This document shows, piece by piece, positions 1-64,000 of a stretch of 64,000 bases of DNA. Both the position numbers and the translations under genes were made by a program. Each line of letters starts with the position of its first letter. Position 1 is the stretch's first letter. The stretch is taken from assembly GCA_016213775.1 (NCBI GenBank), contig JACQZR010000304.1, positions 1 through 64,000 on the forward strand, written 5' to 3'. This DNA is from Acidobacteriota bacterium. Its GTDB lineage: Bacteria > Acidobacteriota > Terriglobia > Bryobacterales > Bryobacteraceae. The notes beneath the pieces are model-generated. The model worked only from the letters and a program-made list of their open reading frames with translations. It ran no database searches and was not told the origin of the DNA.

Positions 1-1467
1 GCGCGCGGGAGGCGTGTCCGGCAACGTTACTATAAAGGTTGTTCCCTCGCCCACCACGCTCGTTACCGCGATAGTTCCCCCATGCGCCTCCACAATCGAA
101 TGGCAGATGGAAAGCCCCAATCCGCTGCTGCCCTGGCTCTTTGAGCGAGACCGGTCCGCGCGGTAGAAGCGCTCGAAAATATGAGGCAGATCCTCATAGG
201 AGATCCCCGGCCCGGTGTCGGAGACAGTCAGCTCGGCCGCGTTTTCCCGGCGCTTCGCTGCAACACGCACGCGCCCACCCCTGGCGTTGAAATTGATCGC
301 GTTCGCCGCAAGATTCAGGACCACCTGCGCCAGCCGGTCCTCATCACCCACGCACTCCACCGGGGGCAATTCGCACACGAACTCGATTTCGTTTTCCCAC
401 GCCAGCGGCCGTGACAGCTCGATGCAATCGCGGACGAGAGCGGTAAGGTCGAACCGCTCACGGTGTATCGGCTCTTCTCCGGCATCGAGGCGAGCCAGCG
501 CCAGCAGAGACTCGGTGAGCCGGCGCATCCGTTGCGCGGCACGCTGGCAGGCGAGCAAGGCATCACGGTATTCCTTGGTAGTCCGGTCTCGCGACAAAGT
601 CAGTTGGATCTGAGAGAGCAGGACGGAGATCGGCGTACGAAGCTCATGGGAAGCATCGGAAGTGAAGCGCGACTGGCGATCGAAGGCCGACTGCAGGCGC
701 TGGAATGTCGAGTTCAGGACCTGCGCCATCTGGCCAAGCTCGCTCGCCGTTTCGCGAACGGCGATCCTTTGCGAAAGATCCCCCGCAGCGATCTTCGATG
801 CGGTTTCGCTGATGGCGCTTATCGGCCGGATGGCGCGGGAAGCGAGCAGCCACCCTCCCGCCAATCCGAACACCAGCAAGGCCGCGCCCGCGGCAAGGAA
901 GGAAACAGCCAGCCTCCGTAATTCCGCACGGTCGGTCTCAATGGATCTACCCACTGCCACCGCTTCGCCGTGCGGCAGTTCCCGCAGAACGTCGCGATAG
1001 ATTCCGTATTCGCGCGGCGTAAGCGGTCCTGGAGGACCTGGACCCGCGAAGACCCGCCGTGGAGGAGCACCTGCCGGTCTTCCCCGTTTGGGCAGCGCCG
1101 CGGGTGTGTTCGGTGTCTTGACGGTTGCCACGCCATTCTCGTCGTAGGCAACGTAATAGTACTGGGAGCCCGATTCCGCTGCCAACTGCTCCACCCGGCT
1201 GCGCAGCATTCGCCCCAACCACATACGCACATCGTGCGGCGGCGGCGGCATCCCCATCTGCATCCCCGGCGGTGGCTGCAGGCCCCTCAGTTCCTCAGGG
1301 GGAGGGCGGAACAGGTTCTCCAGGCGGAATTCCAACTCGTCATTGATCCGCCGCGTCTGATCGATGGAGGCCGTGCGATACGCGGTGGCGCCGAACCCGG
1401 ATAGCACGATGACAAGCAGCGCGCCATGCCAGAGCTGCAACCGGAAGCGCAGGGATTGAACAATCAT
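1..1467 (-). CDS. Sensor histidine kinase (C-terminus cut by window edge)
   Basis: Membrane sensor kinase partner of the adjacent response regulator. Reading from 1467, a first membrane segment (LLVIVLSGFGA) is followed by a Pro/Gly/Met-rich extracytoplasmic region of about 130 residues, a second membrane segment (FLAAGAALLVFGLAGGWLL), HAMP, a HisKA domain with the phospho-acceptor motif SHELRTP, and an HATPase with N-box NAINFNARGG and G-boxes DTGPGIS and GLGLSI. The frame is open to base 1 and only the last few residues and the stop are missing. The ATG overlaps the upstream regulator's stop (ATGA), indicating translational coupling. The architecture resembles OmpR-family partner kinases. 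The signal sensed is unknown. Confidence 0.93.
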   Translation of the reverse strand, partial: MIVQSLRFRLQLWHGALLVIVLSGFGATAYRTASIDQTRRINDELEFRLENLFRPPPEELRGLQPPPGMQMGMPPPPHDVRMWLGRMLRSRVEQLAAESGSQYYYVAYDENGVATVKTPNTPAALPKRGRPAGAPPRRVFAGPGPPGPLTPREYGIYRDVLRELPHGEAVAVGRSIETDRAELRRLAVSFLAAGAALLVFGLAGGWLLASRAIRPISAISETASKIAAGDLSQRIAVRETASELGQMAQVLNSTFQRLQSAFDRQSRFTSDASHELRTPISVLLSQIQLTLSRDRTTKEYRDALLACQRAAQRMRRLTESLLALARLDAGEEPIHRERFDLTALVRDCIELSRPLAWENEIEFVCELPPVECVGDEDRLAQVVLNLAANAINFNARGGRVRVAAKRRENAAELTVSDTGPGISYEDLPHIFERFYRADRSRSKSQGSSGLGLSICHSIVEAHGGTIAVTSVVGEGTTFIVTLPDTPPAR

Positions 1468-2138
1468 ACCGGCGCTTCTCCTGTCCCCGAGTCGATGAAA
1501 TAGCCGTGACCCCGCCGCGTTGTGATGAAGTCGTAACCTAACTTGCGGCGGATATTGGAAACGTGCACGTCCAACAGATTCGATAGCGTCGATTCGTTCT
1601 CGTCGAAGAGGTGCTCATACAAAGTGGATCGCGTAATCAGCTTTCCGCTGTGCATCGCCAGGTATTCCACCAGCGCGTACTCCCTCGCCGTCAACGCCAC
1701 CTGCTCGCCGCCGCGTGCCACCGTACGGGCGGCAATGTCCACAACCACGTCCTTGATTTCTATGCGAGTTTGAGATTGCTGCGCCGAACGGCGGATGAGC
1801 GCCCGCAGCCGCGCAAAAAGTTCCTCCAGGTCGAACGGCTTCACCAAATAGTCATCGGCCCCGGTATCCAGAGCCAGTACCCGGTCCTTCACGCCGTCGC
1901 GCGCCGTCAGCATTAGCACGGGCGTGCGCCTGGTGCGGCGCAAGCGCGTCAGCAGTTCCACCCCATCCATCTTGGGAAGCATGTAATCAAGAACAATCGC
2001 GTCGTAATCGAAGGCTTCGGCTTTGAAGAGGCCATCCTCGCCGTCCGGCGCGCCGTCCACCGCGTAGCCATCTTCGCGCAGGGCTTGCAGCAGGCTCGCC
2101 AGCAGGTCGGGTTCATCTTCAACCACCAGTACTCGCAT
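1464..2138 (-). CDS. OmpR/PhoB-family response regulator
   Basis: DNA-binding response regulator of 224 aa. The receiver domain (1-115) has the acidic pocket VVEDE, phospho-acceptor Asp51 in VLDYMLP and the conserved Lys100 in DYLVKPF. The C-terminal winged helix (about 125-220) carries the family signature VHVSNIRRKLG. It forms an operon with the downstream histidine kinase (4-base overlap). It is divergent from the CotH/VTC/efflux cluster starting at 2290, which makes that cluster a plausible target; that link is inference only. Confidence 0.95.
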   Translation of the reverse strand: MRVLVVEDEPDLLASLLQALREDGYAVDGAPDGEDGLFKAEAFDYDAIVLDYMLPKMDGVELLTRLRRTRRTPVLMLTARDGVKDRVLALDTGADDYLVKPFDLEELFARLRALIRRSAQQSQTRIEIKDVVVDIAARTVARGGEQVALTAREYALVEYLAMHSGKLITRSTLYEHLFDENESTLSNLLDVHVSNIRRKLGYDFITTRRGHGYFIDSGTGEAPV

Positions 2139-2289
2139 TCGGCTTCTGTTCGAACTGTAGCAAGCGCCGCCTTAAGGAAGCATGAAGACGCCAGGCTCGT
2201 TCGAATGTGTCAGTAAAGTTAACAGAGCTTTACGGGCAGGTTTCGTTTTCTTCACGTCGCATTAAGGTACGAATTCGTAAGGTGGGAAT
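2139..2289. promoter_or_regulatory. Divergent intergenic region with two inverted repeats
   Basis: This 151-bp space separates the two-component system (minus) from the CotH cluster (plus). It holds an inverted repeat GTAAAG (2213-2218)/CTTTAC (2228-2233) and a perfect 10-bp palindrome ACGAATTCGT (2269-2278). The palindrome lies directly before the GGTGGG ribosome-binding site (2281-2286) of the first CotH gene. Either could be an operator for the neighbouring regulator, but OmpR-type regulators more often bind direct repeats. No clear -35/-10 pair was identified. Confidence 0.35.
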
Positions 2290-4203
2290 ATGAGATTGCC
2301 ACTTGCCTGCTGCCTGTGCGCTGCCGCCGCTTCTGGTGCGATTGCCGCCGGGGTTCCCGCCTCGTCGAAGGACCTCTTTGAAGGCACGCGTGTGTGGAAC
2401 ATCCAATTGAAGTTCACAGCGGAGCAATGGGCGGCCATGGAACCTGTTGGCGGTCCGGAACGCGGCCCCGGAGGTCCCGGCGGTCCAAGAGGCGGTCCGG
2501 GACGTGGTCCTGGTGGCCCGGGAGGCATGTCGCCCGCGGGAATGCTGGTACCCGCCTTCCTGAAAGGCGACGCGAACGGCGACGGAGCCCTCACTGTGGA
2601 TGAGTTTCGCAATCTCGGCGCCGACTGGTTTGCGGCGTGGAGCAAGGGTAGCGGTGCAAGCATGACGGTGGACCAGTTCCGCGCTGGCCTGCAATCGGTC
2701 CTCCCAGCGCCACCGGCCATGCCTGGCGGACCGGGCGGACCGGGCGGGGGAGGTCCGGGCGGGCGCGGTCCAGGTATGGGGTTCCTCGCTCGCGAAGGCG
2801 CGCGCAATGGCATGTCTGGCGCCATGGGGATCGACTTTCCATATGTCCGCGCCGACATGCTCTTTGAGGACCAAGCACTCTCCGGCGTGGCTGTCCGCTA
2901 TAAGGGCAACAACACGTTTCAGATGTCGCGCAACAGCATCAAACGCTCCTTCAAGATCGACTTCAATAAGTTCGACAAGAAGTTGAAATTCGCCGGCATC
3001 ACCACGCTCAACCTCCATAACAACGTGACCGACGGAAGCTGGATGAACGAACCGCTCTCGTACCGTCTGTTTCGCGATGCCGGCGTGCCGTCTCCCCGCA
3101 CCGCCTACGCTCGCGTCCATGTCACGGTTCCGGGCAAATACGACAACACCTACCTTGGCCTCTACTCCGCGGTGGAGAACATCGACGGTAACTTCGCCAA
3201 GGAGAACTATCAGACAAAGGACGGCGCCATATTCAAACCCGTGGCGCGGGACCTGTTCGGTTACCTCGGCGACGATTGGGACCGTTATGACCAACTGTAC
3301 GATCCCAAGACCACGCTGACGAATACGCAGAAGGCGCGCGTCATCGAATTCGCGAAATTTCTGCAATCGGCCAAGGACGAAGAGTTCGCCGCGCGGGCCG
3401 GGGACTTCCTCGATCTTGAAGAGTTCGCACGGTTCATGGCCGCAACGGTGATGCTGAGCAATATGGACAGCATCCTCGCCATGGGGCAGAACTACTACGT
3501 CTACCTGCACCCCGAGACAAACAAGTTCCAGTTTCTGCCATGGGATCTCGATCACTCCTTTGGCAACTTCCCCATGGCCGGCGGCGACGGCACACAGCTC
3601 AGCATCAGCCAGCCTTGGCAAGGGCAAAACCGTTTTCTCCAGCGTGTATTTCAAGTGCCGGCCTTTCAGAAAATCTACCGCGCGCGGTTGCAGGAGATGA
3701 ACGCGCGGCTCTATGCAAAAGATCGAATCGCGGCACAGGTGGACGAAACGGCAAAGGCCATTCGCGCGTCCGTTGCAGAGGAATCCGAAACGAAGCTGCA
3801 ACGCTTCGACCGTGGCGCCAGCGCTGTATCTGGCGCCCCGGCGCAGCGCGAAGGGCGCGGCTTTCCGGGTGGTCCCGGTGGACCGGGCGGTATGCCCATC
3901 AAGAGCTTTGTTGCCGCGCGCGCCCAGTCCATATCCGATCAACTCGCAGGCAAACAGCCCGCGGTGAGCGCCTCGCGTCGCGGACCTGGCGGTCCTGGCT
4001 TCAACCCGGCCCTCATCTTCGAACGCGGCTTCCTCGCCGCATTCGACGTCAAGGACAACCATGCGATTGGCAAGGAGCAGTTCCTCGCGGCCTTTGCGCG
4101 ATGGTTCGAATCATGGAATAGCGATCACAGCGGCCGGCTGACCGAAGCACAACTCCGCACAGGACTGGAACGCGACATGGTTCCACGATTCCCATTGGAA
4201 TGA
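2290..4203 (+). CDS. CotH-like protein with EF-hand motifs and Gly-Pro repeats
   Basis: Secreted CotH-family (atypical protein-kinase-fold) protein, 637 aa. An N-terminal signal peptide (LACCLCAAAASGAIAA) is followed by a CotH core with RYKGNNTF, the NMDSILAMGQNYY region and the metal-binding segment PWDLDHSFG, so both Asp of the DxD-like motif are kept. EF-hand-like loops lie near residue 95 (DANGDGALTVDE) and near the C-terminus (NSDHSGRLTE). Three Gly/Pro/Arg-rich low-complexity stretches interrupt the sequence. First gene of a same-strand run with a second CotH, a VTC-domain protein, DUF4956, HlyD and TolC. CotH proteins phosphorylate spore-coat or secreted proteins in known cases; the substrate here is unknown. 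Confidence 0.85.
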   Translation: MRLPLACCLCAAAASGAIAAGVPASSKDLFEGTRVWNIQLKFTAEQWAAMEPVGGPERGPGGPGGPRGGPGRGPGGPGGMSPAGMLVPAFLKGDANGDGALTVDEFRNLGADWFAAWSKGSGASMTVDQFRAGLQSVLPAPPAMPGGPGGPGGGGPGGRGPGMGFLAREGARNGMSGAMGIDFPYVRADMLFEDQALSGVAVRYKGNNTFQMSRNSIKRSFKIDFNKFDKKLKFAGITTLNLHNNVTDGSWMNEPLSYRLFRDAGVPSPRTAYARVHVTVPGKYDNTYLGLYSAVENIDGNFAKENYQTKDGAIFKPVARDLFGYLGDDWDRYDQLYDPKTTLTNTQKARVIEFAKFLQSAKDEEFAARAGDFLDLEEFARFMAATVMLSNMDSILAMGQNYYVYLHPETNKFQFLPWDLDHSFGNFPMAGGDGTQLSISQPWQGQNRFLQRVFQVPAFQKIYRARLQEMNARLYAKDRIAAQVDETAKAIRASVAEESETKLQRFDRGASAVSGAPAQREGRGFPGGPGGPGGMPIKSFVAARAQSISDQLAGKQPAVSASRRGPGGPGFNPALIFERGFLAAFDVKDNHAIGKEQFLAAFARWFESWNSDHSGRLTEAQLRTGLERDMVPRFPLE

Positions 4204-4227
4204 TTTATTTCTTCGAGGTTCTCCAGA

Positions 4228-5940
4228 ATGAAACTTCTCACATACCTGATCCTGGCAGCCGGACTGGCTGTAGCCCAGGTACCCCCGCCGCATCCCGTGT
4301 TCGATAAGGATGCGGTCCACGAGATCCGGCTCAACTTCCCCGACCCGGATTGGTACCAGACACTCACGGACAATTACGACGGCGTGCGAGCGGAGAATCC
4401 CTACTTTCCCGCTGCCATCACATGGGGCGACTACAAGTTTGAAACCGTCGGCGTCCGCTTCAAGGGCAACAGCACCTACAGTGCCACCACCACGAAAAAG
4501 AAGCCGTTCCGTATCAAGCTGAACGAATTCACCAAAGGCCAGAAGATCGAAGGCATGGCCAGTTTTTCCCTGAGCAACGCATGGAACGATCCCAGCTTCG
4601 TGCGCGAAAAGATCTACTACGAGATGGCGGCCGCCTTCGGCATCAAGGCACCGCGGTCCAATTTCGCCGCGCTCTACATCAACGATACGTACTGGGGTCT
4701 TTATGTTTTGACCGAAGTGGTGAACTCCGACTTTCTGAAGAACTACTTCGGAAAAGGGGAAGACACCGGCAACATGTACAAGGGCAATATCGGGGCAACG
4801 TTCGGCTATCCCGGCGACGCGAAAGACGCCTACACTTCCGCCTGGGAAAAGCAGTCGAACGAAGAGGAGGACGACTGGACCGACCTGATCGCGCTCTGCA
4901 AGCTGATCAACGACACCCCCGCCGAAGACTTGAAGAAAGTGCTCGAACCGCTGATGGACATTGACAGCGTGTTAGCGGCCTTCGCCCTCGACAACGCTAC
5001 CGTCAACCTCGACAGCTACGTCGGCATGGGACAGAATTTCAACATCTATCGCCGTCCCTCTGACAAACGCTGGGTCTGGATTCCGTGGGATCCCAGTCTC
5101 GCCTTCGGCGCCTTGAGCCAGGGGCAGGACTTGAACGGCATGAAGACGCTGACGCTGGAGTGGTCGAACACGGGCGGCGGTTTGGGTGGAGGCGGGTTCC
5201 CTCCCATAGGACCCGGCGGCCCCGGATTGCCTCCAGGTGGTGGTGGTGGAACTGCGCAGGTGGGCCGTCCCCTTGCCACCAAGCTCTGGGCCAACACCGA
5301 ATACAAACAGCGCTACCGGCAGATCTATCAGCAACTCGTCGACAAGATCTATCACGGCGACGAGATCAAAGATCGTATGAATTCGCTGCGCGAAATGATC
5401 CGGCCATGGGTGGAACAGGACACTCAGAAGCTGGTCACCATGGAGCAGTTTGAAAACGCAATGACCACTGATACTACTGGCGGACCGGGAGGTGGAGGCC
5501 CGGGTGGCCCCGGATTGCCTCCGGGAGGCGGTGGCAGACAGGGCGCGGGCATCCCGGGATTGAACGGGTTCATTGACGACCGGCTCGCCAGCATCACGTC
5601 GCAACTGGCCGCGGACGCCATTCCCACAGTCGCCATCGCCACAAGCGCAACCACCATCACGCTCGCACAATCGGTGTCCGGCAAAGCGCCCACCCAGAAC
5701 ATCGATGTCACGATCAATGGCACCTCGTTGCCTGCCAACTACACCGTCACGGCAACCACCGAATCGGGCGGCAACTGGCTCGTCGCCACGCCCACCGGCG
5801 GAGCCATCCCCGGCGCGCTCACCATCACCACTACCGGCAAGCTGGACCCCGGCGTCTACAAGGCGACGGTAAATGTCCACTCCCCGGCCGCAACCAACAG
5901 CCCGTTGCCAATTTCGGTGACGCTCACCGTCACGCCCTAG
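4228..5940 (+). CDS. CotH-like protein with C-terminal beta-sandwich domain
   Basis: Second CotH homologue, 570 aa, 24 nt after the first, with GAGG ahead of the ATG. Signal peptide MKLLTYLILAAGLAVAQ. The core shows RFKGNSTY, KKPFRIKLNEF and DSYVGMGQNFNIY. The metal-binding segment reads WIPWDPSLAFG, so the second Asp of the usual WDxD motif is Ser, and kinase activity is less certain than for its neighbour. Two Gly/Pro-rich stretches lie mid-protein. The last 110 residues (from about PTVAIATS) look like a BACON/Ig-type beta domain of the sort found on secreted acidobacterial proteins. The paired paralogues could have distinct roles, for example catalytic and structural. Confidence 0.82.
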   Translation: MKLLTYLILAAGLAVAQVPPPHPVFDKDAVHEIRLNFPDPDWYQTLTDNYDGVRAENPYFPAAITWGDYKFETVGVRFKGNSTYSATTTKKKPFRIKLNEFTKGQKIEGMASFSLSNAWNDPSFVREKIYYEMAAAFGIKAPRSNFAALYINDTYWGLYVLTEVVNSDFLKNYFGKGEDTGNMYKGNIGATFGYPGDAKDAYTSAWEKQSNEEEDDWTDLIALCKLINDTPAEDLKKVLEPLMDIDSVLAAFALDNATVNLDSYVGMGQNFNIYRRPSDKRWVWIPWDPSLAFGALSQGQDLNGMKTLTLEWSNTGGGLGGGGFPPIGPGGPGLPPGGGGGTAQVGRPLATKLWANTEYKQRYRQIYQQLVDKIYHGDEIKDRMNSLREMIRPWVEQDTQKLVTMEQFENAMTTDTTGGPGGGGPGGPGLPPGGGGRQGAGIPGLNGFIDDRLASITSQLAADAIPTVAIATSATTITLAQSVSGKAPTQNIDVTINGTSLPANYTVTATTESGGNWLVATPTGGAIPGALTITTTGKLDPGVYKATVNVHSPAATNSPLPISVTLTVTP

Positions 5941-5948
5941 GCCTTCAT

Positions 5949-6737
5949 ATGAACGTCGAACATCTGGCGCGCTACGAATTCAAATACGCCGTCCGGCCGG
6001 ATCAACTGGAAGCGATCCGCCGTGTACTGCGAATGTACTGCGTCCCCGACGGCTATTATCCGCCGGAGAAGAACGGCTGGTATTCCGTCGATACGCTGTA
6101 CTTTGACAGTCCCGACTGGCGCATCTTCCGCGCCGCGGAGAATCAGGAACTGGTGCGCACGAAACTGCGCGTGCGCTACTATCCCGATTCTCCAGGCTCG
6201 GTGGCGAAGATCGAAGTGAAGCGCCGCATCAAGGATCAGATCGCCAAGACAAGCACCGTCGTAGCTGGCGATGGCTGGTCCCGTTGGATGGATAGCGCGA
6301 CGGACCATACGCCGCTTCCGCCGGGCGCGCGCCAGTCGCTCGAGTCGTTCCTCACTCTGCAGCGGTTCCTGGACGTGCGCCCGCGGATCCTCATTCGCTA
6401 TCAGCGCCAGGCCTTCCGCGGGATCTATGAAGATTATGTCCGTGTCACGTTCGACCGCGAGATGTGCACTCAACCCATGGAGCGGTACAACCTGAACGGC
6501 GATGCACGCCTCTGGCAGCCTATCGACGACGGACGCTCTATCGGCATGTCCGGCCATTTGTTGATGGAATTGAAATTCCGTTCGCGCCCGCCCATCTGGA
6601 TGACGGACATGGTGTGCCGCATGGGCCTCATCCGCCAGGGCTTCTCGAAATACTCCACAGCCGTCCGCCGGCAAACCATGGGCTGGCATTCGCTGCGCGA
6701 TCTGTCGCCCGCCATCCGGGGAGGCTACGCCGCATGA
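5949..6737 (+). CDS. VTC-domain polyphosphate polymerase family protein
   Basis: 262-aa protein of the VTC family (triphosphate-tunnel fold), whose characterised members make polyphosphate from ATP. Motifs visible are YEFKYAV at the start, the basic strand KIEVKRRIKDQ, ILIRYQRQAFRG, LMELKFRS and FSKYSTAV at the C-terminus, which match the charged tunnel strands. No signal peptide. It starts 8 nt after the CotH stop, and its own stop overlaps the next ATG (ATGA), so it is almost certainly co-transcribed. VTC, DUF4956 and CotH genes are often neighbours in bacteria. Product and cellular site here are inferred. Confidence 0.88.
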   Translation: MNVEHLARYEFKYAVRPDQLEAIRRVLRMYCVPDGYYPPEKNGWYSVDTLYFDSPDWRIFRAAENQELVRTKLRVRYYPDSPGSVAKIEVKRRIKDQIAKTSTVVAGDGWSRWMDSATDHTPLPPGARQSLESFLTLQRFLDVRPRILIRYQRQAFRGIYEDYVRVTFDREMCTQPMERYNLNGDARLWQPIDDGRSIGMSGHLLMELKFRSRPPIWMTDMVCRMGLIRQGFSKYSTAVRRQTMGWHSLRDLSPAIRGGYAA

Positions 6738-7414
6738 ACTTCCTCACGCAGACTTCGCCGGTCACCGCCTTCGATCCGCGCACTGCGGTGATCGCGCTGC
6801 TGGTGGCTTTTGCCTGCTCCCACGTCCTGGCGGTAGTGTACGTCTGGTCCCACCGCGGTATTTCCTACTCGCAGTCGTTCGTGCAATCCCTGGTGATGGC
6901 TCCGATGGGAAGCTGCCTCATGATGCTGGTGATCGGCACCAACGTCGTGCTTGGTATCGGCATGATCGGCGCACTGGCGCTGGTGCGATTCCGCACTAAC
7001 CTCCGCGATCCGCGCGACATGATGTTCGTCTTCATCGCGCTCGTGGTGGGGTTGGCGTCCGGCACATTGGCATATGCCATCGCGGTCATCGGCACCGTGA
7101 TGTTCTCTTTGCTGGCGCTCTATCTCGGAAGAATGTCGTTCGGCTTTCGCAACTACTTCGACGCCCTGCTCCGGTTTACGCTGCGCTCCACCGAAGCCTC
7201 AGCCGCCGCGGTGCAAGAGTGCTTGACTGCCCACTGTTCCAGGTTCACTTTGACCATGGTGCAGCAGGTCTTTCAGGGAGAAGCCACGGAGCATGTTTAC
7301 CAGATCCGCTTTCGCAGCTCCGATTCGCGCGACAAGCTCATTCAACAACTGGAGCAACTGAGCGGCGTCACAAACCTCTCCATGATGCTCGAAGAAGCAC
7401 GTGTGGACATATAG
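6734..7414 (+). CDS. DUF4956 family membrane protein
   Basis: 226-aa integral membrane protein. Several hydrophobic helices lie in residues 15-135. The conserved loop ALVRFRTNLRDPRDMMFVF between helices is the family signature, and a soluble C-terminal domain follows (VQQVFQGEATEHVYQIRF onward). The domain is frequently encoded beside VTC polyphosphate polymerases and is thought to be their membrane partner; no function is proven. The start at 6734 is set by the ATGA overlap with the VTC gene; an upstream in-frame extension would run through the VTC coding sequence. Confidence 0.87.
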   Translation: MNFLTQTSPVTAFDPRTAVIALLVAFACSHVLAVVYVWSHRGISYSQSFVQSLVMAPMGSCLMMLVIGTNVVLGIGMIGALALVRFRTNLRDPRDMMFVFIALVVGLASGTLAYAIAVIGTVMFSLLALYLGRMSFGFRNYFDALLRFTLRSTEASAAAVQECLTAHCSRFTLTMVQQVFQGEATEHVYQIRFRSSDSRDKLIQQLEQLSGVTNLSMMLEEARVDI

Positions 7415-7416
7415 CC

Positions 7417-8598
7417 ATGAGACTTTCCCTCCCCATGACCTCGCGCCTCCGCTCACTCACGGCATTCGCCGTTTGGGGCGGATCCGTCTACTTCGCCTGG
7501 TGGCTTTACCATAGCGGCGGAACGGGCACGTATGCCGCTGTCGCCGTGGCGCAGGCCAAGGTACATAGGGTGTCGCCTACGCAACTCGGACGCCTGATGA
7601 ATCTCGATGTGAAAGAGGGACAGCGCGTCGCCGCGGGGCAAGTGATCGCGCGGCTGGATACGGAACTGCTGCAGCGCGAGATGTCCGTGGCGCAGGCGCA
7701 GATGAAACAGGCGGCTTCCGATGTGCAAGCCACCGGCGTCAACCTCGACGTCAACCTGCTGCAGGCCGAGCGCGCGTTTGAATCGGAAGTGGAGGCCGCC
7801 ACCGTAGAACTCACCGCGGCGCGATCCGATGCCGCCGGCGACCGCACGGAACTGAGCCAGCTTCAGGACGACCTCAAACGCGAGCAGGATCTGGTCCGGC
7901 GCGGGCTCACACGCTCTGATCGCATGCTGGCGCTCAACCAGCGGCGTGCCGCCCTGGAAGAGGCTGTCAACAACTGGCCGCGCCGCGTCGAATCGCTGCA
8001 GGCGCGGCATCAGGCCGCCAGTTCGCGGTTGGTGGAGTGGCGCAAGGCGCACAGCAACGGCAATGGCGCGCGCGCCGCTCAACTCCAACCGCTCGCGGAA
8101 AAAGTCAAGGAACGGATCGAGTCCGTCCACCTGCTTCGAGCCCAAGTGCACGCCATGGTGTTGCGCGCCAGCACTGACTCTTACGTCTCCATCATTCACG
8201 CCCGGCCCGGCGATGTTCTCCGTCCAGGCGATCCGATCGTCACTTTAGTGGAGAACCAGCCGAGCGAGGCCACCGCTTACGTCGATGAACGCCGCGGGAC
8301 GCCCATTCCTCCCGGGACTCAAGTTGTCGCACGGCGCCGCTCCGCGCCAGCTCAGCAGTTTGAAGCCGTGGTCACCAGCGTAGCCGCCAACGTCGACACT
8401 CTGCCGCAACGGCTCTGGAGCAATCCGGCCATTCCCGCATGGGGCCGCGCCATGTATGTCGCTCTCCCACCGGAAGCCGCCTTGGAACCCGGCGAACTCC
8501 TCGATATTGCGATGCCTGCGCCGTCGGGGCCCGGCATAGCCCAGTGGATTCGACTCCCCCGCGCGCAGGCAGATGGAACAGGCAAACCCGGAATATGA
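7417..8598 (+). CDS. HlyD-type periplasmic adaptor (membrane fusion protein)
   Basis: 393-aa adaptor of a tripartite export system. One N-terminal membrane anchor (AFAVWGGSVYFAWWLYH) is followed by a split biotinyl-lipoyl-like domain (LGRLMNLDVKEGQRVAAGQ and, after the hairpin, SIIHARPGDVLRPGDPI) flanking a long alpha-helical coiled-coil hairpin (about 90-260). It starts 2 nt after the DUF4956 stop and overlaps the TolC-like gene by 4 nt. No inner-membrane ABC, RND or MFS pump is encoded in the run, so either the pump is elsewhere or the preceding membrane proteins fill that place. Confidence 0.88.
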   Translation: MRLSLPMTSRLRSLTAFAVWGGSVYFAWWLYHSGGTGTYAAVAVAQAKVHRVSPTQLGRLMNLDVKEGQRVAAGQVIARLDTELLQREMSVAQAQMKQAASDVQATGVNLDVNLLQAERAFESEVEAATVELTAARSDAAGDRTELSQLQDDLKREQDLVRRGLTRSDRMLALNQRRAALEEAVNNWPRRVESLQARHQAASSRLVEWRKAHSNGNGARAAQLQPLAEKVKERIESVHLLRAQVHAMVLRASTDSYVSIIHARPGDVLRPGDPIVTLVENQPSEATAYVDERRGTPIPPGTQVVARRRSAPAQQFEAVVTSVAANVDTLPQRLWSNPAIPAWGRAMYVALPPEAALEPGELLDIAMPAPSGPGIAQWIRLPRAQADGTGKPGI

Positions 8599-9815
8599 TC
8601 TCCGTTCTCGCGCTTCTCTTATCTATCGCCGCCGCTCAACAGCACAGCGTCCTGTCTGAAGAGGAAGCAGTGGCCAGAGCCCTGGAGACCAACCAGGATC
8701 TCGCCGCCTTGCGTTTTGCCCATCGAGCCGCCACGCTGACTCCCAAGGGCATCGGGCTGCTCGCCAATCCGCAGGTGCGCCTCGGACTCACCGACGTCGC
8801 CGCCGAACTCAACGACCCCGACCGCAAACGCAACAACGTGGGCCTCGCCTGGTCTCCTCCCAAATGGGGTGAGCTTCGCCTCAAATCCGCTCTCGCAGCC
8901 ACCCGCGCTGAAGAGATCGCCAGTGAGGCCGCCATCGCGGAACAGCGTCTGACGGCGGAGGTGCGCGTCCTCTATCGCAACCTTGCGATCACCGAGGCGC
9001 AACGGGAACTCGCCAATGAGACAATCCGTCTGCGGCAGCGCATTCTCACCGCGGTGCAGGAGCAGGTAGCTGCCGGTGTTCGGGGCGTTCTCGATCGCAG
9101 TAACGCCGAGCTTGCGCTTGCGGACGCGCGTCTGCTCCATGACCAACTCAATGCCGAACGTGCCATCCACCGTCTGCGTCTTGCGCAGAAGACGGGTCTC
9201 GCCAGTGAATCCCTGGTGATTACCGCGCAGAACGATTGGTATCAGTTCCGGCCCGGCACTCACGACCGCCAGAGCCTGCTGCACTCCGCCGTCACGAACC
9301 GGCCCGAACTGCGCGGCGCCGATGTCCGCTGTAAAGCCGCGGAACTCGCCCTATCGGCGTCACGCAAAGAACTCTATCCTTCCTTCGCGTCCGTGCAGGT
9401 GTTCCGCCGCACCAACCGTGAGGAATCGCCAGGAAGTTGGGGTTTTCAGATCTCCCTGGAAGTGCCGATCTTTCGCTGGAAGGAGAATGGAGTAGCGGCG
9501 GCCACGGCCCAACTGGAACAATGCAGAATCAAACGCCGGTCTATCGAGGCTGCGCTCGCGGCGGAGATCGACGAGCTACTCGCCCGGCTCAATTCGGCAT
9601 CGGCCGAACTCGCCGGCCTGCGCCAGACTTCGTTGGAGCTGTCCACCAATCACGTGGACCTGGCGCGCACCGAACTGGCCGCCGGCCAGGTGGACAAGGT
9701 GGAGCCACTGCTCGCACAACTCCGGGTCCTATCCGCGCGGCAAGGCTTCCTCGCCAAGCTTCAGGAATTGCGCGTGCTCGATGCCGGCCTGCGTCAGGCC
9801 ACGGGACAAATGTGA
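8595..9815 (+). CDS. TolC-family outer membrane efflux protein
   Basis: 406-aa outer-membrane channel protein. Signal peptide MISVLALLLSIAAAQQ, then the OEP repeats: helical segments with LSEEEAVARALETNQDLAA at the start and a second repeat beginning RQSLLHSAVTNRPELRGADV near residue 230. Ends KLQELRVLDAGLRQATGQM. Last gene of the run; the ATG overlaps the HlyD stop (ATGA). It converges on the sulfatase gene with no spacer at all, since the two stop codons abut at 9815/9816. Confidence 0.88.
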   Translation: MISVLALLLSIAAAQQHSVLSEEEAVARALETNQDLAALRFAHRAATLTPKGIGLLANPQVRLGLTDVAAELNDPDRKRNNVGLAWSPPKWGELRLKSALAATRAEEIASEAAIAEQRLTAEVRVLYRNLAITEAQRELANETIRLRQRILTAVQEQVAAGVRGVLDRSNAELALADARLLHDQLNAERAIHRLRLAQKTGLASESLVITAQNDWYQFRPGTHDRQSLLHSAVTNRPELRGADVRCKAAELALSASRKELYPSFASVQVFRRTNREESPGSWGFQISLEVPIFRWKENGVAAATAQLEQCRIKRRSIEAALAAEIDELLARLNSASAELAGLRQTSLELSTNHVDLARTELAAGQVDKVEPLLAQLRVLSARQGFLAKLQELRVLDAGLRQATGQM

Positions 9816-11462
9816 TCAGGCCTTGGCTTTCTTCTTCCCCGAACCTGCGTTGGGATTCATCAGCGGCTTGGTGGAGGGCGCAGCGGACTGGCGCGTCTTG
9901 ATAAACCCGTCCTCGATGCTCTGCCACAGCCCAGCCAACTCCCGCGTCTTCTCCGGCTGCTTCTCTGACAGGTCCGCCTGCTCGCATCGATCCTTCTTCA
10001 GATCGTACAACTCCCACGGGCCATCCTTGCCGATCGACACCGCCTTCAAATCGCCCGAGCGAATCGCGCGGTTGTTGTTGTGGTGGAAATAGAGCCAGTC
10101 GCGCGGGACGGAGTTGTCCTTTTTGAAAACCGGCGCAAAGCTCTTTCCCGCGAACGGTGAGGCATCCGGCGGGAACACCCCATTCGGCTTGCCGCCCGCA
10201 AGATCGAGCATCGTCGGCACGATATCCACAAAGTGGCAGGGATTGTGCCGCAGTTCGTTCTTCGCCGTGATTCCAGCGGGCCAGTGAACGATCATGGGCG
10301 ACGAAATGCCGCCTTCATGCACCCACGATTTGTGCAGCCGGAACGGTGAATTCGATGAACTCGACCAGCCCGGGCCGAGCGACAGATAAGTCTTGCCCGA
10401 TCCCGGGGGCGCAGCCGGATCATGCATGTCGCCGCGAATGATCTGCTCCGCGCTCGCGCCGTTATCGCTGATAAAGAGGATCACGGTGTCACGCAACGAA
10501 TCCATCGCCTTCAACTGATCCACCACGCGTCCGATCTCATGATCCATCCGCGAGATCATCGCCGCGTGAATCGCCATCTTCGTCCGCTGCAATTTCTGCT
10601 GTTCGGCGGTGAGCGAATTCCACGGCACAGCCCGCGTCACTTCACCGGGCCCGATGCGCGTCATCAGATCTTCCGATGGCAGATTCCACGCCGGCCAGAT
10701 GCCGGTGTCCAGTTTCGACAATCCGCAGTTGATGAGGCCCATCTGCTTCATCCGCTCCCAGTGCCGCTGCCGCGCCACGTCCCAGCCTTCCGAGAAACGG
10801 TCCTTGTACTCGTCGATGTCCTGCTGCAGCGCATGCAGCGGAAAATGCGGCGAGGTAAATGCGAGGTAGTGAAAGAACGGTGATTGGTTGTGCGACTGTT
10901 GATGCTCCCTGAGCGTCTTCACCGCATGATCGGCGATAGCGATCGTGGCGTAATAGTTCTCCTCCGGCTTCACCACCGGCAGCGGAGAATCGTCGAGGTA
11001 ATGTGTGCGAGGCGTGAAGAACCGGTCCTGATCCATCAGCGCGTACGACTTGTCAAACCCCACACCTGACAGCGCCTTGAACCGGATGTGCCACTTGCCG
11101 GAATGATAGGCGCGGTACCCCAGCGGCTTCAAATGCTCGGGCGCAAAACGGTTCCAGTGTGGGATGTTTCCGGGCGTCATCACGTCGCACGCGGTCTGTT
11201 GCGCGTATTGGCCAGTGAGAATGCAGCTTCGCGAGGGCCCGCAGCGCGCCGTGGAGTAGGTTTGCGTGAAGCGGAGTCCGTTCTTTGCCAGAGCATCGAG
11301 GTTTGGCGTGTCGACATCGCCGCCGTAGCAGCGCGCGTCAGAAAAGCCCATGTCGTCGCCGAGAATCACCAGAAAATTGGGCTTCTTCCTGCCACTCTGT
11401 GCGAACGCCGCCTGACCTCCGATGGCTCCCGCCGCCGCTTGTAAAAACTCTCTACGTTCCAT
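9816..11462 (-). CDS. Secreted arylsulfatase
   Basis: 548-aa type I sulfatase. The Tat-like signal (RREFLQAAAGAIGGQAAFAQ) suggests export after folding. The metal-binding GDDMGFSD and the formylglycine motif CGPSR (Cys74) are present, with HSGKWH and FISDNGAS as further active-site segments; the Cys-type motif needs a formylglycine-generating enzyme encoded elsewhere. It lies 42 nt downstream of a TonB-dependent receptor on the same strand, so the two probably act together on a sulfated glycan or other sulfate ester. The C-terminus ends in a Lys-rich tail (GSGKKKAKA). Confidence 0.92.
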   Translation of the reverse strand: MERREFLQAAAGAIGGQAAFAQSGRKKPNFLVILGDDMGFSDARCYGGDVDTPNLDALAKNGLRFTQTYSTARCGPSRSCILTGQYAQQTACDVMTPGNIPHWNRFAPEHLKPLGYRAYHSGKWHIRFKALSGVGFDKSYALMDQDRFFTPRTHYLDDSPLPVVKPEENYYATIAIADHAVKTLREHQQSHNQSPFFHYLAFTSPHFPLHALQQDIDEYKDRFSEGWDVARQRHWERMKQMGLINCGLSKLDTGIWPAWNLPSEDLMTRIGPGEVTRAVPWNSLTAEQQKLQRTKMAIHAAMISRMDHEIGRVVDQLKAMDSLRDTVILFISDNGASAEQIIRGDMHDPAAPPGSGKTYLSLGPGWSSSSNSPFRLHKSWVHEGGISSPMIVHWPAGITAKNELRHNPCHFVDIVPTMLDLAGGKPNGVFPPDASPFAGKSFAPVFKKDNSVPRDWLYFHHNNNRAIRSGDLKAVSIGKDGPWELYDLKKDRCEQADLSEKQPEKTRELAGLWQSIEDGFIKTRQSAAPSTKPLMNPNAGSGKKKAKA

Positions 11463-11504
11463 CTGTGGTGGTCTCCGCGCTCTACTCTATCAAGTAACTG
11501 TCCG

Positions 11505-14500
11505 CTAGAAGATGAAGCGCAGGCCAGCCTGCATGCGCCGCGCGTTGGTGCCGTCCGGGAAGCCCTGCGACTGCGTCCCGACGCCCATATTCGCCGTCGG
11601 CCGAAGGACACCCGCCGCGGACTGGTAAGCCTGCTGGATGACACCCGTGTTGTAGATCGTGTTGAACGTGTTGAACGCCTCGAAACTCAGCACAGCTTTC
11701 ACCCGTTCGCTGATCGGCAACTGCCGCTGGATGCGGGAATCCACGCGAAAAATCTGGTCGATGTCGAGCGCATTGAACCGCCAGAAAGGAACGCGGTTCG
11801 AGCCGAAGGACCCATTCAGAGTGGTGTTATTAGCGAGTCCGGGCAGAGCGCTGGTCACGTTGATCGTCGACGGAGTTGGTTTCGCCGATGCCATGGTCGT
11901 GATCACCGACAACTGCCACCCATTGATCAGATACCTGGCCGCAACCGAAGTGCTGTTGGTGAACTTCGGGGTCCAGAGGAAATTGATGACCACCCGGTGC
12001 CGCTGATCCAACAACGACGATCCTTTGTCGTTGTTGTAGTCGCCGTTGTAGGTGGAGCGGACATTGCTGACAAAAAGGCTGTCGCTCGCGCCGCCCTGGT
12101 TGGCCGTGTCGATCGCATGCGACCACGTATAGGAGAAGTTGCCGCTGAAGTTGCGCCCCATCCGCCGCCGCACCTGGACAGCCAACCCGTTGTAGAAGGA
12201 CTTTCCGCCGTTGTCAGTCATGTATATGCTGCGGTAGCGGCGGTCCACCCGGTTGGCAAACAGATACACCGGTGTCGTAAAGCTGCCGGTTTGCGCGCCG
12301 GCGCTATCCAGAATCGTGTATGTGCGAGTGTCGCTGGCCGGTCCGAGATTTAGATCGCGGTTGGTAAACAGCGCAACACCGTGGCTCCAGATGTAATTCA
12401 ACGTGAGTCCGGTGTCACGGCCGATTTGCCGCTCGATGGCGAACGTCCCCTGTTGCGTGTACGGACTGCGGAAGTCAGGGCCGGCAAAGGCGAGGCTGAT
12501 GGTTCCCGCTGAACCCGCGGCCGAACTGAGAATGTTCGGGAACACCGGAGCCGCGGTGTCCGTGTTCGGGTTCAGCGAGTAATTGGCCTGATAGCGGCCA
12601 TTCCCTACCAGCAGCAGGTTTTGGATCGATGCGCCGTGGAAGCGTGCAAAGAACACGCCGTATCCCGCACGAATGACGGTTTTGTCATTAATCGAATAGG
12701 AAAGGCTGGCACGCGGAGATACATTCAACGGGGGCGCGTGTATCTTGCCCGTCTGCGGATAGTCCGGGTTCACCACCGTCGGCTGCGGGAGCCACGTATG
12801 CTCAAAACGCATCCCATAGTTGAACGTCAGCTTGCGCGTCACCTTCCAGACATCCTGCGCGTAGAAGTTGATGTCGTTGGTCCGCATCACCAGTATCGGA
12901 TTGCCGAATTGCTGCGTGAAACTGGAGTAGCTCTTCCGGCTTCCGGTATTGCCCGAAAAATCCATCGCAAAGTTGGCCAGCGACTGGTAGGAATAGCTGC
13001 CGAACCGGTTGAACAACTGGTTGTTGTAATCCTCCGTGGTAGCGAAGTCGATACCGAACTTGACTGAGTGCGCGCCCTTGGTCCAGCTTAGATTGTCGAC
13101 GAACTGGAAGCGGTTTTCGCTCGGCAGCACGCGCGGGTAGGCGCCTGCTGCGCCGATTGTCGTGCCATTCAAAGTAATGCCCAGCGGGCCCGTTTCCTTC
13201 GGGAACAGGTCCTGCGCCGAGGGATCCGCCAGCCGGTCTTTGAACCAGCCGAAACGGAATTCGTTCACTGTGGCGTTGTTCGGAATCGCCGTCCACGCCG
13301 CCTTCCCGTAGCGAGTCTCCACGGTGGAATCGGCGTTGTTGGCGATGGCGTTCCCATTCGTCAGTACGGCCTGCGTCTGGATGCCGTGCGGCGAGCGCCA
13401 GTGCATGGCGTTGGCGCTGAAGCTGAACGAATTGCGATCCGTCGGCCGCCAGTCGATCTTCGCAAAACCCATCAACGACTCCACCGACCGCGGAACCAGC
13501 ACGTTCATCTGCCGGTAGATAAACGCACGGGCCGCATCGCACTGGGCTATCGAGGGGCCGGGGCCGACTGTGGGTCCACAGGGTGCGTTGATCACGTTCC
13601 CGCTCGCGTCGGTGAACTGGCTGTTGATGATGCGGTTCTGGGCCGGGAAATTGCGGCGCACGATCTCCATATTCGCGAAGTAGAAAATCTTGTCTTTCTT
13701 GAGCGTCCCGCCCAGGCTGCCGCCTGCCTGATGCCGCCATTCCGGCGCATTCAATCCGTTGGCATAACGGTCAGTCGCATTCAACGTACGGTTGCGGAAG
13801 AACCAGAACAGCGTACCGTGAGTCTGGTTGGTTCCAGAGCGGGTAACCGTGTTGATGACACCGCCCATCGCGCGTCCGAACTCCGCCGAGAACCCGTTGG
13901 AAAGCACCTGAAACTCCTGTACTGCGTCCTGCGAGATTTGCGTGGCGATGCGCGTGCGTCCTGCATTCTCGTTGTAGAAACTGCCGGTGGTATCATTGCC
14001 GTCCGTGAGAAACGAATTGCCGCCCGCCACACCGCGGAAGCTCACCAGACCGAACTCACCGTCGTTGGTGACGGCCGGAGTCAGCAGCACGAACGAGTCA
14101 GCGCGGCGGCCGTTAATGGGAAGGTTGTCGATCTGGTCTTTTTCCACCACCTGCGAGACGCCGCTCTTGGCTTCTTCCACGAGCGGGATTTCGGCGACAA
14201 TGTCCACTTGTGTCGCGGCCGAGGCCACTTGTAACGTCGCCTTGATGTCCAGCGTCTGGCCCACAAGGATCTCGATGTTTTTCGCTTCCCAATTCGCGAA
14301 GCCTTGCATCGACACCGTCACAATGTAGCCACTGGAGGGGAGCAGTGAGGGGGCGGAGAAGACGCCGGCCTCGGTGGTGGCCAGGTTCCGTCTGATCCCC
14401 CTGGATTCATTGGCGACAACGACAGTTGCGCCGGAAACAACCGCGCCGGACGCATCGCGTACGGAACCGGTTATACCGCCCATGCCGGCTACAGCTTGCG

Positions 14501-14561
14501 CATAGGCGCTCGCCGTTGCCAGCAAAAAAATGGAGAGGCACACGAAGACACGTTTAGACAT
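11505..14561 (-). CDS. Oar-like TonB-dependent receptor
   Basis: 1018-aa outer-membrane protein. The start at 14561 gives a clean signal peptide (KRVFVCLSIFLLATASAYAQ); upstream in-frame Met codons would add a polar leader. An N-terminal carboxypeptidase-regulatory-like domain (GGITGSVRDASGAVVSGATV) precedes a plug domain (VEKDQIDNLPINGRRADSF, RAMGGVINTVTRSG) and a large beta barrel ending in ...RMQAGLRFIF with a terminal aromatic residue. It leads a probable two-gene unit with the sulfatase. Substrate unknown; sulfated oligosaccharide import is inferred from the neighbour. Confidence 0.9.
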   Translation of the reverse strand: MSKRVFVCLSIFLLATASAYAQAVAGMGGITGSVRDASGAVVSGATVVVANESRGIRRNLATTEAGVFSAPSLLPSSGYIVTVSMQGFANWEAKNIEILVGQTLDIKATLQVASAATQVDIVAEIPLVEEAKSGVSQVVEKDQIDNLPINGRRADSFVLLTPAVTNDGEFGLVSFRGVAGGNSFLTDGNDTTGSFYNENAGRTRIATQISQDAVQEFQVLSNGFSAEFGRAMGGVINTVTRSGTNQTHGTLFWFFRNRTLNATDRYANGLNAPEWRHQAGGSLGGTLKKDKIFYFANMEIVRRNFPAQNRIINSQFTDASGNVINAPCGPTVGPGPSIAQCDAARAFIYRQMNVLVPRSVESLMGFAKIDWRPTDRNSFSFSANAMHWRSPHGIQTQAVLTNGNAIANNADSTVETRYGKAAWTAIPNNATVNEFRFGWFKDRLADPSAQDLFPKETGPLGITLNGTTIGAAGAYPRVLPSENRFQFVDNLSWTKGAHSVKFGIDFATTEDYNNQLFNRFGSYSYQSLANFAMDFSGNTGSRKSYSSFTQQFGNPILVMRTNDINFYAQDVWKVTRKLTFNYGMRFEHTWLPQPTVVNPDYPQTGKIHAPPLNVSPRASLSYSINDKTVIRAGYGVFFARFHGASIQNLLLVGNGRYQANYSLNPNTDTAAPVFPNILSSAAGSAGTISLAFAGPDFRSPYTQQGTFAIERQIGRDTGLTLNYIWSHGVALFTNRDLNLGPASDTRTYTILDSAGAQTGSFTTPVYLFANRVDRRYRSIYMTDNGGKSFYNGLAVQVRRRMGRNFSGNFSYTWSHAIDTANQGGASDSLFVSNVRSTYNGDYNNDKGSSLLDQRHRVVINFLWTPKFTNSTSVAARYLINGWQLSVITTMASAKPTPSTINVTSALPGLANNTTLNGSFGSNRVPFWRFNALDIDQIFRVDSRIQRQLPISERVKAVLSFEAFNTFNTIYNTGVIQQAYQSAAGVLRPTANMGVGTQSQGFPDGTNARRMQAGLRFIF

Positions 14562-14679
14562 AGGTGATGGAGACCTCTGAAGAGTACTTGTATCGAGACA
14601 ACTGGTTTTCAGACCCGTATGCTCTATTATGGCCACCGAGGGGACGGAATTTCCACAAGCTCCGGGTCGCGCGTGTTGT

Positions 14680-17600
14680 CTAGAAAAAGAAGCGGATTCC
14701 GAACTGTGCCTGGAACGGGAATCCAATCTGCTGGTTCTGCGTATGGTACCTGCCGTCTGCGCTCTTCAACACCAGGAAACGTGTATCCACCGGCAGCGTG
14801 GCGCCCGCGGCGTTCACCCCAAGCCCATAGATGTTCGTCGTGCCGAAGAAGATCACGTTGTCGATATTGAACACGTTGAAGAACTCCGCCGAAACCTGCA
14901 CCTTCATGTTCTCCTTCAATTGGAAGCTCTTCATGATGCGGAGGTCGTCGCCATAAACTGCGCGGTTGCGGAAGCTGTTGCGTCCGAAAGGAACGCCGGG
15001 AGACACGAGCGCGCGGTCGGTGCTCGCGCCATCAAAGTTGGTATCAGCACCAGTGCGCGGGTTGAGCGGCAATCCGCTGCGGACGCGGAACACACCGGAT
15101 ACGTCGATCCCGAAAGGCAGGCTGTAGACCCCATACGAGCTGAACGTGTGCCGCGCATCGAGGTTCGACGGGCTGTAGTCCTGCGCGTAGTTGAAGCCGT
15201 CCATTGCAGCCTGGCCGCCCGAATCGCGCTCGTTGTCGTCATCGGAGTAGTTCCAGGCAGCCGTATAGAACACGCCAGCCTGCAACTTCTTTCCGCGGTA
15301 CTGATTGGAGAAGGTGAACCCACGATACAGTGAGTGGGCCGAGCTTTCGCGCACTGTCACCTGCCCCAGGGTCGGGATCGGACGCGGCCGGTTGCCATTG
15401 GTTACCCCAAAGAACGGCCGCCGCGAAGCGTCGTTCACCACCGGGATCGGAAGGTTGTAGTCCCGGTTGCGCTCCAGGTGCACAGCGTTCACGTAGTTGA
15501 ACTGCACCCCCAGCACCCAGGGGCCGGTGATACGCGTTTCCGTGCCGATCCCCAGTTGGTACGATCGCGGATTCTCGAAGTTCGTCGCCATCGTCGTTGT
15601 GCCGGCGCCCAGGAACGGGTTCGGCGTTGCGCCAAGTCCAATCGCCGCCGCCTGCTGTACCGCAGTCAGTGGAATCACGGGCAGGTTGTCGGGAGTCGCG
15701 CTGCTCAGGTTCACACCCGCGCCGGAGAACTGCCGGTAGATGGTGCCGTTGACGGTGTTGTTGAGGAAAAGCCTGACGTTGTTTGGAGGATTACGGTAGT
15801 TGCCCGTCGGATCGGAGTACAGCAGAAGCGGCGTTGCAGCGTAGAAGATGCCTGCATGACCGCGGACCACCAGACGCTGGTCCTTCATTGGGCTCCAGGC
15901 GAACCCAATCCGCGGCATGATCTGATTCAGGTTGTCCTTGATATTGCCGACGTTGGTGCGTGCACCGTTGGGGAACAACATCGCGTCCACCGGACCGGCC
16001 AGAGCTGCATTGGTGGATGACGCAGCAGGATTCCATTGCCCCTCCCAGCGCAAACCAAGATCAACAGTCAGCGTGCGGCGAACCTTCCAACTATCCTGCG
16101 CGAAGATCGCGGCCTGAGTGGCATTGAAATCCACCGCCAGGTTGCCGATCTGCCGGCTGTAGCTAACCAGAGGCGAATCGAATTTGTTCGCCACCGTCCC
16201 GGTACCGGAAATGATGTCCAGGATTTGCGACACGTTGCTGCTGTTGATGCTGAACGTCCCGAACTGGTCGAAGCCAAACGTCTGACCTGTGGTCAGCCGG
16301 TTGATGTCCGCTCCGAACTTCACCGTGTGCGCACCTGCGATCCAGGTGAGCGAATCGGTAAACTGCCAGCGCTTGTCCTGCTGCACGGTGGGCAGAAAGT
16401 TGCGCGTTCCCAGAGTGCCGATGGTGGAGGCCACCAGGCCCGGTTTATTCGAATTCGCCAGACGCGGACGCTCTTCATAGCTGCCCGAGAACTTGAAGTC
16501 GTTCACCAGTGTCGGCCGGATCACCGCCGTGTACTGGGCCGATCCAAAGTGAACCGTGTTTTTTTCCACGCCTTCGTTGCTCAGTGCGCTCTGCGTAAAC
16601 GCTTCAATCGCACCGCCCACCGTCACGGCGTTCGTTTCTTCCGAACCGCTGCGGTTGTAGCGAAATGTCAGACGGCTGCCGTTCTTCAAGAGGTAATCGC
16701 TCTTCACGGTACCGGCGCCCGCGTTGTTCGTTTTGTCGAAGGGCCCTTCCTGGCTCTTATAGAAATCGAAGACCGGCCTCTGACCGGCGCTGGGGTTGAC
16801 GTTCAACAACGAGGGGAAGAATACGCGCCGCGGCTGCACGGCATGCTGCTGTTCATAGGAGACGAAGAAGAACAACTTGTCGCGCCGAATCGGTCCACCG
16901 ATCGCGCCGCCCCATTGCTGCAACGACTCGGCCGGCTTCACATTAATCAACTGCCCCGGGCGTGTGATATCCGAAATTGGAATCGGACCCTCTTTGCTCA
17001 ACTCCGAATTGCGGTTTTGATAAAAGCCCTCGCCATGGAAGCTGTTGGAACCGGATTTGCTAATGACGTTGAGAATCCCGCCGGACGACCTGCCGTATTC
17101 GGCCGAGTAGCCCGTCGTGATCGCCTGGAATTCCTGCACCGAACTCTGCGGCACGGTGATGACGCTATTCGAGCGCTCGCCGCCGCGGATGCCGCCAAAG
17201 AAGGGCTGGTTGTAATCCGCGCCGTCCACCATGATGTTGGAGTTGATGCCGCGCTGGCCGGCAAAGGAAAGCTGCGAGCGCGCGGGATCCAACTGCACCG
17301 TCGGCGTCAACGTCGCAAAATCCTGAAAGCGCCGCCCGTTGATTGGCAGGTTGGTGATCGCCGTGGACGAAATCAGCGTCGTCGGCGCCGGCAAGTCCAC
17401 GTTGATGATCGTCTCGGAAACTTCCACCGACTGCGTTGTCCCCTGCACCTGCAACGTGACATTGATCACCGCCGCGGCACCGACGTTCAGGACAATTCCC
17501 TGCATCACCGTGGGCGCAAAACCCGAACTCTGCGCGGTCACCTCGTATTGGCCGGGGTCGAGCTGAACCGCGCGGTAAGTGCCTTCCCCAGAGGATTTCA

Positions 17601-17775
17601 ATTCACGTAAGAGACCTGTTTGCGTATTCTTGATCTTGATATCGGCGCCTGCAACAACCGCGCCACGCGGATCAAGGACGGTACCGGATAGTTGTGCTTT
17701 GTTGGCGTCAGCCTGCCCCAAAACCGCCAGGGAACCGAGAAGCGACGCAACAAGTAGACGGACGAAATTCTTCAT
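14680..17775 (-). CDS. Oar-like TonB-dependent receptor
   Basis: 1031-aa outer-membrane receptor paralogous to the next gene on the same strand. The start at 17775 follows GAGGTG at a good distance and gives the signal peptide KNFVRLLVASLLGSLAVLGQ; the open frame continues upstream antisense to the SDR gene and should not be used. Carboxypeptidase-regulatory-like domain (QLSGTVLDPRGAVVAGADI), plug (TNLPINGRRFQDFATL, RSSGGILNVISKSG), then barrel ending QFGIRFFF. A LacI-type palindrome (17792-17806) lies just upstream. A 118-nt gap separates it from the second receptor. Confidence 0.9.
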   Translation of the reverse strand: MKNFVRLLVASLLGSLAVLGQADANKAQLSGTVLDPRGAVVAGADIKIKNTQTGLLRELKSSGEGTYRAVQLDPGQYEVTAQSSGFAPTVMQGIVLNVGAAAVINVTLQVQGTTQSVEVSETIINVDLPAPTTLISSTAITNLPINGRRFQDFATLTPTVQLDPARSQLSFAGQRGINSNIMVDGADYNQPFFGGIRGGERSNSVITVPQSSVQEFQAITTGYSAEYGRSSGGILNVISKSGSNSFHGEGFYQNRNSELSKEGPIPISDITRPGQLINVKPAESLQQWGGAIGGPIRRDKLFFFVSYEQQHAVQPRRVFFPSLLNVNPSAGQRPVFDFYKSQEGPFDKTNNAGAGTVKSDYLLKNGSRLTFRYNRSGSEETNAVTVGGAIEAFTQSALSNEGVEKNTVHFGSAQYTAVIRPTLVNDFKFSGSYEERPRLANSNKPGLVASTIGTLGTRNFLPTVQQDKRWQFTDSLTWIAGAHTVKFGADINRLTTGQTFGFDQFGTFSINSSNVSQILDIISGTGTVANKFDSPLVSYSRQIGNLAVDFNATQAAIFAQDSWKVRRTLTVDLGLRWEGQWNPAASSTNAALAGPVDAMLFPNGARTNVGNIKDNLNQIMPRIGFAWSPMKDQRLVVRGHAGIFYAATPLLLYSDPTGNYRNPPNNVRLFLNNTVNGTIYRQFSGAGVNLSSATPDNLPVIPLTAVQQAAAIGLGATPNPFLGAGTTTMATNFENPRSYQLGIGTETRITGPWVLGVQFNYVNAVHLERNRDYNLPIPVVNDASRRPFFGVTNGNRPRPIPTLGQVTVRESSAHSLYRGFTFSNQYRGKKLQAGVFYTAAWNYSDDDNERDSGGQAAMDGFNYAQDYSPSNLDARHTFSSYGVYSLPFGIDVSGVFRVRSGLPLNPRTGADTNFDGASTDRALVSPGVPFGRNSFRNRAVYGDDLRIMKSFQLKENMKVQVSAEFFNVFNIDNVIFFGTTNIYGLGVNAAGATLPVDTRFLVLKSADGRYHTQNQQIGFPFQAQFGIRFFF

Positions 17776-17791
17776 AGGACTACACCTCATA

Positions 17792-17806
17792 TGGAAACGG
17801 TTTCCA
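17792..17806. promoter_or_regulatory. Candidate LacI-family operator
   Basis: TGGAAAC-G-GTTTCCA is a perfect 7-bp inverted repeat around one central base, with the form typical of LacI/GalR-family operators. It lies 17 nt upstream of the receptor start at 17775 (minus) and 64 nt upstream of the SDR start at 17870 (plus), so it could control both divergent genes. No LacI-family regulator is encoded in the window. Confidence 0.5.
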
Positions 17807-17869
17807 ACCACGGAATCTACGCGGAAGTATGGTGATTTGCCGATTGTAGCAGGTATCCTGGAATCATCA

Positions 17870-18619
17870 ATGTCTACACCGTTTCGATTAGATAACAAGG
17901 TCGCCGTCGTCACCGGTGGTGCGAGCGGCATTGGCGAACAGACGTGTCGCGTCTTCGCAGCCGCCGGCGCCAGCGTCGTCATCGTCGACGTCAACGAAAG
18001 CTCAGCCCAGCGGCTGGCGGCGGAACTCCCCGGCGCCCGCGCCGCCATCTGCGACATCACCAGCCCGGACGCCGTGCAGCTACTGTTCAGCACTCTGGGC
18101 CGGCTGGACATTCTCGTCAATAACGCCGGAATCGGTTTGGTCGGCAACATCGAGGAAACTTCGCTCGAGGATTTCCAGCGGCTCTTTCGCGTCAATGTCG
18201 AAGGCGTGTTCCTCATGACCAAGGCCGCCGTCCCCACGCTCATCCAATCCCACGGCGTGATCGTGAATATCAGTTCGGTGGGCGGTCTGGTTGGAGTGAA
18301 GCGCCGCCACGCGTATTGCGCCACCAAGGGCGCGGTCCTGATGATGACCCGCCAGCTCGCCGTCGATTACCCCACCGAGTTCCGTGTCAATTGCATCGCC
18401 CCTGGCACCGTGGAGACCCCTTTCGTCGAGGGGTACCTGGAAAAGTACCATAAGCATGAAAAAGAGAAGGTGAGACTGGAGTTGAACGCCCGGCAGCCGA
18501 TTGGGAGACTAGGGAAGCCGTTGGAGATCGCCCATTTGGCGCTCTATTTGGCATCGGAAGAGGCCGCATTTGTAAACGGAGCGGTGTTTAGTATTGATGG
18601 AGGTTGGACAGCAGCTTGA
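17870..18619 (+). CDS. SDR-family oxidoreductase
   Basis: 249-aa classical short-chain dehydrogenase. Cofactor motif TGGASGIG (residues about 15-22), NNAG, catalytic Ser in NISSVGG, YxxxK in YCATKGA and the C-terminal substrate loop IAPGTVETPFVEGY. Asp after beta-2 (VIVDVN) suggests NAD(H) preference. Divergent from the TonB receptor/sulfatase genes and possibly sharing the LacI-like operator, so a sugar-related substrate (for example a deoxysugar dehydrogenase) is possible. The exact substrate cannot be read from the sequence. Confidence 0.9.
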   Translation: MSTPFRLDNKVAVVTGGASGIGEQTCRVFAAAGASVVIVDVNESSAQRLAAELPGARAAICDITSPDAVQLLFSTLGRLDILVNNAGIGLVGNIEETSLEDFQRLFRVNVEGVFLMTKAAVPTLIQSHGVIVNISSVGGLVGVKRRHAYCATKGAVLMMTRQLAVDYPTEFRVNCIAPGTVETPFVEGYLEKYHKHEKEKVRLELNARQPIGRLGKPLEIAHLALYLASEEAAFVNGAVFSIDGGWTAA

Positions 18620-18726
18620 CGAGTTCTATCCTGTAGACGACAATAACGACATGGCTGCGTGGCGGAGTGTTGCCGTTGGAGCAACTGCCCTCCGCGGATT
18701 CTATTGATGGACAGAGAAGGGGAGGC

Positions 18727-20010
18727 ATGCGTTCCAGCAAACCTCAGCGCGCATTTATTGCCCTAATTGTATTCGGCCTGGTGTCAGCCCAAGCCATCCT
18801 TTCCGAGACGACTACCTCGACCTCCAGCGTAGTCAAGAAGCCGAAGAAGAAAAGCACGAAGGCGAAGACTTCGGCCAAGGCTCCCGCGACGACGAGTTCC
18901 AGAACCACGGTGCGCAAACCTGCGGTGCATAAACCTGCGGTGCATAAACCTGGTGTATCGAATTCGTTCACCAAAGGCGGCGGTGTCATCCGTCCAGCCT
19001 CCTACCGCCCCGGGCTGATCAAAGGCGGCCCCTGGCGGGAACCTACGTTCGCCGATTCCACTGACGGCGATCAGGTCGATGGCGAGGACCTGCAAGTTCG
19101 CAAGGCAGCCGTGGAAGCCCTTGGTCCCTACAACGGAACTGTCGTTGTCGCCGACCCTTACACCGGCCGCGTCCTGTCACTTGTCAACCAGAAGCTGGCA
19201 CTCAAGAGCGGCTTCCAGCCCTGCTCGACAATAAAAGTGGTTGCCGCGTTGGCGGCCCTGAGTGAAGGTGTGATCGACCGCGGCACGTCGGTTCGTTTCG
19301 GACGCCGTAGGGCTCTGACGCTCACTCAGGCGTTGGCCGTCTCCGATAATCCCTACTTCGCTATGTTGGGCGAGAAGCTCGGGTTCGATCGCGTATCCTA
19401 TTACGCCCGGTTGTTCGGGTTGGGCGAACGAGCCGGACTGGCAATCGACGGTGAGCAGCCCGGAATTCTTCCGGCGAGCATTCCTGATGGAGGCGTCGGG
19501 ATGATGACTAGTTTCGGCTCGGGCATTTCGCTCACGCCCCTGGAACTGGCATCGCTGCTTTCCTCCATCGCCAACGGCGGAACGCTTTATTACCTGCAGC
19601 ACCCCACGACCAAGGAAGAAGCCACGAACTTCATCCCACGCGTCAAACGCCGCCTCGACATTGAGAAGTGGATTCCTGAAGTTCGCCCCGGCATGATGGG
19701 GGCGGTGGAATTCGGCACTGCCCGGCGGGCCGGCGTTGATAACAGCGAGACCATTCTCGGCAAGACCGGCACCTGCACAGACGAACGCACCCCAACGCAC
19801 CTCGGCTGGTTCGGATCGTTCAATGATGTGGGCCGCAACAAGCTAGTGGTTGTTGTCCTGTTGACCGGCGGAAGGCCCGTGAATGGCCCGGTGGCCAGCG
19901 GCGTTGCCGGTGCCGTCTATCGGAGTCTCTCCAAGCAGGATTACTTCGCGCACGCCAGGCCAATCTCGCCATCCGCGCTGATGTCCACCCAGATGTGTTG
20001 CGGCCGTTAG
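18727..20010 (+). CDS. Penicillin-binding-protein-like transpeptidase
   Basis: 427-aa protein with a PBP transpeptidase domain. The active-site triad is complete: SxxK in CSTIKVV, SxN in SDNPYF and KTG in GKTGTC. The start at 18727 follows GGGGAGG; a signal or anchor helix (AFIALIVFGLVSAQAI) is followed by a Lys/Thr/Ala-rich linker and a KPAVHKPAVHKPG repeat. No PBP dimerisation domain or glycosyltransferase is present, so it is much shorter than FtsI/PbpA. It could be a divergent D,D-transpeptidase or a beta-lactam-sensor-like protein. It converges on the next gene with a single base between stop codons. Confidence 0.82.
   Translation: MRSSKPQRAFIALIVFGLVSAQAILSETTTSTSSVVKKPKKKSTKAKTSAKAPATTSSRTTVRKPAVHKPAVHKPGVSNSFTKGGGVIRPASYRPGLIKGGPWREPTFADSTDGDQVDGEDLQVRKAAVEALGPYNGTVVVADPYTGRVLSLVNQKLALKSGFQPCSTIKVVAALAALSEGVIDRGTSVRFGRRRALTLTQALAVSDNPYFAMLGEKLGFDRVSYYARLFGLGERAGLAIDGEQPGILPASIPDGGVGMMTSFGSGISLTPLELASLLSSIANGGTLYYLQHPTTKEEATNFIPRVKRRLDIEKWIPEVRPGMMGAVEFGTARRAGVDNSETILGKTGTCTDERTPTHLGWFGSFNDVGRNKLVVVVLLTGGRPVNGPVASGVAGAVYRSLSKQDYFAHARPISPSALMSTQMCCGR
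18911..18958 (+). repeat. 15-bp in-frame tandem repeat in the PBP linker
   Basis: The unit AAACCTGCGGTGCAT occurs twice in a row (18916-18930, 18931-18945), followed by a partial third copy, and encodes Lys-Pro-Ala-Val-His repeats. It lies in the basic linker between anchor and transpeptidase domain, where slippage-driven length change would be tolerated. Confidence 0.8.
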
Positions 20011-20011
20011 G

Positions 20012-21487
20012 CTAAAACAGCCGCACCGTCAGCTCGATATACCCCAACCGCGCCGAATTCCCGTTCGGAAAGATGGCCGATACCACGCTCTTACCGGCCG
20101 CGTTAGCGAAATAACCTGTCAGCGTGGTACGCGGGTTGATCCGGTAGTCGATACTCACATCCCATAACGTGGCCAGCGACTTGGCCCCGTTCGACGGTCG
20201 TCCGACATACCCAAACGACCAGGGTTGAAACGCCCCGCCGCCCAACAGCCACTGATCATTGGCGTTCGACAACCGCATCGAATGCATCTCACCATTGATC
20301 GTCACCGCTTTGTGCGGCCTCAGGATGAGAATCCCGTAGGCGTCGTCGTGGTTCATCATGTTGAACAATGGAAACCGCGCGAAAGGCCGGGGCGTCGGCA
20401 GAACCTGAAAAAACGTACCGTGCTTGTTGTCGGTGGCGCTGCGATCTCCAGTGGAATGCGAGTAGCCGCCCCGCAGCCACGGTTTCAGCTTGCCGAGGGC
20501 TTTCGGCTGGAACCCGGCCTCTACGATTCCCGCCCCAGCTCGATGCACCAGCTTGCCCCATCGGCCATGCTGCAAGGCTCCCCACAAAAGCACATCCGCG
20601 GTGCCCGCGTACGTTTGCAGAGCATGAATGTAGTGGCCGCCCCAAGTGAAAATACCAACATTCGCCAGATCCGCATTGCGCGGCGCCACTGCCCGGTTGT
20701 CGGTCTTGGCAATGTGCCGCCAGTCGTGATAGTAGAGGTTAAACAGGCGCAGTTCGCCAGCACTCTTGTCGCCTCCCAGCTTCGCACCAGTAGGCATCGC
20801 ATACGAAAGGTAAGTGAAGGCGGTCTTGGTTTGCCCCCACCCATCCACCTGGAACACACCACGCGTCGGAATCGCCCCAATTGCGGTAAGTGTGCCACCT
20901 GGCTTTGCCAGCGAATAGTGGAACCCGTCAAACGACCGGCCCACGTGCGTCCAGCCGAAGTTCCCGATCAATCGCATGTTGATGCGGGCAGTCTTCATCG
21001 CGGCCAGCGTCGCGTTCTTCGGCGTCGTTTCACTGCCATCGGCGAAATCGAACCGGCCCAGCTTCAGCGACTGCCCCTTGATGCCGTTAATATCCTTGAG
21101 CCGCAGGTAAGCCTGCCGTGGAAAAATCATCGCCGCGTTGGTCTGGCGCTTGTTCGCGGACCAGTAGTTGCCGCCAACGCCGAGAAAGCTCAATGGCGCT
21201 GCGAGTTGGGAATTGTCCGGCATGCCCAGCAGAAACGGGACGTTCATTTCGATGAGCCATTCCGCTCGATGGAACTGCTGGCTGAACTGAAACCGCGCAT
21301 AAGAACCAAGAAACGAATAGGTGTCGTTTCCGCCCGGTGTAGAGAACCATTGCCAGTTCTCCAACCGGGTCCGCAGCATGCCTTGCACCTGGAATTTGTG
21401 TTTGTTCGGTGCAGTGTCGGCAGCCGCCTCCTCTGCTCGAACGGGGATAAGTGACAGCAGCAGGATCGAAAAAGTAGCGAGTCTCAT
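20012..21487 (-). CDS. Alginate-export-like outer membrane porin
   Basis: 491-aa protein with signal peptide MRLATFSILLLSLIPVRA and a beta-barrel-type pattern of alternating residues throughout (MLRTRLENWQWF, QSLKLGRFDF, YIELTVRLF at the C-terminus with terminal Phe). The overall layout matches the alginate export (AlgE-like) family of 16-18-strand porins found in many non-alginate producers. Downstream neighbour on this strand is none; it converges on the PBP-like gene. Substrate unknown. Confidence 0.7.
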   Translation of the reverse strand: MRLATFSILLLSLIPVRAEEAAADTAPNKHKFQVQGMLRTRLENWQWFSTPGGNDTYSFLGSYARFQFSQQFHRAEWLIEMNVPFLLGMPDNSQLAAPLSFLGVGGNYWSANKRQTNAAMIFPRQAYLRLKDINGIKGQSLKLGRFDFADGSETTPKNATLAAMKTARINMRLIGNFGWTHVGRSFDGFHYSLAKPGGTLTAIGAIPTRGVFQVDGWGQTKTAFTYLSYAMPTGAKLGGDKSAGELRLFNLYYHDWRHIAKTDNRAVAPRNADLANVGIFTWGGHYIHALQTYAGTADVLLWGALQHGRWGKLVHRAGAGIVEAGFQPKALGKLKPWLRGGYSHSTGDRSATDNKHGTFFQVLPTPRPFARFPLFNMMNHDDAYGILILRPHKAVTINGEMHSMRLSNANDQWLLGGGAFQPWSFGYVGRPSNGAKSLATLWDVSIDYRINPRTTLTGYFANAAGKSVVSAIFPNGNSARLGYIELTVRLF

Positions 21488-21533
21488 CTAATTGAGCATA
21501 ACCCGCTACTCCGGCGGTCTTCGGTGACAAATG

Positions 21534-21977
21534 TCACTGCTGATGCAGCGTAGGCCAGTTCTTGTCCGCGTCCGCGATCCACTTCCCGCGGTCCTGCTCC
21601 CACTTTTGCTGCACACTCTTGTTGTAGTTGAGATAGAGCTTGCCGTCGACAATCCGCCATGCCTCCGGATCGGTATCCGCGGTATAGTTATGCCCTACCG
21701 CCCAGGCGCAATAGCCGCCGTACTGTGGAGCGTACTTTGCAGGCTCGGCCGAAAACTGGTCACGATGCGCCGCCGAAGCAAACTGCCACTTCGCGCCCAT
21801 CCAATCGAAGCTGAACTGCGGGGAGCCTTTCACCGGCTTGGACTCAGTGAAGTACGCCACCACGTCATAGCCCTTCACGGCGACGCCCATTCGATTCGCA
21901 TTCACCGGCTTCACCGGGTCCTTCGCAATGCCTGCCGCACAAGCCCACGCAACCAAAAAGAAGATTCGTCTGTTCAT
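21534..21977 (-). CDS. YHS-domain secreted protein
   Basis: 147-aa protein with a signal peptide (RRIFFLVAWACAAGIA) and one YHS domain (about 30-100; GVAVKGYDVVAYFTESKPVKG, FASAAHRDQF, YAPQYGGYCAWAVG). YHS domains bind metals, often copper, or accompany metal enzymes. It is separated from the porin gene by 46 nt on the same strand and may be expressed upstream of it. Confidence 0.85.
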   Translation of the reverse strand: MNRRIFFLVAWACAAGIAKDPVKPVNANRMGVAVKGYDVVAYFTESKPVKGSPQFSFDWMGAKWQFASAAHRDQFSAEPAKYAPQYGGYCAWAVGHNYTADTDPEAWRIVDGKLYLNYNKSVQQKWEQDRGKWIADADKNWPTLHQQ

Positions 21978-22091
21978 GCTTCCTGGATGCCGCCTGCCCT
22001 CCAGGGAATTCCCCTAAAACCGGGAATATCCTGTCCCCGGAAGAGCATTTCAAGAGCGGGGAAGAAGGACGGGCCGGAAAGACCCCACTTC

Positions 22092-22343
22092 ATGAAAGTT
22101 CAATCCATACAGATATCGGAGTGCCACCGGGCCAAAGCTCTTGCCGGGGCTCTCATCGATGGAGAGTTGCAGCCTGAGACGGCGTTGGCGCTGGAACGCC
22201 ACATGGGCGGCTGCGGCAGTTGCCGCCAGTTTCTCGCGGAGGTGGCGCGGCTAAAACTCCTGGTCCGCGCCGCTGTCCGCCGGTGCTCGCCTCCCCGGGG
22301 AATGAAAGGACGCATTCGTGCTCGCCTCGCGGCAGGTGCGTAA
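22092..22343 (+). CDS. Small zinc-finger anti-sigma-factor-like protein
   Basis: 83-aa protein with the ZAS signature H-x3-C-x2-C (ERHMGGCGSCRQF, about residues 36-48) preceded by a helix (AKALAGALIDGELQPET), as in the N-terminal domain of anti-sigma factors. There is no transmembrane helix and no sigma factor gene beside it, so it is either a soluble mini anti-sigma factor or a stand-alone zinc-finger protein. The C-terminus is Arg-rich (MKGRIRARLAAGA). Confidence 0.65.
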   Translation: MKVQSIQISECHRAKALAGALIDGELQPETALALERHMGGCGSCRQFLAEVARLKLLVRAAVRRCSPPRGMKGRIRARLAAGA

Positions 22344-22352
22344 ACTGATTGC

Positions 22353-23036
22353 ATGATGCAAAAAGTGGTTGTCATCTTCGGCGCAAACGGCGGACTGGGA
22401 AAAGCCGTCACTAGCGCGTTTCTCTCAACCGAAGCGGTGGTGGTGGGCGTCTCTCGTGATATCTCGCAAGCCGAGTTCAGTGAGACCAACTTCCACGCTC
22501 GCCCGGCGGACCTCGGCACGGCGGAGGCTGCGCGGTCGCTGGTGGACGGCGTCGTTTCCCAGTTCGGCCGTATCGACGTGGTGGTGAATCTCGTGGGCGC
22601 CTTTGAAATGGGCAAGCCCGTGGAATCCGCCGACGCCTGGGAGAAGATGCTTACCCTCAACTTCCGCGTGGCCCTGTACGTCTTCTCCGCAGCCTTGCCC
22701 CACATGAAACGGCAAGGTGCGGGGCGGCTCATCGGCATCGGCAGCAAGACCGCTGTGGAACCCGCCGCCCTCATGGGGCCCTACAACGTTTCAAAGGCGG
22801 CCCTGGTGAGTCTCGTGCGCACCATCGCTCGTGAAAACAAGAACAGCGGGATTACCGCCAATGTCGTGCTGCCTGGAACCATGGATACTCCGGCGAATCG
22901 CACGGCAATGCCGGATGCCGATCCTAAGCGTTGGGTGCAGCCGGCCGATGTAGCGCAGCTCCTCCTGTACCTTGCGAGCGATGCTGCTGGACCAATGACA
23001 GGCGCGGTGATCCCGCTATTGGGGGCCGACTCATGA
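22353..23036 (+). CDS. SDR-family oxidoreductase
   Basis: 227-aa short-chain dehydrogenase. Cofactor-binding GANGGLG, catalytic Ser in IGIGSKTA, YxxxK in YNVSKAA and the C-terminal VVLPGTMDTPANR loop. First gene of a tight five-gene run (SDR, two tiny membrane proteins, ferric-reductase/Rieske fusion, conserved-Cys protein) joined by ATGA overlaps. It begins 9 nt after the zinc-finger gene. Substrate unknown. Confidence 0.9.
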   Translation: MMQKVVVIFGANGGLGKAVTSAFLSTEAVVVGVSRDISQAEFSETNFHARPADLGTAEAARSLVDGVVSQFGRIDVVVNLVGAFEMGKPVESADAWEKMLTLNFRVALYVFSAALPHMKRQGAGRLIGIGSKTAVEPAALMGPYNVSKAALVSLVRTIARENKNSGITANVVLPGTMDTPANRTAMPDADPKRWVQPADVAQLLLYLASDAAGPMTGAVIPLLGADS

Positions 23037-23224
23037 TCTTCGTTGCCGCATACGCGATCATCGGAGCTGTATTCGCCGTGGCGTTCCTTATCGGCGGTGT
23101 CAACCGTCTCGACCCAGCGGCCAAAGCGTCGGGGCTCGCCTTTCGCGTGATCGTCTTCCCCGGCTGTGTGGCGTTGTGGCCGCTGCTCGCAGTCAAGTGG
23201 CTGCGTGGCGAGGTGATCAAATGA
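23033..23224 (+). CDS. Small membrane protein (63 aa)
   Basis: 63-aa protein with two predicted membrane helices (IFVAAYAIIGAVFAVAFLIGG and FRVIVFPGCVALWPLLAV) separated by a short polar loop (NRLDPAAKAS). Its ATG overlaps the SDR stop and its own stop overlaps the next ATG, so translation is coupled on both sides. I do not recognise a family. The position beside a membrane Rieske protein suggests a subunit of a redox complex. Confidence 0.75.
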   Translation: MIFVAAYAIIGAVFAVAFLIGGVNRLDPAAKASGLAFRVIVFPGCVALWPLLAVKWLRGEVIK

Positions 23225-23322
23225 CACGGCCGCTGCGTCAGTGGCACCGCCGCGTCTGGATCGTCCTCTCCGTCCTGCTGCCGTTACTGTTCGCCGCCGC
23301 GCTTTGGGTACGGGAATCATGA
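23221..23322 (+). CDS. Tiny single-pass membrane protein (33 aa)
   Basis: 33-aa ORF with a basic N-terminus (TRPLRQWHRRVW) and one membrane helix (IVLSVLLPLLFAAALWV). It sits exactly between ATGA overlaps at 23221-23224 and 23319-23322, with no spare bases. That phasing supports a real gene despite its size, which most gene callers would miss. Likely an accessory subunit of the membrane redox protein that follows. Confidence 0.65.
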   Translation: MTRPLRQWHRRVWIVLSVLLPLLFAAALWVRES

Positions 23323-24314
23323 GCGTTCAATATCAGGCCGTCCAGTGGAACCCGCAGAAGAAGGCTTATGATCTCACCTTGCTCGCCTGCGTTGTGTTGT
23401 ACCTCGGATTGTTCGTTGGAGTGGGCGCTGTAATCCATCCGAACGCCACAGCGGAGACTCTGTTGATTCGCGGCCTCGGCACAGGCGCGTTCCTACTGCT
23501 CCATGTGATCCTCTCCATTGGGCCGTTGTGCCGGCTGGATACGCGCTTTCTGCCACTGCTGTACAACCGGCGCCATCTCGGCGTCACGATGTTCTTACTC
23601 GCGCTGGCCCACGGCGCGTTTTCGCTCATCCAGTTTCACGCGCTCGGCAACGTCAATCCGCTGGAGAGTCTGTTCACCAGCAATACCCGCTACGACAGCC
23701 TGGCGCAGTTCCCATTCCAGCAGCTCGGCTTCTTCGCGCTGCTGATTCTCTTTTTGATGGCCGCCACGAGTCATGATTTCTGGCTGCGAATCCTCGGCGC
23801 GCAGGTATGGAAGCGCCTGCACATGATCGTCTACGCAGTCTACGCGCTGCTGTTGGCGCACGTGTCCCTTGGGGCACTCCAATCGGAGAAGAGCCTACTT
23901 CTGGCCCTCGTGATGGGCGCGGGGTTGGTGGTTATCTGCGGCCTGCATGTGGCTGCCGCTCTGCACGAACAACCGGTGGATTCGCCGCGCGGCGCCGGCG
24001 AGGAGTTTGTCGCTGTAGCCCGCTTCGATTCCATCCCCGACAAGCGCGCCATCGTCATCACTCTGGGTAATGAGCGAGTCGCCGTGTTCCGCCACGACAA
24101 CAAGGTATCGGCGCTGTCGAACGTTTGCAGGCATCAAGGCGGCCCGCTTGGCGAAGGCCGCATTGTTGACGGTTGCATCACCTGTCCGTGGCATGGCTAT
24201 CAATACCTCCCCGGGACCGGTGCATCCCCGCCGCCGTTCACAGAGAAGGTGGCCACGTTCGCCACCAAGGTTGTCGACGGCCAGGTCTACGTTTGCCCGC
24301 GAGCCAAATCATGA
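23319..24314 (+). CDS. Ferric-reductase-like membrane domain fused to Rieske [2Fe-2S] domain
   Basis: 331-aa fusion. Residues 1-225 form about six membrane helices with conserved His (LLHVILSIGPLCRLD, LALAHGAFSL, LHMIVYAVYALLLAHVSLG), as in b-type haem ferric-reductase/YedZ-like domains. Residues 230-331 are a Rieske domain with ligands Cys270-x-His272 (CRHQGG) and Cys289-x2-His292 (CPWHGY). The architecture implies electron transfer between haem in the membrane and a soluble Fe-S centre. It is coupled to the flanking genes by ATGA overlaps. Electron donor and acceptor unknown. Confidence 0.88.
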   Translation: MSVQYQAVQWNPQKKAYDLTLLACVVLYLGLFVGVGAVIHPNATAETLLIRGLGTGAFLLLHVILSIGPLCRLDTRFLPLLYNRRHLGVTMFLLALAHGAFSLIQFHALGNVNPLESLFTSNTRYDSLAQFPFQQLGFFALLILFLMAATSHDFWLRILGAQVWKRLHMIVYAVYALLLAHVSLGALQSEKSLLLALVMGAGLVVICGLHVAAALHEQPVDSPRGAGEEFVAVARFDSIPDKRAIVITLGNERVAVFRHDNKVSALSNVCRHQGGPLGEGRIVDGCITCPWHGYQYLPGTGASPPPFTEKVATFATKVVDGQVYVCPRAKS

Positions 24315-24994
24315 AGCACGACGAATTCTACATTGGCTACCTGCCGAAGGCGCCTGGGACGCTGTCCGGATTTCTGCGGCGGACGGTGATCACTCTGGCG
24401 GCCGCTGCCTCGGTCATCGCGTTGCTGCTCGTACTGGGACAGGCACCGTTTCCAACCGCCACCTTCGAGTTCGGCGACTTCAAACCCTGGGAAGGTACCC
24501 TAATTCGCGCCGGAGGGGTCCCGGTTCTGCTGACGGCATCCTCAAGCATGCCCGTGCTCCTGGTTGCTCCAGGCAAACACGGTTTTACCGAAGGCGCCCA
24601 CGGCCGGCGAGTGAGGATCGAAGGTTCGCGCATCACTCGCGACGGCCTCACCATGCTGGAAGTGAAGCCGCAATCGCTCCAAGCCATCGGTGAGGGCCAA
24701 GCCCTGGCGCGAACGGAACCCGTCATGGCCACGTTGTACGGCGAGATCGCCGACAGCAAGTGCTACCTCGGTGTAATGAACCCAGGTCAGGGCAAGGTCC
24801 ACCGCGACTGCGCCGTCCGCTGCATCAGCGGTGGAGTGCCTCCTTTGCTGATCGCCAGCGATGGACGCCGGGTGGTCCTCCTCAACACCGGCGACATTCG
24901 CGATTACATCGGGCAACAGGTGAAGCTCGACGGCAGACTCTCACAATGGGGCGACATGTGGGTGATGGACGAGGTCAGAACTTCGTATAAATAA
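24311..24994 (+). CDS. Membrane-anchored conserved-Cys protein of the Rieske cluster
   Basis: 227-aa protein with one N-terminal membrane helix (VITLAAAASVIALLLVLG) and an extracytoplasmic part. A first beta-rich segment (FEFGDFKPWEGTLIRAGG) precedes a conserved-looking region with three Cys: SKCYLGVMNPG, then HRDCAVRCISGGVPP (CxxxC), near residues 150-180. No named family is recognised. The Cys and His could bind a metal or redox centre. It is the last gene of the redox cluster and overlaps the convergent MBOAT gene by 20 bp at its 3' end. Confidence 0.75.
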   Translation: MKHDEFYIGYLPKAPGTLSGFLRRTVITLAAAASVIALLLVLGQAPFPTATFEFGDFKPWEGTLIRAGGVPVLLTASSSMPVLLVAPGKHGFTEGAHGRRVRIEGSRITRDGLTMLEVKPQSLQAIGEGQALARTEPVMATLYGEIADSKCYLGVMNPGQGKVHRDCAVRCISGGVPPLLIASDGRRVVLLNTGDIRDYIGQQVKLDGRLSQWGDMWVMDEVRTSYK

Positions 24995-26381
24995 ATGGCG
25001 CCGCGCCGGTCGCCGCCACATAGTGAATCGCCAGCAGGAGCAACGCCAAGGCCGCCGCCTGCACATAGCTCGGCGCTTTTACAAAGATCGCATCGCACTT
25101 CTTGTACCAGCCATCCGGGATGTAGTGCGCCACCGCCGCGATCGCCATGATAATCGCCACCGGCACGGAGACATTCGCCAGCGACGCGCTCAACGAGGCG
25201 ATACGCGCCAGAATCGCCCAGGCATTCTCCAGACTCGATGCCCGGAAGAAAACCCACGCCAGGCACACAAACTGAACCGTGAGAGTGATGCGCAGCAGGC
25301 GCGCCCACCACGCCGGATTCGGTTTCGGATTGCCGCGCCATGTCTGCCAGGCACGCACAAACGCCAGCGCCAGGCCGTGCAGAAGCCCCCAGATCACAAA
25401 CGTCCAGCTCGGGCCATGCCACAGCCCGCCAATCACCATCGTGATCACCAGGTTCGTGTACGTGAAGATTCTCCATTTCGAACGTAGCCCCGGCAGCGAG
25501 AAGTAGAGGTAGTCGCGCAGCCAGTTGGATAGCGTGATGTGCCAGCGCCGCCAGAAGTCGGTGACGTTCTCCGCCGCGTACGGCATCTTGAAGTTCGCCG
25601 GCAGCTTGATCCCCAGCAGCAGCGCCGACCCGATCGCGATGTCCGTGTACCCGGAGAAGTCGTAGTAAAGCTGCAGCGCGTAGGCATACACGGCCAACAG
25701 CACCTCCAGCCCCGTATACAGGTTCGGAAAATCGAAGACGCGGTTCACCAGATTGCCCGCCAGATAATCCGCGATCAGCATCTTCTTCATCAGCCCCATG
25801 CCGATGAGGAACACGGCACGCCCCCCCGGCTCCGCTTCCAACGCCTTCGGTTTCTCCAACTGGGGCAGCAGCGTCGCCACACGTGTGATCGGCCCCGCGA
25901 GCGTCGTGGGGAAGAAGCTCACTGCGCTCAGGTAGGCCAGATAGCTCCTTGTGGCCTTTGCGTCCTTGCGGTAAATGTCCAGAGTGTAGGTGAGCGATTG
26001 GAAGCAGTAGAAGGAGATGCCGAGCGGAAAGCTCCAGTGCCATGCCGGCTTCTCCACTCCCGCCACCTGCGCGTAGTTCTCCAGCAGAAACGGCATGTAC
26101 TTCAACGTCGCCAGCAGGCCGGTATTCAGCAGCACACTCACGCCCACCAGTAGCTTTCTCACCCACGGCTTCTTCGACGCCTCAATGCCGCATCCGATCG
26201 CAAAATCACATGTCGACGAAGCCGGAATCAGGAACAGGTAGAACAGATCCCATTTGGCGTAGAAGAAGTAGTTGGCGAAGAGGATCACCGTCAGCGCCAA
26301 CGCGCGGTTCTTCGCAACCGGCCAGTACAGGAAGAAAATGGCTATCAGGAAAATGAAGTACGCCGAGGACGACAACAACAT
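24975..26381 (-). CDS. MBOAT-family O-acyltransferase
   Basis: Polytopic membrane acyltransferase (about 468 aa) of the DltB/AlgI type. The catalytic motifs are DFWRRWHITLSNWLRDY and, after about 40 residues, GGLWHGPSWTF with the second His. The start at 26381 puts the first helix (FIFLIAIFFLYW) at the N-terminus; an in-frame ATG at 26441 would add a 20-residue polar leader. Such proteins acylate exopolysaccharide, lipid or glycan with help of an SGNH/AlgJ-like partner, which is not found nearby. Its 3' end overlaps the convergent redox-cluster gene by 20 bp. Confidence 0.9.
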   Translation of the reverse strand: MLLSSSAYFIFLIAIFFLYWPVAKNRALALTVILFANYFFYAKWDLFYLFLIPASSTCDFAIGCGIEASKKPWVRKLLVGVSVLLNTGLLATLKYMPFLLENYAQVAGVEKPAWHWSFPLGISFYCFQSLTYTLDIYRKDAKATRSYLAYLSAVSFFPTTLAGPITRVATLLPQLEKPKALEAEPGGRAVFLIGMGLMKKMLIADYLAGNLVNRVFDFPNLYTGLEVLLAVYAYALQLYYDFSGYTDIAIGSALLLGIKLPANFKMPYAAENVTDFWRRWHITLSNWLRDYLYFSLPGLRSKWRIFTYTNLVITMVIGGLWHGPSWTFVIWGLLHGLALAFVRAWQTWRGNPKPNPAWWARLLRITLTVQFVCLAWVFFRASSLENAWAILARIASLSASLANVSVPVAIIMAIAAVAHYIPDGWYKKCDAIFVKAPSYVQAAALALLLLAIHYVAATGAAPFIYTKF

Positions 26382-26715
26382 GTGGGGAAAGGTAATTATA
26401 GCGTTCCTGGCTACCGCTGAACTGGGAGTATCGTGAAGCATTTCAACGCTGTCGGGCCGATGCAGCCGGAATGTCAGTACTCGGACTCCTCACTCGCCAG
26501 ATTGAATTGTCCCGACATCCAAGCCCGGCTCCTGTCCCGAGATAGTTTTGTCCTTCGTGCGCCAATGACCATCTGGTGCATGTGGGTTTGCAGGCGCACG
26601 ATGAGCATTGGAATTCTCGTGGAAGTGCCCGCGTGACAACTCGCCGCCGCTTCAGTAATCCCGGTTCCAGGCCTCTCTGCCGCCCCGAGAAATCCGCTGT
26701 AGAGTTCGCCGAGGA

Positions 26716-27000
26716 CTACCGGAACACATCGCCCGTTGTTTGACGTTGTTCGGAAGCCTGCCGAAACGCCGTTCCGCAGTGCTTGCATTCTTGCGGCAGC
26801 ACTTCCTCGATCCGGTCCGGGTTGTCCACGCGCGGCTGCTGGTGTCCGCTGTGCCCGGGTTGACCGCCCGGTTTCCGCCACTCTGCTTGCGAGGGGAACA
26901 GCGGCGGCGTTGTTAGCCCGCCAATCCATCGGAGGAAGGAGGATTGGCGCTCCAAATCGGCAATCTGTTCCAGGGGCGTGTCCCCGCGTCCAGAAACATC
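26716..27000 (-). pseudogene. IS66-type transposase remnant
   Basis: A short reading frame carries the N-terminal zinc-finger region of IS66 TnpC-like transposases: RKPGGQPGHSGH, then VDNPDRIEEVLPQECKHCG with the CxxC pair, preceded by a LEQIADLERQ coiled-coil start. It ends in a stop after about 90 codons and no DDE catalytic domain follows, so it is a truncated relic. The remaining gene-free sequence between 26442 and 27074 shows nothing else I can support, and no terminal inverted repeats were identified. Confidence 0.6.
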
Positions 27001-27074
27001 AGGACCTCAACGGTTGCGCTAAATCAATACGCACTGTCAGTCGAGAAGTTGGACAAATCCCGGACGGACGACTG

Positions 27075-28109
27075 TCATTTGGGGACGGTTACGCCCAGGA
27101 CGGCTTCGCACAGGCGGCGATTCAAGTCTGCCCGGAAACGCTTGTGGAGACTATTGGTCGCCCAAATGATCGTCACCTGGTCATCAGGATAGTGCAGCAA
27201 GTGAGAAGCATATGACGGGTGTCCGCGGCTTTTTTCGATCAGCCGGCGCCCTCCGGCGTCCTTGCGCACATGCCATCCATACCCCTCCTCCGGCCAAGGA
27301 TGGAACATGATCTCCAGGCTCGCCTTGGACAGGACCTTGCCGGAGCGAAGGCCTTTGAAGGCCGTTAGCAGATCGGGAACTGAGATCATCAGGCCGCCTG
27401 CACCGTGACTACCCCACGCGAGCGGTGCGTTCGGAGCCGGTTCGGGATTGTCCGGCGGCGTTTGATAGCCGAATGCGAGGCCGGGTACCTTCTCGTCCCG
27501 GAAATAGGCCTCCCGTAACCCCGATGGAAGCAGAATCGCCTGACGAACGTAGTCATTGTAGGAAGTCCCGGAAACGATCTCGATGATCGCAGCCAGGACG
27601 CCATATCCCGCGTTGGTGTACCTGTATTGGTCTCCCGGCTTCGATTCTGCCGGAGATGTACGTACACCTTGAAGAAATGCCTCGCGGCTGTCGCCGGGCA
27701 GTTCGGCTCCACGGGCAACCAGCGCGCGGTGGAGCGCGAGGTGGTGGATGGTGGCGAGGTTCTTCGGGGGATTTATCGGGCCGATGTAGCGATCGAGCCG
27801 ATCCGACGTCCGCAGCTTGCCTTGTTCCTGCAGCTTGAGGATGGCTGCCGCTGTGAACGGTTTCGTCAGAGATGCCATTTCGAATCGAGTGTTCGGAATG
27901 TTACGAATCTTACGGCGCCGGTCTGCGTAGCCATACGCCTGGAGAAACTCAAGGGTGCCGCGCCGCTCCACGAGGACCACCCCAGAGAATCCTTCGGCCT
28001 CGAAGTCGCGCATGATCGCTTGCAGCCGTACCGGAGGGGGCGCCGGGGCTTGAGCGAGGAGGGGTAGAGCGCTGAGGAGCACCAAGCACACAACAGCCGG
28101 ATTGAGCAT
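27075..28109 (-). CDS. Serine hydrolase of the beta-lactamase (class C/PBP4*) family
   Basis: About 344 aa. The start at 28109 gives the signal peptide MLNPAVVCLVLLSALPLLAQ. Active-site motifs are SxxK in MASLTKPF and YxN in YRYTNAGYG; an HxG/KTG equivalent is less clear (SRGHPSYASH). The family includes D,D-peptidases, esterases and beta-lactamase-like proteins in the periplasm. Class-C-like length and the upstream secreted context fit an esterase or peptidase. It is a single gene, divergent from the following TonB receptor. Confidence 0.85.
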   Translation of the reverse strand: MLNPAVVCLVLLSALPLLAQAPAPPPVRLQAIMRDFEAEGFSGVVLVERRGTLEFLQAYGYADRRRKIRNIPNTRFEMASLTKPFTAAAILKLQEQGKLRTSDRLDRYIGPINPPKNLATIHHLALHRALVARGAELPGDSREAFLQGVRTSPAESKPGDQYRYTNAGYGVLAAIIEIVSGTSYNDYVRQAILLPSGLREAYFRDEKVPGLAFGYQTPPDNPEPAPNAPLAWGSHGAGGLMISVPDLLTAFKGLRSGKVLSKASLEIMFHPWPEEGYGWHVRKDAGGRRLIEKSRGHPSYASHLLHYPDDQVTIIWATNSLHKRFRADLNRRLCEAVLGVTVPK

Positions 28110-28297
28110 TTCTATAGGACGCTGCAAACCTGTGCCTGTTAGTGGAGTGGGCCTGAAACTGATGCATCCGTCTTCGACCCCTTCCTCTGGCCTCAGGAGG
28201 CGGTCACCCCTGCAGTTAGCCTGGAGTGCAATCACTTGCGGTAGAGTGAAGGCAAGATATCGCGAGCCCCCCGGGCTCTCGCAGAAAGGGTCTCATC

Positions 28298-31200
28298 ATG
28301 TCGATCGCAAGGTTCTTGTCAACCGGCACTTCGGCCGGGCTCTTCTTCCTCGCCATTCCACTGTTGGCACAAACCGCGCAGGTCGCCGGGCGCGTCAGTG
28401 ATCCCACCGGAGCCGTTGTGCCCGGAGCCAACATCAGAATCACCAACGTCGCCACGAGCGTTGCCCGAAACACGCAAACCAACGCCGACGGCTATTACGC
28501 CATCCCGCTCCTGCAGCCTGGCGGTTACTCCATTATCGTCGAGCAAAAAGGATTCAAAACCATCACACGGTCGGGCATCACACTCGAAGTCGACCAACGA
28601 GCCGAGATCAACTTCAAGCTCGAAGTCGGCTCCGTCTCCGAAAACATCGTGGTCAGCGCCGATGCCATTCAACTAAACACCGTCGAAGCCAGCCAGGGAA
28701 CAGTGATCGACAACCGCCGCATTGTCGATATGCCGCTGAACGGACGCGAGTATAACCAGCTAGCCCTTCTGTCCGCGGGCACGGTACAGCCTACGAGCGG
28801 AAGCCGCTATGGGGGGTTCAGTTCGGGCGGGATGAAGATCACGCAGAACAACTTCATGATCGACGGCATCGACAACAATCCCAACGAGCTCGCAGGCGCG
28901 CAGCGCCGCAGTGAAATGGTTCAGCCCTCGATCGACGCTATCCAGGAGTTCAAGGTCCAGACCAACTCTTACGCCGCCGAGTACGGACGCTCGATGGGCA
29001 GCGTCGTCAATGTCAGCCTCAAGTCCGGCACCAATGATCTCCACGGAACGGCGTTCGAATTCCTTCGAAACGAGAAGCTCGACGCCAAGAACTTCTTTGA
29101 CGCCCCCACCAGACCCAAACCTCCGTTCAAGCGCAATCAGTTCGGCCTCTCGCTTGGTGGACCAGTCGTGTTCCCCAAGATCTTCGACGGACGCAGCAAG
29201 GTCTTCTTCTTCGGGGATTTCGAGAGGGGAATGGTCCGCGAAAGTTCCACCACCACCAGCACGATCCCAACAGCGAGAATGCGAAATGGCGACTTCGGCG
29301 AACTCCTCGCCTCCAATAAGCGGATCACGGACCCGCTGACCCGCCAGCCATTCCCCGAGAGCATCATCCCCGCCTCCCGCATCGACCCCGTGGCCAAAAC
29401 TCTCGTTGCGCTCTATCCCGCTTCCCAGAACTCGAATCTCGCGGCGAACTACCTCGTCAATTCTCCAGTCAAAACGGACACCGTGCGATGGGACTTCAAG
29501 ACTGACGTCAACCTCGGCAGCAAGGACACCATGAATTGGCGGCTGAGCAAGATGGACACCGAGAATCCAGCGGTCCTGCCATTGCCCGCGCCAGCTTACG
29601 GCGGAGGTCCGTATGATTGGGTGACCGAAGGCTACAACACGGGCGCTACCTGGAACCATATCTGGAGCCCCAGCCTGATCACGTCCATCCGCGGCGGCTG
29701 GAACTTCTCCCTGTTCAAACGGGACAACCCCAACGAAGCCAAGGGGGAACTGTTCAATCAGAAGTACGGTATCAAGGGCGGCAACAGCACGATCCCAGGC
29801 GGTTTCTCCCAGATGAACATCACCGGCTATCGCGCTTTGGGTATCGGACCCAACAACCCCGTTGACCGCGACTCCCAGAACCGCCAGCTCTCGGGCGACA
29901 CCACATGGATCAAAGGCAAACACACGGTCAAGTTCGGTGCGAGCCACCTCAGGTCGCAGAACAACATTTACAACATTCGGCTAGAAATCGGCACTTACAC
30001 CTTCAATAACCGTTTCACCAGTGACGGCATGGCCGACTTCCTGCTGGGGTGGGGCAGCGCCTACGCCTGGGAAAGCAGCCTCCAGGTCGACCTCCGCAGC
30101 TCGAATACCGGCCTCTTCATTCAGGACGACTGGAAGGTCACGCCGAGGCTGACGCTCAATTTGGGACTCCGTTACGAGATCGTGCTTCCGTTCATCGACA
30201 AGTACGACCGGATTGGGATCTTCGACAACTACACGAATCCTGACGTACCGCGCCTGATTTACGGTGGCTCCGAGGGCTCGGATCGCTACAACCGTGCGAT
30301 GTTTGCCACGGACAAGAACAACTACATGCCTCGCATCGGCTTCGCGTACAAAGTTGGCGCGAAGAACGTGGTCCGGGGCGGCTATGGAATGTTCTACAAC
30401 TACCTGGAACCTCTCGGGGACGGGGAGTACCTTATCGGCAATCCGCCCAACGCCTACGGCATCTCGCTGGCGTCAAGTGCCACGACGGCAGCCGTCATTC
30501 TGAAGGACGGCCCGGCTCCAGGCGCGCTCGACTTCCGCAGAGCCACCGGACTCACCTTCGTCGCCTACGAACGCCGTGCGGATATCGGCTACGGGCAGCA
30601 GTGGAACCTGAACGTGCAGCGGGAAGTCGCCCAGAACTGGCTTGCCGAACTCGCCTACTCCGGCTCGAAGGGGACGCATCTGTTGGCGCGCTATGAGGAC
30701 AACTACTCCCCCGCCGGCCCAGGGAACCTGAACGACAAGCGGCGGTACAAGAGCCTTGAACTTCCGGGAACGGGTGTCGTCACGTCGCCACTCGGCCCTA
30801 TTTACGGGTACCACAACAACTCCAATTCCATCTATCACGCCTTCATTGCCAAAGTAGAGAAGCGCTTCTCACAGGGCTTCACGATCATTTCGTCCTACGG
30901 CTGGTCGAAGACCATCGGCGACACCTGCGGCAACGCCGCCGCGGGCAACACTGCCGGATGTGGCTTCCAGGACACGCGCAACATGCGCGCGGAACGGTCC
31001 GCAGACAATCAGGACATCCCCCACCGCTTCGTCGCCAGCGGCGTCTATGATCTTCCCTTCGGTAAGGGCCGTAAATGGGGTGCGAAGATGCATCCCGTGC
31101 TGAATGCTGCCCTCGGCGGTTGGTCGACCGGCTCGATCGTCAGTTGGGCTGCCGGCGAACCTTACAGCATAACGGTGCCCGGCAATCCGGCCAACATTGG

Positions 31201-31555
31201 CGACCGCCTGATCGTCAACCGCCCCAACCTGGTCGGCTCCCCCTACGCCATCGAGCGCACTCTGCAACGCGACTTCAATACATCTGCTTTCGTGGCCAAC
31301 GCCCAGTACACTCTCGGTGATCTCGGCCGGAACACCATGCGCAACCGTCCCGACTTCAACTGGGATTTCTCTGCGCTGAAGGACTTTGTTTTCACAGAGC
31401 GCCTTCGCATGCAGTTTCGGTTCGAGGCCTTCCACGCCTCGAACACCCCGCGCTTCGGACAGCCGGGGCAGAGCTTCGGCACGGCTGCCTTTGGGACAAT
31501 CACCGGCGCCGATACGCCTCGAAACCTCCAGCTTGGCCTGAAGCTGGTCTGGTAG
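28298..31555 (+). CDS. Oar-like TonB-dependent receptor
   Basis: 1085-aa outer-membrane receptor. Signal peptide (SAGLFFLAIPLLAQ), carboxypeptidase-regulatory-like domain (QVAGRVSDPTGAVVPGANI), plug with VIDNRRIVDMPLNGREYNQL and RSMGSVVNVSLKSG, and a barrel ending NLQLGLKLVW. A GAGCCC/GGGCTC hairpin (28264-28278) lies in the leader just before an AAAGGG ribosome-binding site. It differs from the two receptors at 11.5-17.8 kb and is transcribed alone. Ligand unknown. Confidence 0.9.
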   Translation: MSIARFLSTGTSAGLFFLAIPLLAQTAQVAGRVSDPTGAVVPGANIRITNVATSVARNTQTNADGYYAIPLLQPGGYSIIVEQKGFKTITRSGITLEVDQRAEINFKLEVGSVSENIVVSADAIQLNTVEASQGTVIDNRRIVDMPLNGREYNQLALLSAGTVQPTSGSRYGGFSSGGMKITQNNFMIDGIDNNPNELAGAQRRSEMVQPSIDAIQEFKVQTNSYAAEYGRSMGSVVNVSLKSGTNDLHGTAFEFLRNEKLDAKNFFDAPTRPKPPFKRNQFGLSLGGPVVFPKIFDGRSKVFFFGDFERGMVRESSTTTSTIPTARMRNGDFGELLASNKRITDPLTRQPFPESIIPASRIDPVAKTLVALYPASQNSNLAANYLVNSPVKTDTVRWDFKTDVNLGSKDTMNWRLSKMDTENPAVLPLPAPAYGGGPYDWVTEGYNTGATWNHIWSPSLITSIRGGWNFSLFKRDNPNEAKGELFNQKYGIKGGNSTIPGGFSQMNITGYRALGIGPNNPVDRDSQNRQLSGDTTWIKGKHTVKFGASHLRSQNNIYNIRLEIGTYTFNNRFTSDGMADFLLGWGSAYAWESSLQVDLRSSNTGLFIQDDWKVTPRLTLNLGLRYEIVLPFIDKYDRIGIFDNYTNPDVPRLIYGGSEGSDRYNRAMFATDKNNYMPRIGFAYKVGAKNVVRGGYGMFYNYLEPLGDGEYLIGNPPNAYGISLASSATTAAVILKDGPAPGALDFRRATGLTFVAYERRADIGYGQQWNLNVQREVAQNWLAELAYSGSKGTHLLARYEDNYSPAGPGNLNDKRRYKSLELPGTGVVTSPLGPIYGYHNNSNSIYHAFIAKVEKRFSQGFTIISSYGWSKTIGDTCGNAAAGNTAGCGFQDTRNMRAERSADNQDIPHRFVASGVYDLPFGKGRKWGAKMHPVLNAALGGWSTGSIVSWAAGEPYSITVPGNPANIGDRLIVNRPNLVGSPYAIERTLQRDFNTSAFVANAQYTLGDLGRNTMRNRPDFNWDFSALKDFVFTERLRMQFRFEAFHASNTPRFGQPGQSFGTAAFGTITGADTPRNLQLGLKLVW

Positions 31556-31621
31556 CTCATCCGGGTACTCGCCGCCGGATTCTGCGATTGTGCAACGGGG
31601 ACCTCTGCCGATGCGTCACAG

Positions 31622-33530
31622 TCACTCTTGACGCAGCAATTGCGCTGGATCGATCCCCAAGGCGCGGCGCGCGGGCACATAGCACGCCGCCATTGTCACC
31701 AGCACCAAACCAAGGGCGGCGGCCAGCAGCGTGAGCGGATCGGAAGGCGACACGCCGACCAGCAGGCCGCGAATCAAGCCGTTTGCCATATAGATGCCGG
31801 GGCACCGATCAGCAGCCCCGCCACTACAAGCAGGGCGCCTTCTCTCAACACGAGGCGGAGGACACGGGCGTGATCGGCGCCGAGCGCCAGCCTCACCGCC
31901 AATTCGTGGCGCCGCCGCGTGACCGAGCCCGACACCACGCCGAAGATCCCCATCGTTGCCAGAAGCAGCGCACGGCCGCAAAGGCGCCGATCAGGACCCC
32001 GCCCATTGCCTGTGGGCTGAGCGCCGCCTGGACCAGGTCCTCCATTGCCCGGGGCTCGCCCGCCGGAACCCGCTCGTCAATCCCATGAATGGCCGCCTGG
32101 ACCTCAGGCAAGAGCGAGCGCGGCCCACGATTCGTCCGCATGACGAAGAAGAGAGGGCGCGCACCGAAGTTCTCGGCTCGCACGAGAATCTGCGGCCGTC
32201 CATCGGCATGCACATCATAGAGCCGCGCCTGATCGACCACACCGATGATCGCAAACGGCTGGTTACCGATTTGAATCTGCCAGCCGAGAGGTTTGCTCTC
32301 CGGAAAGAAACGCCTGGCCAGCGCGGTGTCAATGATGGCTTCGCCCACAGCTTTCGGCAGGAGTTCCGTGAAGGTACGGCCAGCGCGCAGCCGCATGCCC
32401 ATCGCCTCGACGTAGTTGGGGCGCGCGTCGATCATGTCGACCAACACATTGTCCCGCTCGGCGTCGCCGGCGTTCCCGGGGGCGCCGGGAATCGTGATCG
32501 TCCTCTGGTAAGGGAAGGATGCTGCGGTAAGTGGCAGCACCGAGGTCGCGCTCGCCCCGGTGACACCAGGAATCGCGGCCAGTGCGTGCCGGACGCGATC
32601 CTGGAAGGCGAAGGCTTCGCTGGTTTTTGGGAAGAACTGCGGCGGCACTCGCAGACGTACCGTGAACAAGCCCTCCGGCTGGAAACCAGGATCTGTCCGC
32701 CATAACCGCTCGAAGCTGCGCAGCACCAGGGCGCCGCTCGCCAGCAGAACCAAGCACAGAGCCACCTGTGCCACCACCTCCCGCGGCGCCACCGGTTCTG
32801 TCCGCCGCCGCCGCGTACCGCGCTTCCGGCCAACAGCGACGCGAGCGACGCCCGTGCCGCCCATGCCGCCGGCGCCGCCGCGGCCAGCAGGCCGAGCAAA
32901 CCGCCCACGGCAATCACAGTGGCGCCGATCGACGAATCGATCACGATCGCTTCGCGACGCGGCAAGTCAAGTGGAGCGAGCGCCACCAATGCCTTGGCGC
33001 TCCAAATCGCGGTCAGTGCGCCTAGCGCACCGCCGGCAAGGCCGAGCGCCCCACCCTCCAGCAGAGTGGCGCGCACGCTGGCGGTCGTGTTCGCCCCGAG
33101 CGCGCGCGAAACCGCCACTTCGCGTTCCCGCTCTGCATCTCGTGCCAGCAGCACCGACGCCAGATTCACCATCAGCATGAACAGGAGAACAAGACCTGCG
33201 GCGCCCAGCACGACCAGCGCCGGCTGGATCCGCGAAATGACGTCGGCCTTAAGCCCAACCGGATACAGTCTCACGCCGCGGCCGCTGAAATCGCGCTCGT
33301 CGATGACGCGGCCTACGGCTGCGCCCGCCGCCGCCACCGCCTCCGGCGATGCGCCGCGACGGGCGCGGATCAGCCCCGCGTATCTGCCGAATCTCGGATT
33401 CTCCCGCGTCAGATCGATGTCGGGACGCTTAGCGTAAGTTCGGGACCGCTCCTCACGGTCACGGCTCAGCAAGTGACGTATTAACAACGAGAAACGAAAC
33501 AGAGCCGCGCGCGCCAGCAAGCGGTTTCCG
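31622..33530 (-). pseudogene. Decayed ADOP-type (MacB/FtsX) permease
   Basis: Remnant of an acidobacterial duplicated permease. From 33530 downward, fragment 1 has membrane and loop segments ALVVLGAAGLVLLFMLMVNL and REREVAVSRALGA (first FtsX domain). A frameshift near 32800 leads into a second frame with VALCLVLLASGALVLRSFERL and the second periplasmic domain. Two more shifts near 31985 and 31805 are needed to join ATMGIFGVVSG and VRLALGADHARVL to the true C-terminus PARRALGIDPAQLLRQE. The N-terminal half is also missing, because the frame starts right at the DUF1080 stop. Non-functional. Confidence 0.85.
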
Positions 33531-33540
33531 GAATTCTTCC

Positions 33541-34706
33541 TTAACGTCCCACTCGCAGGTTGCGGAAATCGAGATTGGTGGTGGGGTCGTGCGCCTGCAG
33601 GCTGATGACGCCGGTGGCGAGTTTGGCTTGCTTGCCGCGCTGGCGGACTGGACCTTCGGGGTATGGGTCTTCCCAATCGCTCACCGGATAGCCGTTCACC
33701 CAGACACTGAAGTGGCGTCCGCGCAGCACGATGGTTTCTGTGAAGAACTCGCCATCGTTGGCGACCACCTTTCTTGCCGGTAGTTCTCCGTAGATGCCGC
33801 CAGTGCCAAAGTCGACAGCTTTGAGGCGGTCCCCATCTTTGTACTCGTTGCGGATCTGGATTTCGTAGCCGGTCCAACTCTTGTTCGCATCGCCTCGCAG
33901 GAAAATACCGCTATTGGGGTGGCGCTCGGGCGAACTGGCGTTGGCACGGATCTCCAACTGCATGACGAGGTCCTGCCACTCAGCTTCGGTCTCTAGCTGG
34001 CCTGGCCCCTTCTCGACGTGGATCAGGCCGTCGCGAGCGGTCCAGACGGCGTCCTCCTTTGCGCGCGAGTGTTTCACCTCGCGCCAGCCTTTGAGCGATC
34101 TGCCGTCGAAGATGGATTCGAGGCCAAGCGGCTTCAGCTTCACATTGCGGAATTCGATCTTCTTGTTGGGATTGAACTGCAGGCCAATGTGCCCCATGGC
34201 GCTCTTGCCATCCTTCCAGGAGAGAACCCGTTTGCCGTCGAGCAGCACTTCCAGGTGATCGCTGCGGTGTGTGATTTCGTAGGTCTGCCACTGCCCGGCT
34301 TTGATCGCGGCGGGTTGGCCGCGCACGTGGCCCACTATGCCGCCTGTCGGGTGGTCCTTATGGGCATCGTAGATCTGCAATTCATAGCCGGTGAGATGCG
34401 GTTGCCCTCTTTTGCTGATCGCAAAAAGATGCCGCTGTTGCCGTCAGCGGTGGTGCGGAAGTCACAACGCAGCGAGTAATCGCGGAAGGCGGCGTTAGTG
34501 CGAAGCCAGCCGTAGCCTCCTTCGTCCGCGATGACAACGCCATTGTCGACGCGCCATTTTGCGGCGCCCTCCGGCGTCCATCCGTAGAGAGAATCTCCGT
34601 CGAACAGCAGCACCCAACCGTCGGTGATTTCTTTCGCTGTGAGAGTGTTCGGTTGCTGGGAAGCGGCGGCTCCGGCGCAAGTGAGCAACAGGAAGAGTGT
34701 TCGCAT
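33541..34706 (-). pseudogene. Secreted DUF1080 (3-keto-disaccharide hydrolase-like) protein, frameshifted
   Basis: Two tandem DUF1080 domains split over two frames. The first (from 34706) has a signal peptide (TLFLLLTCAGAAASQQ), LLFDGDSLYGW and NSGIFLRSA. The second frame resumes with GYELQIYDAHKDHP, then SIFDGRSLKGW and NSGIFLRGD of domain 2, ending at 33541. One indel near 34400-34425 explains the break: the first frame reads EGNRISP where the other gives GQPHLTGYE. Domain content is otherwise intact, so this is a recent mutation or a sequence error. The family cleaves 3-keto-glycosides, which fits the oxidoreductase and glycosidase-like genes nearby. Confidence 0.8.
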
Positions 34707-34749
34707 GCGGCGATCATCTTATCACTGCGATGGGGAGTATGCTGGCGGT

Positions 34750-36393
34750 ATGAGAGCGTTTTGGCTGGCTGCGCTGTTCCCTGCTCTGGCTTTGGGTCAG
34801 GTCTATCCGAACCGGTGGGTGTATGTATCGAAAGGACTCGGAACGGATCGTGATGTGGAAGACATCCGGCAGATTGCGGAGACAGCTTCGGCGCACGGGC
34901 TGAACGGAATGGTGCTGGCGGCCGGATTCGACACGCTCGATCTGAAGCCGGCGGCTTACTTCGACCGGCTCGCGCGGGTGCGGAAGATCCTTGAAGACTT
35001 CGCGATCGAATTGATCCCAACAGGATTCTCCGCGGGCTACGGCGGTGCTGTGCTCGCGCACAATCGCAACCTGGCGGAGGGTTTGCCGGTTGAGGATGCG
35101 TTGTTTGTGGCGCGGAACGGGCAAGCGCGGTTGGAGGCGGACCCGGTGGTAGCGGTTACCAACGGCGGCTTTGAAGACTTCAACGGGAACACGATGCGCG
35201 GCTACAGTTTTCATGATCTGCCCGGAGTGGTGAGCTTCACCGACAAGGAGATCTTTCACGACGGCGTGGCGTCCCTGCGGTTTGAGAATCTCACCGCGGG
35301 ACCGGCGGGAAACGCGCGTGTGATGCAGGAAATCGCGGTCCATCGGCGGCGGTCCTATCGTGTGACAGCATGGGTGCGGACTGATTCCCTCGCGGGCGAC
35401 TTGCGAGTGCAGGTGCTATCGACACGTGGAGTTCCCATGGCTCCGGTGACGTTGAACGTGCCGGCAACGGCGGAATGGCGCAAGGTCACCGTAGGCGTCA
35501 ACAGCATGAACGAGGATCGGATTCGCGTCTACGTGGGTGTATGGGGAGGGCGCGGTGGCAGGTTCTGGGTGGACGATCTGGCGATTGAGGAAGTTGGGCT
35601 CACCAACATCGTGCGGCGCGACGGCGCACCGCTGGTGGTTCGATCCGAGCAGAAAGAGGCGGTATATGAAGAGGGCGTCGATTTCGAACCCGTGCGCGAT
35701 CCGCAGTTGAATTTCCGGTTTGACCACGATGGGCCCGTGCTCCGCTTGAAGGAAGGTTCGCGAATTGAGGAGGGCGAGCGGCTGCGCGTCAACTACTACC
35801 ACGGCATTTCCATCAATAACGGGCAGGTGACCATCTGCATGTCGGAACCCGAGGTGTTCGAAATCTGGACCCGACAGGCCCAGTTGATCCAGCAATACCT
35901 GCAGCCGAAGCGCTGGCTGTTGAGCATGGATGAGATCCGCGCCGGCGGGACGGACCTCTCCTGCAAGCGCCGCGAATTGTCGATGGCGGAGATTCTCGGC
36001 GACACTATCACGCGCCAATACCAGCTCATCCGGGATGTAAATCCGGAAGCCGAGGTGCTCATCTGGTCCGACATGCTCGATCCCAATCACAACGCAGTGA
36101 ACAACTACTACCTGGTGGAAGGCGACTACACGGGTTCATGGAAACACGTGCCCAACGATCTGGTGATCATGTGCTGGTATTACGCGCGCCGGCAGCCGAG
36201 CCTGGATCATTTCTCCGGGCTTGGGTTTCGCACCATGGCGGGCGCTTACTACGACGCCGATACGTTGGACAATCCAAAAGGCTGGTTGAGTGCGCTCGAC
36301 CAGACGCCGGGCACAATCGGGATCATGTATACCACCTGGGAGAACAAGTACGCTCTGCTGGGCGCATTTGGGGACTTGGTTTCCAACCGCTAG
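34750..36393 (+). CDS. Secreted glycosidase-like protein
   Basis: 547 aa; signal peptide MRAFWLAALFPALALGQ. The N-terminal part (KGLGTDRDVEDIRQIAETASAHGLNGMVL) and C-terminal part (LLSMDEIRAGG, VLIWSDMLDPNH, MYTTWENKYALLG) resemble the start and end of a TIM barrel, as in GH20-like or other glycoside hydrolases. A beta-sandwich carbohydrate-binding-like module is inserted at about 130-280 (NGGFEDFNGN, YRVTAWVRTD, RFWVDDLAIEEV). The acid/base residue could be Asp-Glu in SMDEIR, but this is not established. Divergent from the DUF1080 gene (43 nt). Confidence 0.65.
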   Translation: MRAFWLAALFPALALGQVYPNRWVYVSKGLGTDRDVEDIRQIAETASAHGLNGMVLAAGFDTLDLKPAAYFDRLARVRKILEDFAIELIPTGFSAGYGGAVLAHNRNLAEGLPVEDALFVARNGQARLEADPVVAVTNGGFEDFNGNTMRGYSFHDLPGVVSFTDKEIFHDGVASLRFENLTAGPAGNARVMQEIAVHRRRSYRVTAWVRTDSLAGDLRVQVLSTRGVPMAPVTLNVPATAEWRKVTVGVNSMNEDRIRVYVGVWGGRGGRFWVDDLAIEEVGLTNIVRRDGAPLVVRSEQKEAVYEEGVDFEPVRDPQLNFRFDHDGPVLRLKEGSRIEEGERLRVNYYHGISINNGQVTICMSEPEVFEIWTRQAQLIQQYLQPKRWLLSMDEIRAGGTDLSCKRRELSMAEILGDTITRQYQLIRDVNPEAEVLIWSDMLDPNHNAVNNYYLVEGDYTGSWKHVPNDLVIMCWYYARRQPSLDHFSGLGFRTMAGAYYDADTLDNPKGWLSALDQTPGTIGIMYTTWENKYALLGAFGDLVSNR

Positions 36394-36486
36394 TGGCACG
36401 ATAATGACTGTGGGTGATGTTTCGGGAGTTGATATTCGGGATCGTGATGGGTATGATTCCACCGAGTAGAGAAATGGAGTTCTAGT

Positions 36487-38097
36487 ATGGCCCTTTCGAG
36501 ACGGTATTTCTTTTATGGTTCGCTGCTGGCCGGTGCGGTTCCTTCCGGTGGCTTTGGCAGCAGCATCAACATGAAGCTTGCGGGATACAAGTCCCCCAAT
36601 GAGAAATTGAATTTCGCAGCCATTGGGTCCGGCGGCCAGGGTGCGTCCAACCTGGGTGCCGCGTCTCCTACGGAGAACGTCGTCGCGCTTTGCGATGTGG
36701 ATGACCGGCGTGCCGCGCCGGTGTTCCAGCGCTATGAAAAAGCCACGCGGTACAGAGACTTCCGCAAGATGCTGGACAAGGAAGGCAAGAACATCGATGC
36801 CGTGATCGTGGCTACGCCGGATCATATGCATGGCATGGCCGCGATGTGGTGCATGGAGCGCCAGAAGCATGTCTACGTGCAAAAGCCGCTGGTACGCACG
36901 ATTTGGGAAGCGCGGCAGTTGCGCGAAGCGGCGGCGAAGTACAAAGTAGCCACGCAAATGGGCAACCATGGATATTCGAACGAAGGTACGCGGCAGGCGG
37001 CGGAGATTGTCTGGAGCGGCGAGATCGGTCAGGTGACGGAAGTGCATGCCTGGAGCGACCGTCCGCTGTGGCCGCAAGGCTTGACTGAGATCCCGAAGGA
37101 AGATCCGGTTCCCTCGACGCTCGATTGGGATCTGTGGCTTGGAGTGGCCGAGAAGCGTCCGTTCACCGCCGGCGGCAAGACGGAACCGGACCGTTGGGGT
37201 GGGTTCTTCTATCAGCCGTTCAACTGGCGAGGGTTCTATGATTTTGGCTGTGGTGCACTCGGCGACATGGCATGCCACATTCTCGGCGCCCCGAACATGG
37301 CGCTGCACTTGTCCAAGCGCAAGATCGTCGGGGTGGAGTGCATCAAAAAAGAAGGCACCAGCCCGTTCATGTTCCCGAAGGCTTCGGTGACACGGTACGA
37401 CTTTGCAGCATACGGTGATATGCCCGCGCTGAAAGTGTTCTGGTATGACGGTCTACAAAAGAACCCGACGGTTCCTGGCGTGCCGGAAGGCGAATGGATT
37501 GGCGATCCTCCGTCGCTGCGTCCTCCGGGAACTGCCGGTGGCGGACCTGGCGGTCAAGGGGGAGCGCGTCGCGGCCAGGGTGGGCCTGGCGGGCCCGGTG
37601 GACCCGGCGGCGGGCCTCCCGGCATGATGCGGATGGGGGGCGGCCACGGGTTCCAGTCACCGGGTCGTGTGTTCAATTGGGAAGAGTTCCAGGCGCTGCG
37701 GGCTCCCGATGCGCAACTGCGCTTCCCCTCGCCGGACGGCAGCGTGTTCCTCGGCGACAAGGGCATCCTCACCACCGGTACCTATGGCGATGTCACGCGC
37801 CTGCTGCCGGTGGAAAAGATGAAGGACTTCCGCATGCCCGCGCCGCTGCTGACACGGTCGCCCGGACACATGCGGGACTTCATCCGCGCCTGCAAGGGCG
37901 GCGATCCGGCTTGCTCGAACTTCGACGTGGCCTCTCCGTTCGTCGAGTGGATGCTGCTCGGGGTGATCGCGCTGCGGCATGAAGGGAAGTTGGAATACGA
38001 CCCCGACAAGATGCGCATCACCAACAACGTCGAGGCAAACAAGTTGCTAAAACCGATGTTCCGCAAGGGCTGGGATTTCCATCCCGTGAAGTCCTGA
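36487..38097 (+). CDS. Tat-exported Gfo/Idh/MocA-family oxidoreductase with Gly-Pro insertion
   Basis: 536-aa NAD(P)-dependent oxidoreductase. Tat-type N-terminus (SRRYFFYGSLLAGA), Rossmann motif IGSGGQGASN, DVDD after beta-2, and the signature segment VYVQKPLV, where the usual EKP reads QKP (seen in this exported subfamily). Between the two halves of the substrate domain, about 40 residues of almost pure Gly/Pro/Gln/Arg are inserted near residue 350. The family includes 3-keto-glycoside forming and cleaving partners. Next to the glycosidase-like and DUF1080 genes it suggests oxidative glycoside breakdown in the periplasm; this is inferred. Confidence 0.87.
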   Translation: MALSRRYFFYGSLLAGAVPSGGFGSSINMKLAGYKSPNEKLNFAAIGSGGQGASNLGAASPTENVVALCDVDDRRAAPVFQRYEKATRYRDFRKMLDKEGKNIDAVIVATPDHMHGMAAMWCMERQKHVYVQKPLVRTIWEARQLREAAAKYKVATQMGNHGYSNEGTRQAAEIVWSGEIGQVTEVHAWSDRPLWPQGLTEIPKEDPVPSTLDWDLWLGVAEKRPFTAGGKTEPDRWGGFFYQPFNWRGFYDFGCGALGDMACHILGAPNMALHLSKRKIVGVECIKKEGTSPFMFPKASVTRYDFAAYGDMPALKVFWYDGLQKNPTVPGVPEGEWIGDPPSLRPPGTAGGGPGGQGGARRGQGGPGGPGGPGGGPPGMMRMGGGHGFQSPGRVFNWEEFQALRAPDAQLRFPSPDGSVFLGDKGILTTGTYGDVTRLLPVEKMKDFRMPAPLLTRSPGHMRDFIRACKGGDPACSNFDVASPFVEWMLLGVIALRHEGKLEYDPDKMRITNNVEANKLLKPMFRKGWDFHPVKS

Positions 38098-38173
38098 CCA
38101 GGTTGATTCTTGCTAAGACATTCGATCAGACATTCAAGGGTCGGCCGAGGGTGATCCACGCGGGCTGCTGGAT

Positions 38174-38449
38174 ATGCTCAACCGGCTGGCCCTGGATGCG
38201 ATCGCGGAAGTGATACCGCTGGAGCGGGAATTGACGCGGGACCCGTTGTTCATTGATCACGGGTTCATCGTGCGAAAGGACGGCCGGGAATGGGTGGAGC
38301 ACATCGAGGCTTACTCGCGATTCCCCGGCACAACGGTGGTGCTCATGGTGAAAGCCTATGATCCGGGCGAGGTGCCGCCGACGGGACGCATCCAGAACAT
38401 TCACCGGGTGAAGCGGTGGCCTACCTGTTGTCATTGCTGCCGTTGTTGA
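38174..38449 (+). CDS. Hypothetical protein (weak)
   Basis: 91-codon frame starting MLNRLALDAIAEVIPLE with no good ribosome-binding site. The codon composition looks coding up to about 38410 and then ends in an odd Cys-rich tail (RWPTCCHCCRC), which suggests an out-of-frame end. The following reading frame (38416-38781) overlaps it by 34 bp in another phase. The two may be one gene broken by an indel near 38410. No family recognised. Confidence 0.35.
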   Translation: MLNRLALDAIAEVIPLERELTRDPLFIDHGFIVRKDGREWVEHIEAYSRFPGTTVVLMVKAYDPGEVPPTGRIQNIHRVKRWPTCCHCCRC

Positions 38450-38781
38450 AGGCCAGTGGTTGCCAAGATTCGGCGGCCGATCGGCAGATCAAGTCGATTG
38501 ACGAGGAGATTCTGCGGGGGAAGGGGCGACGGGGCTCGCTGCGCTATGGTAGAAAAGAGTGGCTGGGACTGTTGTCGCGGGGTGAATCTATGATCTTCGA
38601 ACGCTGCGTACTCGAGTTGCAGAGGGTGTTTGCGAAGTTCGTGGGCACCAGATTCCCGTCGCTCTCCCCCCAGGGTAAGTCCCTGAAAAGCGTGCATGAT
38701 CTCAAAGCTCTCGACCGGCTATTCGCTCCCAATCTGACCGCAGCCTGGAAGGCGCTCTCAAAGGTGGCGCCGAAGGTCTGA
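38416..38781 (+). CDS. Hypothetical protein (weak)
   Basis: 121-codon frame with a GTG start and fairly coding-like codon use. It has a hydrophobic stretch at the start (AYLLSLLPLLKASG) and then a polar, helical body (QIKSIDEEILRG, CVLELQRVFAKFVG). It ends 6 nt before the sugar-acid kinase gene. It could be the second half of the preceding frame after a frameshift, or an independent small gene. No family recognised. Confidence 0.35.
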   Translation: MAYLLSLLPLLKASGCQDSAADRQIKSIDEEILRGKGRRGSLRYGRKEWLGLLSRGESMIFERCVLELQRVFAKFVGTRFPSLSPQGKSLKSVHDLKALDRLFAPNLTAAWKALSKVAPKV

Positions 38782-38787
38782 GCCTGC

Positions 38788-39807
38788 ATGGCTTGCGTTG
38801 CCGCTGTCATCGCCGATGATTTGACCGGAGCCCTGGAAATGGGGGGGCTGCTGGCGGCGCGGCGTTTGCGGACACTGGTGACCGTGCGCCCGCACCCGGA
38901 CACATCGGAATGTGACGCGTTGGTGGTGGATACCGAGTCGCGCAACACGGAGCCAGAGGCCGCGGCTGAGCGGGTAAATGCCGCGGTCCGGGCAATCGCC
39001 AAGTTTGGTTCCTGTCCGACATTCAAGAAAGTCGATTCGACACTGCGCGGGCCGATTGGGGCCGAATTGCGCGCGCTCTCAGCGGCTTTGGGAGGGCGGC
39101 GCATTCTTCTCGCGCCAGCCTATCCGCAACTCGGGCGTGTGGTCCGGTCAGGCCGCCTGATCGTTGGCGGAGTGGAGGTGGATCGGACACAGTTCGCACA
39201 GGATCCGCGCTGGCCGGTGTCCGATGCCCGCGTGAATCACGCGATTGGGTTGACTGAACCCGACCCGCTGATTCACGTTTGCGATGCCGAATCGGATGAG
39301 GATCTGCGGGCGCTCGCCGCCACAGCCGCACCGGATGTTGTACTGGCAGGATCTGGCGGGTTGGGACGCGTCTGGGCCGATGGCTTGCCGCCCGGTGCCG
39401 CGGTGCTCGAATCGGTCTCGCCGCCGCAGCGTCCGTTGCTCGTCTGTGGGAGCCGCCATCCCGTTTCCAGAGCGCAGGCGATGCACGCCGCCGCTACCGG
39501 CCTTCCGGTGATCCTTCCTCCGGACGAGACAGCAAATTCGCAGGCAGTACTGACCCAGGTGACAGTATCCGCAGCCGGTTCTATCGAAGCAAGACAGCCC
39601 GACATGCTGATTCTCTTCGGCGGGGAAACCGCGGCGGCGGTCCTCTCCCACATCGGGATAATGGACCTTTGGCCGGTTTGTGAAGTGGCCGCCGGGATTG
39701 TCGCCTCGCGCGCTAAACACGCCGACCGCGAGATGATGGTGGTGACCAAGGCAGGCGGATTCGGTACGCCTTCTGTCGTGGAAGACATACTCAGGAAGTG
39801 GCAATGA
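38788..39807 (+). CDS. Four-carbon acid sugar kinase family protein
   Basis: 339-aa kinase of the DUF1537/OtnK family, which phosphorylates four-carbon acids such as threonate or erythronate. Motifs: DDLTGA near the start, FKKVDSTLRGPIGAE and, in the nucleotide-binding C-terminal domain, GGETAAAV and TKAGGFG. At 339 aa it is shorter than the usual 400-plus residues, with a reduced middle part. Its stop overlaps the ATG of the PdxA2-type gene, the known pathway partner. The acid used cannot be told from sequence. Confidence 0.88.
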   Translation: MACVAAVIADDLTGALEMGGLLAARRLRTLVTVRPHPDTSECDALVVDTESRNTEPEAAAERVNAAVRAIAKFGSCPTFKKVDSTLRGPIGAELRALSAALGGRRILLAPAYPQLGRVVRSGRLIVGGVEVDRTQFAQDPRWPVSDARVNHAIGLTEPDPLIHVCDAESDEDLRALAATAAPDVVLAGSGGLGRVWADGLPPGAAVLESVSPPQRPLLVCGSRHPVSRAQAMHAAATGLPVILPPDETANSQAVLTQVTVSAAGSIEARQPDMLILFGGETAAAVLSHIGIMDLWPVCEVAAGIVASRAKHADREMMVVTKAGGFGTPSVVEDILRKWQ

Positions 39808-40787
39808 TATTTGGCGTGACTTTTGGCGTAACCATGGGGGACTCAAGCGGTGTGGGTCCGGAGATTCTGTTGCAGTCGGCGGCACGTGGCGAGCTGCGTG
39901 TCCCCTTTGTTGTGTATGGCGATCTATCCGTGCTCGAAAGAGCCAATCGAGAGTTGGGCTACGGGGTGGCGCTGCGTCGTGCTGCCTCTCCGGTGGACGC
40001 GGCTGCCGGGGACTCGGTGAGCGTCGTCGATCACGGATTACTTGCGGAGAAGGATGTCACGCCAGGACAGTTGAACGCCGCCTCGGGACGCGCAGCGCGA
40101 GAGTACGTGATCTCTGCCGCCAGGGATGCGCTCGCCGGTCACATTGCCGCGATGGTGACTCTCCCCATGAACAAGGAAGCGACGCAAATGAGCGACCCGC
40201 ATTTCACCGGGCACACCGAGTTGATTGGCGAAGTCTGCGGCGCCGCCGATGTCACCATCATGCTCGCATCCGATCAACTGATCGTCACCCACGTCAGTAC
40301 GCATTGTTCACTGCGGGAAGCAATTGAGCGGACGAAGAAGCCGCGGATTTGCCGCATCATTGAGCTCACCTGCCGGGCCGTGGAACGGTTGAAGCCGGAC
40401 TATAAGGTGGCGGTGGCGGGCCTCAATCCGCACGCCGGCGAAAACGGACTTTTTGGACGTGAGGAGATCGACGAAATCCGCCCGGCCGTGGAATGGGCAC
40501 AGGAGCGCGGCTTCCGCGTGGATGGCCCCCATCCCCCCGACACGCTGTTCTACGCGGCGGTGCAGCGGCGCAAGTACGATGCCATTGTTTGTATGTATCA
40601 CGACCAGGGTCACATCCCATCCAAACTGCTGGACTTTGAGGGAGGCGTGAACATCGCCCTCGGGCTGCCCATTATCCGCACGTCTGTGGATCACGGCACG
40701 GCGTTCGACATTGCGTGGAGAGGCAAGGCGACGAACAAGAGCTTTCTCAAAGCCTTCGAATTCGCGCAGCGTCTGGTTGGCAGCTAA
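39804..40787 (+). CDS. pdxA2: PdxA2-type 4-phospho-acid dehydrogenase
   Basis: 327-aa metal-dependent dehydrogenase of the PdxA superfamily. Signatures VTMGDSSGVGPEI, the metal-binding His in HTELIGEVCG, MYHDQGHIPSK near the C-terminus, and PIIRTSVDHGTAFDIA. The pairing with an OtnK-type kinase by ATGA overlap marks it as the PdxA2 branch, which oxidises 4-phospho-D-threonate or -erythronate and decarboxylates the product to dihydroxyacetone phosphate, rather than the pyridoxine-biosynthetic PdxA. The start at 39804 is set by the overlap; an upstream GTG (39798) is less likely. Confidence 0.88.
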   Translation: MIFGVTFGVTMGDSSGVGPEILLQSAARGELRVPFVVYGDLSVLERANRELGYGVALRRAASPVDAAAGDSVSVVDHGLLAEKDVTPGQLNAASGRAAREYVISAARDALAGHIAAMVTLPMNKEATQMSDPHFTGHTELIGEVCGAADVTIMLASDQLIVTHVSTHCSLREAIERTKKPRICRIIELTCRAVERLKPDYKVAVAGLNPHAGENGLFGREEIDEIRPAVEWAQERGFRVDGPHPPDTLFYAAVQRRKYDAIVCMYHDQGHIPSKLLDFEGGVNIALGLPIIRTSVDHGTAFDIAWRGKATNKSFLKAFEFAQRLVGS

Positions 40788-40800
40788 GAACTGGGACGCG

Positions 40801-41463
40801 CTACAGCGATCCATACTTCGCGTAGGCGTCCTTCACGGAAACGCCTCGCCGTAATTCCTCGCGCATGCCGCCCTCGCGGCGCATCACATCCTCAGCGGCC
40901 TCCAACACCTCCACTGTCAGCATCTGCGGCACAATCACCACACCGTCAACGTCACCGAAGACAAAATCTCCGGGATGGATCACGGTCGCGCCAATACGGA
41001 TAGGAACCTGATACTCGCGAATCTCCCAGCGTCCGATGGAACTGGCCGAGCACTTAAACCGCGCAAATACCGGGTAGCCCATAACGTCGACGAAATCGAC
41101 ATCGCGCACACCGCCGTCGATCACCGCCCCCGTGCACCCGCGTTGCAGCGCGGCCGTGGACATCATCTCGCCCCAATGCGCACAATCGCTGGAGCCACCA
41201 CAAGCCCACACGGACACTGTTCCCGGCGTGATGGAATCGAGCATGGCCAACCGCGTCTCCGTGTCGTCGTTTGCGGAATCGGCGCAGGGATACCCCTGTC
41301 CGGTGAAAGCAACTCCGGCAACCCGGTTTGCCTTCGTGAAGGCCGTCACGCCATGGGGCAGAACCTGCTGGCGAAACCCGCGTTTGTCAATAATGTCGGA
41401 AACGGCACCCGTGTAGAGCCGCGAATAGCGCTCGCGAACCGCGGCGATCCCGGAAGGACTCAT
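40801..41463 (-). CDS. RraA-like aldolase/demethylmenaquinone methyltransferase-fold protein
   Basis: 220-aa RraA-family protein. The hallmark loop VIDGGVRDVD with the conserved Arg-Asp pair is present at about 118-127, and GDVDGVVIVP near the C-terminus binds metal and substrate in class II 4-hydroxy-4-methyl-2-oxoglutarate-type aldolases. It is convergent with the PdxA2-type gene (13 nt apart), so not in the same transcript, but a role in breakdown of sugar acids is plausible. RNase-E-inhibitor function is less likely given the context. Confidence 0.87.
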   Translation of the reverse strand: MSPSGIAAVRERYSRLYTGAVSDIIDKRGFRQQVLPHGVTAFTKANRVAGVAFTGQGYPCADSANDDTETRLAMLDSITPGTVSVWACGGSSDCAHWGEMMSTAALQRGCTGAVIDGGVRDVDFVDVMGYPVFARFKCSASSIGRWEIREYQVPIRIGATVIHPGDFVFGDVDGVVIVPQMLTVEVLEAAEDVMRREGGMREELRRGVSVKDAYAKYGSL

Positions 41464-41543
41464 TCGCTTTCATTGTAGACCTTCGGAGCCCCTGTCACTT
41501 TCCTTGCGAGATTCCATCTACACTGACAGAAGGAGATCTCCTC

Positions 41544-41633
41544 ATGCCCGAGTGGGCGCTCATGGTACTCGTTTTCGGGGGCTACTTCGCCCTCATGCGC
41601 TGGGTTCTGCCAAAGCTCGGCTACAACACTTGA
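41544..41633 (+). CDS. Small conserved-looking membrane protein (29 aa)
   Basis: 29-aa ORF with a strong ribosome-binding site (AAGGAGAT, about 8 nt before the ATG). The sequence is mainly one hydrophobic segment (ALMVLVFGGYFALMRWVLP) followed by KLGYNT. From memory it resembles tiny GGYF/LPKLG proteins occasionally annotated in Acidobacteria and Planctomycetes, which I cannot check here. Too short for most gene callers. Function unknown. Confidence 0.6.
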   Translation: MPEWALMVLVFGGYFALMRWVLPKLGYNT

Positions 41634-41685
41634 ATGTCATCCTGTGACGTCGGGTCCCGGCGTCCAGATGTGAAGTCGATGGGTG

Positions 41686-42639
41686 TCAGCCCTTCAACTC
41701 TTCCGCAATCTCCTGCGCGGCTTTTCGGGCTTCATCCACCTGATGAATCTCAAAGGAAATAGCCCCCACCTTGGGATGGCCGCCTCCCCCGTATCGTTCG
41801 CAGATTGTAGCGAGGTTGTGTTTCAGCGGCTGCGGCGCCCACGGATTCGAGCCCACCGAAACTTTAGTGCGGAACGTCGACACGCTCACCGAGACCGTAT
41901 ACACGGACTGCGGAAACAGGTAATAAGGGATGAACTTGTTGTAACCGTCCAACTGATCGTTCACCAGATCAAAAAAGACCACCCCGCCATCGCAGGCTGA
42001 CCTGTTTCCGATAATGTCGATGGAACGCAAGTGCCGGTCGTACAGAGGCAGGTACAGCGCCTGGATCTCCGGCTTCGCAATGATCGCCGACAGGCTCTCC
42101 CTGGTCATCCACCGGATGATCTTCTGCACAATGTCCGATCCCTTGGAGCCCTCAATCACCAGCGTCAGCTTCATGGCAGGCTCGCCAAGCTCCACCGCTT
42201 CCCTGGCGTCTTTGTACTGCGCACCATCAATAATGTCGGCCCATTCCACCAGCTCTTCCAGATCCGGCGCCACATACTGGAAACGGTCCCTGGTCACGGT
42301 GGCGATGAACTTTGTGCACGAACGATACGTTGGATCAAACAGCTTCTTCCCGCTGTTGTCAAGGCGGAAGTGATCGGCGTCCTCTGGTCTGAGGAACGCG
42401 CTCTGATGATGGTCAAACCACCAAGTGAGCCGCGGATCAGGCGAGTATTTGAAATCGACGATGGCATTCACATCGCCGTCAAATAGCGAATCCTCGAAAA
42501 TCTGCGACGCCTTGTGAGCCATGCCGGTATAGACGAACTCGGCTTTGGGCGCAACCGCATCACGGTAGAAACGGCTGAAAAACGCTGCTGAGGCCGCTCC
42601 GTCGAAGCAGTGATCGTGGTAAAGAACGCGTACCCGCAT
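41686..42639 (-). CDS. DHH-family phosphoesterase
   Basis: 317-aa protein of the DHH/DHHA1 superfamily (NrnA/RecJ-like, Mn-dependent phosphoesterases). The first motif is HDHCFDGAASAAFF near the N-terminus, DHH is seen in WWFDHHQSA, an Asp-rich segment is WADIIDGAQY, and the C-terminal DHHA1 signature is YGGGGHPKVGAISF. It stands alone. Likely substrates are short oligonucleotides or phosphorylated nucleotides, but this divergent member could differ. Confidence 0.85.
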   Translation of the reverse strand: MRVRVLYHDHCFDGAASAAFFSRFYRDAVAPKAEFVYTGMAHKASQIFEDSLFDGDVNAIVDFKYSPDPRLTWWFDHHQSAFLRPEDADHFRLDNSGKKLFDPTYRSCTKFIATVTRDRFQYVAPDLEELVEWADIIDGAQYKDAREAVELGEPAMKLTLVIEGSKGSDIVQKIIRWMTRESLSAIIAKPEIQALYLPLYDRHLRSIDIIGNRSACDGGVVFFDLVNDQLDGYNKFIPYYLFPQSVYTVSVSVSTFRTKVSVGSNPWAPQPLKHNLATICERYGGGGHPKVGAISFEIHQVDEARKAAQEIAEELKG

Positions 42640-42716
42640 GGCAAGAGGTGGAAAACTGATTAGATTGCAACAAAACGGGTGCTAAATGCAAGTGGGTCTT
42701 TTTCTTGAGAAATACG

Positions 42717-43310
42717 CTAGAGCAAAATCAGCCCGTAGCGAAGGCCCGCCGTCACGGCTTCCGTACGCGTTCCTGCCCCCATTTTGCTCAAAATACTGGC
42801 CACGTGATACTTCACCGTGTGCTCGGAAATAGCCAGCCGCGCAGCGATTTCCTTGTTGCCGATGCCCAGCGCCAGCATACGCAAAATCTCCGTTTCGCGC
42901 GGCGTGAGAGGCTCCTGCAGCGGCGTTGCCGGCCGCGCGGGAGCATCCAACTGTGCGTCTGTGAGCGCGTCAGCCGTGTTTGGGTGCACCACCAGCAAAC
43001 CCGCCGCAACAGCTTCCACCGCGGCCTCCAGTTCCGTCTCGTCCGCATCGGCGGGCAGCACACCGCGTACGCCCCAGCGCAAAGCGAGAGGCGTGAACGC
43101 CGGCGGCGGGCTGTCCATCAGAACAAGTAGCGGCAGAGCCAGCATTTCCGCTCGTATCGACTCCGGCACGCGATCGAGCAGCATTACCACGAGGTCCGGC
43201 TTCTCCTCGTCGTCCATGTGCGAATAAGGTGTCACCGCAAAGCGTGGCGTTAGCATCAGCTCCAGGCGCGAGCGCTCCTCTTCCGGTGCTTCCAGCCCGA
43301 TATGGATCAA
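42717..43310 (-). CDS. LuxR-type regulator with degenerate receiver domain
   Basis: 197 aa. The C-terminal LuxR/GerE helix-turn-helix is intact (LTPRETEILRMLALGIGNKEIA, ISEHTVKYHVASILSKM). The N-terminal about 115 residues resemble a receiver in layout (MIHIGLEA..., LVVMLLDRVP, LPLLVLMDS, GVRGVLPADADETEL), but the acidic pocket is lost and the phospho-acceptor Asp is doubtful. It is last in a three-gene operon behind two HtrA-like proteins, its ATG overlapping the protease stop (ATGA). Its control is therefore likely to be non-phosphorylative, perhaps by interaction with or cleavage by those proteins. Confidence 0.88.
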   Translation of the reverse strand: MIHIGLEAPEEERSRLELMLTPRFAVTPYSHMDDEEKPDLVVMLLDRVPESIRAEMLALPLLVLMDSPPPAFTPLALRWGVRGVLPADADETELEAAVEAVAAGLLVVHPNTADALTDAQLDAPARPATPLQEPLTPRETEILRMLALGIGNKEIAARLAISEHTVKYHVASILSKMGAGTRTEAVTAGLRYGLILL

Positions 43311-43888
43311 GCTGCCTTCCTGACTCCCGCCCGCAGGAAGTCGCGCACGACATTGCTCGGAATAGCGAGCGCGAGTCCGCGCGCGACCATCGTGTTGATG
43401 CCGATGACGCGGCCGAGCGCGTCAGCGAGCGGCCCGCCGGAATTGCCCGGCGCCAGCCTCACATCGGCTTGCACCCAGTTATTGGGACCCGCACCGCGCA
43501 GCGGACCTACCGTATGCACTACGCCGGTGCTCACCGCTCCAGTGAAGCCGAGCGGGTTGCCCGCCGCGATCACCATCTCCCCCGGGCGCAGTCTTGACGA
43601 ATCGCCCAACTCAGCCGCCGGCAGCCCGAGTGTGTCGATCTTCAGCAGGGCCAGATCATGACGCCGGGCAAACGCCACGACCCTTGCTGGGAACCTCCGC
43701 CCATCGTGCAACTCCACCATCGGCTGATTGTTCTGGATCACGTGCGCATTCGTTACAATCCACCCCGTGCTTTCCGTGATGACGCCGGAGCCTGAGCCGC
43801 CTCGCGCATTCACCGCAGGCGCAAACAGGATCCGCACGGTGCAGTGACGAAGCTGTTCGATACGGTCGCTATGGGTGTTCAGCGGCAT
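43307..43888 (-). CDS. HtrA-like serine protease without PDZ domain
   Basis: 193-aa trypsin-fold protein of the S1C (HtrA/Deg) type with a complete catalytic triad: His49 in VTNAHVI, Asp78 in RRHDLALLKI and Ser150 in LAPGNSGGPL. It has no signal peptide, membrane anchor or PDZ domain, so it should be cytoplasmic. The upstream gene is a PDZ-bearing homologue whose active-site Ser is Asn; the two overlap by 10 bp. A complementary pair (one catalytic, one binding) is a reasonable reading. Confidence 0.88.
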   Translation of the reverse strand: MPLNTHSDRIEQLRHCTVRILFAPAVNARGGSGSGVITESTGWIVTNAHVIQNNQPMVELHDGRRFPARVVAFARRHDLALLKIDTLGLPAAELGDSSRLRPGEMVIAAGNPLGFTGAVSTGVVHTVGPLRGAGPNNWVQADVRLAPGNSGGPLADALGRVIGINTMVARGLALAIPSNVVRDFLRAGVRKAA

Positions 43889-44793
43889 TGCTCCGCCGCC
43901 TCCTGCCGTTCGCCTATAACCAGCGGAACTTCCAGCAGCGCGCCTCCGCGGATGACGTGAGCGGTTACTTGTTTGCCGATGGAATCGGCGCCGAGCACAC
44001 TCTGCACATCACGCGGGTCGCCAATCTTCACCTCGTCGATGGCTACGAGAATATCGCCCACCATCAGCCCTGCCTTCTCAGCCGCACTGCCCGCTTCCAC
44101 CGTCAACAGGATCAGAGCGGTGTCAGTAGCCAATTGGTCGCGTAGGCTGCGCGGAATCGCCACCGGTTGCATGCCGACGCCGAGATAGCCGCGCGGAACG
44201 TAGCCGTTGCTCAGCAATGTCTCCACCACGCGGTCCACCGTTGCGTTTGGAATCGCCATACCGCCGAGCCGGGAGAACTCCGCCGTCGCGATGCCGATGA
44301 TGTTGCCGCTGACATCGATCACCGCGCCGCCGTTACTTGCGGGGTAGATCGCGGTGTCGAGTTGAATCAACCTGTCGAGCGAGCCGCCTTGCCACGTGCG
44401 CCACGCGCCGCTCACCGCGCTGATCAGCCCCATCGACGCAGTGACGCCACTGCGTATCGACCGGCCCACGACGAGCGAAAGTTCGCCGGCGCGTACGGGA
44501 CCGGCGGCGCGAGTGGCAACTGGCGTGGTCCCCGCCTCTACGCGCAGCACCGCGAGATCCGTTCCAGGGTCGCGGCCGGCCACTGATACCGTCTGCCGTG
44601 TTCCATCAGGAAACGCGATTTCTGCTGACGTCTGGTGCTTCAGCGTGTGGCTTGTCGTGACAATGATTCCTTCGCGCCACTGGACGCCGCTGGCAGGCAG
44701 GCGCGGATGCGCGATCACCGACACGACATAGCGCCCCGCGGCTTCCACCGCCGCGGCCAGTTGATCGGAAACTTCGAGAAGAGGATTGGGCAT
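43879..44793 (-). CDS. PDZ-containing HtrA-like pseudoprotease
   Basis: 304 aa with a trypsin-like domain (1-195) and one PDZ domain (about 200-295; GYLGVGMQPVAIP, AEKAGLMVGDILVAID). His49 (TTSHTLKH) and Asp79 (GTDLAVLRV) of the triad are present, but the nucleophile motif reads PASNGGAV in place of PGNSGGPL, so Asn154 replaces Ser; the codon (44332-44334) is AAC. Peptide hydrolysis by the standard mechanism is not expected. No signal peptide. First gene of the operon with the active protease and the LuxR regulator. Confidence 0.88.
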   Translation of the reverse strand: MPNPLLEVSDQLAAAVEAAGRYVVSVIAHPRLPASGVQWREGIIVTTSHTLKHQTSAEIAFPDGTRQTVSVAGRDPGTDLAVLRVEAGTTPVATRAAGPVRAGELSLVVGRSIRSGVTASMGLISAVSGAWRTWQGGSLDRLIQLDTAIYPASNGGAVIDVSGNIIGIATAEFSRLGGMAIPNATVDRVVETLLSNGYVPRGYLGVGMQPVAIPRSLRDQLATDTALILLTVEAGSAAEKAGLMVGDILVAIDEVKIGDPRDVQSVLGADSIGKQVTAHVIRGGALLEVPLVIGERQEAAEQCR

Positions 44794-44887
44794 TTCGGAT
44801 ACTTCCTATATATTCAGGATGCCGGCGGGAGGCCCTTCGACGCATCGGTAAATCGGCTAGGGGTATGATGCCTGTATCGGCAACGCG

Positions 44888-45703
44888 ATGAACCGTCGAC
44901 TTTTCCTTACCGCATTCACCACGTGCGTCACGCGCGCAGCGGCTCCGCTGCAGGAGATGCCGAGAGGCTTTCTGCGCAAACCGGAAGGCGCCGGCAAGTT
45001 CCCTGCCGTGATCCTGATTCACGGTGGTTTGCGTGAGATGCCGGTCGAGCAGTTGCGCAAGTCCGCCATGGGCGTGATGCCAGGCAGATTCGCCGAGGCA
45101 GGCTACGTTGTCGCCATAGTCACCTACCGCAGCCGCGATCACGACCCTCAATCCCCGGATTCCCTGGAAGACTGCATGGCGGCGCTCCAGTTCATGCGCA
45201 TGCTGCCCTATGTCGATTCGCGCAGCATCGTCGCCTATGGATGCAGCGGCGGTGGCGACCTGACGCTGGAAATGGCATGCGCCGGCGACTTGGCCGCCAT
45301 CATTGCCGAAGAGCCCGCCAGCATGATGTTTACCGGCACCTTCAACAGCGCTTCCGCAAAGGAAGGCGAGCGGTACACCCCGGCCGATTCCGCCCCCATC
45401 ACCGCCAATCCGAAAAAGTATTACACGCGCGCCATGCAGAAGAACGTAGACCGCAAGCTGAGTCAGATGCGGTGCCCCGTCATGATCGTGCAGGGAGATC
45501 AAAGCCCGGTCAATCGCTACAACGCCGACGTGCTGATCCCCGCTCTGCAATCCTGGCGCAAGGTGCTTGAAGTCAAGACCTATCCTGGCCGGCCTCACTG
45601 CTTCGGCTTCCAGGGCCGCGCCGGATCGGAACAGCTATTCCGCGATGTGGATACGTTCTGCCGCAAGCATCTGCCTGTGAAGCCGCGTGTGGTAGCTCGC
45701 TGA
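44888..45703 (+). CDS. Secreted alpha/beta hydrolase (dienelactone hydrolase-like)
   Basis: 271 aa. Short signal-like N-terminus (NRRLFLTAFTTCVTRAAA), oxyanion region ILIHGGLRE, nucleophile elbow GCSGGG, acid Asp in IVQGDQSPVN and His in GRPHCFGF. The fold matches prolyl-oligopeptidase or dienelactone-hydrolase-type enzymes. Divergent from the HtrA operon (94 nt). It ends 73 bp before the left att repeat of the integrative element. Confidence 0.85.
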   Translation: MNRRLFLTAFTTCVTRAAAPLQEMPRGFLRKPEGAGKFPAVILIHGGLREMPVEQLRKSAMGVMPGRFAEAGYVVAIVTYRSRDHDPQSPDSLEDCMAALQFMRMLPYVDSRSIVAYGCSGGGDLTLEMACAGDLAAIIAEEPASMMFTGTFNSASAKEGERYTPADSAPITANPKKYYTRAMQKNVDRKLSQMRCPVMIVQGDQSPVNRYNADVLIPALQSWRKVLEVKTYPGRPHCFGFQGRAGSEQLFRDVDTFCRKHLPVKPRVVAR

Positions 45704-45720
45704 GTAGGTTCAGCCGGCCC

Positions 45721-45748
45721 GATGTCGGAGGACTACAGCCACGTGCGC
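45721..45748 (+). pseudogene. Scar of an earlier tyrosine integrase 3' end
   Basis: This 28-bp stretch matches 26 of 28 bases of 53296-53323, the part of the integrase gene that encodes the catalytic-Tyr motif (HYSHVR). In frame it reads EDYSHVR. It lies 28 bp outside the left att repeat, in the orientation expected for an integrase that ended next to the tRNA 3' end, so a related element probably occupied the site before the present one. Confidence 0.65.
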
Positions 45749-45776
45749 CTGGCGATCTCCCTCTGGCCGTATCACC

Positions 45777-45830
45777 TTGATTCTGTGGTAGCCCCGGCTG
45801 GACTCGAACCAGCGACCCTCTGCTTAGAAG
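45777..45830 (-). repeat. attL: 54-bp direct repeat including 3' part of tRNA-Arg
   Basis: Exact 54-bp copy of 53484-53537. It contains the 3' 45 nt of tRNA-Arg(TCT) (45786-45830), from the anticodon arm through CCA, and 9 bp beyond. The match ends at the anticodon loop, after which the sequences diverge. The tRNA copy here is incomplete and non-functional; it marks the left end of the integrated element. Confidence 0.92.
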
Positions 45831-46302
45831 TTAGAACAGCGGGTTGGTAGGGGTTGATACCGATTGCTCATGATTGCCAGCAAGCCCTTGAATTCTCAGG
45901 GGCTTCGCTGGCTTTTGCTCTTCATGTGGTTATTCCTGAGCAACGGTGCGCAACCACGCGCAAGAGTCGGATTCCAAGTGGGATAGCGGCGGTTACGTCA
46001 CAATCCACGTCACAAAACCCAGCAGTGTGTTGGGGCACGCTACTGAATCTCCGGTGAAGAGGTGGCGTTCACTCCGCTGCCAGGGAGGGGGGCGGTCATT
46101 GCGGAGGGTGCCATCATTTGCTTTCTCTACAACGCAGGGACGAACGCGAGTTAACGCAAGTAGAGAACACACCAATGTAGTGCAGCGCAAAAGCGCGTCA
46201 CAGCCGATTCTGAGCACGCGCGGGAGACTCTTGCCCGATTAAGAGCGTCTTCCGCAGGTCCACGCAGCGTTTTTCACTGGCTTCTCTGTGCTCGATGAGA
46301 AC
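45831..46302. other. Left end of the element, no supported gene
   Basis: No convincing coding frame. It holds the putative left integrase arm site at 45989-46017. The short open frames that start here (for example 45854 and 45946) have no recognisable domain and poor ribosome-binding sites. Confidence 0.6.
45989..46017 (+). repeat. Left copy of 29-bp repeat, putative integrase arm site
   Basis: The 29-bp sequence starting GCGGTTACGTCACAATCCAC is repeated at 53421-53449 with one mismatch, in the same orientation. Each copy contains two ACGTCACAA units 12 bp apart. One copy near each att core is what is expected of arm-type sites for a tyrosine integrase. Confidence 0.6.
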
Positions 46303-47247
46303 TCAGGGTTTGGGTCGGTCGGGTTTGAAGAGCTGCTTCATCTTCTCCCACTCGGGCGCTGCATATTTCGTCCATCGTTCCCGATTTGCTTTAGCGCGTT
46401 CAATAGATATTTTGAGCCCATCTTCCAGCGTAAGGTAGTATTCCTTCTTGTCGGCCAAGGCACACGCCCCCTCTGTTGAGATTGTGCTGCGAAGCATGGA
46501 GACCGATTCTTGAATGCTATTAAGCCGAAGCGTGTACTGGACACACCCAAACGCTGTTTTTCGCGGCTTAGTGATAATCTCCGATTCGCCCCAGTCAGAA
46601 ATTTCATACTCGTCGATGTTTAAGGAGGGCAGGAGCTGTCCGTCGGTGTACAGAATATGGACGGTAGTATCGACGCATTTGCGCAACGTTCGATTGCACT
46701 CGATGCTTGAGGTCTGAAAGGGGGTGAAGCTCTTGGCATTCGACATCACGAACGTTCCGGTAGCTTCTACTAGACTTTCACCCCAGGAGATACTCTTGCG
46801 GGGCAGTACGAACTCTGGCTCTTTACGCGCTTCACCCGCCTCTACGAGAACACACATAGTCTGCATTGTGAAGGTCCCAGTCTCTTTGAGCCCATGGATC
46901 TGTTGAACGCGCTTCAATGCCGCCGATGTTGGCCCGTCAATCGCTCCGGTAAGCTTCACCCCATAACCAAGATCATTCAAGACGGTCTGTGCCAGAATGG
47001 TGCTGAATGTGAAGGCAGATTCTGGCAGTTCGCGGGGGCCCAAATCGGACCTTTGGGTCACTTCAGCCAGAGTTGCCACGAACTGCTCCATAGGGGAATT
47101 GGTGTATGGCTTTTCTAAAGCCTCGATTTGGGGTGCTGTCAGACCCTCAATCTTCCTCAACTCAAGATATGAACGCAGGTCGCACTCGCCTAGTAATGGG
47201 CGGTTGGAAAGCAAAATCAGTAGAGCGCACGGAATGCTTTTGCGCAT
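46303..47247 (-). CDS. Exported protein with peptidoglycan-binding-like domain
   Basis: 314 aa; the start at 47247 gives a signal sequence (KSIPCALLILLSNRPLLGE). Around residues 95-135 the pattern LNDLGYGVKLTGAIDGPTSA then ALKRVQQIHGLKETGTF matches a PG_binding_1 repeat (xxLGY...DGxxGxxTxxAlxxFQ). The C-terminal about 180 residues are unrecognised and contain four Cys. It is divergent from the AlpA-like gene and probably cargo of the element, perhaps affecting the envelope of the host. Confidence 0.65.
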   Translation of the reverse strand: MRKSIPCALLILLSNRPLLGECDLRSYLELRKIEGLTAPQIEALEKPYTNSPMEQFVATLAEVTQRSDLGPRELPESAFTFSTILAQTVLNDLGYGVKLTGAIDGPTSAALKRVQQIHGLKETGTFTMQTMCVLVEAGEARKEPEFVLPRKSISWGESLVEATGTFVMSNAKSFTPFQTSSIECNRTLRKCVDTTVHILYTDGQLLPSLNIDEYEISDWGESEIITKPRKTAFGCVQYTLRLNSIQESVSMLRSTISTEGACALADKKEYYLTLEDGLKISIERAKANRERWTKYAAPEWEKMKQLFKPDRPKP

Positions 47248-47382
47248 GTACCCAAGTGTACACGTGGTGACGCTTCCGAGCACCAGGTACCCAAGCGCGT
47301 TTTTTGCTGACTCGAACTCCGGCTGGGGGCATGAATGGCCCCCCGTCGCGTTACAGCGCCGATTCCGCCGTATACTGTTGCC

Positions 47383-47715
47383 ATGTCAATAGAAGAACGC
47401 AATCACGACATCAGCGGGTGGCGCCCGAGTGAGATTTCGCGTGCATTGGGAATTTCGGGCGATGTCCTCTACCGCTGGCGCGTCTCGGGGAGAGGACCGG
47501 AATGGATCAAACTCGGAAAGGTGATTGTTTATCCGCGTGCCAGCCTGCAAGCGTGGATGATGGTGAAGGCCTACGACACCGAAGTGATGCTCGCCCAGAT
47601 GGACGGGCAGCGAGGGCAACGGGAGCGGAAATTGCGGGAACGAAGGGCATTGTATTTCCGCGTTTGGCGCGCGAGGAATATTAACCGCAGCAACCGCCGG
47701 GCCGAAGGAAGTTGA
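47383..47715 (+). CDS. AlpA-like helix-turn-helix protein
   Basis: 110-aa DNA-binding protein. An N-terminal winged HTH of the excisionase/MerR-like type is seen (RPSEISRALGISGDVLYRWR, then GPEWIKLGKVIVYPRASLQAW). A long basic tail (RGQRERKLRERRALYFRVWRA) follows. TATACT, a fair -10, precedes the ATG at 47371-47376. Candidate excisionase or element regulator. A second, shorter protein of the same kind is encoded at 49234. Confidence 0.75.
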   Translation: MSIEERNHDISGWRPSEISRALGISGDVLYRWRVSGRGPEWIKLGKVIVYPRASLQAWMMVKAYDTEVMLAQMDGQRGQRERKLRERRALYFRVWRARNINRSNRRAEGS

Positions 47716-47731
47716 AAGCTGGAGACTTAAC

Positions 47732-48120
47732 AACTATGCTCCTGACGACGGCGTGAACGGGCAGTTCTACTTCCCCGTGACGCAATGTCGGCGAGTGACT
47801 CAACCCTCGTTGGAGGGACCTACCCTGAAGACGCCACCCGCGAGATTAACATCCCATCCACATCCGGCTTTTCTGGCTCTGGCATTCCTGCGAATGCGCG
47901 CGGCTATGCGATCACTGTAACCGCGCTGCCGAATGGAAACTCGTTGCCCTTCCTGACGGCGTATCCGGCGTGTCAGGCACGGCCCAATGCGTCTATCCTG
48001 AACGTACCGGCAGGGAGTAATGGATCGATCACGATCTACGCCTATCGCAGAACCGATGTGGTTGTCGATGTGACCGGTACTTCGGGCGGTAGCATCTTGC
48101 TGTGGGCAAACTGCCATTAG
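47732..48120 (+). pseudogene. Fragment of a secreted beta-domain protein
   Basis: The sequence reads NNYAPDDGVNGQFYFPVTQCR in one frame and continues after a shift near 47785 as STLVGGTYPEDATREINIPS, then GIPANARGYAITVTALP and VDVTGTSGGSILLWANCH. This resembles the C-terminal beta domain common on acidobacterial secreted proteins (VTPCRxxDTR, IPxxAxAYSLNxTVxP). Only this domain is left, so I read it as a broken fragment carried by the element. A separate 111-aa ORF from the ATG at 47785 is possible but less likely. Confidence 0.5.
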
Positions 48121-48149
48121 CCTCCGTGCGCGAAGCCTGTTACAGTGCA

Positions 48150-48220
48150 AATTGGCCGCCTACCTCCGGCTGATCCCCGGAGTAAGAGGCGGGGGGACCC
48201 TGCACCCGTGGCGGCCAATT
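48150..48220 (+). other. Nested inverted repeat upstream of the 281-aa gene
   Basis: A perfect 11-bp inverted repeat AATTGGCCGCC (48150-48160)/GGCGGCCAATT (48210-48220) encloses a second stem CTCCGG (48164-48169)/CCGGAG (48177-48182). CAGTGCA flanks both sides as a direct repeat (48143, 48222). It could be a structured RNA leader or a protein-binding or replication site. It lies 34 bp upstream of the ATG at 48254. Confidence 0.5.
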
Positions 48221-48253
48221 CCAGTGCAGGGCAGATCGCGGAAAGGGACTGCG

Positions 48254-49099
48254 ATGTCAGCGCAATTCACTGAACTAGGCGTGATCCTCGGGCTGGAGAG
48301 CGATGACCTACGCCTGATGTCTCTCGTTCACCAATGCGAATCGGTTCGGAATGCGGTCGTCTTCGACTTGCTGAACGACAAGTCCCTACCCGAAGGGGCC
48401 AAGGAGTATTTGAGGCAGCGCTATGCAGGGACACCATATGAAGCGGAAGTCAAGCCAGAGCTTCAGAAAATACCCGAATCTCTCCAGGACTGGGGCGAGC
48501 GCCTGATTGAAATGAGCGGCCGCCTTTGGGACCTGATCGAGCCGAACGTGCTGCGGATCATCGACTCATCCGCGCGACAAGAAACCGGATTGGCGCAGGT
48601 ATATGAGCTCTTGAAGAGGGTTGCATGGGATGAGTACGAGGTGCTTGCGCGGCAAGTGGAGCAGAAGACGCGATCAAACGATTCTTCTCACGTGATCACC
48701 GTCGAAGACCAAAAGCGGAAACTCGAGTCGCAATTCGATCAGGCGATCTGGAACAAGCTCTACAGCGCGAAGCTGCGCTCGCGTTCGTTCGCTGAGGGGC
48801 TATGGCCAGATAACGCAAGGTCTGTACTGTCGCAATCGGCGACTCGCGGAAGGCGAGGGCCTCGGACCAATAGGGAGAAGGCGATCTTGATCCGGGATGC
48901 TGTCCGTAGAGTTGTCGCTTCGGAAGAAGACTGGAAATCACATTACAAAGAGGTAGTGGAAGAGTTCCATCGGTCTAGTGTCCCGTTTCCTCCCAATTGG
49001 AAAGTGGACGGCTTCGAATCTTGGGAGGATGCCGTCGAAGAGAAGACCTGCAGGTCATATGTGGACTACTGGCTTAAGAAAGCCAAGGACTGTAAGTAA
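48254..49099 (+). CDS. Unrecognised element-encoded protein (281 aa)
   Basis: 281 aa, with GGAAAGGGA before the ATG. It is largely helical and polar with no membrane segment. It has a long acidic/basic middle (VEQKTRSNDSS, VEDQKRKLESQFDQAIWNKL), a basic patch (SATRGRRGPRTNREK) and an aromatic C-terminus (EEKTCRSYVDYWLKKAKD). I do not recognise a family. It is the largest unexplained protein of the element and so the best candidate for cargo with a new function, such as defence or helper-phage interference; no direct sequence support for any role. Confidence 0.75.
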   Translation: MSAQFTELGVILGLESDDLRLMSLVHQCESVRNAVVFDLLNDKSLPEGAKEYLRQRYAGTPYEAEVKPELQKIPESLQDWGERLIEMSGRLWDLIEPNVLRIIDSSARQETGLAQVYELLKRVAWDEYEVLARQVEQKTRSNDSSHVITVEDQKRKLESQFDQAIWNKLYSAKLRSRSFAEGLWPDNARSVLSQSATRGRRGPRTNREKAILIRDAVRRVVASEEDWKSHYKEVVEEFHRSSVPFPPNWKVDGFESWEDAVEEKTCRSYVDYWLKKAKDCK

Positions 49100-49233
49100 T
49101 CGGGTAGTCGGCGATAACTTTCTGCAACTTTCCGCAACCTTCTGCCCCCCTCCATTGCGCTCTTTTGACCAGCTTTTGCTCGATTTTTGAGCAGAAAGTT
49201 TACAACGCAGTTTTCTGACCTCAGTATCAATTC

Positions 49234-49437
49234 ATGAGCAACGAATTCACCGAATTGCTGAACGAGTTCGAGGTCGCCAAGGCCCTTCGCGTGTCGATTG
49301 CGACGGTACGGCGATGGCGGCTTTTGAGACAAGGTCCCCGCTATTTGAAGATTGGCGCATCCGTTCGGTACACTTCGCAGGCACTTGTCATGTTCCTATC
49401 CACCAGACCCACGGGCGGCGGGCAGGAGGATCGATAA
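49234..49437 (+). CDS. AlpA/excisionase-like HTH protein
   Basis: 67 aa, almost entirely one HTH_17-type domain (FEVAKALRVSIATVRRWRLL, then GPRYLKIGASVRYTSQALVMFL). This is the form of AlpA or excisionase proteins in satellites and islands. It overlaps no other gene and stops just before the primase-helicase ATG (49439), so they are probably co-transcribed. Confidence 0.8.
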   Translation: MSNEFTELLNEFEVAKALRVSIATVRRWRLLRQGPRYLKIGASVRYTSQALVMFLSTRPTGGGQEDR

Positions 49438-49438
49438 G

Positions 49439-51382
49439 ATGGCAGACTCGCCCATCACCTTTAGCTCGAGCGAAGTCGCCACCTACTACAAGGCGCGCGT
49501 CCCGCAGTTTCAGCAGCGGGAAGCCTCTCAGTGGCGCGGCGCGTGTCCAATACACAACGGGAAACACCATTCCTTCGCAGTGGAGCCGACAACCGGGCGG
49601 TGGTTCTGTCATTCCGCTTGCGGGCGGGGTGGGGACATCCTGGCGCTCGAAGCCGAGCTATCTGGGGGAAACTTCACGGCGTGCAAGGCTGAAGTCTTCC
49701 GAATCATTGGCCGAGACGATTCTCCCAGGGGCAATCCCAAAGCGCGCCAAGCCGAGGAGGGGAAGGCGAGGAAGACATTAGCAAGCGATGTCAGGCGCAC
49801 CCTGGAGTTAAGTGGATGGCGCTTGAAGAAGGAGTTCGAGTTTGGTCCAGAGCTTCGGAAGGTCCGTTTCGAGCACATGTCGGATGTGCAGGAAGACAAG
49901 GAGCGAGCGGAGAAGACGTATAGATGGGAGCACCTGGAAGGAGGCAAATGGTGGAGCGGCGACGGAGGGAAGCAGAAGCGGCTCTACGCGAATCGCGCAT
50001 TCTGGGAACGCGACCAAGTGGAAATTGCTATCGGCTTCGAGGGCGAGAATAAAGTGGACGCGGCAGGCGAGATGAGCATTGCCGGGTTCTCATTCAAGGA
50101 ACTAGACGAGGAATCGGCGCGCCCCTTGGAAGGCAGTAACGTTGTCCTCTGGCCGGATCATGACGAGCCTGGGATGCGTATGGCGAAGGCAAGGGCAGAC
50201 CTTTTGACCCCAATTGTCGGCAGCTTGGGCTTGATCGAGCCACCAGCGGAATTGCCGGAGTCGGGGGATATCATTGACGCGGTGGCTCTCGGTTGGGGCG
50301 CAAAGCAGATCCGCGAACTGGCCGCACGTGCGAAGCCGCTACCAAGGCAGTCGGCTGATTCTCAGGATTCTGGGGTTGACACTGAAGTGAGGCCACAAGA
50401 GAAGATCGAGACACGGCCCAACCGCCCGCACCAAGCGCCTCTCAAGGTCCATGCGATGGACACGCAATTTGACGAGCCCGACACTGCTGTCGAACCACTC
50501 ATTGAGGATCTACTCTTCCCAGGTCTTACGCTGTTCCATGCTCCACCAAAGCGGGGCAAGACATTCTTGGCCGTTCAAATCGTTCATGCGGTGGTTACTG
50601 GCACCCCATTGGAGAATTGTCTCATTGTGAAGAAGACAGGGCCGGTACTCTATCTGTCGGAAATGTCCCAGGCGCAGTCGCGTAAGCGCACCAAGGCTGT
50701 TGGCATGACCCGAGAGGACCATAGGCAGTTATTCTTTTCCGCCGTGCACGAAATGCGCCCCTGGGCCGGTGGCGGGGCAGAGGAACTCGAAGCGACAGTC
50801 GAAGCAATGAACCCGAAGCCCGTCTTGATCGTCGCTGATTCGCTCCTTGGCATTATCAAAGCCATGCAGTCGAGAGGGAGCGTTGCGGTTCAGGAGTATG
50901 CGATTGTTGATCGTTTCAAGCGCATCAGCGATAGGTTCAGCATTTCCATCCTCGTAATCCACCATTCGCGCAAACTGAAGGGCGACGCCATCGAATCGGC
51001 GATGGGTACCGGAGGAATCCCAGCGGCATGCGATGACGTATGGGCTCTCGCGCGAGAATCGGACGGTGACGGCATACTCACTTGCGAGGGGCGCGACAAC
51101 GAATCGCGGGTTTACCGCTTTCGGCAAAGGTCTGGAGATCAAGGCGGTTTTTGGGAACTCATCGAGAGCGGTGAGCGCGCGGCGTTGGGAGTCCAGCGGC
51201 GCACGGTGCTGAAGTTTGTCGAGGAGAATCCCAACCTGAACCCGAAGCAGATTGCTGAGCGGCTCAACATGAATGAGAAGACACTCGGAACACACCTTCG
51301 AAGGCTGGCTGATGCCGGTATGGTTCGTAACGAAAGGACTGGGTATATCGCCCTCCGAGGACAACGGTCCGTTGGCGGATAG
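49439..51382 (+). CDS. Primase-helicase (CHC2 zinc finger, Toprim-like, RepA-like ATPase)
   Basis: 647 aa; GGAGGA before the ATG. Zinc finger CPIHNGKHHSF... with FCHSACGRGGD (residues about 33-65). The Toprim-like acidic motifs are GFEGENKVDAAG and VLWPDHDEPG (about 195-245). A hexameric RecA-type ATPase follows with Walker A APPKRGKTF, Walker B PVLIVADSLL and the LVIHHSRK segment. A C-terminal winged-helix (NPKQIAERLNMNEKTLGTHLRRL) may bind the origin. Such combined proteins drive autonomous replication of phage satellites and plasmids. The iteron-like array starts 3 nt after the gene. Confidence 0.88.
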   Translation: MADSPITFSSSEVATYYKARVPQFQQREASQWRGACPIHNGKHHSFAVEPTTGRWFCHSACGRGGDILALEAELSGGNFTACKAEVFRIIGRDDSPRGNPKARQAEEGKARKTLASDVRRTLELSGWRLKKEFEFGPELRKVRFEHMSDVQEDKERAEKTYRWEHLEGGKWWSGDGGKQKRLYANRAFWERDQVEIAIGFEGENKVDAAGEMSIAGFSFKELDEESARPLEGSNVVLWPDHDEPGMRMAKARADLLTPIVGSLGLIEPPAELPESGDIIDAVALGWGAKQIRELAARAKPLPRQSADSQDSGVDTEVRPQEKIETRPNRPHQAPLKVHAMDTQFDEPDTAVEPLIEDLLFPGLTLFHAPPKRGKTFLAVQIVHAVVTGTPLENCLIVKKTGPVLYLSEMSQAQSRKRTKAVGMTREDHRQLFFSAVHEMRPWAGGGAEELEATVEAMNPKPVLIVADSLLGIIKAMQSRGSVAVQEYAIVDRFKRISDRFSISILVIHHSRKLKGDAIESAMGTGGIPAACDDVWALARESDGDGILTCEGRDNESRVYRFRQRSGDQGGFWELIESGERAALGVQRRTVLKFVEENPNLNPKQIAERLNMNEKTLGTHLRRLADAGMVRNERTGYIALRGQRSVGG

Positions 51383-51385
51383 TTG

Positions 51386-51412
51386 CTGTAAGGTCTGTAA
51401 GGCCTGTAAGGT
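51386..51412 (+). repeat. Iteron-like 9-bp array, candidate replication origin
   Basis: CTGTAAGGT, CTGTAAGGC and CTGTAAGGT follow each other without spacing just after the helicase gene. One inverted copy (ACCTTACAG) lies at 51491-51499. Short direct repeats beside a replication initiator gene are typical of origins bound by the initiator's C-terminal HTH. Confidence 0.6.
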
Positions 51413-52040
51413 GAGTGCGCCGTGCGAGACATGCGCATGGTAGCGCGAACGGCATGAGCAACCGCATTGTCTACTATCACTTACACACACACCTTACAGA
51501 TCAGAGTGAGAGAGAGGAGCACGTCGAATGTTGTGCTATTGCGCGCCTATCGCATTCGCATCTCCGATTTGCAAGTCATGTTGCCCCCCTGTAACGCCGT
51601 CGCAAACCAAGGCAAACCAACGGGATGGACGGTAGAACTCGGAGGCGATTGTATTCGCGCGCGGGCCACATGCGCTAGGCGTGCCGGACTCGCAGGAAGG
51701 GCCCCCTTGGGGGGCGGTCCCCCGGCATGCTTGCGTTGGGGCCCCCTTTCGTCCTTATGCCTCCTGTTCTGCCGTCATTCCATCCGGCACGCTTGCACCT
51801 CCACCGGGCAGGCCGGAAATGTTCTCGGTGGGCAACGTGGCGCGCACTTCCACCGAGGGCAGGGCGGGCCTGTAACGCTCACCAAGCCCCTACCGTATGA
51901 ACCGACGTGGCAGGTGACGAATAGCCGGAGGTTGGCTCACTCACGCTATAGCGAACCTGAATAGCGCGATAGGAGGTTGAATAGCCAAATGAGTGCTGAT
52001 TTCTCTTGCAAAAGATAGGGCCTAGGTTTATTCTAGACCC
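51413..52040. other. GC-rich structured non-coding region of the element
   Basis: About 630 bp with no gene I can support; a frame at 51467-51964 has no domain. Features: inverted repeat GCGTGCCGG (51679-51687)/CCGGCACGC (51784-51792), which encloses two copies of GGCCCCCTT and a C5/G5 hairpin near 51700; and GAATAGC repeats near 51917-51990 ahead of the 62-aa gene. It may hold parts of the origin or regulatory RNA. Confidence 0.45.
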
Positions 52041-52229
52041 ATGAAGAAACCACCGATGCCGGATGAAGTCCGGAAGTTCTTTCAGCAAACAGGTGCTGAA
52101 GGTGGCAAGGCCCGAGCAGAGAACCACTCCGCAAAGCAGTTGAGCGAATGGGGCAAACTCGGCGGGCGGCCAAAGGGCAGCACCAAGAAGAAGACTGCAA
52201 CGAAGCGAACAAGAAAGGGAGCAAAATGA
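52041..52229 (+). CDS. Small basic protein upstream of the integrase
   Basis: 62 aa, Lys/Gly-rich with the pattern GKARAENHSAKQLSEWGKLG followed by GRPKGSTKKKTATKRTRKG, which resembles an AT-hook-like or DNA-binding tail. Its stop overlaps the integrase ATG (ATGA), so the two are translationally coupled. It may assist recombination as an accessory factor. No named family recognised. Confidence 0.65.
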   Translation: MKKPPMPDEVRKFFQQTGAEGGKARAENHSAKQLSEWGKLGGRPKGSTKKKTATKRTRKGAK

Positions 52230-53419
52230 TTTTCAAGCGTGGCGACCATTGGCATCTCGACGTAACCATCAGCGGTGTCCGTTACCGCGAGGCACTGGAG
52301 ACAACGGACAAGCGCGAAGCAAAGGACCTGGAGAAGGAACGCATTGCGGCCATCAAGCAAGGCCGTGGCGCATGCAAGACAGGACGCGAATTCGCACGGC
52401 GGCCATTCCGCGAAGCCGCTGAGATCTACGTGGAAGAGAAAAAGCCGCACGTGGCGGAACGGACAACGCAGTTTGAGACGCAACGTCTCCGTCCGCTTAT
52501 CCGACATTTTGGGGATAAGCCGGTACTTCGATTCAAAGCGGAGGATGTTGCCGCCTACCAGTCGGCACGGCTGAAGGCGGGAGTATCGAACCGGACCGTC
52601 AACATGGAGACGGGCATCCTTCGGCGCATCCTGAAGCGGGCCAAGGTCTGGAGTGCCATCGCGGAGGACGTAAGGACCTTGCCGGAGAATCAAGGCACCA
52701 TCGCCAAGGTGCTCCCCAGCAATCTGAAACGGATGCTATTTGAAATGGCAGGGAGCAAGCCGGAATGGATGGTGGCGCATTGTGCGGCGGTATTGGCTGT
52801 GTCCACAACGTGCCGTGGAGTGGAAATCAGAAACCTCCGCTGGCAGGATGTGGATCTGTTCGACCGCATGGCGACCATCAATCGCAGCAAGACCGCTGCC
52901 GGACTTCGGACGATCCCTCTCAACGGGGATGCAATGGCGGCCATGGCGCGTTTGGCGGAACGTGCGCAAAGCAACGGCTGTGGTGAACCGGAGCACTATG
53001 TCTTTCCCGCTTGCGAGAACTTCAAGTTCGATCCGTCTAAGCCACAGAAGAGCTGGCGTAGCGCTTGGCGGAGTCTGGTGAAGGCAACGGCACGGCGGGT
53101 GGGCCGCGAAGCGGCACAGGAAGCTCTACAGACCGGAATGGGGTTGCGGGCAGCCATCAAGGCCTGGAAGCGGGCAGCCAAACCAATCGCGGGGCTTCGC
53201 TTTCATGACCTTCGGCATCAAGCCATAACCGAATTGGCGGAAACAGGTGCCACCGATGCAACGATGAAATCCGTGGCGGGCCATCTGTCCCAACGGATGT
53301 TGGAGCACTACAGCCACGTGCGCAAGGCCGCGAAGCGCACGGCATTGGACAAGCTGGAAAGCGGCCTGATGGGAAAGCGTCCCGACGAAACGGCTCTGCC
53401 ATCGGAGAAGGTCAATTGA
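52226..53419 (+). CDS. int: Tyrosine-type site-specific integrase
   Basis: 397 aa. N-terminal SAM-like core-binding domain (about 60-150; FREAAEIYVEEKKPHVAERT), then the catalytic domain with Arg197 (TCRGVEIRNLRW), Lys in INRSKTAAGLRTIPL, His327-x2-Arg330 (FHDLRHQ), His in VAGHLSQRM and Tyr362 (LEHYSHVR). An insertion rich in Ala/Arg (RVGREAAQEALQTG...) lies before the HxxR box. It ends 64 bp before attR within tRNA-Arg, as is usual for tRNA-targeting elements. The frame could extend upstream, but the ATGA overlap and the domain start favour 52226. Confidence 0.93.
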   Translation: MIFKRGDHWHLDVTISGVRYREALETTDKREAKDLEKERIAAIKQGRGACKTGREFARRPFREAAEIYVEEKKPHVAERTTQFETQRLRPLIRHFGDKPVLRFKAEDVAAYQSARLKAGVSNRTVNMETGILRRILKRAKVWSAIAEDVRTLPENQGTIAKVLPSNLKRMLFEMAGSKPEWMVAHCAAVLAVSTTCRGVEIRNLRWQDVDLFDRMATINRSKTAAGLRTIPLNGDAMAAMARLAERAQSNGCGEPEHYVFPACENFKFDPSKPQKSWRSAWRSLVKATARRVGREAAQEALQTGMGLRAAIKAWKRAAKPIAGLRFHDLRHQAITELAETGATDATMKSVAGHLSQRMLEHYSHVRKAAKRTALDKLESGLMGKRPDETALPSEKVN

Positions 53420-53420
53420 A

Positions 53421-53449
53421 GCGGTTACGTCACAAACCACGTCACAAAA
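53421..53449 (+). repeat. Right copy of 29-bp repeat, putative integrase arm site
   Basis: Matches 45989-46017 with one mismatch, in the same orientation (two ACGTCACAA units). It lies 34 bp inside the right att repeat. See the left copy. Confidence 0.6.
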
Positions 53450-53483
53450 GCCCCATCCTCGATCTACCCTTGTCCGTATCTTG

Positions 53484-53537
53484 TTGATTCTGTGGTAGCC
53501 CCGGCTGGACTCGAACCAGCGACCCTCTGCTTAGAAG
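53484..53537 (-). repeat. attR: 54-bp direct repeat within intact tRNA-Arg
   Basis: Exact repeat of 45777-45830. Here it forms the 3' part of the complete tRNA (53493-53537) plus 9 bp beyond. The crossover lies somewhere within these 54 bp, most likely in the anticodon or T-arm as for related integrases. Confidence 0.92.
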
Positions 53538-53569
53538 GCAGATGCTCTATCCACCTGAGCTACGGGACC
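53493..53569 (-). tRNA. tRNA-Arg (anticodon TCT)
   Basis: 77-nt tRNA with encoded CCA. Acceptor GGTCCCG pairs with CGGGGCT (G1-U72 and U3-G70 wobbles), the D arm is GCTC...GAGC, the anticodon stem TCTGC/GCAGA encloses loop CTTCTAA (anticodon TCT), and the T arm is GCTGG-TTCGAGT-CCAGC. Its 3' half is duplicated as attL. The wobble pairs may have come with the element's replacement of the 3' half, but this cannot be proved because both copies are identical. Confidence 0.95.
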
Positions 53570-53762
53570 ACTATCTCTATCATACCCTTCAGAGGGCCAT
53601 TTGCTCATGCGGGGTGGTTCACCCGCTAAGAGAAACGCTTGCCTCGCGTCAGTGATTCCCGGCAGCGATTCGCACTAACGCAAACCACCAATCCCGCCGA
53701 TATAGGGGGAGGCGTGGGTGGTATGGCGCCCAATCGCCGTTGGCGACGAAAGGCAAGGTTTC

Positions 53763-55112
53763 GTGGCAAGAAAGAAAAATCTCGTACCTCTGTTTGGCGT
53801 GGCGTTCGTTGTGGCCATTATCTCGACCGGAGTTTTTTACGGGCTGTTCGTTGGAAAGCTGAACTCGGCATCGCCTTCCGCCGCTAGCGGGGGAAGGGTT
53901 TGGGTGGCTGAACACGCCATGGCGGCCGGAACGGTCCTAAAGACAGAGAATCTGAAGGAGATCAACTGGCCGGTGTCGCCGTTGCCGGCCGGAGTGGTCG
54001 CCAAGCTGGAAGAGGCCACCGCAAAAACGCTCGTCGAGCCGATGGCGGCCAATCAGGTATTGTTCCACTCGCACATCGCGGCGGCCCACGGTGGGAGCAC
54101 GGAGAGTGGCGGGATGGGGATCCCGCAGGGCAAGCGCGCGGTTTCGCTCCAGGTGCAGGATTCGGCTGGGGTGGTTGCTATGCTCAAGCCCGGTCATCGA
54201 GTGGATGTTCAAGTCGTAGGAACGAGTCCGGGAGCACAGATTCAGGAACCGGTTATTCGCACTTTCCTTGAGAACATGACGGTTCTCACGGTGCCCAAGG
54301 ATACCGGATCGCGCGGAGGCAGCCAGATCGTCACGGTCCTGGCCTCTCCGCGGGAGGCGACTCTACTTGGGCTGGCCGATTCCACGGCAAAAATCCGAAT
54401 CGCCTTGCGCAATCCGATTGATCAGAAGCAGGAGAATCCGGGAACAGTGGGATTGAGCGCTTTGTTCCGCGGCGCCGGTCCCGTCAGCATGCCCTCGATG
54501 AACTCCAAGCAAACGCCCTCCGCAGTGCACTCGGGCACACCTACGCCGGCTCAGACCTTGGCGGCAAGGCCGGTCCAGAACCAGATTGAGTTGCTCGTAC
54601 GGGTTGCCGGGGCGGAGTGGGAGCAGATCGCTCCTCGTCTGGCGCCAGGATCGCAAGCGGACAGTTTGCAGGTAGTCGCATTGGCCAAAGGCGAGCCGTT
54701 CGGTTCAGGTGTGGAGACGATCTCCATATCCCGGCTCGCAACGGCCAAGGGACGCGAAGCCGGGCTTCGCTGGACACTTTCGGAAAAGACCGGGCCGGAC
54801 GCTTCCTGCGGGCTGGATATTCAGTTCTCCCCGCATATCGAACCGGAAGGGCGGGTACGCGTCCGGGTACAACCCGAAGTGACTTTTCCCGGCGCAAACG
54901 GAGTCAACCGGCGGCGGCTGAACACGGAAGTGGACGTGGCCGACGGTCAGAGTTTCCTCGTGCGCGGTTTCGCCGCGGCTGCGGATCTGAACGTGCTGTG
55001 GGAGAGACTCTTCAGTCGTCCGGCCGCCAGTACGCGGGAAATCATCGTTGTCGTCACCCCACAGATTGTCAGGGAACAGACGGCAAAGATAGTGACCCCG
55101 GCGTCGGAGTAA
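53763..55112 (+). CDS. cpaB: CpaB-type Tad pilus protein fused to a secretin-like domain
   Basis: About 449 aa from GTG at 53763, just ahead of the membrane helix (LVPLFGVAFVVAIISTGVFYGLF); a GTG at 53718 would add 15 residues. Residues about 45-110 form an SAF domain (WVAEHAMAAGTVLKTENL) and 115-230 the RcpC part (KRAVSLQVQDSAGVVAMLKPGH). The last about 110 residues (IEPEGRVRVRVQPEVTF, TEVDVADGQSFLVRGF and EIIVVVTPQIV) read like the terminal domain of a pilus secretin. This fusion would join the CpaB periplasmic protein with part of the CpaC/RcpA secretin, and no separate secretin gene lies nearby. Confidence 0.78.
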   Translation: MARKKNLVPLFGVAFVVAIISTGVFYGLFVGKLNSASPSAASGGRVWVAEHAMAAGTVLKTENLKEINWPVSPLPAGVVAKLEEATAKTLVEPMAANQVLFHSHIAAAHGGSTESGGMGIPQGKRAVSLQVQDSAGVVAMLKPGHRVDVQVVGTSPGAQIQEPVIRTFLENMTVLTVPKDTGSRGGSQIVTVLASPREATLLGLADSTAKIRIALRNPIDQKQENPGTVGLSALFRGAGPVSMPSMNSKQTPSAVHSGTPTPAQTLAARPVQNQIELLVRVAGAEWEQIAPRLAPGSQADSLQVVALAKGEPFGSGVETISISRLATAKGREAGLRWTLSEKTGPDASCGLDIQFSPHIEPEGRVRVRVQPEVTFPGANGVNRRRLNTEVDVADGQSFLVRGFAAAADLNVLWERLFSRPAASTREIIVVVTPQIVREQTAKIVTPASE

Positions 55113-55121
55113 ACCTCGCCC

Positions 55122-56105
55122 ATGGCGTTACCAACCGCAATACTGGTCTTTGTAGGAACCTTCGGGCTCGTGCTGGCGGCGGTGTGGATCGCCAGGATGG
55201 TGATGGAACGCCGCGGCGCTGACCCTGCCCCAGTGGAAGACGTGGAAGAGGATCCCGAAGTGGCGGCAGCGTTGTTCGGTGAAGAATCCCCGCTGCTCCG
55301 TCGAGGCGTAGAAGTGAGTTCTATCTCGATTCTGGCCTGGGCGCTCCAAAGGATCGATTTTGTCAAGCAGTTGCGGCACACACTGTCGCAGGCAGGGTTG
55401 GATTGGAGCGTCGGCCGTGTCACATCGTCCATGCTCCTGTTGGCCGCAACCAGCTACGCCACACTGGGCATGATCCATTGGCTGCCATGGTGGGCGAAGG
55501 TCGTTATCGCGTTGATGGCCGGCAGCATTCCACACTTCTACATTGTCGGCAAACGAAACAAACGCTGGCGGGTGATGGAGGAACAGCTTCCGGATGCGCT
55601 CGAATCGCTGGCCAGGGCCACGCGCGCAGGTCATCCGTTCAGTTCCGCACTCGACAGTACCGCCAACCAGACCCCTAGTCCGCTCGGGCGAGAACTGCGA
55701 ATCACCTATACCGAAGGTGCATTCGGGGTCACCTGGGACGCGGCGCTCAACAACCTCTGCGAGCGCCTTCCCATGGAAGAGGTCTGCATGTTCGCCTCCG
55801 CGATACAGATGCAGAGCAAGGCTGGTGGTAATCTCAGCGAGGTGCTGGAGAAACTGGCGGAGAACATGCGCGAATCCTCCGCCATCCGTGGCGAAGTAAA
55901 GTCGTTGTCGGCCCAGGGCCGCGCAGCGGGCGCCATTCTCTCCTTGCTGCCGTTTGTCATTTGCGGAGTCCTGCTCTACGTCAACCCGACATCACTCAAT
56001 CCGCTTCTGGAGCGGGACATCGGGCGAACCCTGCTGGCCTGCGCATTCATCGGACTGGTAGCAGCGCATCTCATCATCCGCAAGCTCGTGGATATCCGCC
56101 TATGA
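55122..56105 (+). CDS. tadB: TadB-like inner membrane platform protein (T2SS F family)
   Basis: 327 aa of the type II secretion F/GspF family. N-terminal membrane helix (AILVFVGTFGLVLAAVWIA), two helices (SSMLLLAATSYATLGMIHW, VVIALMAGSIPHFYIVG), F-domain (QLPDALESLARATRAGHPFSSAL, GGNLSEVLEKLAENMRESS) and two C-terminal helices. It follows the CpaB gene by 9 nt and overlaps the TadC gene by ATGA. Builds the platform for Flp pilus assembly with TadC. Confidence 0.9.
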   Translation: MALPTAILVFVGTFGLVLAAVWIARMVMERRGADPAPVEDVEEDPEVAAALFGEESPLLRRGVEVSSISILAWALQRIDFVKQLRHTLSQAGLDWSVGRVTSSMLLLAATSYATLGMIHWLPWWAKVVIALMAGSIPHFYIVGKRNKRWRVMEEQLPDALESLARATRAGHPFSSALDSTANQTPSPLGRELRITYTEGAFGVTWDAALNNLCERLPMEEVCMFASAIQMQSKAGGNLSEVLEKLAENMRESSAIRGEVKSLSAQGRAAGAILSLLPFVICGVLLYVNPTSLNPLLERDIGRTLLACAFIGLVAAHLIIRKLVDIRL

Positions 56106-57043
56106 CTGAAAACCTGGGATTGCTGGCGGGATTCTTCGTGTTCGTGCTGGGGGCGATAACCCTGTCCGGCTACTTCTTCACGGGACGCAAGGAGGAAACG
56201 AGCCCTCGAGATCTCGACGGCCCGCGCGAGTTGGCACGGGATCCGGGTCCGCTGACGGGCGAGGAGGACTCCTCAGTGAAGTCGTGGGTACTAGCGCTGC
56301 TCCGAACGCTCGGCGAGCGCATGCCATCCTCGCCCGAAAACCGGCGCAAGATCGAGCAGCGGCTGAGCTATGCGGGATACCGAGGGGCGCCGGCCACCAC
56401 CGCATACTTCGGCGTCAAGTCGACCAGCGCCGGAATCCTTGGTGTGGTTCTGGCGGGCCTGGCGTTGTGGAATCAGGGCGAGGTTATCATGATGTTCGCG
56501 GCTGCTATGTGCGGTCTCGGCTTCGGGTTTCTTCTGCCGGAACGCTTTCTCGATTTCGTGATTTCCGGCCGTAATAGCCGGCTGCGTCGGGCGCTGCCTT
56601 CCGCCATCGATCTTATGGTAATGAGTCTGGAGGCCGGTCAAGCGGTGGACCAGGCTATCCTGCTCGCCAGCCGAGGCTTGGAACGCTTCGCTTCAGACTT
56701 GGCGAGCGAGTTGGATCAGGTGATCCTGGAAACGCGATCGGGAAGCAGCCGCGCGGAATCACTACGCCGGATGTCGGAACGCAACAGCGAGCCGGAAATC
56801 CGCAAATTCTGCACCCTGTTGCTCGATAGCGACCGGTTCGGCTCCAGCCTCGCCCCGACGCTACGCCAGCATTCCAAGTACATGCGAATCCGTTTTCGCC
56901 AGCGCGCGCAGGAGACAGCGCGGAAGATCACGGTCAAAATGGTCTTTCCCGTGTTCTTTCTCATCTTTCCGGCCATCCTGGTGGTCACGCTGGGACCCGC
57001 TGCCATGCGCATGTATTACTATTTCCAGGAGATGGCGAAGTAA
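56102..57043 (+). CDS. tadC: TadC-like inner membrane platform protein (T2SS F family)
   Basis: 313 aa. N-terminal helix (LLAGFFVFVLGAITLSGYFF), Pro/Glu/Asp linker, two helices and the F domain (ALPSAIDLMVMSLEAGQAVDQAI, RSGSSRAESLRRMSERN, FPVFFLIFPAILVVTL). TadA ATPase, prepilin peptidase and Flp pilin genes are not in this window, so the Tad locus is either split or incomplete here. Confidence 0.9.
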   Translation: MTENLGLLAGFFVFVLGAITLSGYFFTGRKEETSPRDLDGPRELARDPGPLTGEEDSSVKSWVLALLRTLGERMPSSPENRRKIEQRLSYAGYRGAPATTAYFGVKSTSAGILGVVLAGLALWNQGEVIMMFAAAMCGLGFGFLLPERFLDFVISGRNSRLRRALPSAIDLMVMSLEAGQAVDQAILLASRGLERFASDLASELDQVILETRSGSSRAESLRRMSERNSEPEIRKFCTLLLDSDRFGSSLAPTLRQHSKYMRIRFRQRAQETARKITVKMVFPVFFLIFPAILVVTLGPAAMRMYYYFQEMAK

Positions 57044-57113
57044 CGCCGGCACGCACTACCACGCATGTAGTTAAATTGAAATCGAAAAATAGTGGAAACG
57101 GCGATCGGTTCCG

Positions 57114-57144
57114 GGTTATCATCCGGCGATGTAGGATAACCTAC
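57114..57144. promoter_or_regulatory. Overlapping inverted repeats before the MscS gene
   Basis: GGTTATC (57114-57120)/GATAACC (57135-57141) and GTAGG (57131-57135)/CCTAC (57140-57144) share bases, so only one stem can form at a time. This may be a terminator/antiterminator-type switch or an operator between tadC and the mscS-like gene. No poly-T follows. Weak evidence. Confidence 0.35.
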
Positions 57145-57182
57145 ACAAAGCTCGAAGAACGCATTTGCCTGGAGGCGCACCC

Positions 57183-58016
57183 TTGGATTTCAAAGCTATA
57201 ACCGATTCTGCTCTTGCAACCCTCACCAATGTAGGGTTGAAGATTCTTGGCGCACTAGTGTTGTACATGATTGGCCGGTGGTTGGTCAGTTTTGTGGTCC
57301 GGATGGTATCGGGCGCACTGCAACGCCAAAAGGTGGAACCCACACTTCTTAGCTACATCGCGAATACTGTAAGCGCACTACTGCACCTTGCCCTGGTGGT
57401 GGCGATCCTCGGCTACTTCGGCATCGAGACCACCTCATTTGCAGCACTACTGGCAGCGGCCGGCATCGCCATCGGCGCAGCTTGGGCGGGGCTGCTGGCG
57501 AACTTCGCCGCCGGCGTTTTCCTGGTTATCCTGCGGCCATTCAAGACCGGCGATTATGTCTCTGCCGGCGGCCAGACCGGCACGGTAAAGGAGATCGGTC
57601 TCTTCGCCAGCACCATCGTCACTCCCGACAACGTGTTGACGATTGTTGGAAACAACAAGATTTTCTCCGACACCATCCAGAACTACTCGGCGAATCCTTA
57701 CCGCCGTGTCGACCTTGTAGCCCAGCTAGCCGGCTCGGTGGATCACAACGCGGCCATTCAACTGCTGAAAACGAAGCTGCAAACCATCCCGAACGTCGTG
57801 AGTGAACCGAGACCGGACGTCGAGATCCTCCAGTTCACGCTGGTCGGGCCGGTGCTCGCGGTCCGCCCGTACTGCCATACCGACCACTACTGGCAGGTCT
57901 ATTTTGACACCAACAAACTGATCCGCGAAGCTTTCGGCGAAGCCGGTTTCCCTGCCCCCGAGCCTTCTATGACGATTCACGCGATCCAGGCAGGAGCGGC
58001 CGCAGCCGGCCGGTAG
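57183..58016 (+). CDS. Small-conductance mechanosensitive channel (MscS family)
   Basis: 277 aa starting at a TTG (57183) with GGAGG 7 nt upstream; a TTG at 57165 lacks a site. Three membrane helices, the third being the pore lining (SFAALLAAAGIAIGAAWAGL and then GVFLVILRPFKTGDYV), followed by the beta domain and C-terminal cytoplasmic vestibule (VGNNKIFSDTIQNYSANPYRRVDL). Protects against hypo-osmotic shock. Unusual start codon; otherwise ordinary. Confidence 0.9.
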   Translation: MDFKAITDSALATLTNVGLKILGALVLYMIGRWLVSFVVRMVSGALQRQKVEPTLLSYIANTVSALLHLALVVAILGYFGIETTSFAALLAAAGIAIGAAWAGLLANFAAGVFLVILRPFKTGDYVSAGGQTGTVKEIGLFASTIVTPDNVLTIVGNNKIFSDTIQNYSANPYRRVDLVAQLAGSVDHNAAIQLLKTKLQTIPNVVSEPRPDVEILQFTLVGPVLAVRPYCHTDHYWQVYFDTNKLIREAFGEAGFPAPEPSMTIHAIQAGAAAAGR

Positions 58017-58050
58017 CTTCGAGCGCGAAGCCCAACCCGCCCCGAGGCGG

Positions 58051-58092
58051 TTGACGTGCCGCCATCAATTCGGTTATCTCTACTAGGGTAGT
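58051..58092 (+). promoter_or_regulatory. Promoter and palindrome ahead of rrf2-cysK
   Basis: TTGACG (58051-58056) and TATCTC (58075-58080, a weak -10) are 18 bp apart. Immediately after lies ACTA-GGG-TAGT (58082-58092), an inverted repeat well placed for repression by the Rrf2-family regulator encoded directly downstream. Confidence 0.45.
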
Positions 58093-58107
58093 CTGAATTC
58101 CCTGCTC

Positions 58108-58527
58108 ATGAACATATCCGTCAAAGCGGAGTACGCTCTGTCTGCCATTTTCGATCTCGCTATGCGGCCGCCTGGAGAACCCGTGCGCATTGCGGACATC
58201 GCGAAGCGGCAGCACATTCCACAGAAGTTCCTCGAACTGATTCTCGCTTCGTTGAAACAAGGGGGATTTGTCGAGTCCCGCCGCGGTGCGGAGGGCGGGT
58301 ATTTGCTCGCTCGTCCAGCACACACAATTATGGTGGGCGAGGTGATGCACTATGTCGACGGGGCCAAGGGCCGAGACAATCGCCGGAAGCCGGAATCTCC
58401 GTTCGCTCAACTGTGGCGTAGGGTGGATGATGCGGTATCCTCCATAGTGGATGAAACGAGCTTTGCGGATTTGAGCCGGGCATGGGAGGAGCGGCAGGCG
58501 CGCTACATTCCCAATTGGGACATTTGA
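58108..58527 (+). CDS. Rrf2-family regulator linked to cysteine synthase
   Basis: 139-aa winged-helix regulator ([57 protein letters not shown]). It has no Cys at all, so it cannot hold the Fe-S cluster of IscR or NsrR. That and its position 14 nt before cysK suggest a CymR-like role, with CysK possibly acting as its sensor partner, as known in Firmicutes. The palindrome at 58082-58092 is a candidate site of autoregulation. Confidence 0.87.
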
Positions 58528-58541
58528 GGAGAGGAGCACCT

Positions 58542-59495
58542 ATGGTTTTCAGTGACAATTCCTTGAGCATCGGGCGCACGCCGCTAGTGAGATTGAACCG
58601 TATTGCCGGCGGCGCCCAGGCCACTGTGCTGGCCAAGATAGAGGGGCGCAATCCCGCCTATTCAGTAAAGTGCCGCATCGGGGCATCGATGGTGTGGGAT
58701 GCCGAGCAAAAAGGACTGCTCAAGCCCGGCAAGGAAATCATTGAGCCTACCAGCGGGAATACAGGAATCGCGTTGGCTTTCGTGGCCGCCGCCCGCGGCT
58801 ACGCCATTACCCTCACTATGCCGGAGACCATGTCCATCGAGCGGCGGAAGGTGCTCAAGGCGTTCGGCGCCAACCTGGTGTTGACGCCGGGTCCGGAAGG
58901 CATGCGCGGTGCAATCAATCGCGCCGAAGCCGTCAGCCAGTCCGACCCGGACCGCTACGTTTTGCTTCAACAGTTTAAGAACCCGGCCAATCCGGAAATC
59001 CATTTCCGCACCACCGGGCCGGAGATCTGGGAAGACACCAACGGCGGCATCGATGTGCTGGTGTCGGGCATCGGAACCGGCGGCACCATCACCGGCGTTT
59101 CCCGCTACATCAAGAACGAGAAGGGGAAGCAGATCCTCTCGGTTGGTGTGGAACCGGCCGCCAGCCCCGTCATCACGCAGACCTTGAATGGCGAAGCGCC
59201 CAAGCCCGGTCCGCACAAGATCCAGGGAATCGGCGCGGGGTTCATTCCAGACACGCTGGATCTCAAAATGGTGGACCGCGTCGAGCAGGTGACCAACGAA
59301 GAGTCCATCGAAATCGCGCGCCAATTGGCCCGCGATGAGGGCATCCTCTGCGGCATTTCCTGCGGTGCGGCGGTAGCGGCGGCTTTGCGGCTGGCCAAGA
59401 ATCCCGATATGAAGGGAAAAACCATCGTGGTCATTCTCCCCGACTCGGGTGAGCGGTACCTGACTTCCACCCTGTTCGAGGGCATGTTCGACTAA
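58542..59495 (+). CDS. cysK: Cysteine synthase A (O-acetylserine sulfhydrylase)
   Basis: 317-aa PLP enzyme that makes cysteine from O-acetylserine and sulfide. PLP-binding Lys43 in SVKCRIG, substrate loop PTSGNTG (69-75), and phosphate-binding GTGGTITG. The start at 58542 follows a GAGGAGAGGAG ribosome-binding site; an upstream frame would overlap the regulator. It forms an operon with the Rrf2 gene and is followed after 9 nt by an MFS transporter. Confidence 0.94.
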
Positions 59496-59504
59496 CAGAC
59501 CACC

Positions 59505-60680
59505 GTGCTGCGGCGTCTGGCATCCTCGCTCGCACTCAACCGGCAGACAGGATTGCTGCTCACTGCAATCCTGCTCATTCACTCGGGCGAAGAAATGTGG
59601 ATGCGGTTCATCCCCAAATACCTCGAGGTGTTGGGCGCGGCGCCGCTGCTTATCGCCACCTACGATGCGCTGAAGACGCTGCTTGGCGCGGTCTACGCCT
59701 ATCCCGGTGGATGGGCTGCCGACCGCTTTGGACACCGCTCGGCCTTTCTCGCCTTCACCGCACTTTCGATTGCCGGATACCTCATCGTGGCGCTCACCGG
59801 CACACCCGGAGCCGTCATCGCAGCGATGTTCCTGTTCCTGGCCTGGACCAACTTTTCCCTACCGGCGACGTTCTCACTCGTGGCTGAATCGCTGCCTGCC
59901 AATCAGCATGTGATGGGGATCGGCATGCAGTCGCTCATCCGGCGGATTCCGGTGATCGTGGGGCCGGTGGCCGGAGGCGTGCTCATTGACGCAGTGGGAA
60001 TGGCACGTGGTGTGCCTGCCGGCGCGGCGATCTCCGTTGCCCTGGCAGTCGCCGCGGCCGCACTGATGACGAGGATGCTCCACAATTCGCCGCACCCGTC
60101 GCCTTTTGAAGGACTGCCGCACACCATTCGCAGTTTCACGCCGCAGTTGCGCAGGCTGCTGTTTTCCGACGTGCTCATCCGCTTCTGTGAGCGGCTTCCA
60201 TTTGCGTGGGTCATCATCTATGCCATGTCGCAGGGCTTGCAGGCCACGGATGCGGGACTGCTCACCGCTATTGAGATGATCGCGGCCATCGCCTGCTACC
60301 TTCCTGCAGCGGCGCTCGCAGATCGCTACGGCAAGGAACCGTTCGTGCTGGTTACTTTCGTGATGTTCACCCTCTATCCACTGATGCTGGCCAACGCTCA
60401 CGGCTTCGCGATGCTCGCGGTTGCCTTTGTCCTTCGCGGACTGAAGGAGTTTGGCGAGCCCGCGCGCAAGAGCCTCATTGTCGGGTACGCCCCACCAGGC
60501 GCACGCGCGGCTACCGTTGGCGCCTACTACCTCATCCGCGACGTCATCGTGACTTCGGGTTCGTTCCTGGGCGCCTGTTTGTGGGAGATCGGACCGCGAG
60601 CGAATTTCCTGACAGCGGCCGGGATCGGCGCCGTGGCCACCATCGTGTACGCAATGCAGCTACGGACGCGCGTAAACTAG
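59505..60680 (+). CDS. MFS transporter
   Basis: 391 aa from GTG, with about 12 membrane helices. The loop 2-3 motif is GGWAADRFGHRSAFL, and ALADRYGKEPFVL follows in the second half, as in the major facilitator superfamily. It starts 9 nt after cysK and probably belongs to the same transcript, so an export or import role in cysteine or sulfur metabolism is possible but unproven. Confidence 0.87.
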   Translation: MLRRLASSLALNRQTGLLLTAILLIHSGEEMWMRFIPKYLEVLGAAPLLIATYDALKTLLGAVYAYPGGWAADRFGHRSAFLAFTALSIAGYLIVALTGTPGAVIAAMFLFLAWTNFSLPATFSLVAESLPANQHVMGIGMQSLIRRIPVIVGPVAGGVLIDAVGMARGVPAGAAISVALAVAAAALMTRMLHNSPHPSPFEGLPHTIRSFTPQLRRLLFSDVLIRFCERLPFAWVIIYAMSQGLQATDAGLLTAIEMIAAIACYLPAAALADRYGKEPFVLVTFVMFTLYPLMLANAHGFAMLAVAFVLRGLKEFGEPARKSLIVGYAPPGARAATVGAYYLIRDVIVTSGSFLGACLWEIGPRANFLTAAGIGAVATIVYAMQLRTRVN

Positions 60681-60771
60681 ATGCTGGCCATGTAATATTC
60701 TCTTGCCATTCGTCGTATCTACTGTTACTACTTGTAGCAGTACGATACGTAACACTACAGAGAGTAACAAT

Positions 60772-61110
60772 CTGATGCCGGGCTTGAGGCGGCCCGCGAC
60801 GTAGACACCGGTGCCGGGGTGTTCTTGCATGACATACGGAGTGTAGATGTCGGGCGAAGTGACGCCGTAGACCTGGAAGCCGGGCTGCATGACGCCGATG
60901 ATCTGCCACGGAGCCTTGTCGAGGATCATCGTGCGGCCGAGAATGTTTGGGTCGGCTGCGAAGTGGCGAAGCCAGAAGCCGTGATCGAGTACGACAACGT
61001 GGCTGCGGCCGGGTTGGTCTTCTTCGGGGGCGAAGGTGCGGCCGAGGAGCGGATTCTCGTTTTGCAGTTGGAACCAGTTGTAACGGACCTCGATAATCCC
61101 CAGCTCAATT
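60772..61110 (-). pseudogene. Fragment of an ADOP-type permease
   Basis: A piece of a MacB-type periplasmic core domain: NPLLGRTFAPEEDQPG, VVVLDHGFWLRHFA, ILDKAPWQIIGVMQPGF and GVYVAGRLKPGI are family hallmarks. The flanking FtsX helices are missing on both sides and no start codon in place is seen. A relic, distinct from the larger one at 31.6-33.5 kb. Confidence 0.75.
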
Positions 61111-61143
61111 GTCAGACTAATCTCCGGCTTCTGGGTACGAGGG

Positions 61144-63009
61144 TTACGGGAGGCCAAGGCGGGATTTCAGGGCCTGGAAGCGGGGGTGGGTCCGGTAGGG
61201 GTCCCAAAGGAAGTCGTTCAGGGTGAAGAGGAGGTCGCTGTCGCCGCGGGGCACGCTGTCTTCGAGGGCCTGTAGGGCTTTTTCGCGGTCGCCTAAGCCT
61301 GCGTAAACGTGCGCGACATAGACGTTCTGGAAGCCCACCAGCGCGTCTTTGCGAGTCTCGAGCTGGGAGAGGCATTCGAGGGCCTTGGCGCGCTGGCCAA
61401 CAACGGCATAGGCGTGGCCCAGGCGGCCGAGGATAAACGCTCGCGGTTCAGTGAGGGCGAGCGCTTTCTCGAGCTCGGGTACCGCGGCTTGAGCCTGTCC
61501 CAATGCCAGCAGGCAGGTGCCGAGGAGGGCGCGGGAACCGTAGTGGTTGGGATTCGCATCGAGTGCGGCGCGAGCGCTGTCGCAGGCCTCCTGATAGCGG
61601 CCAGTGGAGTAGTAGATGACACCAAGCAGGTGGTTGGCGACGTAGGTGACGGGGTCGAGCTCGACGGCCTTGCGTGCTTCGGTGATAGCCTCATCGGTGC
61701 GCTGGCGGGTGGTGAGAGCGAGGGAGAACCAGTAGCGGACGTCGGCGGATTGCGGGTCGGCTGTGATGGCGCGGCGGAAGGAAGCTTCGGCGGCGGGCCA
61801 ATTGTGATCGTGGGCGTAATTGACGATGGCTTGTGCGCCATGGGCGAGGGTCATGGAATCGTCGAGGGAGATGGCGCGTTTAGCAGCGGCACGGGCGCGG
61901 GGGATCGCTTCCGATGGCGGAGACCAGCGGTGAAAGCCGAGCAGGGCATAGGCGGCAGACAAGGCGGCATGAGCGGCGGCGTAATCGGGTTCGAGGCGGA
62001 CGGCGTCTTCGAAAGCCTCGACGCTGCGTTGGTAGTCTTCGGGGGTGCTCTTCTTGTAGAGATAGAGGCCTTTCCAGAAGAGGTCGCGGGCCTGGAGGTT
62101 GGCCGGCTCCTTGCGTTTGGGGACGGCGGCGGTCGCGCCTCGAATGGCGCGCGTGAGGCCGGCGGAGATCTCGTTGGCGAGCCCGAGGGTCTGGCCGGCG
62201 TTGCGGTCGTATGTGGCGGACCAGAGGTGATAGCCGGAGCGGACGTCGATCAACTGGGCGGTGACGCGAAGCCGTGAGCCATCGGGACGGACGCTGCCTT
62301 CGACGATGGCGTCTACGTTGAGTTCGCGGCCGACCTGTCGGAGGTCGTGGCCTCTGGCGGAGAAGCGAAAGGCGGCGGTGCGGGAGGCGACCCGAAGCCC
62401 GGGCACGTGGGCGATGGTGGAGGTGGCTTCATCGACGAGGCCGTCGGCGAAGTAGGCGGTTTCGGGATCGTTGGAAAGGGCGAGGAACGGCAGGATGGCG
62501 ATGGACTGCACCGGCTTAGGCCGGGTGACGATTCTCCAGCCGGCATAGATAGTGATGGCGAAAAAAAGGACGAAGGCGGTGATGAACCGTGTGTGTTTCG
62601 CGGACCGGGGGGCGGCACGCACGGTGGGGAGGCGGCGGCGGAATTCGGGGGCGTAGCTCCCTTTGGGGAGTTCGATTTCGATGGACTCCGATGCGCCATC
62701 GCTGGCGTAATAGGCAGCGAGTTTGGCTCGCAGACGGCGCGCTTCGACGCGGACAACGGAGTCGAGGCGGGGGTCGAAGGATTCCGGGCGTCCGAAGACG
62801 GCTGTGGCAACAGAGTATTCCTTGAGTTCGGCCGCTCGGCCCTGCAGCACGTAATCCACCGTGGCGGTGAGGAACTGGCGGAGGCGGCCCGCGTTCTGGA
62901 AGTGCGTCGAGGCGAGGATTCGATCGAGGGCCGCGCGGACATCGGGGGCGGAGATAGGATCTCCCGCATCCCCCCGGGTGAACTGCGGGGTTTCCGAGCG
63001 GGTTTCCAT
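61144..63009 (-). CDS. TolB-like/TPR signalling protein with N-terminal regulator-like domain
   Basis: About 621 aa from ATG at 63009; ATG codons at 63030 and 63069 are possible. The N-terminal 100 residues (LDRILASTHFQNAGRLRQFL, SFDPRLDSVVRVEARRLRAKL, IELPKGSYAPEF) form a domain common in acidobacterial multidomain proteins. One membrane helix (ITAFVLFFAITIYAGWRIV) leads to a TolB/FlgO-like segment (IAILPFLALSNDPETAYFAD) and about eight TPR repeats to the C-terminus. Probably membrane-bound with protein-protein interaction roles. Confidence 0.85.
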   Translation of the reverse strand: METRSETPQFTRGDAGDPISAPDVRAALDRILASTHFQNAGRLRQFLTATVDYVLQGRAAELKEYSVATAVFGRPESFDPRLDSVVRVEARRLRAKLAAYYASDGASESIEIELPKGSYAPEFRRRLPTVRAAPRSAKHTRFITAFVLFFAITIYAGWRIVTRPKPVQSIAILPFLALSNDPETAYFADGLVDEATSTIAHVPGLRVASRTAAFRFSARGHDLRQVGRELNVDAIVEGSVRPDGSRLRVTAQLIDVRSGYHLWSATYDRNAGQTLGLANEISAGLTRAIRGATAAVPKRKEPANLQARDLFWKGLYLYKKSTPEDYQRSVEAFEDAVRLEPDYAAAHAALSAAYALLGFHRWSPPSEAIPRARAAAKRAISLDDSMTLAHGAQAIVNYAHDHNWPAAEASFRRAITADPQSADVRYWFSLALTTRQRTDEAITEARKAVELDPVTYVANHLLGVIYYSTGRYQEACDSARAALDANPNHYGSRALLGTCLLALGQAQAAVPELEKALALTEPRAFILGRLGHAYAVVGQRAKALECLSQLETRKDALVGFQNVYVAHVYAGLGDREKALQALEDSVPRGDSDLLFTLNDFLWDPYRTHPRFQALKSRLGLP

Positions 63010-63161
63010 ACAGGCTCTGGGTGAAACCATCCTCAGTGTAGCACTGAGGGAGCGGGAGAGTGTTCTCAATGTGTTACAGGCGGAAGTAACGGTTACACTA
63101 CCCCGCGGGTACTTCGATCGCGGCGATGCTGAGGCAAATTGGGTACAGGAGTCATACAGTC

Positions 63162-63671
63162 ATGGCATACGCGCCGAAAACGAAATACAACTACAAACAG
63201 TTCCTGGAAAACGGAGGGTCGCTGAAGAAGTGGATGAATCAGGGCGACCTTCACTTCGTCTTCAACTCCTGTTTGGGGAGCCTGCAATTGAAGTGCTTTG
63301 ATTATGGGGGCCGGTTAGTATGGAGCGCGTTTCCGCGCCTGGAGATGGATTCGGACCGGATGGAGATTGTGCATGATCTGGGGATACCTCATGTGCTGCA
63401 TACCGGGGAGCCGCATGGCATGCCGTGGTGCTGGTGTGTTTGGGGCAATCCGGCGGACCGCAGCGGCGGAGTATTCAAGGAAATCATGGAGTACGACCAG
63501 AAGGGGAGCCTGCTGCGGTTCGTGTTGGCGGGGTGTTCGGCGAAGGAGTTTCCGCAGGAAGGGTGCATGTCGGTTGCCACGTACGCGCTGGTGGACGCGG
63601 ATTTCCAGCAGTTGCGGAGCTTTGTGCTGGGGCGGCGGTGTTTGATGACGCCGCATTACAGCGAGAAGTAG
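63162..63671 (+). CDS. Hypothetical protein (169 aa)
   Basis: 169 aa; ATG at 63162 with AGGA upstream at a rather long spacing, and an in-frame ATG at 63126 also possible. No signal peptide or membrane segment. Conserved-looking stretches are WMNQGDLHFVFNSCLGSL and PHGMPWCWCVWGNPAD. Six Cys. Codon use is coding-like. I do not recognise the family. Confidence 0.7.
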   Translation: MAYAPKTKYNYKQFLENGGSLKKWMNQGDLHFVFNSCLGSLQLKCFDYGGRLVWSAFPRLEMDSDRMEIVHDLGIPHVLHTGEPHGMPWCWCVWGNPADRSGGVFKEIMEYDQKGSLLRFVLAGCSAKEFPQEGCMSVATYALVDADFQQLRSFVLGRRCLMTPHYSEK

Positions 63672-63682
63672 ACTGGTAGCGA

Positions 63683-64000
63683 TCAGCTAAGGGCTTCGAA
63701 CATCGCCATCACGTTTTCGATTGGGGTTTGGGCTTGGATGTTGTGGACGGTGCAGAAGATGAAGCCTCCTTCTTTGGAGAAGATCTGGCAGTGGCGTTGG
63801 ACTTGGGTGCGCACGTCTTCGGGGGTTCCGAAGGCTAGCACCTTCTGCGTGTCGACTCCTCCTCCCCAGAAGACAAGACGGTCGCCGTAGGTGGATTTCA
63901 GGTGGGCGGGGTCCATCCCGGCGGCGGAGATCTGGACGGGGTTGAGAATGTCGAACCCCGCTTCGAGAAAGAGGGGAATGAATTTCTCAACCGCCCCGCA
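63683..64000 (-). CDS. Uroporphyrinogen decarboxylase-family protein (N-terminus beyond window)
   Basis: C-terminal 105 residues: EAGFDILNPVQISAAGMDP, KSTYGDRLVFWGGGVDTQKVL, EDVRTQVQRHCQIFSKEGGF and NIQAQTPIENVMAMFEAL. This is the end of the UroD/MtaA/CmuA fold, where the methyltransferase-type members show the GGVDTQ and HNIQ segments. In acidobacterial genomes such proteins often accompany carbohydrate genes and act on unknown substrates. Continues past base 64000. Confidence 0.85.
   Translation of the reverse strand, partial: CGAVEKFIPLFLEAGFDILNPVQISAAGMDPAHLKSTYGDRLVFWGGGVDTQKVLAFGTPEDVRTQVQRHCQIFSKEGGFIFCTVHNIQAQTPIENVMAMFEALS

Follow-up and report, generated by a model that had tools for sequence, protein, structure and literature searches.

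The window analysed here is a stretch of 64,000 nucleotides at the start of contig JACQZR010000304.1, from a bacterium of the family Bryobacteraceae (Acidobacteriota). On its reverse strand lie three overlapping reading frames that encode two HtrA-like proteins and a LuxR-type regulator. The features of the locus, in the order in which they would be transcribed, are:

44843..44861, minus strand: operator-like site CCTAGCCGATTTACCGATG, 49 bp before the gene 1 start (matrix score 24.8)
43879..44793, minus strand: gene 1, predicted HtrA-like pseudoprotease with a PDZ domain, 304 aa (open reading frame and domain searches)
44383..44403, minus strand: WRTWQGG of gene 1, at the segment aligned with HtrA loop L3 (alignment to solved HtrAs)
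44332..44334, minus strand: codon 154 of gene 1, Asn (AAC) at the catalytic Ser position (sequence and alignment)
43927..44187, minus strand: PDZ domain of gene 1 (Pfam PDZ_2; YLGV motif at residues 203-206)
43307..43888, minus strand: gene 2, HtrA-type serine protease domain without PDZ, 193 aa (open reading frame and domain searches)
43439..43441, minus strand: catalytic Ser150 (TCC) of gene 2, in GNSGG (sequence and alignment)
42717..43310, minus strand: gene 3, NarL/LuxR-type regulator with a degenerate receiver, 197 aa; its TTG start overlaps the gene 2 stop
42750..42911, minus strand: GerE helix-turn-helix of gene 3 (domain match)
42720..42734, minus strand: gene 3 tail GLILL-COOH, a Phi-x-Phi-COOH end and candidate PDZ ligand (tail comparison with control LuxR proteins)

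The three frames and their overlaps, of 10 bp between genes 1 and 2 and 4 bp between genes 2 and 3, are as given in the initial annotation. Gene 3 starts on the stop codon of gene 2 in an NTGA overlap, an arrangement found at 100 of 114 gene 2/gene 3 junctions. The -AA end carried by 49 of 71 complete gene 2 proteins was considered as a degron or PDZ ligand and rejected; it coincides with the Shine-Dalgarno sequence and spacer of gene 3 and is therefore probably dictated by the overlap.

Gene 1 has the barrel-then-PDZ architecture of HtrA/DegP proteases (S1C), with a trypsin-like barrel (Trypsin_2, E 4e-21) and a PDZ domain after it (PDZ_2, E 9e-11; both Pfam). His49 and Asp79 of the triad are in place and Asn154, within YPASNGG, replaces the Ser, just as the initial annotation had described. 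The AlphaFold model of the single chain has a pLDDT of 94, and its closest folds are AlgW, DegQ, DegS and DegP. We class the product, on its sequence, as a predicted HtrA-derived pseudoprotease and not a protease. Y203, L204 and G205 of the PDZ domain are invariant in a 72-row alignment. The WRTWQGG segment is named L3 from its place before the Ser; the motif W-[RQH]-x-W-[RQ] is present in 49 of 148 gene 1 proteins and in none of 121 gene 2 proteins. Gene 2 was correctly described as having a full triad and no PDZ: it matches Trypsin_2 at E 4e-32 with His49, Asp78 and Ser150, and the domain search returned no PDZ match for it in the window.

Gene 3 joins a GerE helix-turn-helix (E 1e-19) to an N-terminal receiver, recognised by a full-length profile match to the response regulator 5hev (E 5e-39) and supported by AlphaFold/Foldseek. 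Ala and Pro stand where a receiver has its acidic pair, and the phosphoacceptor Asp is not kept, so the earlier reading of a LuxR regulator that lacks the acidic pocket holds. Across 135 rows the first acidic position is Ala in 106 of 121 ungapped sequences and the second is Asp in 11, the conserved Lys position is Pro in 104 of 130 ungapped, and the phosphoacceptor Asp survives in 60 of 126 ungapped. Gene 3 is homologous over its full length to the NarL/VraR-LiaR response regulators, whose fold of receiver and GerE helix-turn-helix it shares, but unlike them it has mostly lost the acidic pair and Lys.

Of 237 genomes in the window's family, 81 have an orthologue of gene 1. The same trio is present in other Acidobacteriota, in Cyanobacteriota (named Nostoc strains and others), in Chloroflexota and in Eremiobacterota. 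Its occurrence in other genomes had been put forward as a check on the first proposal, and since it recurs across phyla the association is not due to chance. Candidates scoring above 230 bits in the loci fetched numbered 202, leaving 148 distinct gene 1 proteins after removal of duplicates; these include one, L195_136, that is probably a live partner. Among 115 loci with at least 2.3 kb downstream of gene 1, 109 have gene 3 there, 95 have gene 2 and 94 have both. Nine distant acidobacterial loci have a different gene order, and in six of them gene 1 is adjoined by a second HtrA that has His-Asp-Ser and GNSGG. We found no description of the trio in the openly licensed literature searched, which is weak evidence of absence.

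The two HtrA genes have fared very differently. The catalytic Ser has been lost from 76 of the 148 gene 1 proteins, while 72 keep it, in motifs resembling GFSGG or GSSGG; the whole triad is intact in 61, so inactivity of gene 1 is not universal. An ordinary GNSGG site in gene 1 had been named as evidence against the first proposal; the only GNSGG is that of L195_136. A quick gene 1 tree of 145 rows (L195_136, L024 and L132 were dropped for the tree alone) requires at least 16 changes between Ser and non-Ser. Many different residues take the place of Ser. The expectation that Asn would be kept there was not borne out, Asn occurring in four of the five rows of the window's clade (Glu in the other) and in one further row outside it. 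Among gene 2 relatives, His-Asp-Ser is present in 118 of 121 and GNSGG in 115 of 121; the three exceptions to the triad are cut (L085) or broken (L093, in two reading frames, and L103, by a stop), the pieces of the latter two being scored apart and not mended. Judged from these sequences, the gene 2 triad is never cleanly lost among the 121.

The variety of residues at the Ser position is what would be expected if gene 1 were a redundant duplicate decaying neutrally into a pseudogene. That explanation, in its simple form, is contradicted by purifying selection on the dead gene 1 of Nostocales (median dN/dS 0.13 over 80 pairs, with gene 2 at 0.19 and gene 3 at 0.13), by a PDZ domain that is covered in 148 of 148 gene 1 proteins, by conservation across phyla and by the absence of clean triad loss in the partner; we consider it barely credible.

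The absence of PDZ from gene 2 proved to be local. A PDZ domain is present in 107 of 121 gene 2 proteins; 12 are without it, of which two (L103, L155) are broken or odd; the remaining two of the 121 are cut. The initial annotation had proposed a dead protein that binds through its PDZ and a live, PDZ-less protease. That proposal is partly supported, and the refuting conditions named with it gave a mixed outcome: the trio is real and conserved and has a division of labour, but neither the PDZ-less protease nor the Asn is the rule. No association was found across the tree between loss of Ser from gene 1 and either loss of PDZ from gene 2 (L103 and L155 dropped) or absence of gene 2, and a tree-wide trade-off was rejected. 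In the window's clade, loss of Ser and loss of PDZ coincide once.

Of 148 rows, 27 have no gene 2 next to gene 1: two end within 500 bp of gene 1, six have a live HtrA alongside in another gene order, and a seventh is L195_136, that live HtrA. In 16 searched genomes lacking gene 2 beside gene 1, a plausible copy elsewhere was found in only three (G135, G129, G133), and a dead gene 1 persists with its LuxR but without gene 2 in L057, L116 and L117; hence gene 2 is not indispensable. Such loci accord with a second explanation, in which gene 1 is an anti-activator whose PDZ sequesters LuxR without proteolysis, and gene 2 cleaves gene 1 and so releases LuxR, in the style of DegS and an anti-sigma factor. 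Genes 1 and 3 are indeed the most constant pair (109 of 115), and gene 1 may persist without catalysis and even without gene 2 at its side. Nevertheless, the cleavage of gene 1 by gene 2 is a supposition, and most gene 2 proteins (107 of 121) carry a PDZ themselves. We regard this arrangement as distinctly unlikely.

HtrA proteases are usually regarded as exported enzymes of quality control or envelope stress. The pair described here is probably cytosolic, to judge from its sequences, in which no signal peptide is apparent. No gene 1 (0 of 148) or gene 2 protein (0 of 121) reaches a 17-residue hydropathy mean of 1.9 within its first 55 residues, a weak test because only two of eight ordinary HtrA frames from related genomes reach it; as proof of a cytosolic place the cut-off was rejected, since it fails to separate the HtrAs of the trio from most ordinary ones. 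The AlphaFold model of gene 1 has no N-terminal extension ahead of its first helix, at residue 4.

A possible link between the HtrA pair and gene 3, beyond anything first claimed, is suggested by the C-terminus of the LuxR sequence. A Phi-x-Phi-COOH end is found in 129 of 131 LuxR proteins beside gene 1 (gene 2 lies between in 111 and not in 20) against four of 47 other LuxR proteins, with position -1 varying freely; the 129 are not independent events, because these sequences share descent. The controls came from 54 loci in seven genomes (24 of 24 matches in the window's own genome and 30 among the matches listed for the other six), of which six were set aside as trio members and one had no match. 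PDZ specificity is set mainly by ligand positions 0 and -2 (PMC8545111), and both are hydrophobic in the 129 tails, as DegS/AlgW-type PDZ ligands need; binding itself is a prediction. Position 0 is aliphatic in the LuxR tails, versus aromatic in the ligands of AlgW and DegS, and the tail could instead pack against the helix-turn-helix. If it is a PDZ ligand, the HtrA pair would capture LuxR and either hold or cleave it.

The operator-like site before gene 1 stands out within the window, where the second-best matrix score is 12.6 against 24.8. By a matrix trained on the sites scored, 136 of 145 loci carry the motif ahead of gene 1. With a matrix trained on Acidobacteriota alone it was recovered from 38 of the 42 loci of other phyla that had been held out, in a test for which the seed consensus had been written with the Nostocales alignment already seen and the nulls were single-base shuffles. 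A seed score of 12 or higher, out of 16, was reached by 82 of 145 upstream regions and by none of 148 coding stretches. The motif could be a promoter element and not a LuxR site. Searches of the window's own genome, its family and eight Nostocales genomes revealed no recurrent target besides the operon's own promoter. With at most one mismatch the own genome has six sites, three of them one repeated element, against three for the reversed pattern. The family has 18 exact sites, of which eight are at the trio promoter and the remaining ten compare with nine for the reversed pattern. The Nostocales genomes, again allowing one mismatch, have 17 sites against three: seven at the trio promoter, four exact ones inside a single permease-like reading frame, and six others. 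On these counts a wider LuxR regulon was rejected.

No specific conserved neighbour was found among the 25 largest clusters viewed from 76 loci with long flanks. Clusters in more than five loci were either frames that run antisense to the trio genes or large families whose spacing varied. The latter comprise a PAS/kinase-like cluster (14 loci), an ABC transporter-like one (nine) and two more (seven each). Clusters of three to five loci follow lineages. The PAS-domain proteins, probably sensor kinases, occur in 14 of 76 flanks, a count without a chance control, at scattered distances and directly upstream of gene 1 only in L122.

This lone promoter and these unremarkable flanks are what a plain quality-control operon would show, in which the HtrA pair handles damaged proteins, LuxR senses something else and switches the operon on, and the tail is irrelevant. 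The function of the HtrA family and the overlap of the genes also agree with it. It leaves unexplained both the near-invariant end of LuxR and the retention of a dead gene 1 with LuxR where gene 2 has gone, and we consider it unlikely, though deserving of serious attention. PADLOC matches raised the idea of a module for phage defence or conflict whose effector is trypsin-like: RT-Protease_XI matches the trypsin domain (E 6e-13 for gene 2, E 6e-5 for gene 1), LmuA matches gene 2 (E 3e-5) and CARF3-CARF matches the helix-turn-helix (E 3e-8); inactive trypsin domains have moreover been described in conflict systems (PMC7159879). These matches cover only the trypsin domain or the helix-turn-helix, generic parts of larger models, and the 25 clusters contained nothing recognisable as a nuclease or other conflict gene. 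We rejected a defence role, which seems highly improbable.

The reading that we favour, tentatively and at somewhat below an even chance, is a three-component regulatory unit in which the HtrA pair binds or cleaves its own LuxR activator via the tail, giving titration feedback. The trio, the asymmetry of decay, purifying selection, the degenerate receiver, the LuxR tail and the upstream motif are all read from sequence; from them we infer a hetero-oligomer, binding of the tail by PDZ, and cleavage or sequestration of LuxR, and likewise the cytosolic place, activation rather than repression, and the nature of the signal. Gene 2 would be the working protease of the unit. Gene 1, often non-cutting yet with fold and PDZ kept, would be the subunit that senses and binds, and the two would probably form a mixed trimer; HtrA/DegP proteases are trimeric, with activation from L3 to LD between subunits. 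Gene 3 would be a LuxR-type activator for which the usual phosphorylation is impossible, and which would bind the conserved site upstream of gene 1 and drive its own operon. When other exposed C-termini, such as those of damaged proteins, filled the PDZ domains, LuxR would be spared and more of the HtrA pair made.

A bolder version, which we hold with less confidence and as a possibility only, is a phosphorylation-free cytosolic stress circuit spanning phyla: an HtrA heteromer would sense unfolded C-termini competing with the LuxR tail, capture or cleavage would set operon transcription, and PDZ sensor and catalytic blade would be fully split in the window's clade. The evidence suggests that this three-gene unit of soil bacteria and cyanobacteria is an undescribed self-regulating protein-sensing circuit. 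Such a circuit would be a simple one, in which the tail of a bacterial regulator may be read by a PDZ domain. An HtrA pair with its own transcription factor, one member of which has repeatedly given up the catalytic residue while the other has never cleanly done so, is also a natural experiment on how one HtrA subunit might activate another.

Control of transcription by an HtrA PDZ that reads a C-terminus through positions 0 and -2 recalls DegS-RseA and AlgW-MucA (PMC8545111, in its treatment of these systems). Those systems are periplasmic; the ligand is the tail of an outer membrane protein or of MucE, and the target is an anti-sigma factor. DegS and AlgW are homotrimers, whereas the trio is probably cytosolic, has two different HtrA proteins and bears the candidate tail on the regulator itself.

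A live and a dead HtrA kept together recall MamE/MamO and MamE1/MamE2 of magnetotactic bacteria, in which the triad was lost repeatedly after duplication; the likeness is one of sequence pattern and working, with no claim of descent. MamO is needed for proteolysis by MamE although its triad is dispensable, but the two were not seen to interact physically and MamO also had to have its TauE domain, so the part of that study concerned with the pair provides no precedent for a mixed trimer (PMC4794232). Unlike the trio, MamE/MamO belong to the magnetosome system, and MamO plays a part in metal binding and carries TauE, a transporter-like domain. The same part names no LuxR partner, whereas the pair described here lies beside a transcription factor and is found in several phyla. 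Section 4 of a survey of cyanobacterial Deg proteases (PMC4877387) noted inactive Degs in Nostoc punctiforme ATCC 29133 and Anabaena variabilis ATCC 29413 and suggested neo-functionalization; that section names no operon, live partner, LuxR or spread beyond cyanobacteria. These inactive Degs are probably the gene 1 of Nostocales, in which His is replaced by Glu and Ser by Ala.

Three overlapping genes on the minus strand of the window, from a host genome of 10.96 Mb, are probably an instance of HtrA-based regulation moved to the cytosol, in which the HtrA function is shared between a pair of subunits and linked with a LuxR regulator. The initial annotation had described overlaps of 10 and 4 bp between the three frames, an Asn codon at the catalytic Ser position of gene 1 (44332-44334), and a gene 2 with a complete triad and no PDZ domain, all of which are confirmed in the window sequence. 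The features concerned are:

43879-44793, minus strand: gene 1, HtrA-like pseudoprotease with PDZ domain (304 aa; Asn154 at the catalytic Ser position)
43307-43888, minus strand: gene 2, HtrA-type serine protease without PDZ (193 aa)
42717-43310, minus strand: gene 3, LuxR regulator
39798-42639 and 44888-45703: flanking genes, for a PdxA-like protein, an RraA-like protein, a protein that weakly matches DHHA1, and a divergent alpha/beta hydrolase

Orthologues of gene 1 form a group that is clearly set apart, with 81 of 237 genomes of the family scoring at least 254 bits and the next score at 208. Beyond the family the distribution is patchy: the gene is carried by 10 of 396 genomes sampled from the window's phylum (its own genome counted) and by 9 of 386 sampled from the phylum to which the Nostoc genome G277 belongs (likewise counted). 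Of 219 places matched when named genomes were scanned, the best 80 lie in Acidobacteriota, Nostoc and other cyanobacteria, Chloroflexi, Eremiobacterota and one 'Proteobacteria' bin, and genes 2 and 3 follow gene 1 in the majority of these 80. Matches were pooled and duplicates removed, giving 148 gene 1 proteins. At 115 of these loci the sequence extends 2.3 kb or more past gene 1; of the 115, 109 have gene 3 downstream on the same strand, 95 have gene 2 and 94 have the two together. This combination of patchy distribution and fixed gene order suggests that the trio has moved between genomes as a unit. No particular gene family recurs beside it at the 76 loci with flanks, and none of the window's flanking genes belongs to a recurrent neighbour cluster among the 25 listed. 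PAS-domain, probably sensor-kinase, genes occur in the flanks of 14 of the 76 loci at scattered distances, in one case (L122) directly upstream of gene 1.

Read from sequence, the genes of the trio are not pseudogenes. Across 80 pairs drawn from 21 loci with a full trio and a Ser-less gene 1 with His replaced by Glu (Nostocales wherever named), median dN/dS is 0.13 for both gene 1 and gene 3 and 0.19 for gene 2, and in the window's clade divergence is highest at third codon positions (0.32, 0.21 and 0.60 for gene 1 against the related locus L059). A cytosolic location of the HtrA pair is likely, since by model the proteins start near the domain itself. A mean hydropathy of 1.9 over 17 residues within the first 55 is reached by none of the 148 gene 1 or 121 gene 2 proteins, a weak yardstick given that only 2 of 8 ordinary HtrA frames from related genomes reach it.

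Catalytic decay is widespread in gene 1 and nearly absent from gene 2. Ser is retained in 72 of 148 gene 1 proteins, the other 76 having A, V, I, D, N, E, T or G; His is also substituted (by Glu in Nostocales), and the triad is intact in 61. In gene 2 it is intact in 118 of 121, the exceptions being L085, which ends at a contig edge, and two broken genes, L093 (two reading frames) and L103 (a stop), at both of which gene 1 has already lost its Ser. These two may show gene 2 in the process of being lost, a step that is complete in L117, which is closely related to L093. The gene 1 profile covers the PDZ domain in all 148 proteins (147 directly, L111 through a second match), while the PDZ of gene 2 is present in 107 of 121, absent from 12 (among them L103, which is broken, and L155, which is odd) and cut in 2. 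On a quick gene 1 tree of 145 rows, the minimum number of changes is 16 for Ser, 18 for the triad, 14 for gene 2 presence and 8 for the gene 2 PDZ. The complete complementarity proposed at the outset, an inactive PDZ protein beside an active PDZ-less one, holds throughout the window's clade (five rows, starred support 96) and does not extend to the tree as a whole, where Ser loss in gene 1 shows no association with loss of the gene 2 PDZ or of gene 2 itself, which is evidence against a strict trade-off. The C-terminus of gene 2 is frequently -AA (-EAT in Nostoc), for example at 43307-43320 in the window, apparently because that end holds the Shine-Dalgarno sequence of gene 3.

Among other ARRANGEMENTS, 16 genomes in which gene 1 has no gene 2 behind it were searched; three of these carry a gene resembling gene 2 at another place (291, 264 and 212 bits), and in the remainder the best gene 2 match is at most 198 bits, the level of ordinary HtrA, or there is none. 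Nine distant acidobacterial loci (L192-L196, L201-L204) lack the usual kind of gene 2 downstream; at six (L193-L196, L203, L204) a second HtrA with an intact triad and GNSGG adjoins gene 1 and a LuxR gene in a different order, and the gene 1 triad is incomplete in three of them. These six are a deeper form of the system in which the genes are arranged differently, and a live HtrA partner near gene 1 is usual. An inactive gene 1 with LuxR and no gene 2 is found at L057, L116 and L117. At L134 (Anabaena azotica) gene 1, with His replaced by Glu and Ser by Ala, stands alone behind an upstream motif of the kind described below; nearly 8 kb of downstream sequence contain no gene 2 and no gene 3.

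Gene 3 is a NarL/VraR-type regulator (profile match 5hev, E 5e-39; predicted model pLDDT 92) with an altered receiver. Over 135 rows, Ala occupies the first position of the acidic pair in 106 of the 121 rows without a gap there, and the second position still has Asp in 11; Pro stands in place of Lys in 104 of 130 ungapped rows, and the phosphoacceptor Asp, lost in the window, is kept in 60 of 126 ungapped rows. This makes ordinary phosphorylation unlikely. The LuxR adjoining gene 1 ends in G-L-[IV]-x-[LIV]-COOH or a near variant, and both position 0 and position -2 are hydrophobic in 129 of 131 cases versus 4 of 47 other LuxR proteins from the window's own and six further genomes (Fisher p about 4e-34, uncorrected for relatedness by descent among the sequences). 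All 20 of the LuxR proteins without an intervening gene 2 likewise finish in L, I or V. Position -1 is free (L, M, P, A, K, V, Y, H, E, I, Q, S), as would be expected of a PDZ ligand, whose specificity is set mainly by positions 0 and -2 (PMC8545111). In AlgW, W281, L282 and V284 help bind the peptide end (PMC8545111); Y203-L204-G205-V206 of gene 1, in which Y, L and G do not vary across 72 rows, would from motif and numbering occupy the equivalent positions.

This tail makes LuxR the natural candidate ligand of the PDZ domain. Gene 1 may provide gene 2 with a PDZ domain and a sensing loop, and LuxR would be held, cleaved or serve as the activating peptide; competing C-termini of other proteins would then release LuxR and raise HtrA synthesis. 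Among known systems, MamO is an inactive HtrA required, together with its TauE domain, for MamE proteolysis, although no MamE-MamO contact was detected (PMC4794232). The parts of the trio are known families, and no description of the combination was found in openly licensed papers, a scope that makes this weak evidence; the nearest mention found is a single remark that two Nostocales strains have inactive Degs (PMC4877387).

Upstream of gene 1 the window carries CCTAGCC-GATTTA-CCGATG, with near variants in aligned upstream regions of other clades. By a 25-bp matrix, 136 of 145 upstream regions contain the motif at scores that exceed the 99% level for shuffled sequence, mostly starting 54 to 97 bp ahead of gene 1 (10-90% range), and a seed score of at least 12/16 is reached in 82 of 145 upstream regions versus 0 of 148 coding stretches. 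Trained on 103 Acidobacteriota loci only, the matrix recovers 38 of 42 loci from other phyla, its seed having been written with the Nostocales alignment already in view. From this pattern LuxR is likely to control its own operon through the site. The motif could instead be a promoter element common for some other reason. Genome-wide, its matches beyond the trio promoter are near the reversed-control level or lie inside a coding frame. One such match in the window's own genome (L271:1501-1519), with one mismatch and within reversed-control expectation, lies immediately ahead of the start of a protein that by eye resembles a carboxyl-terminal processing protease.
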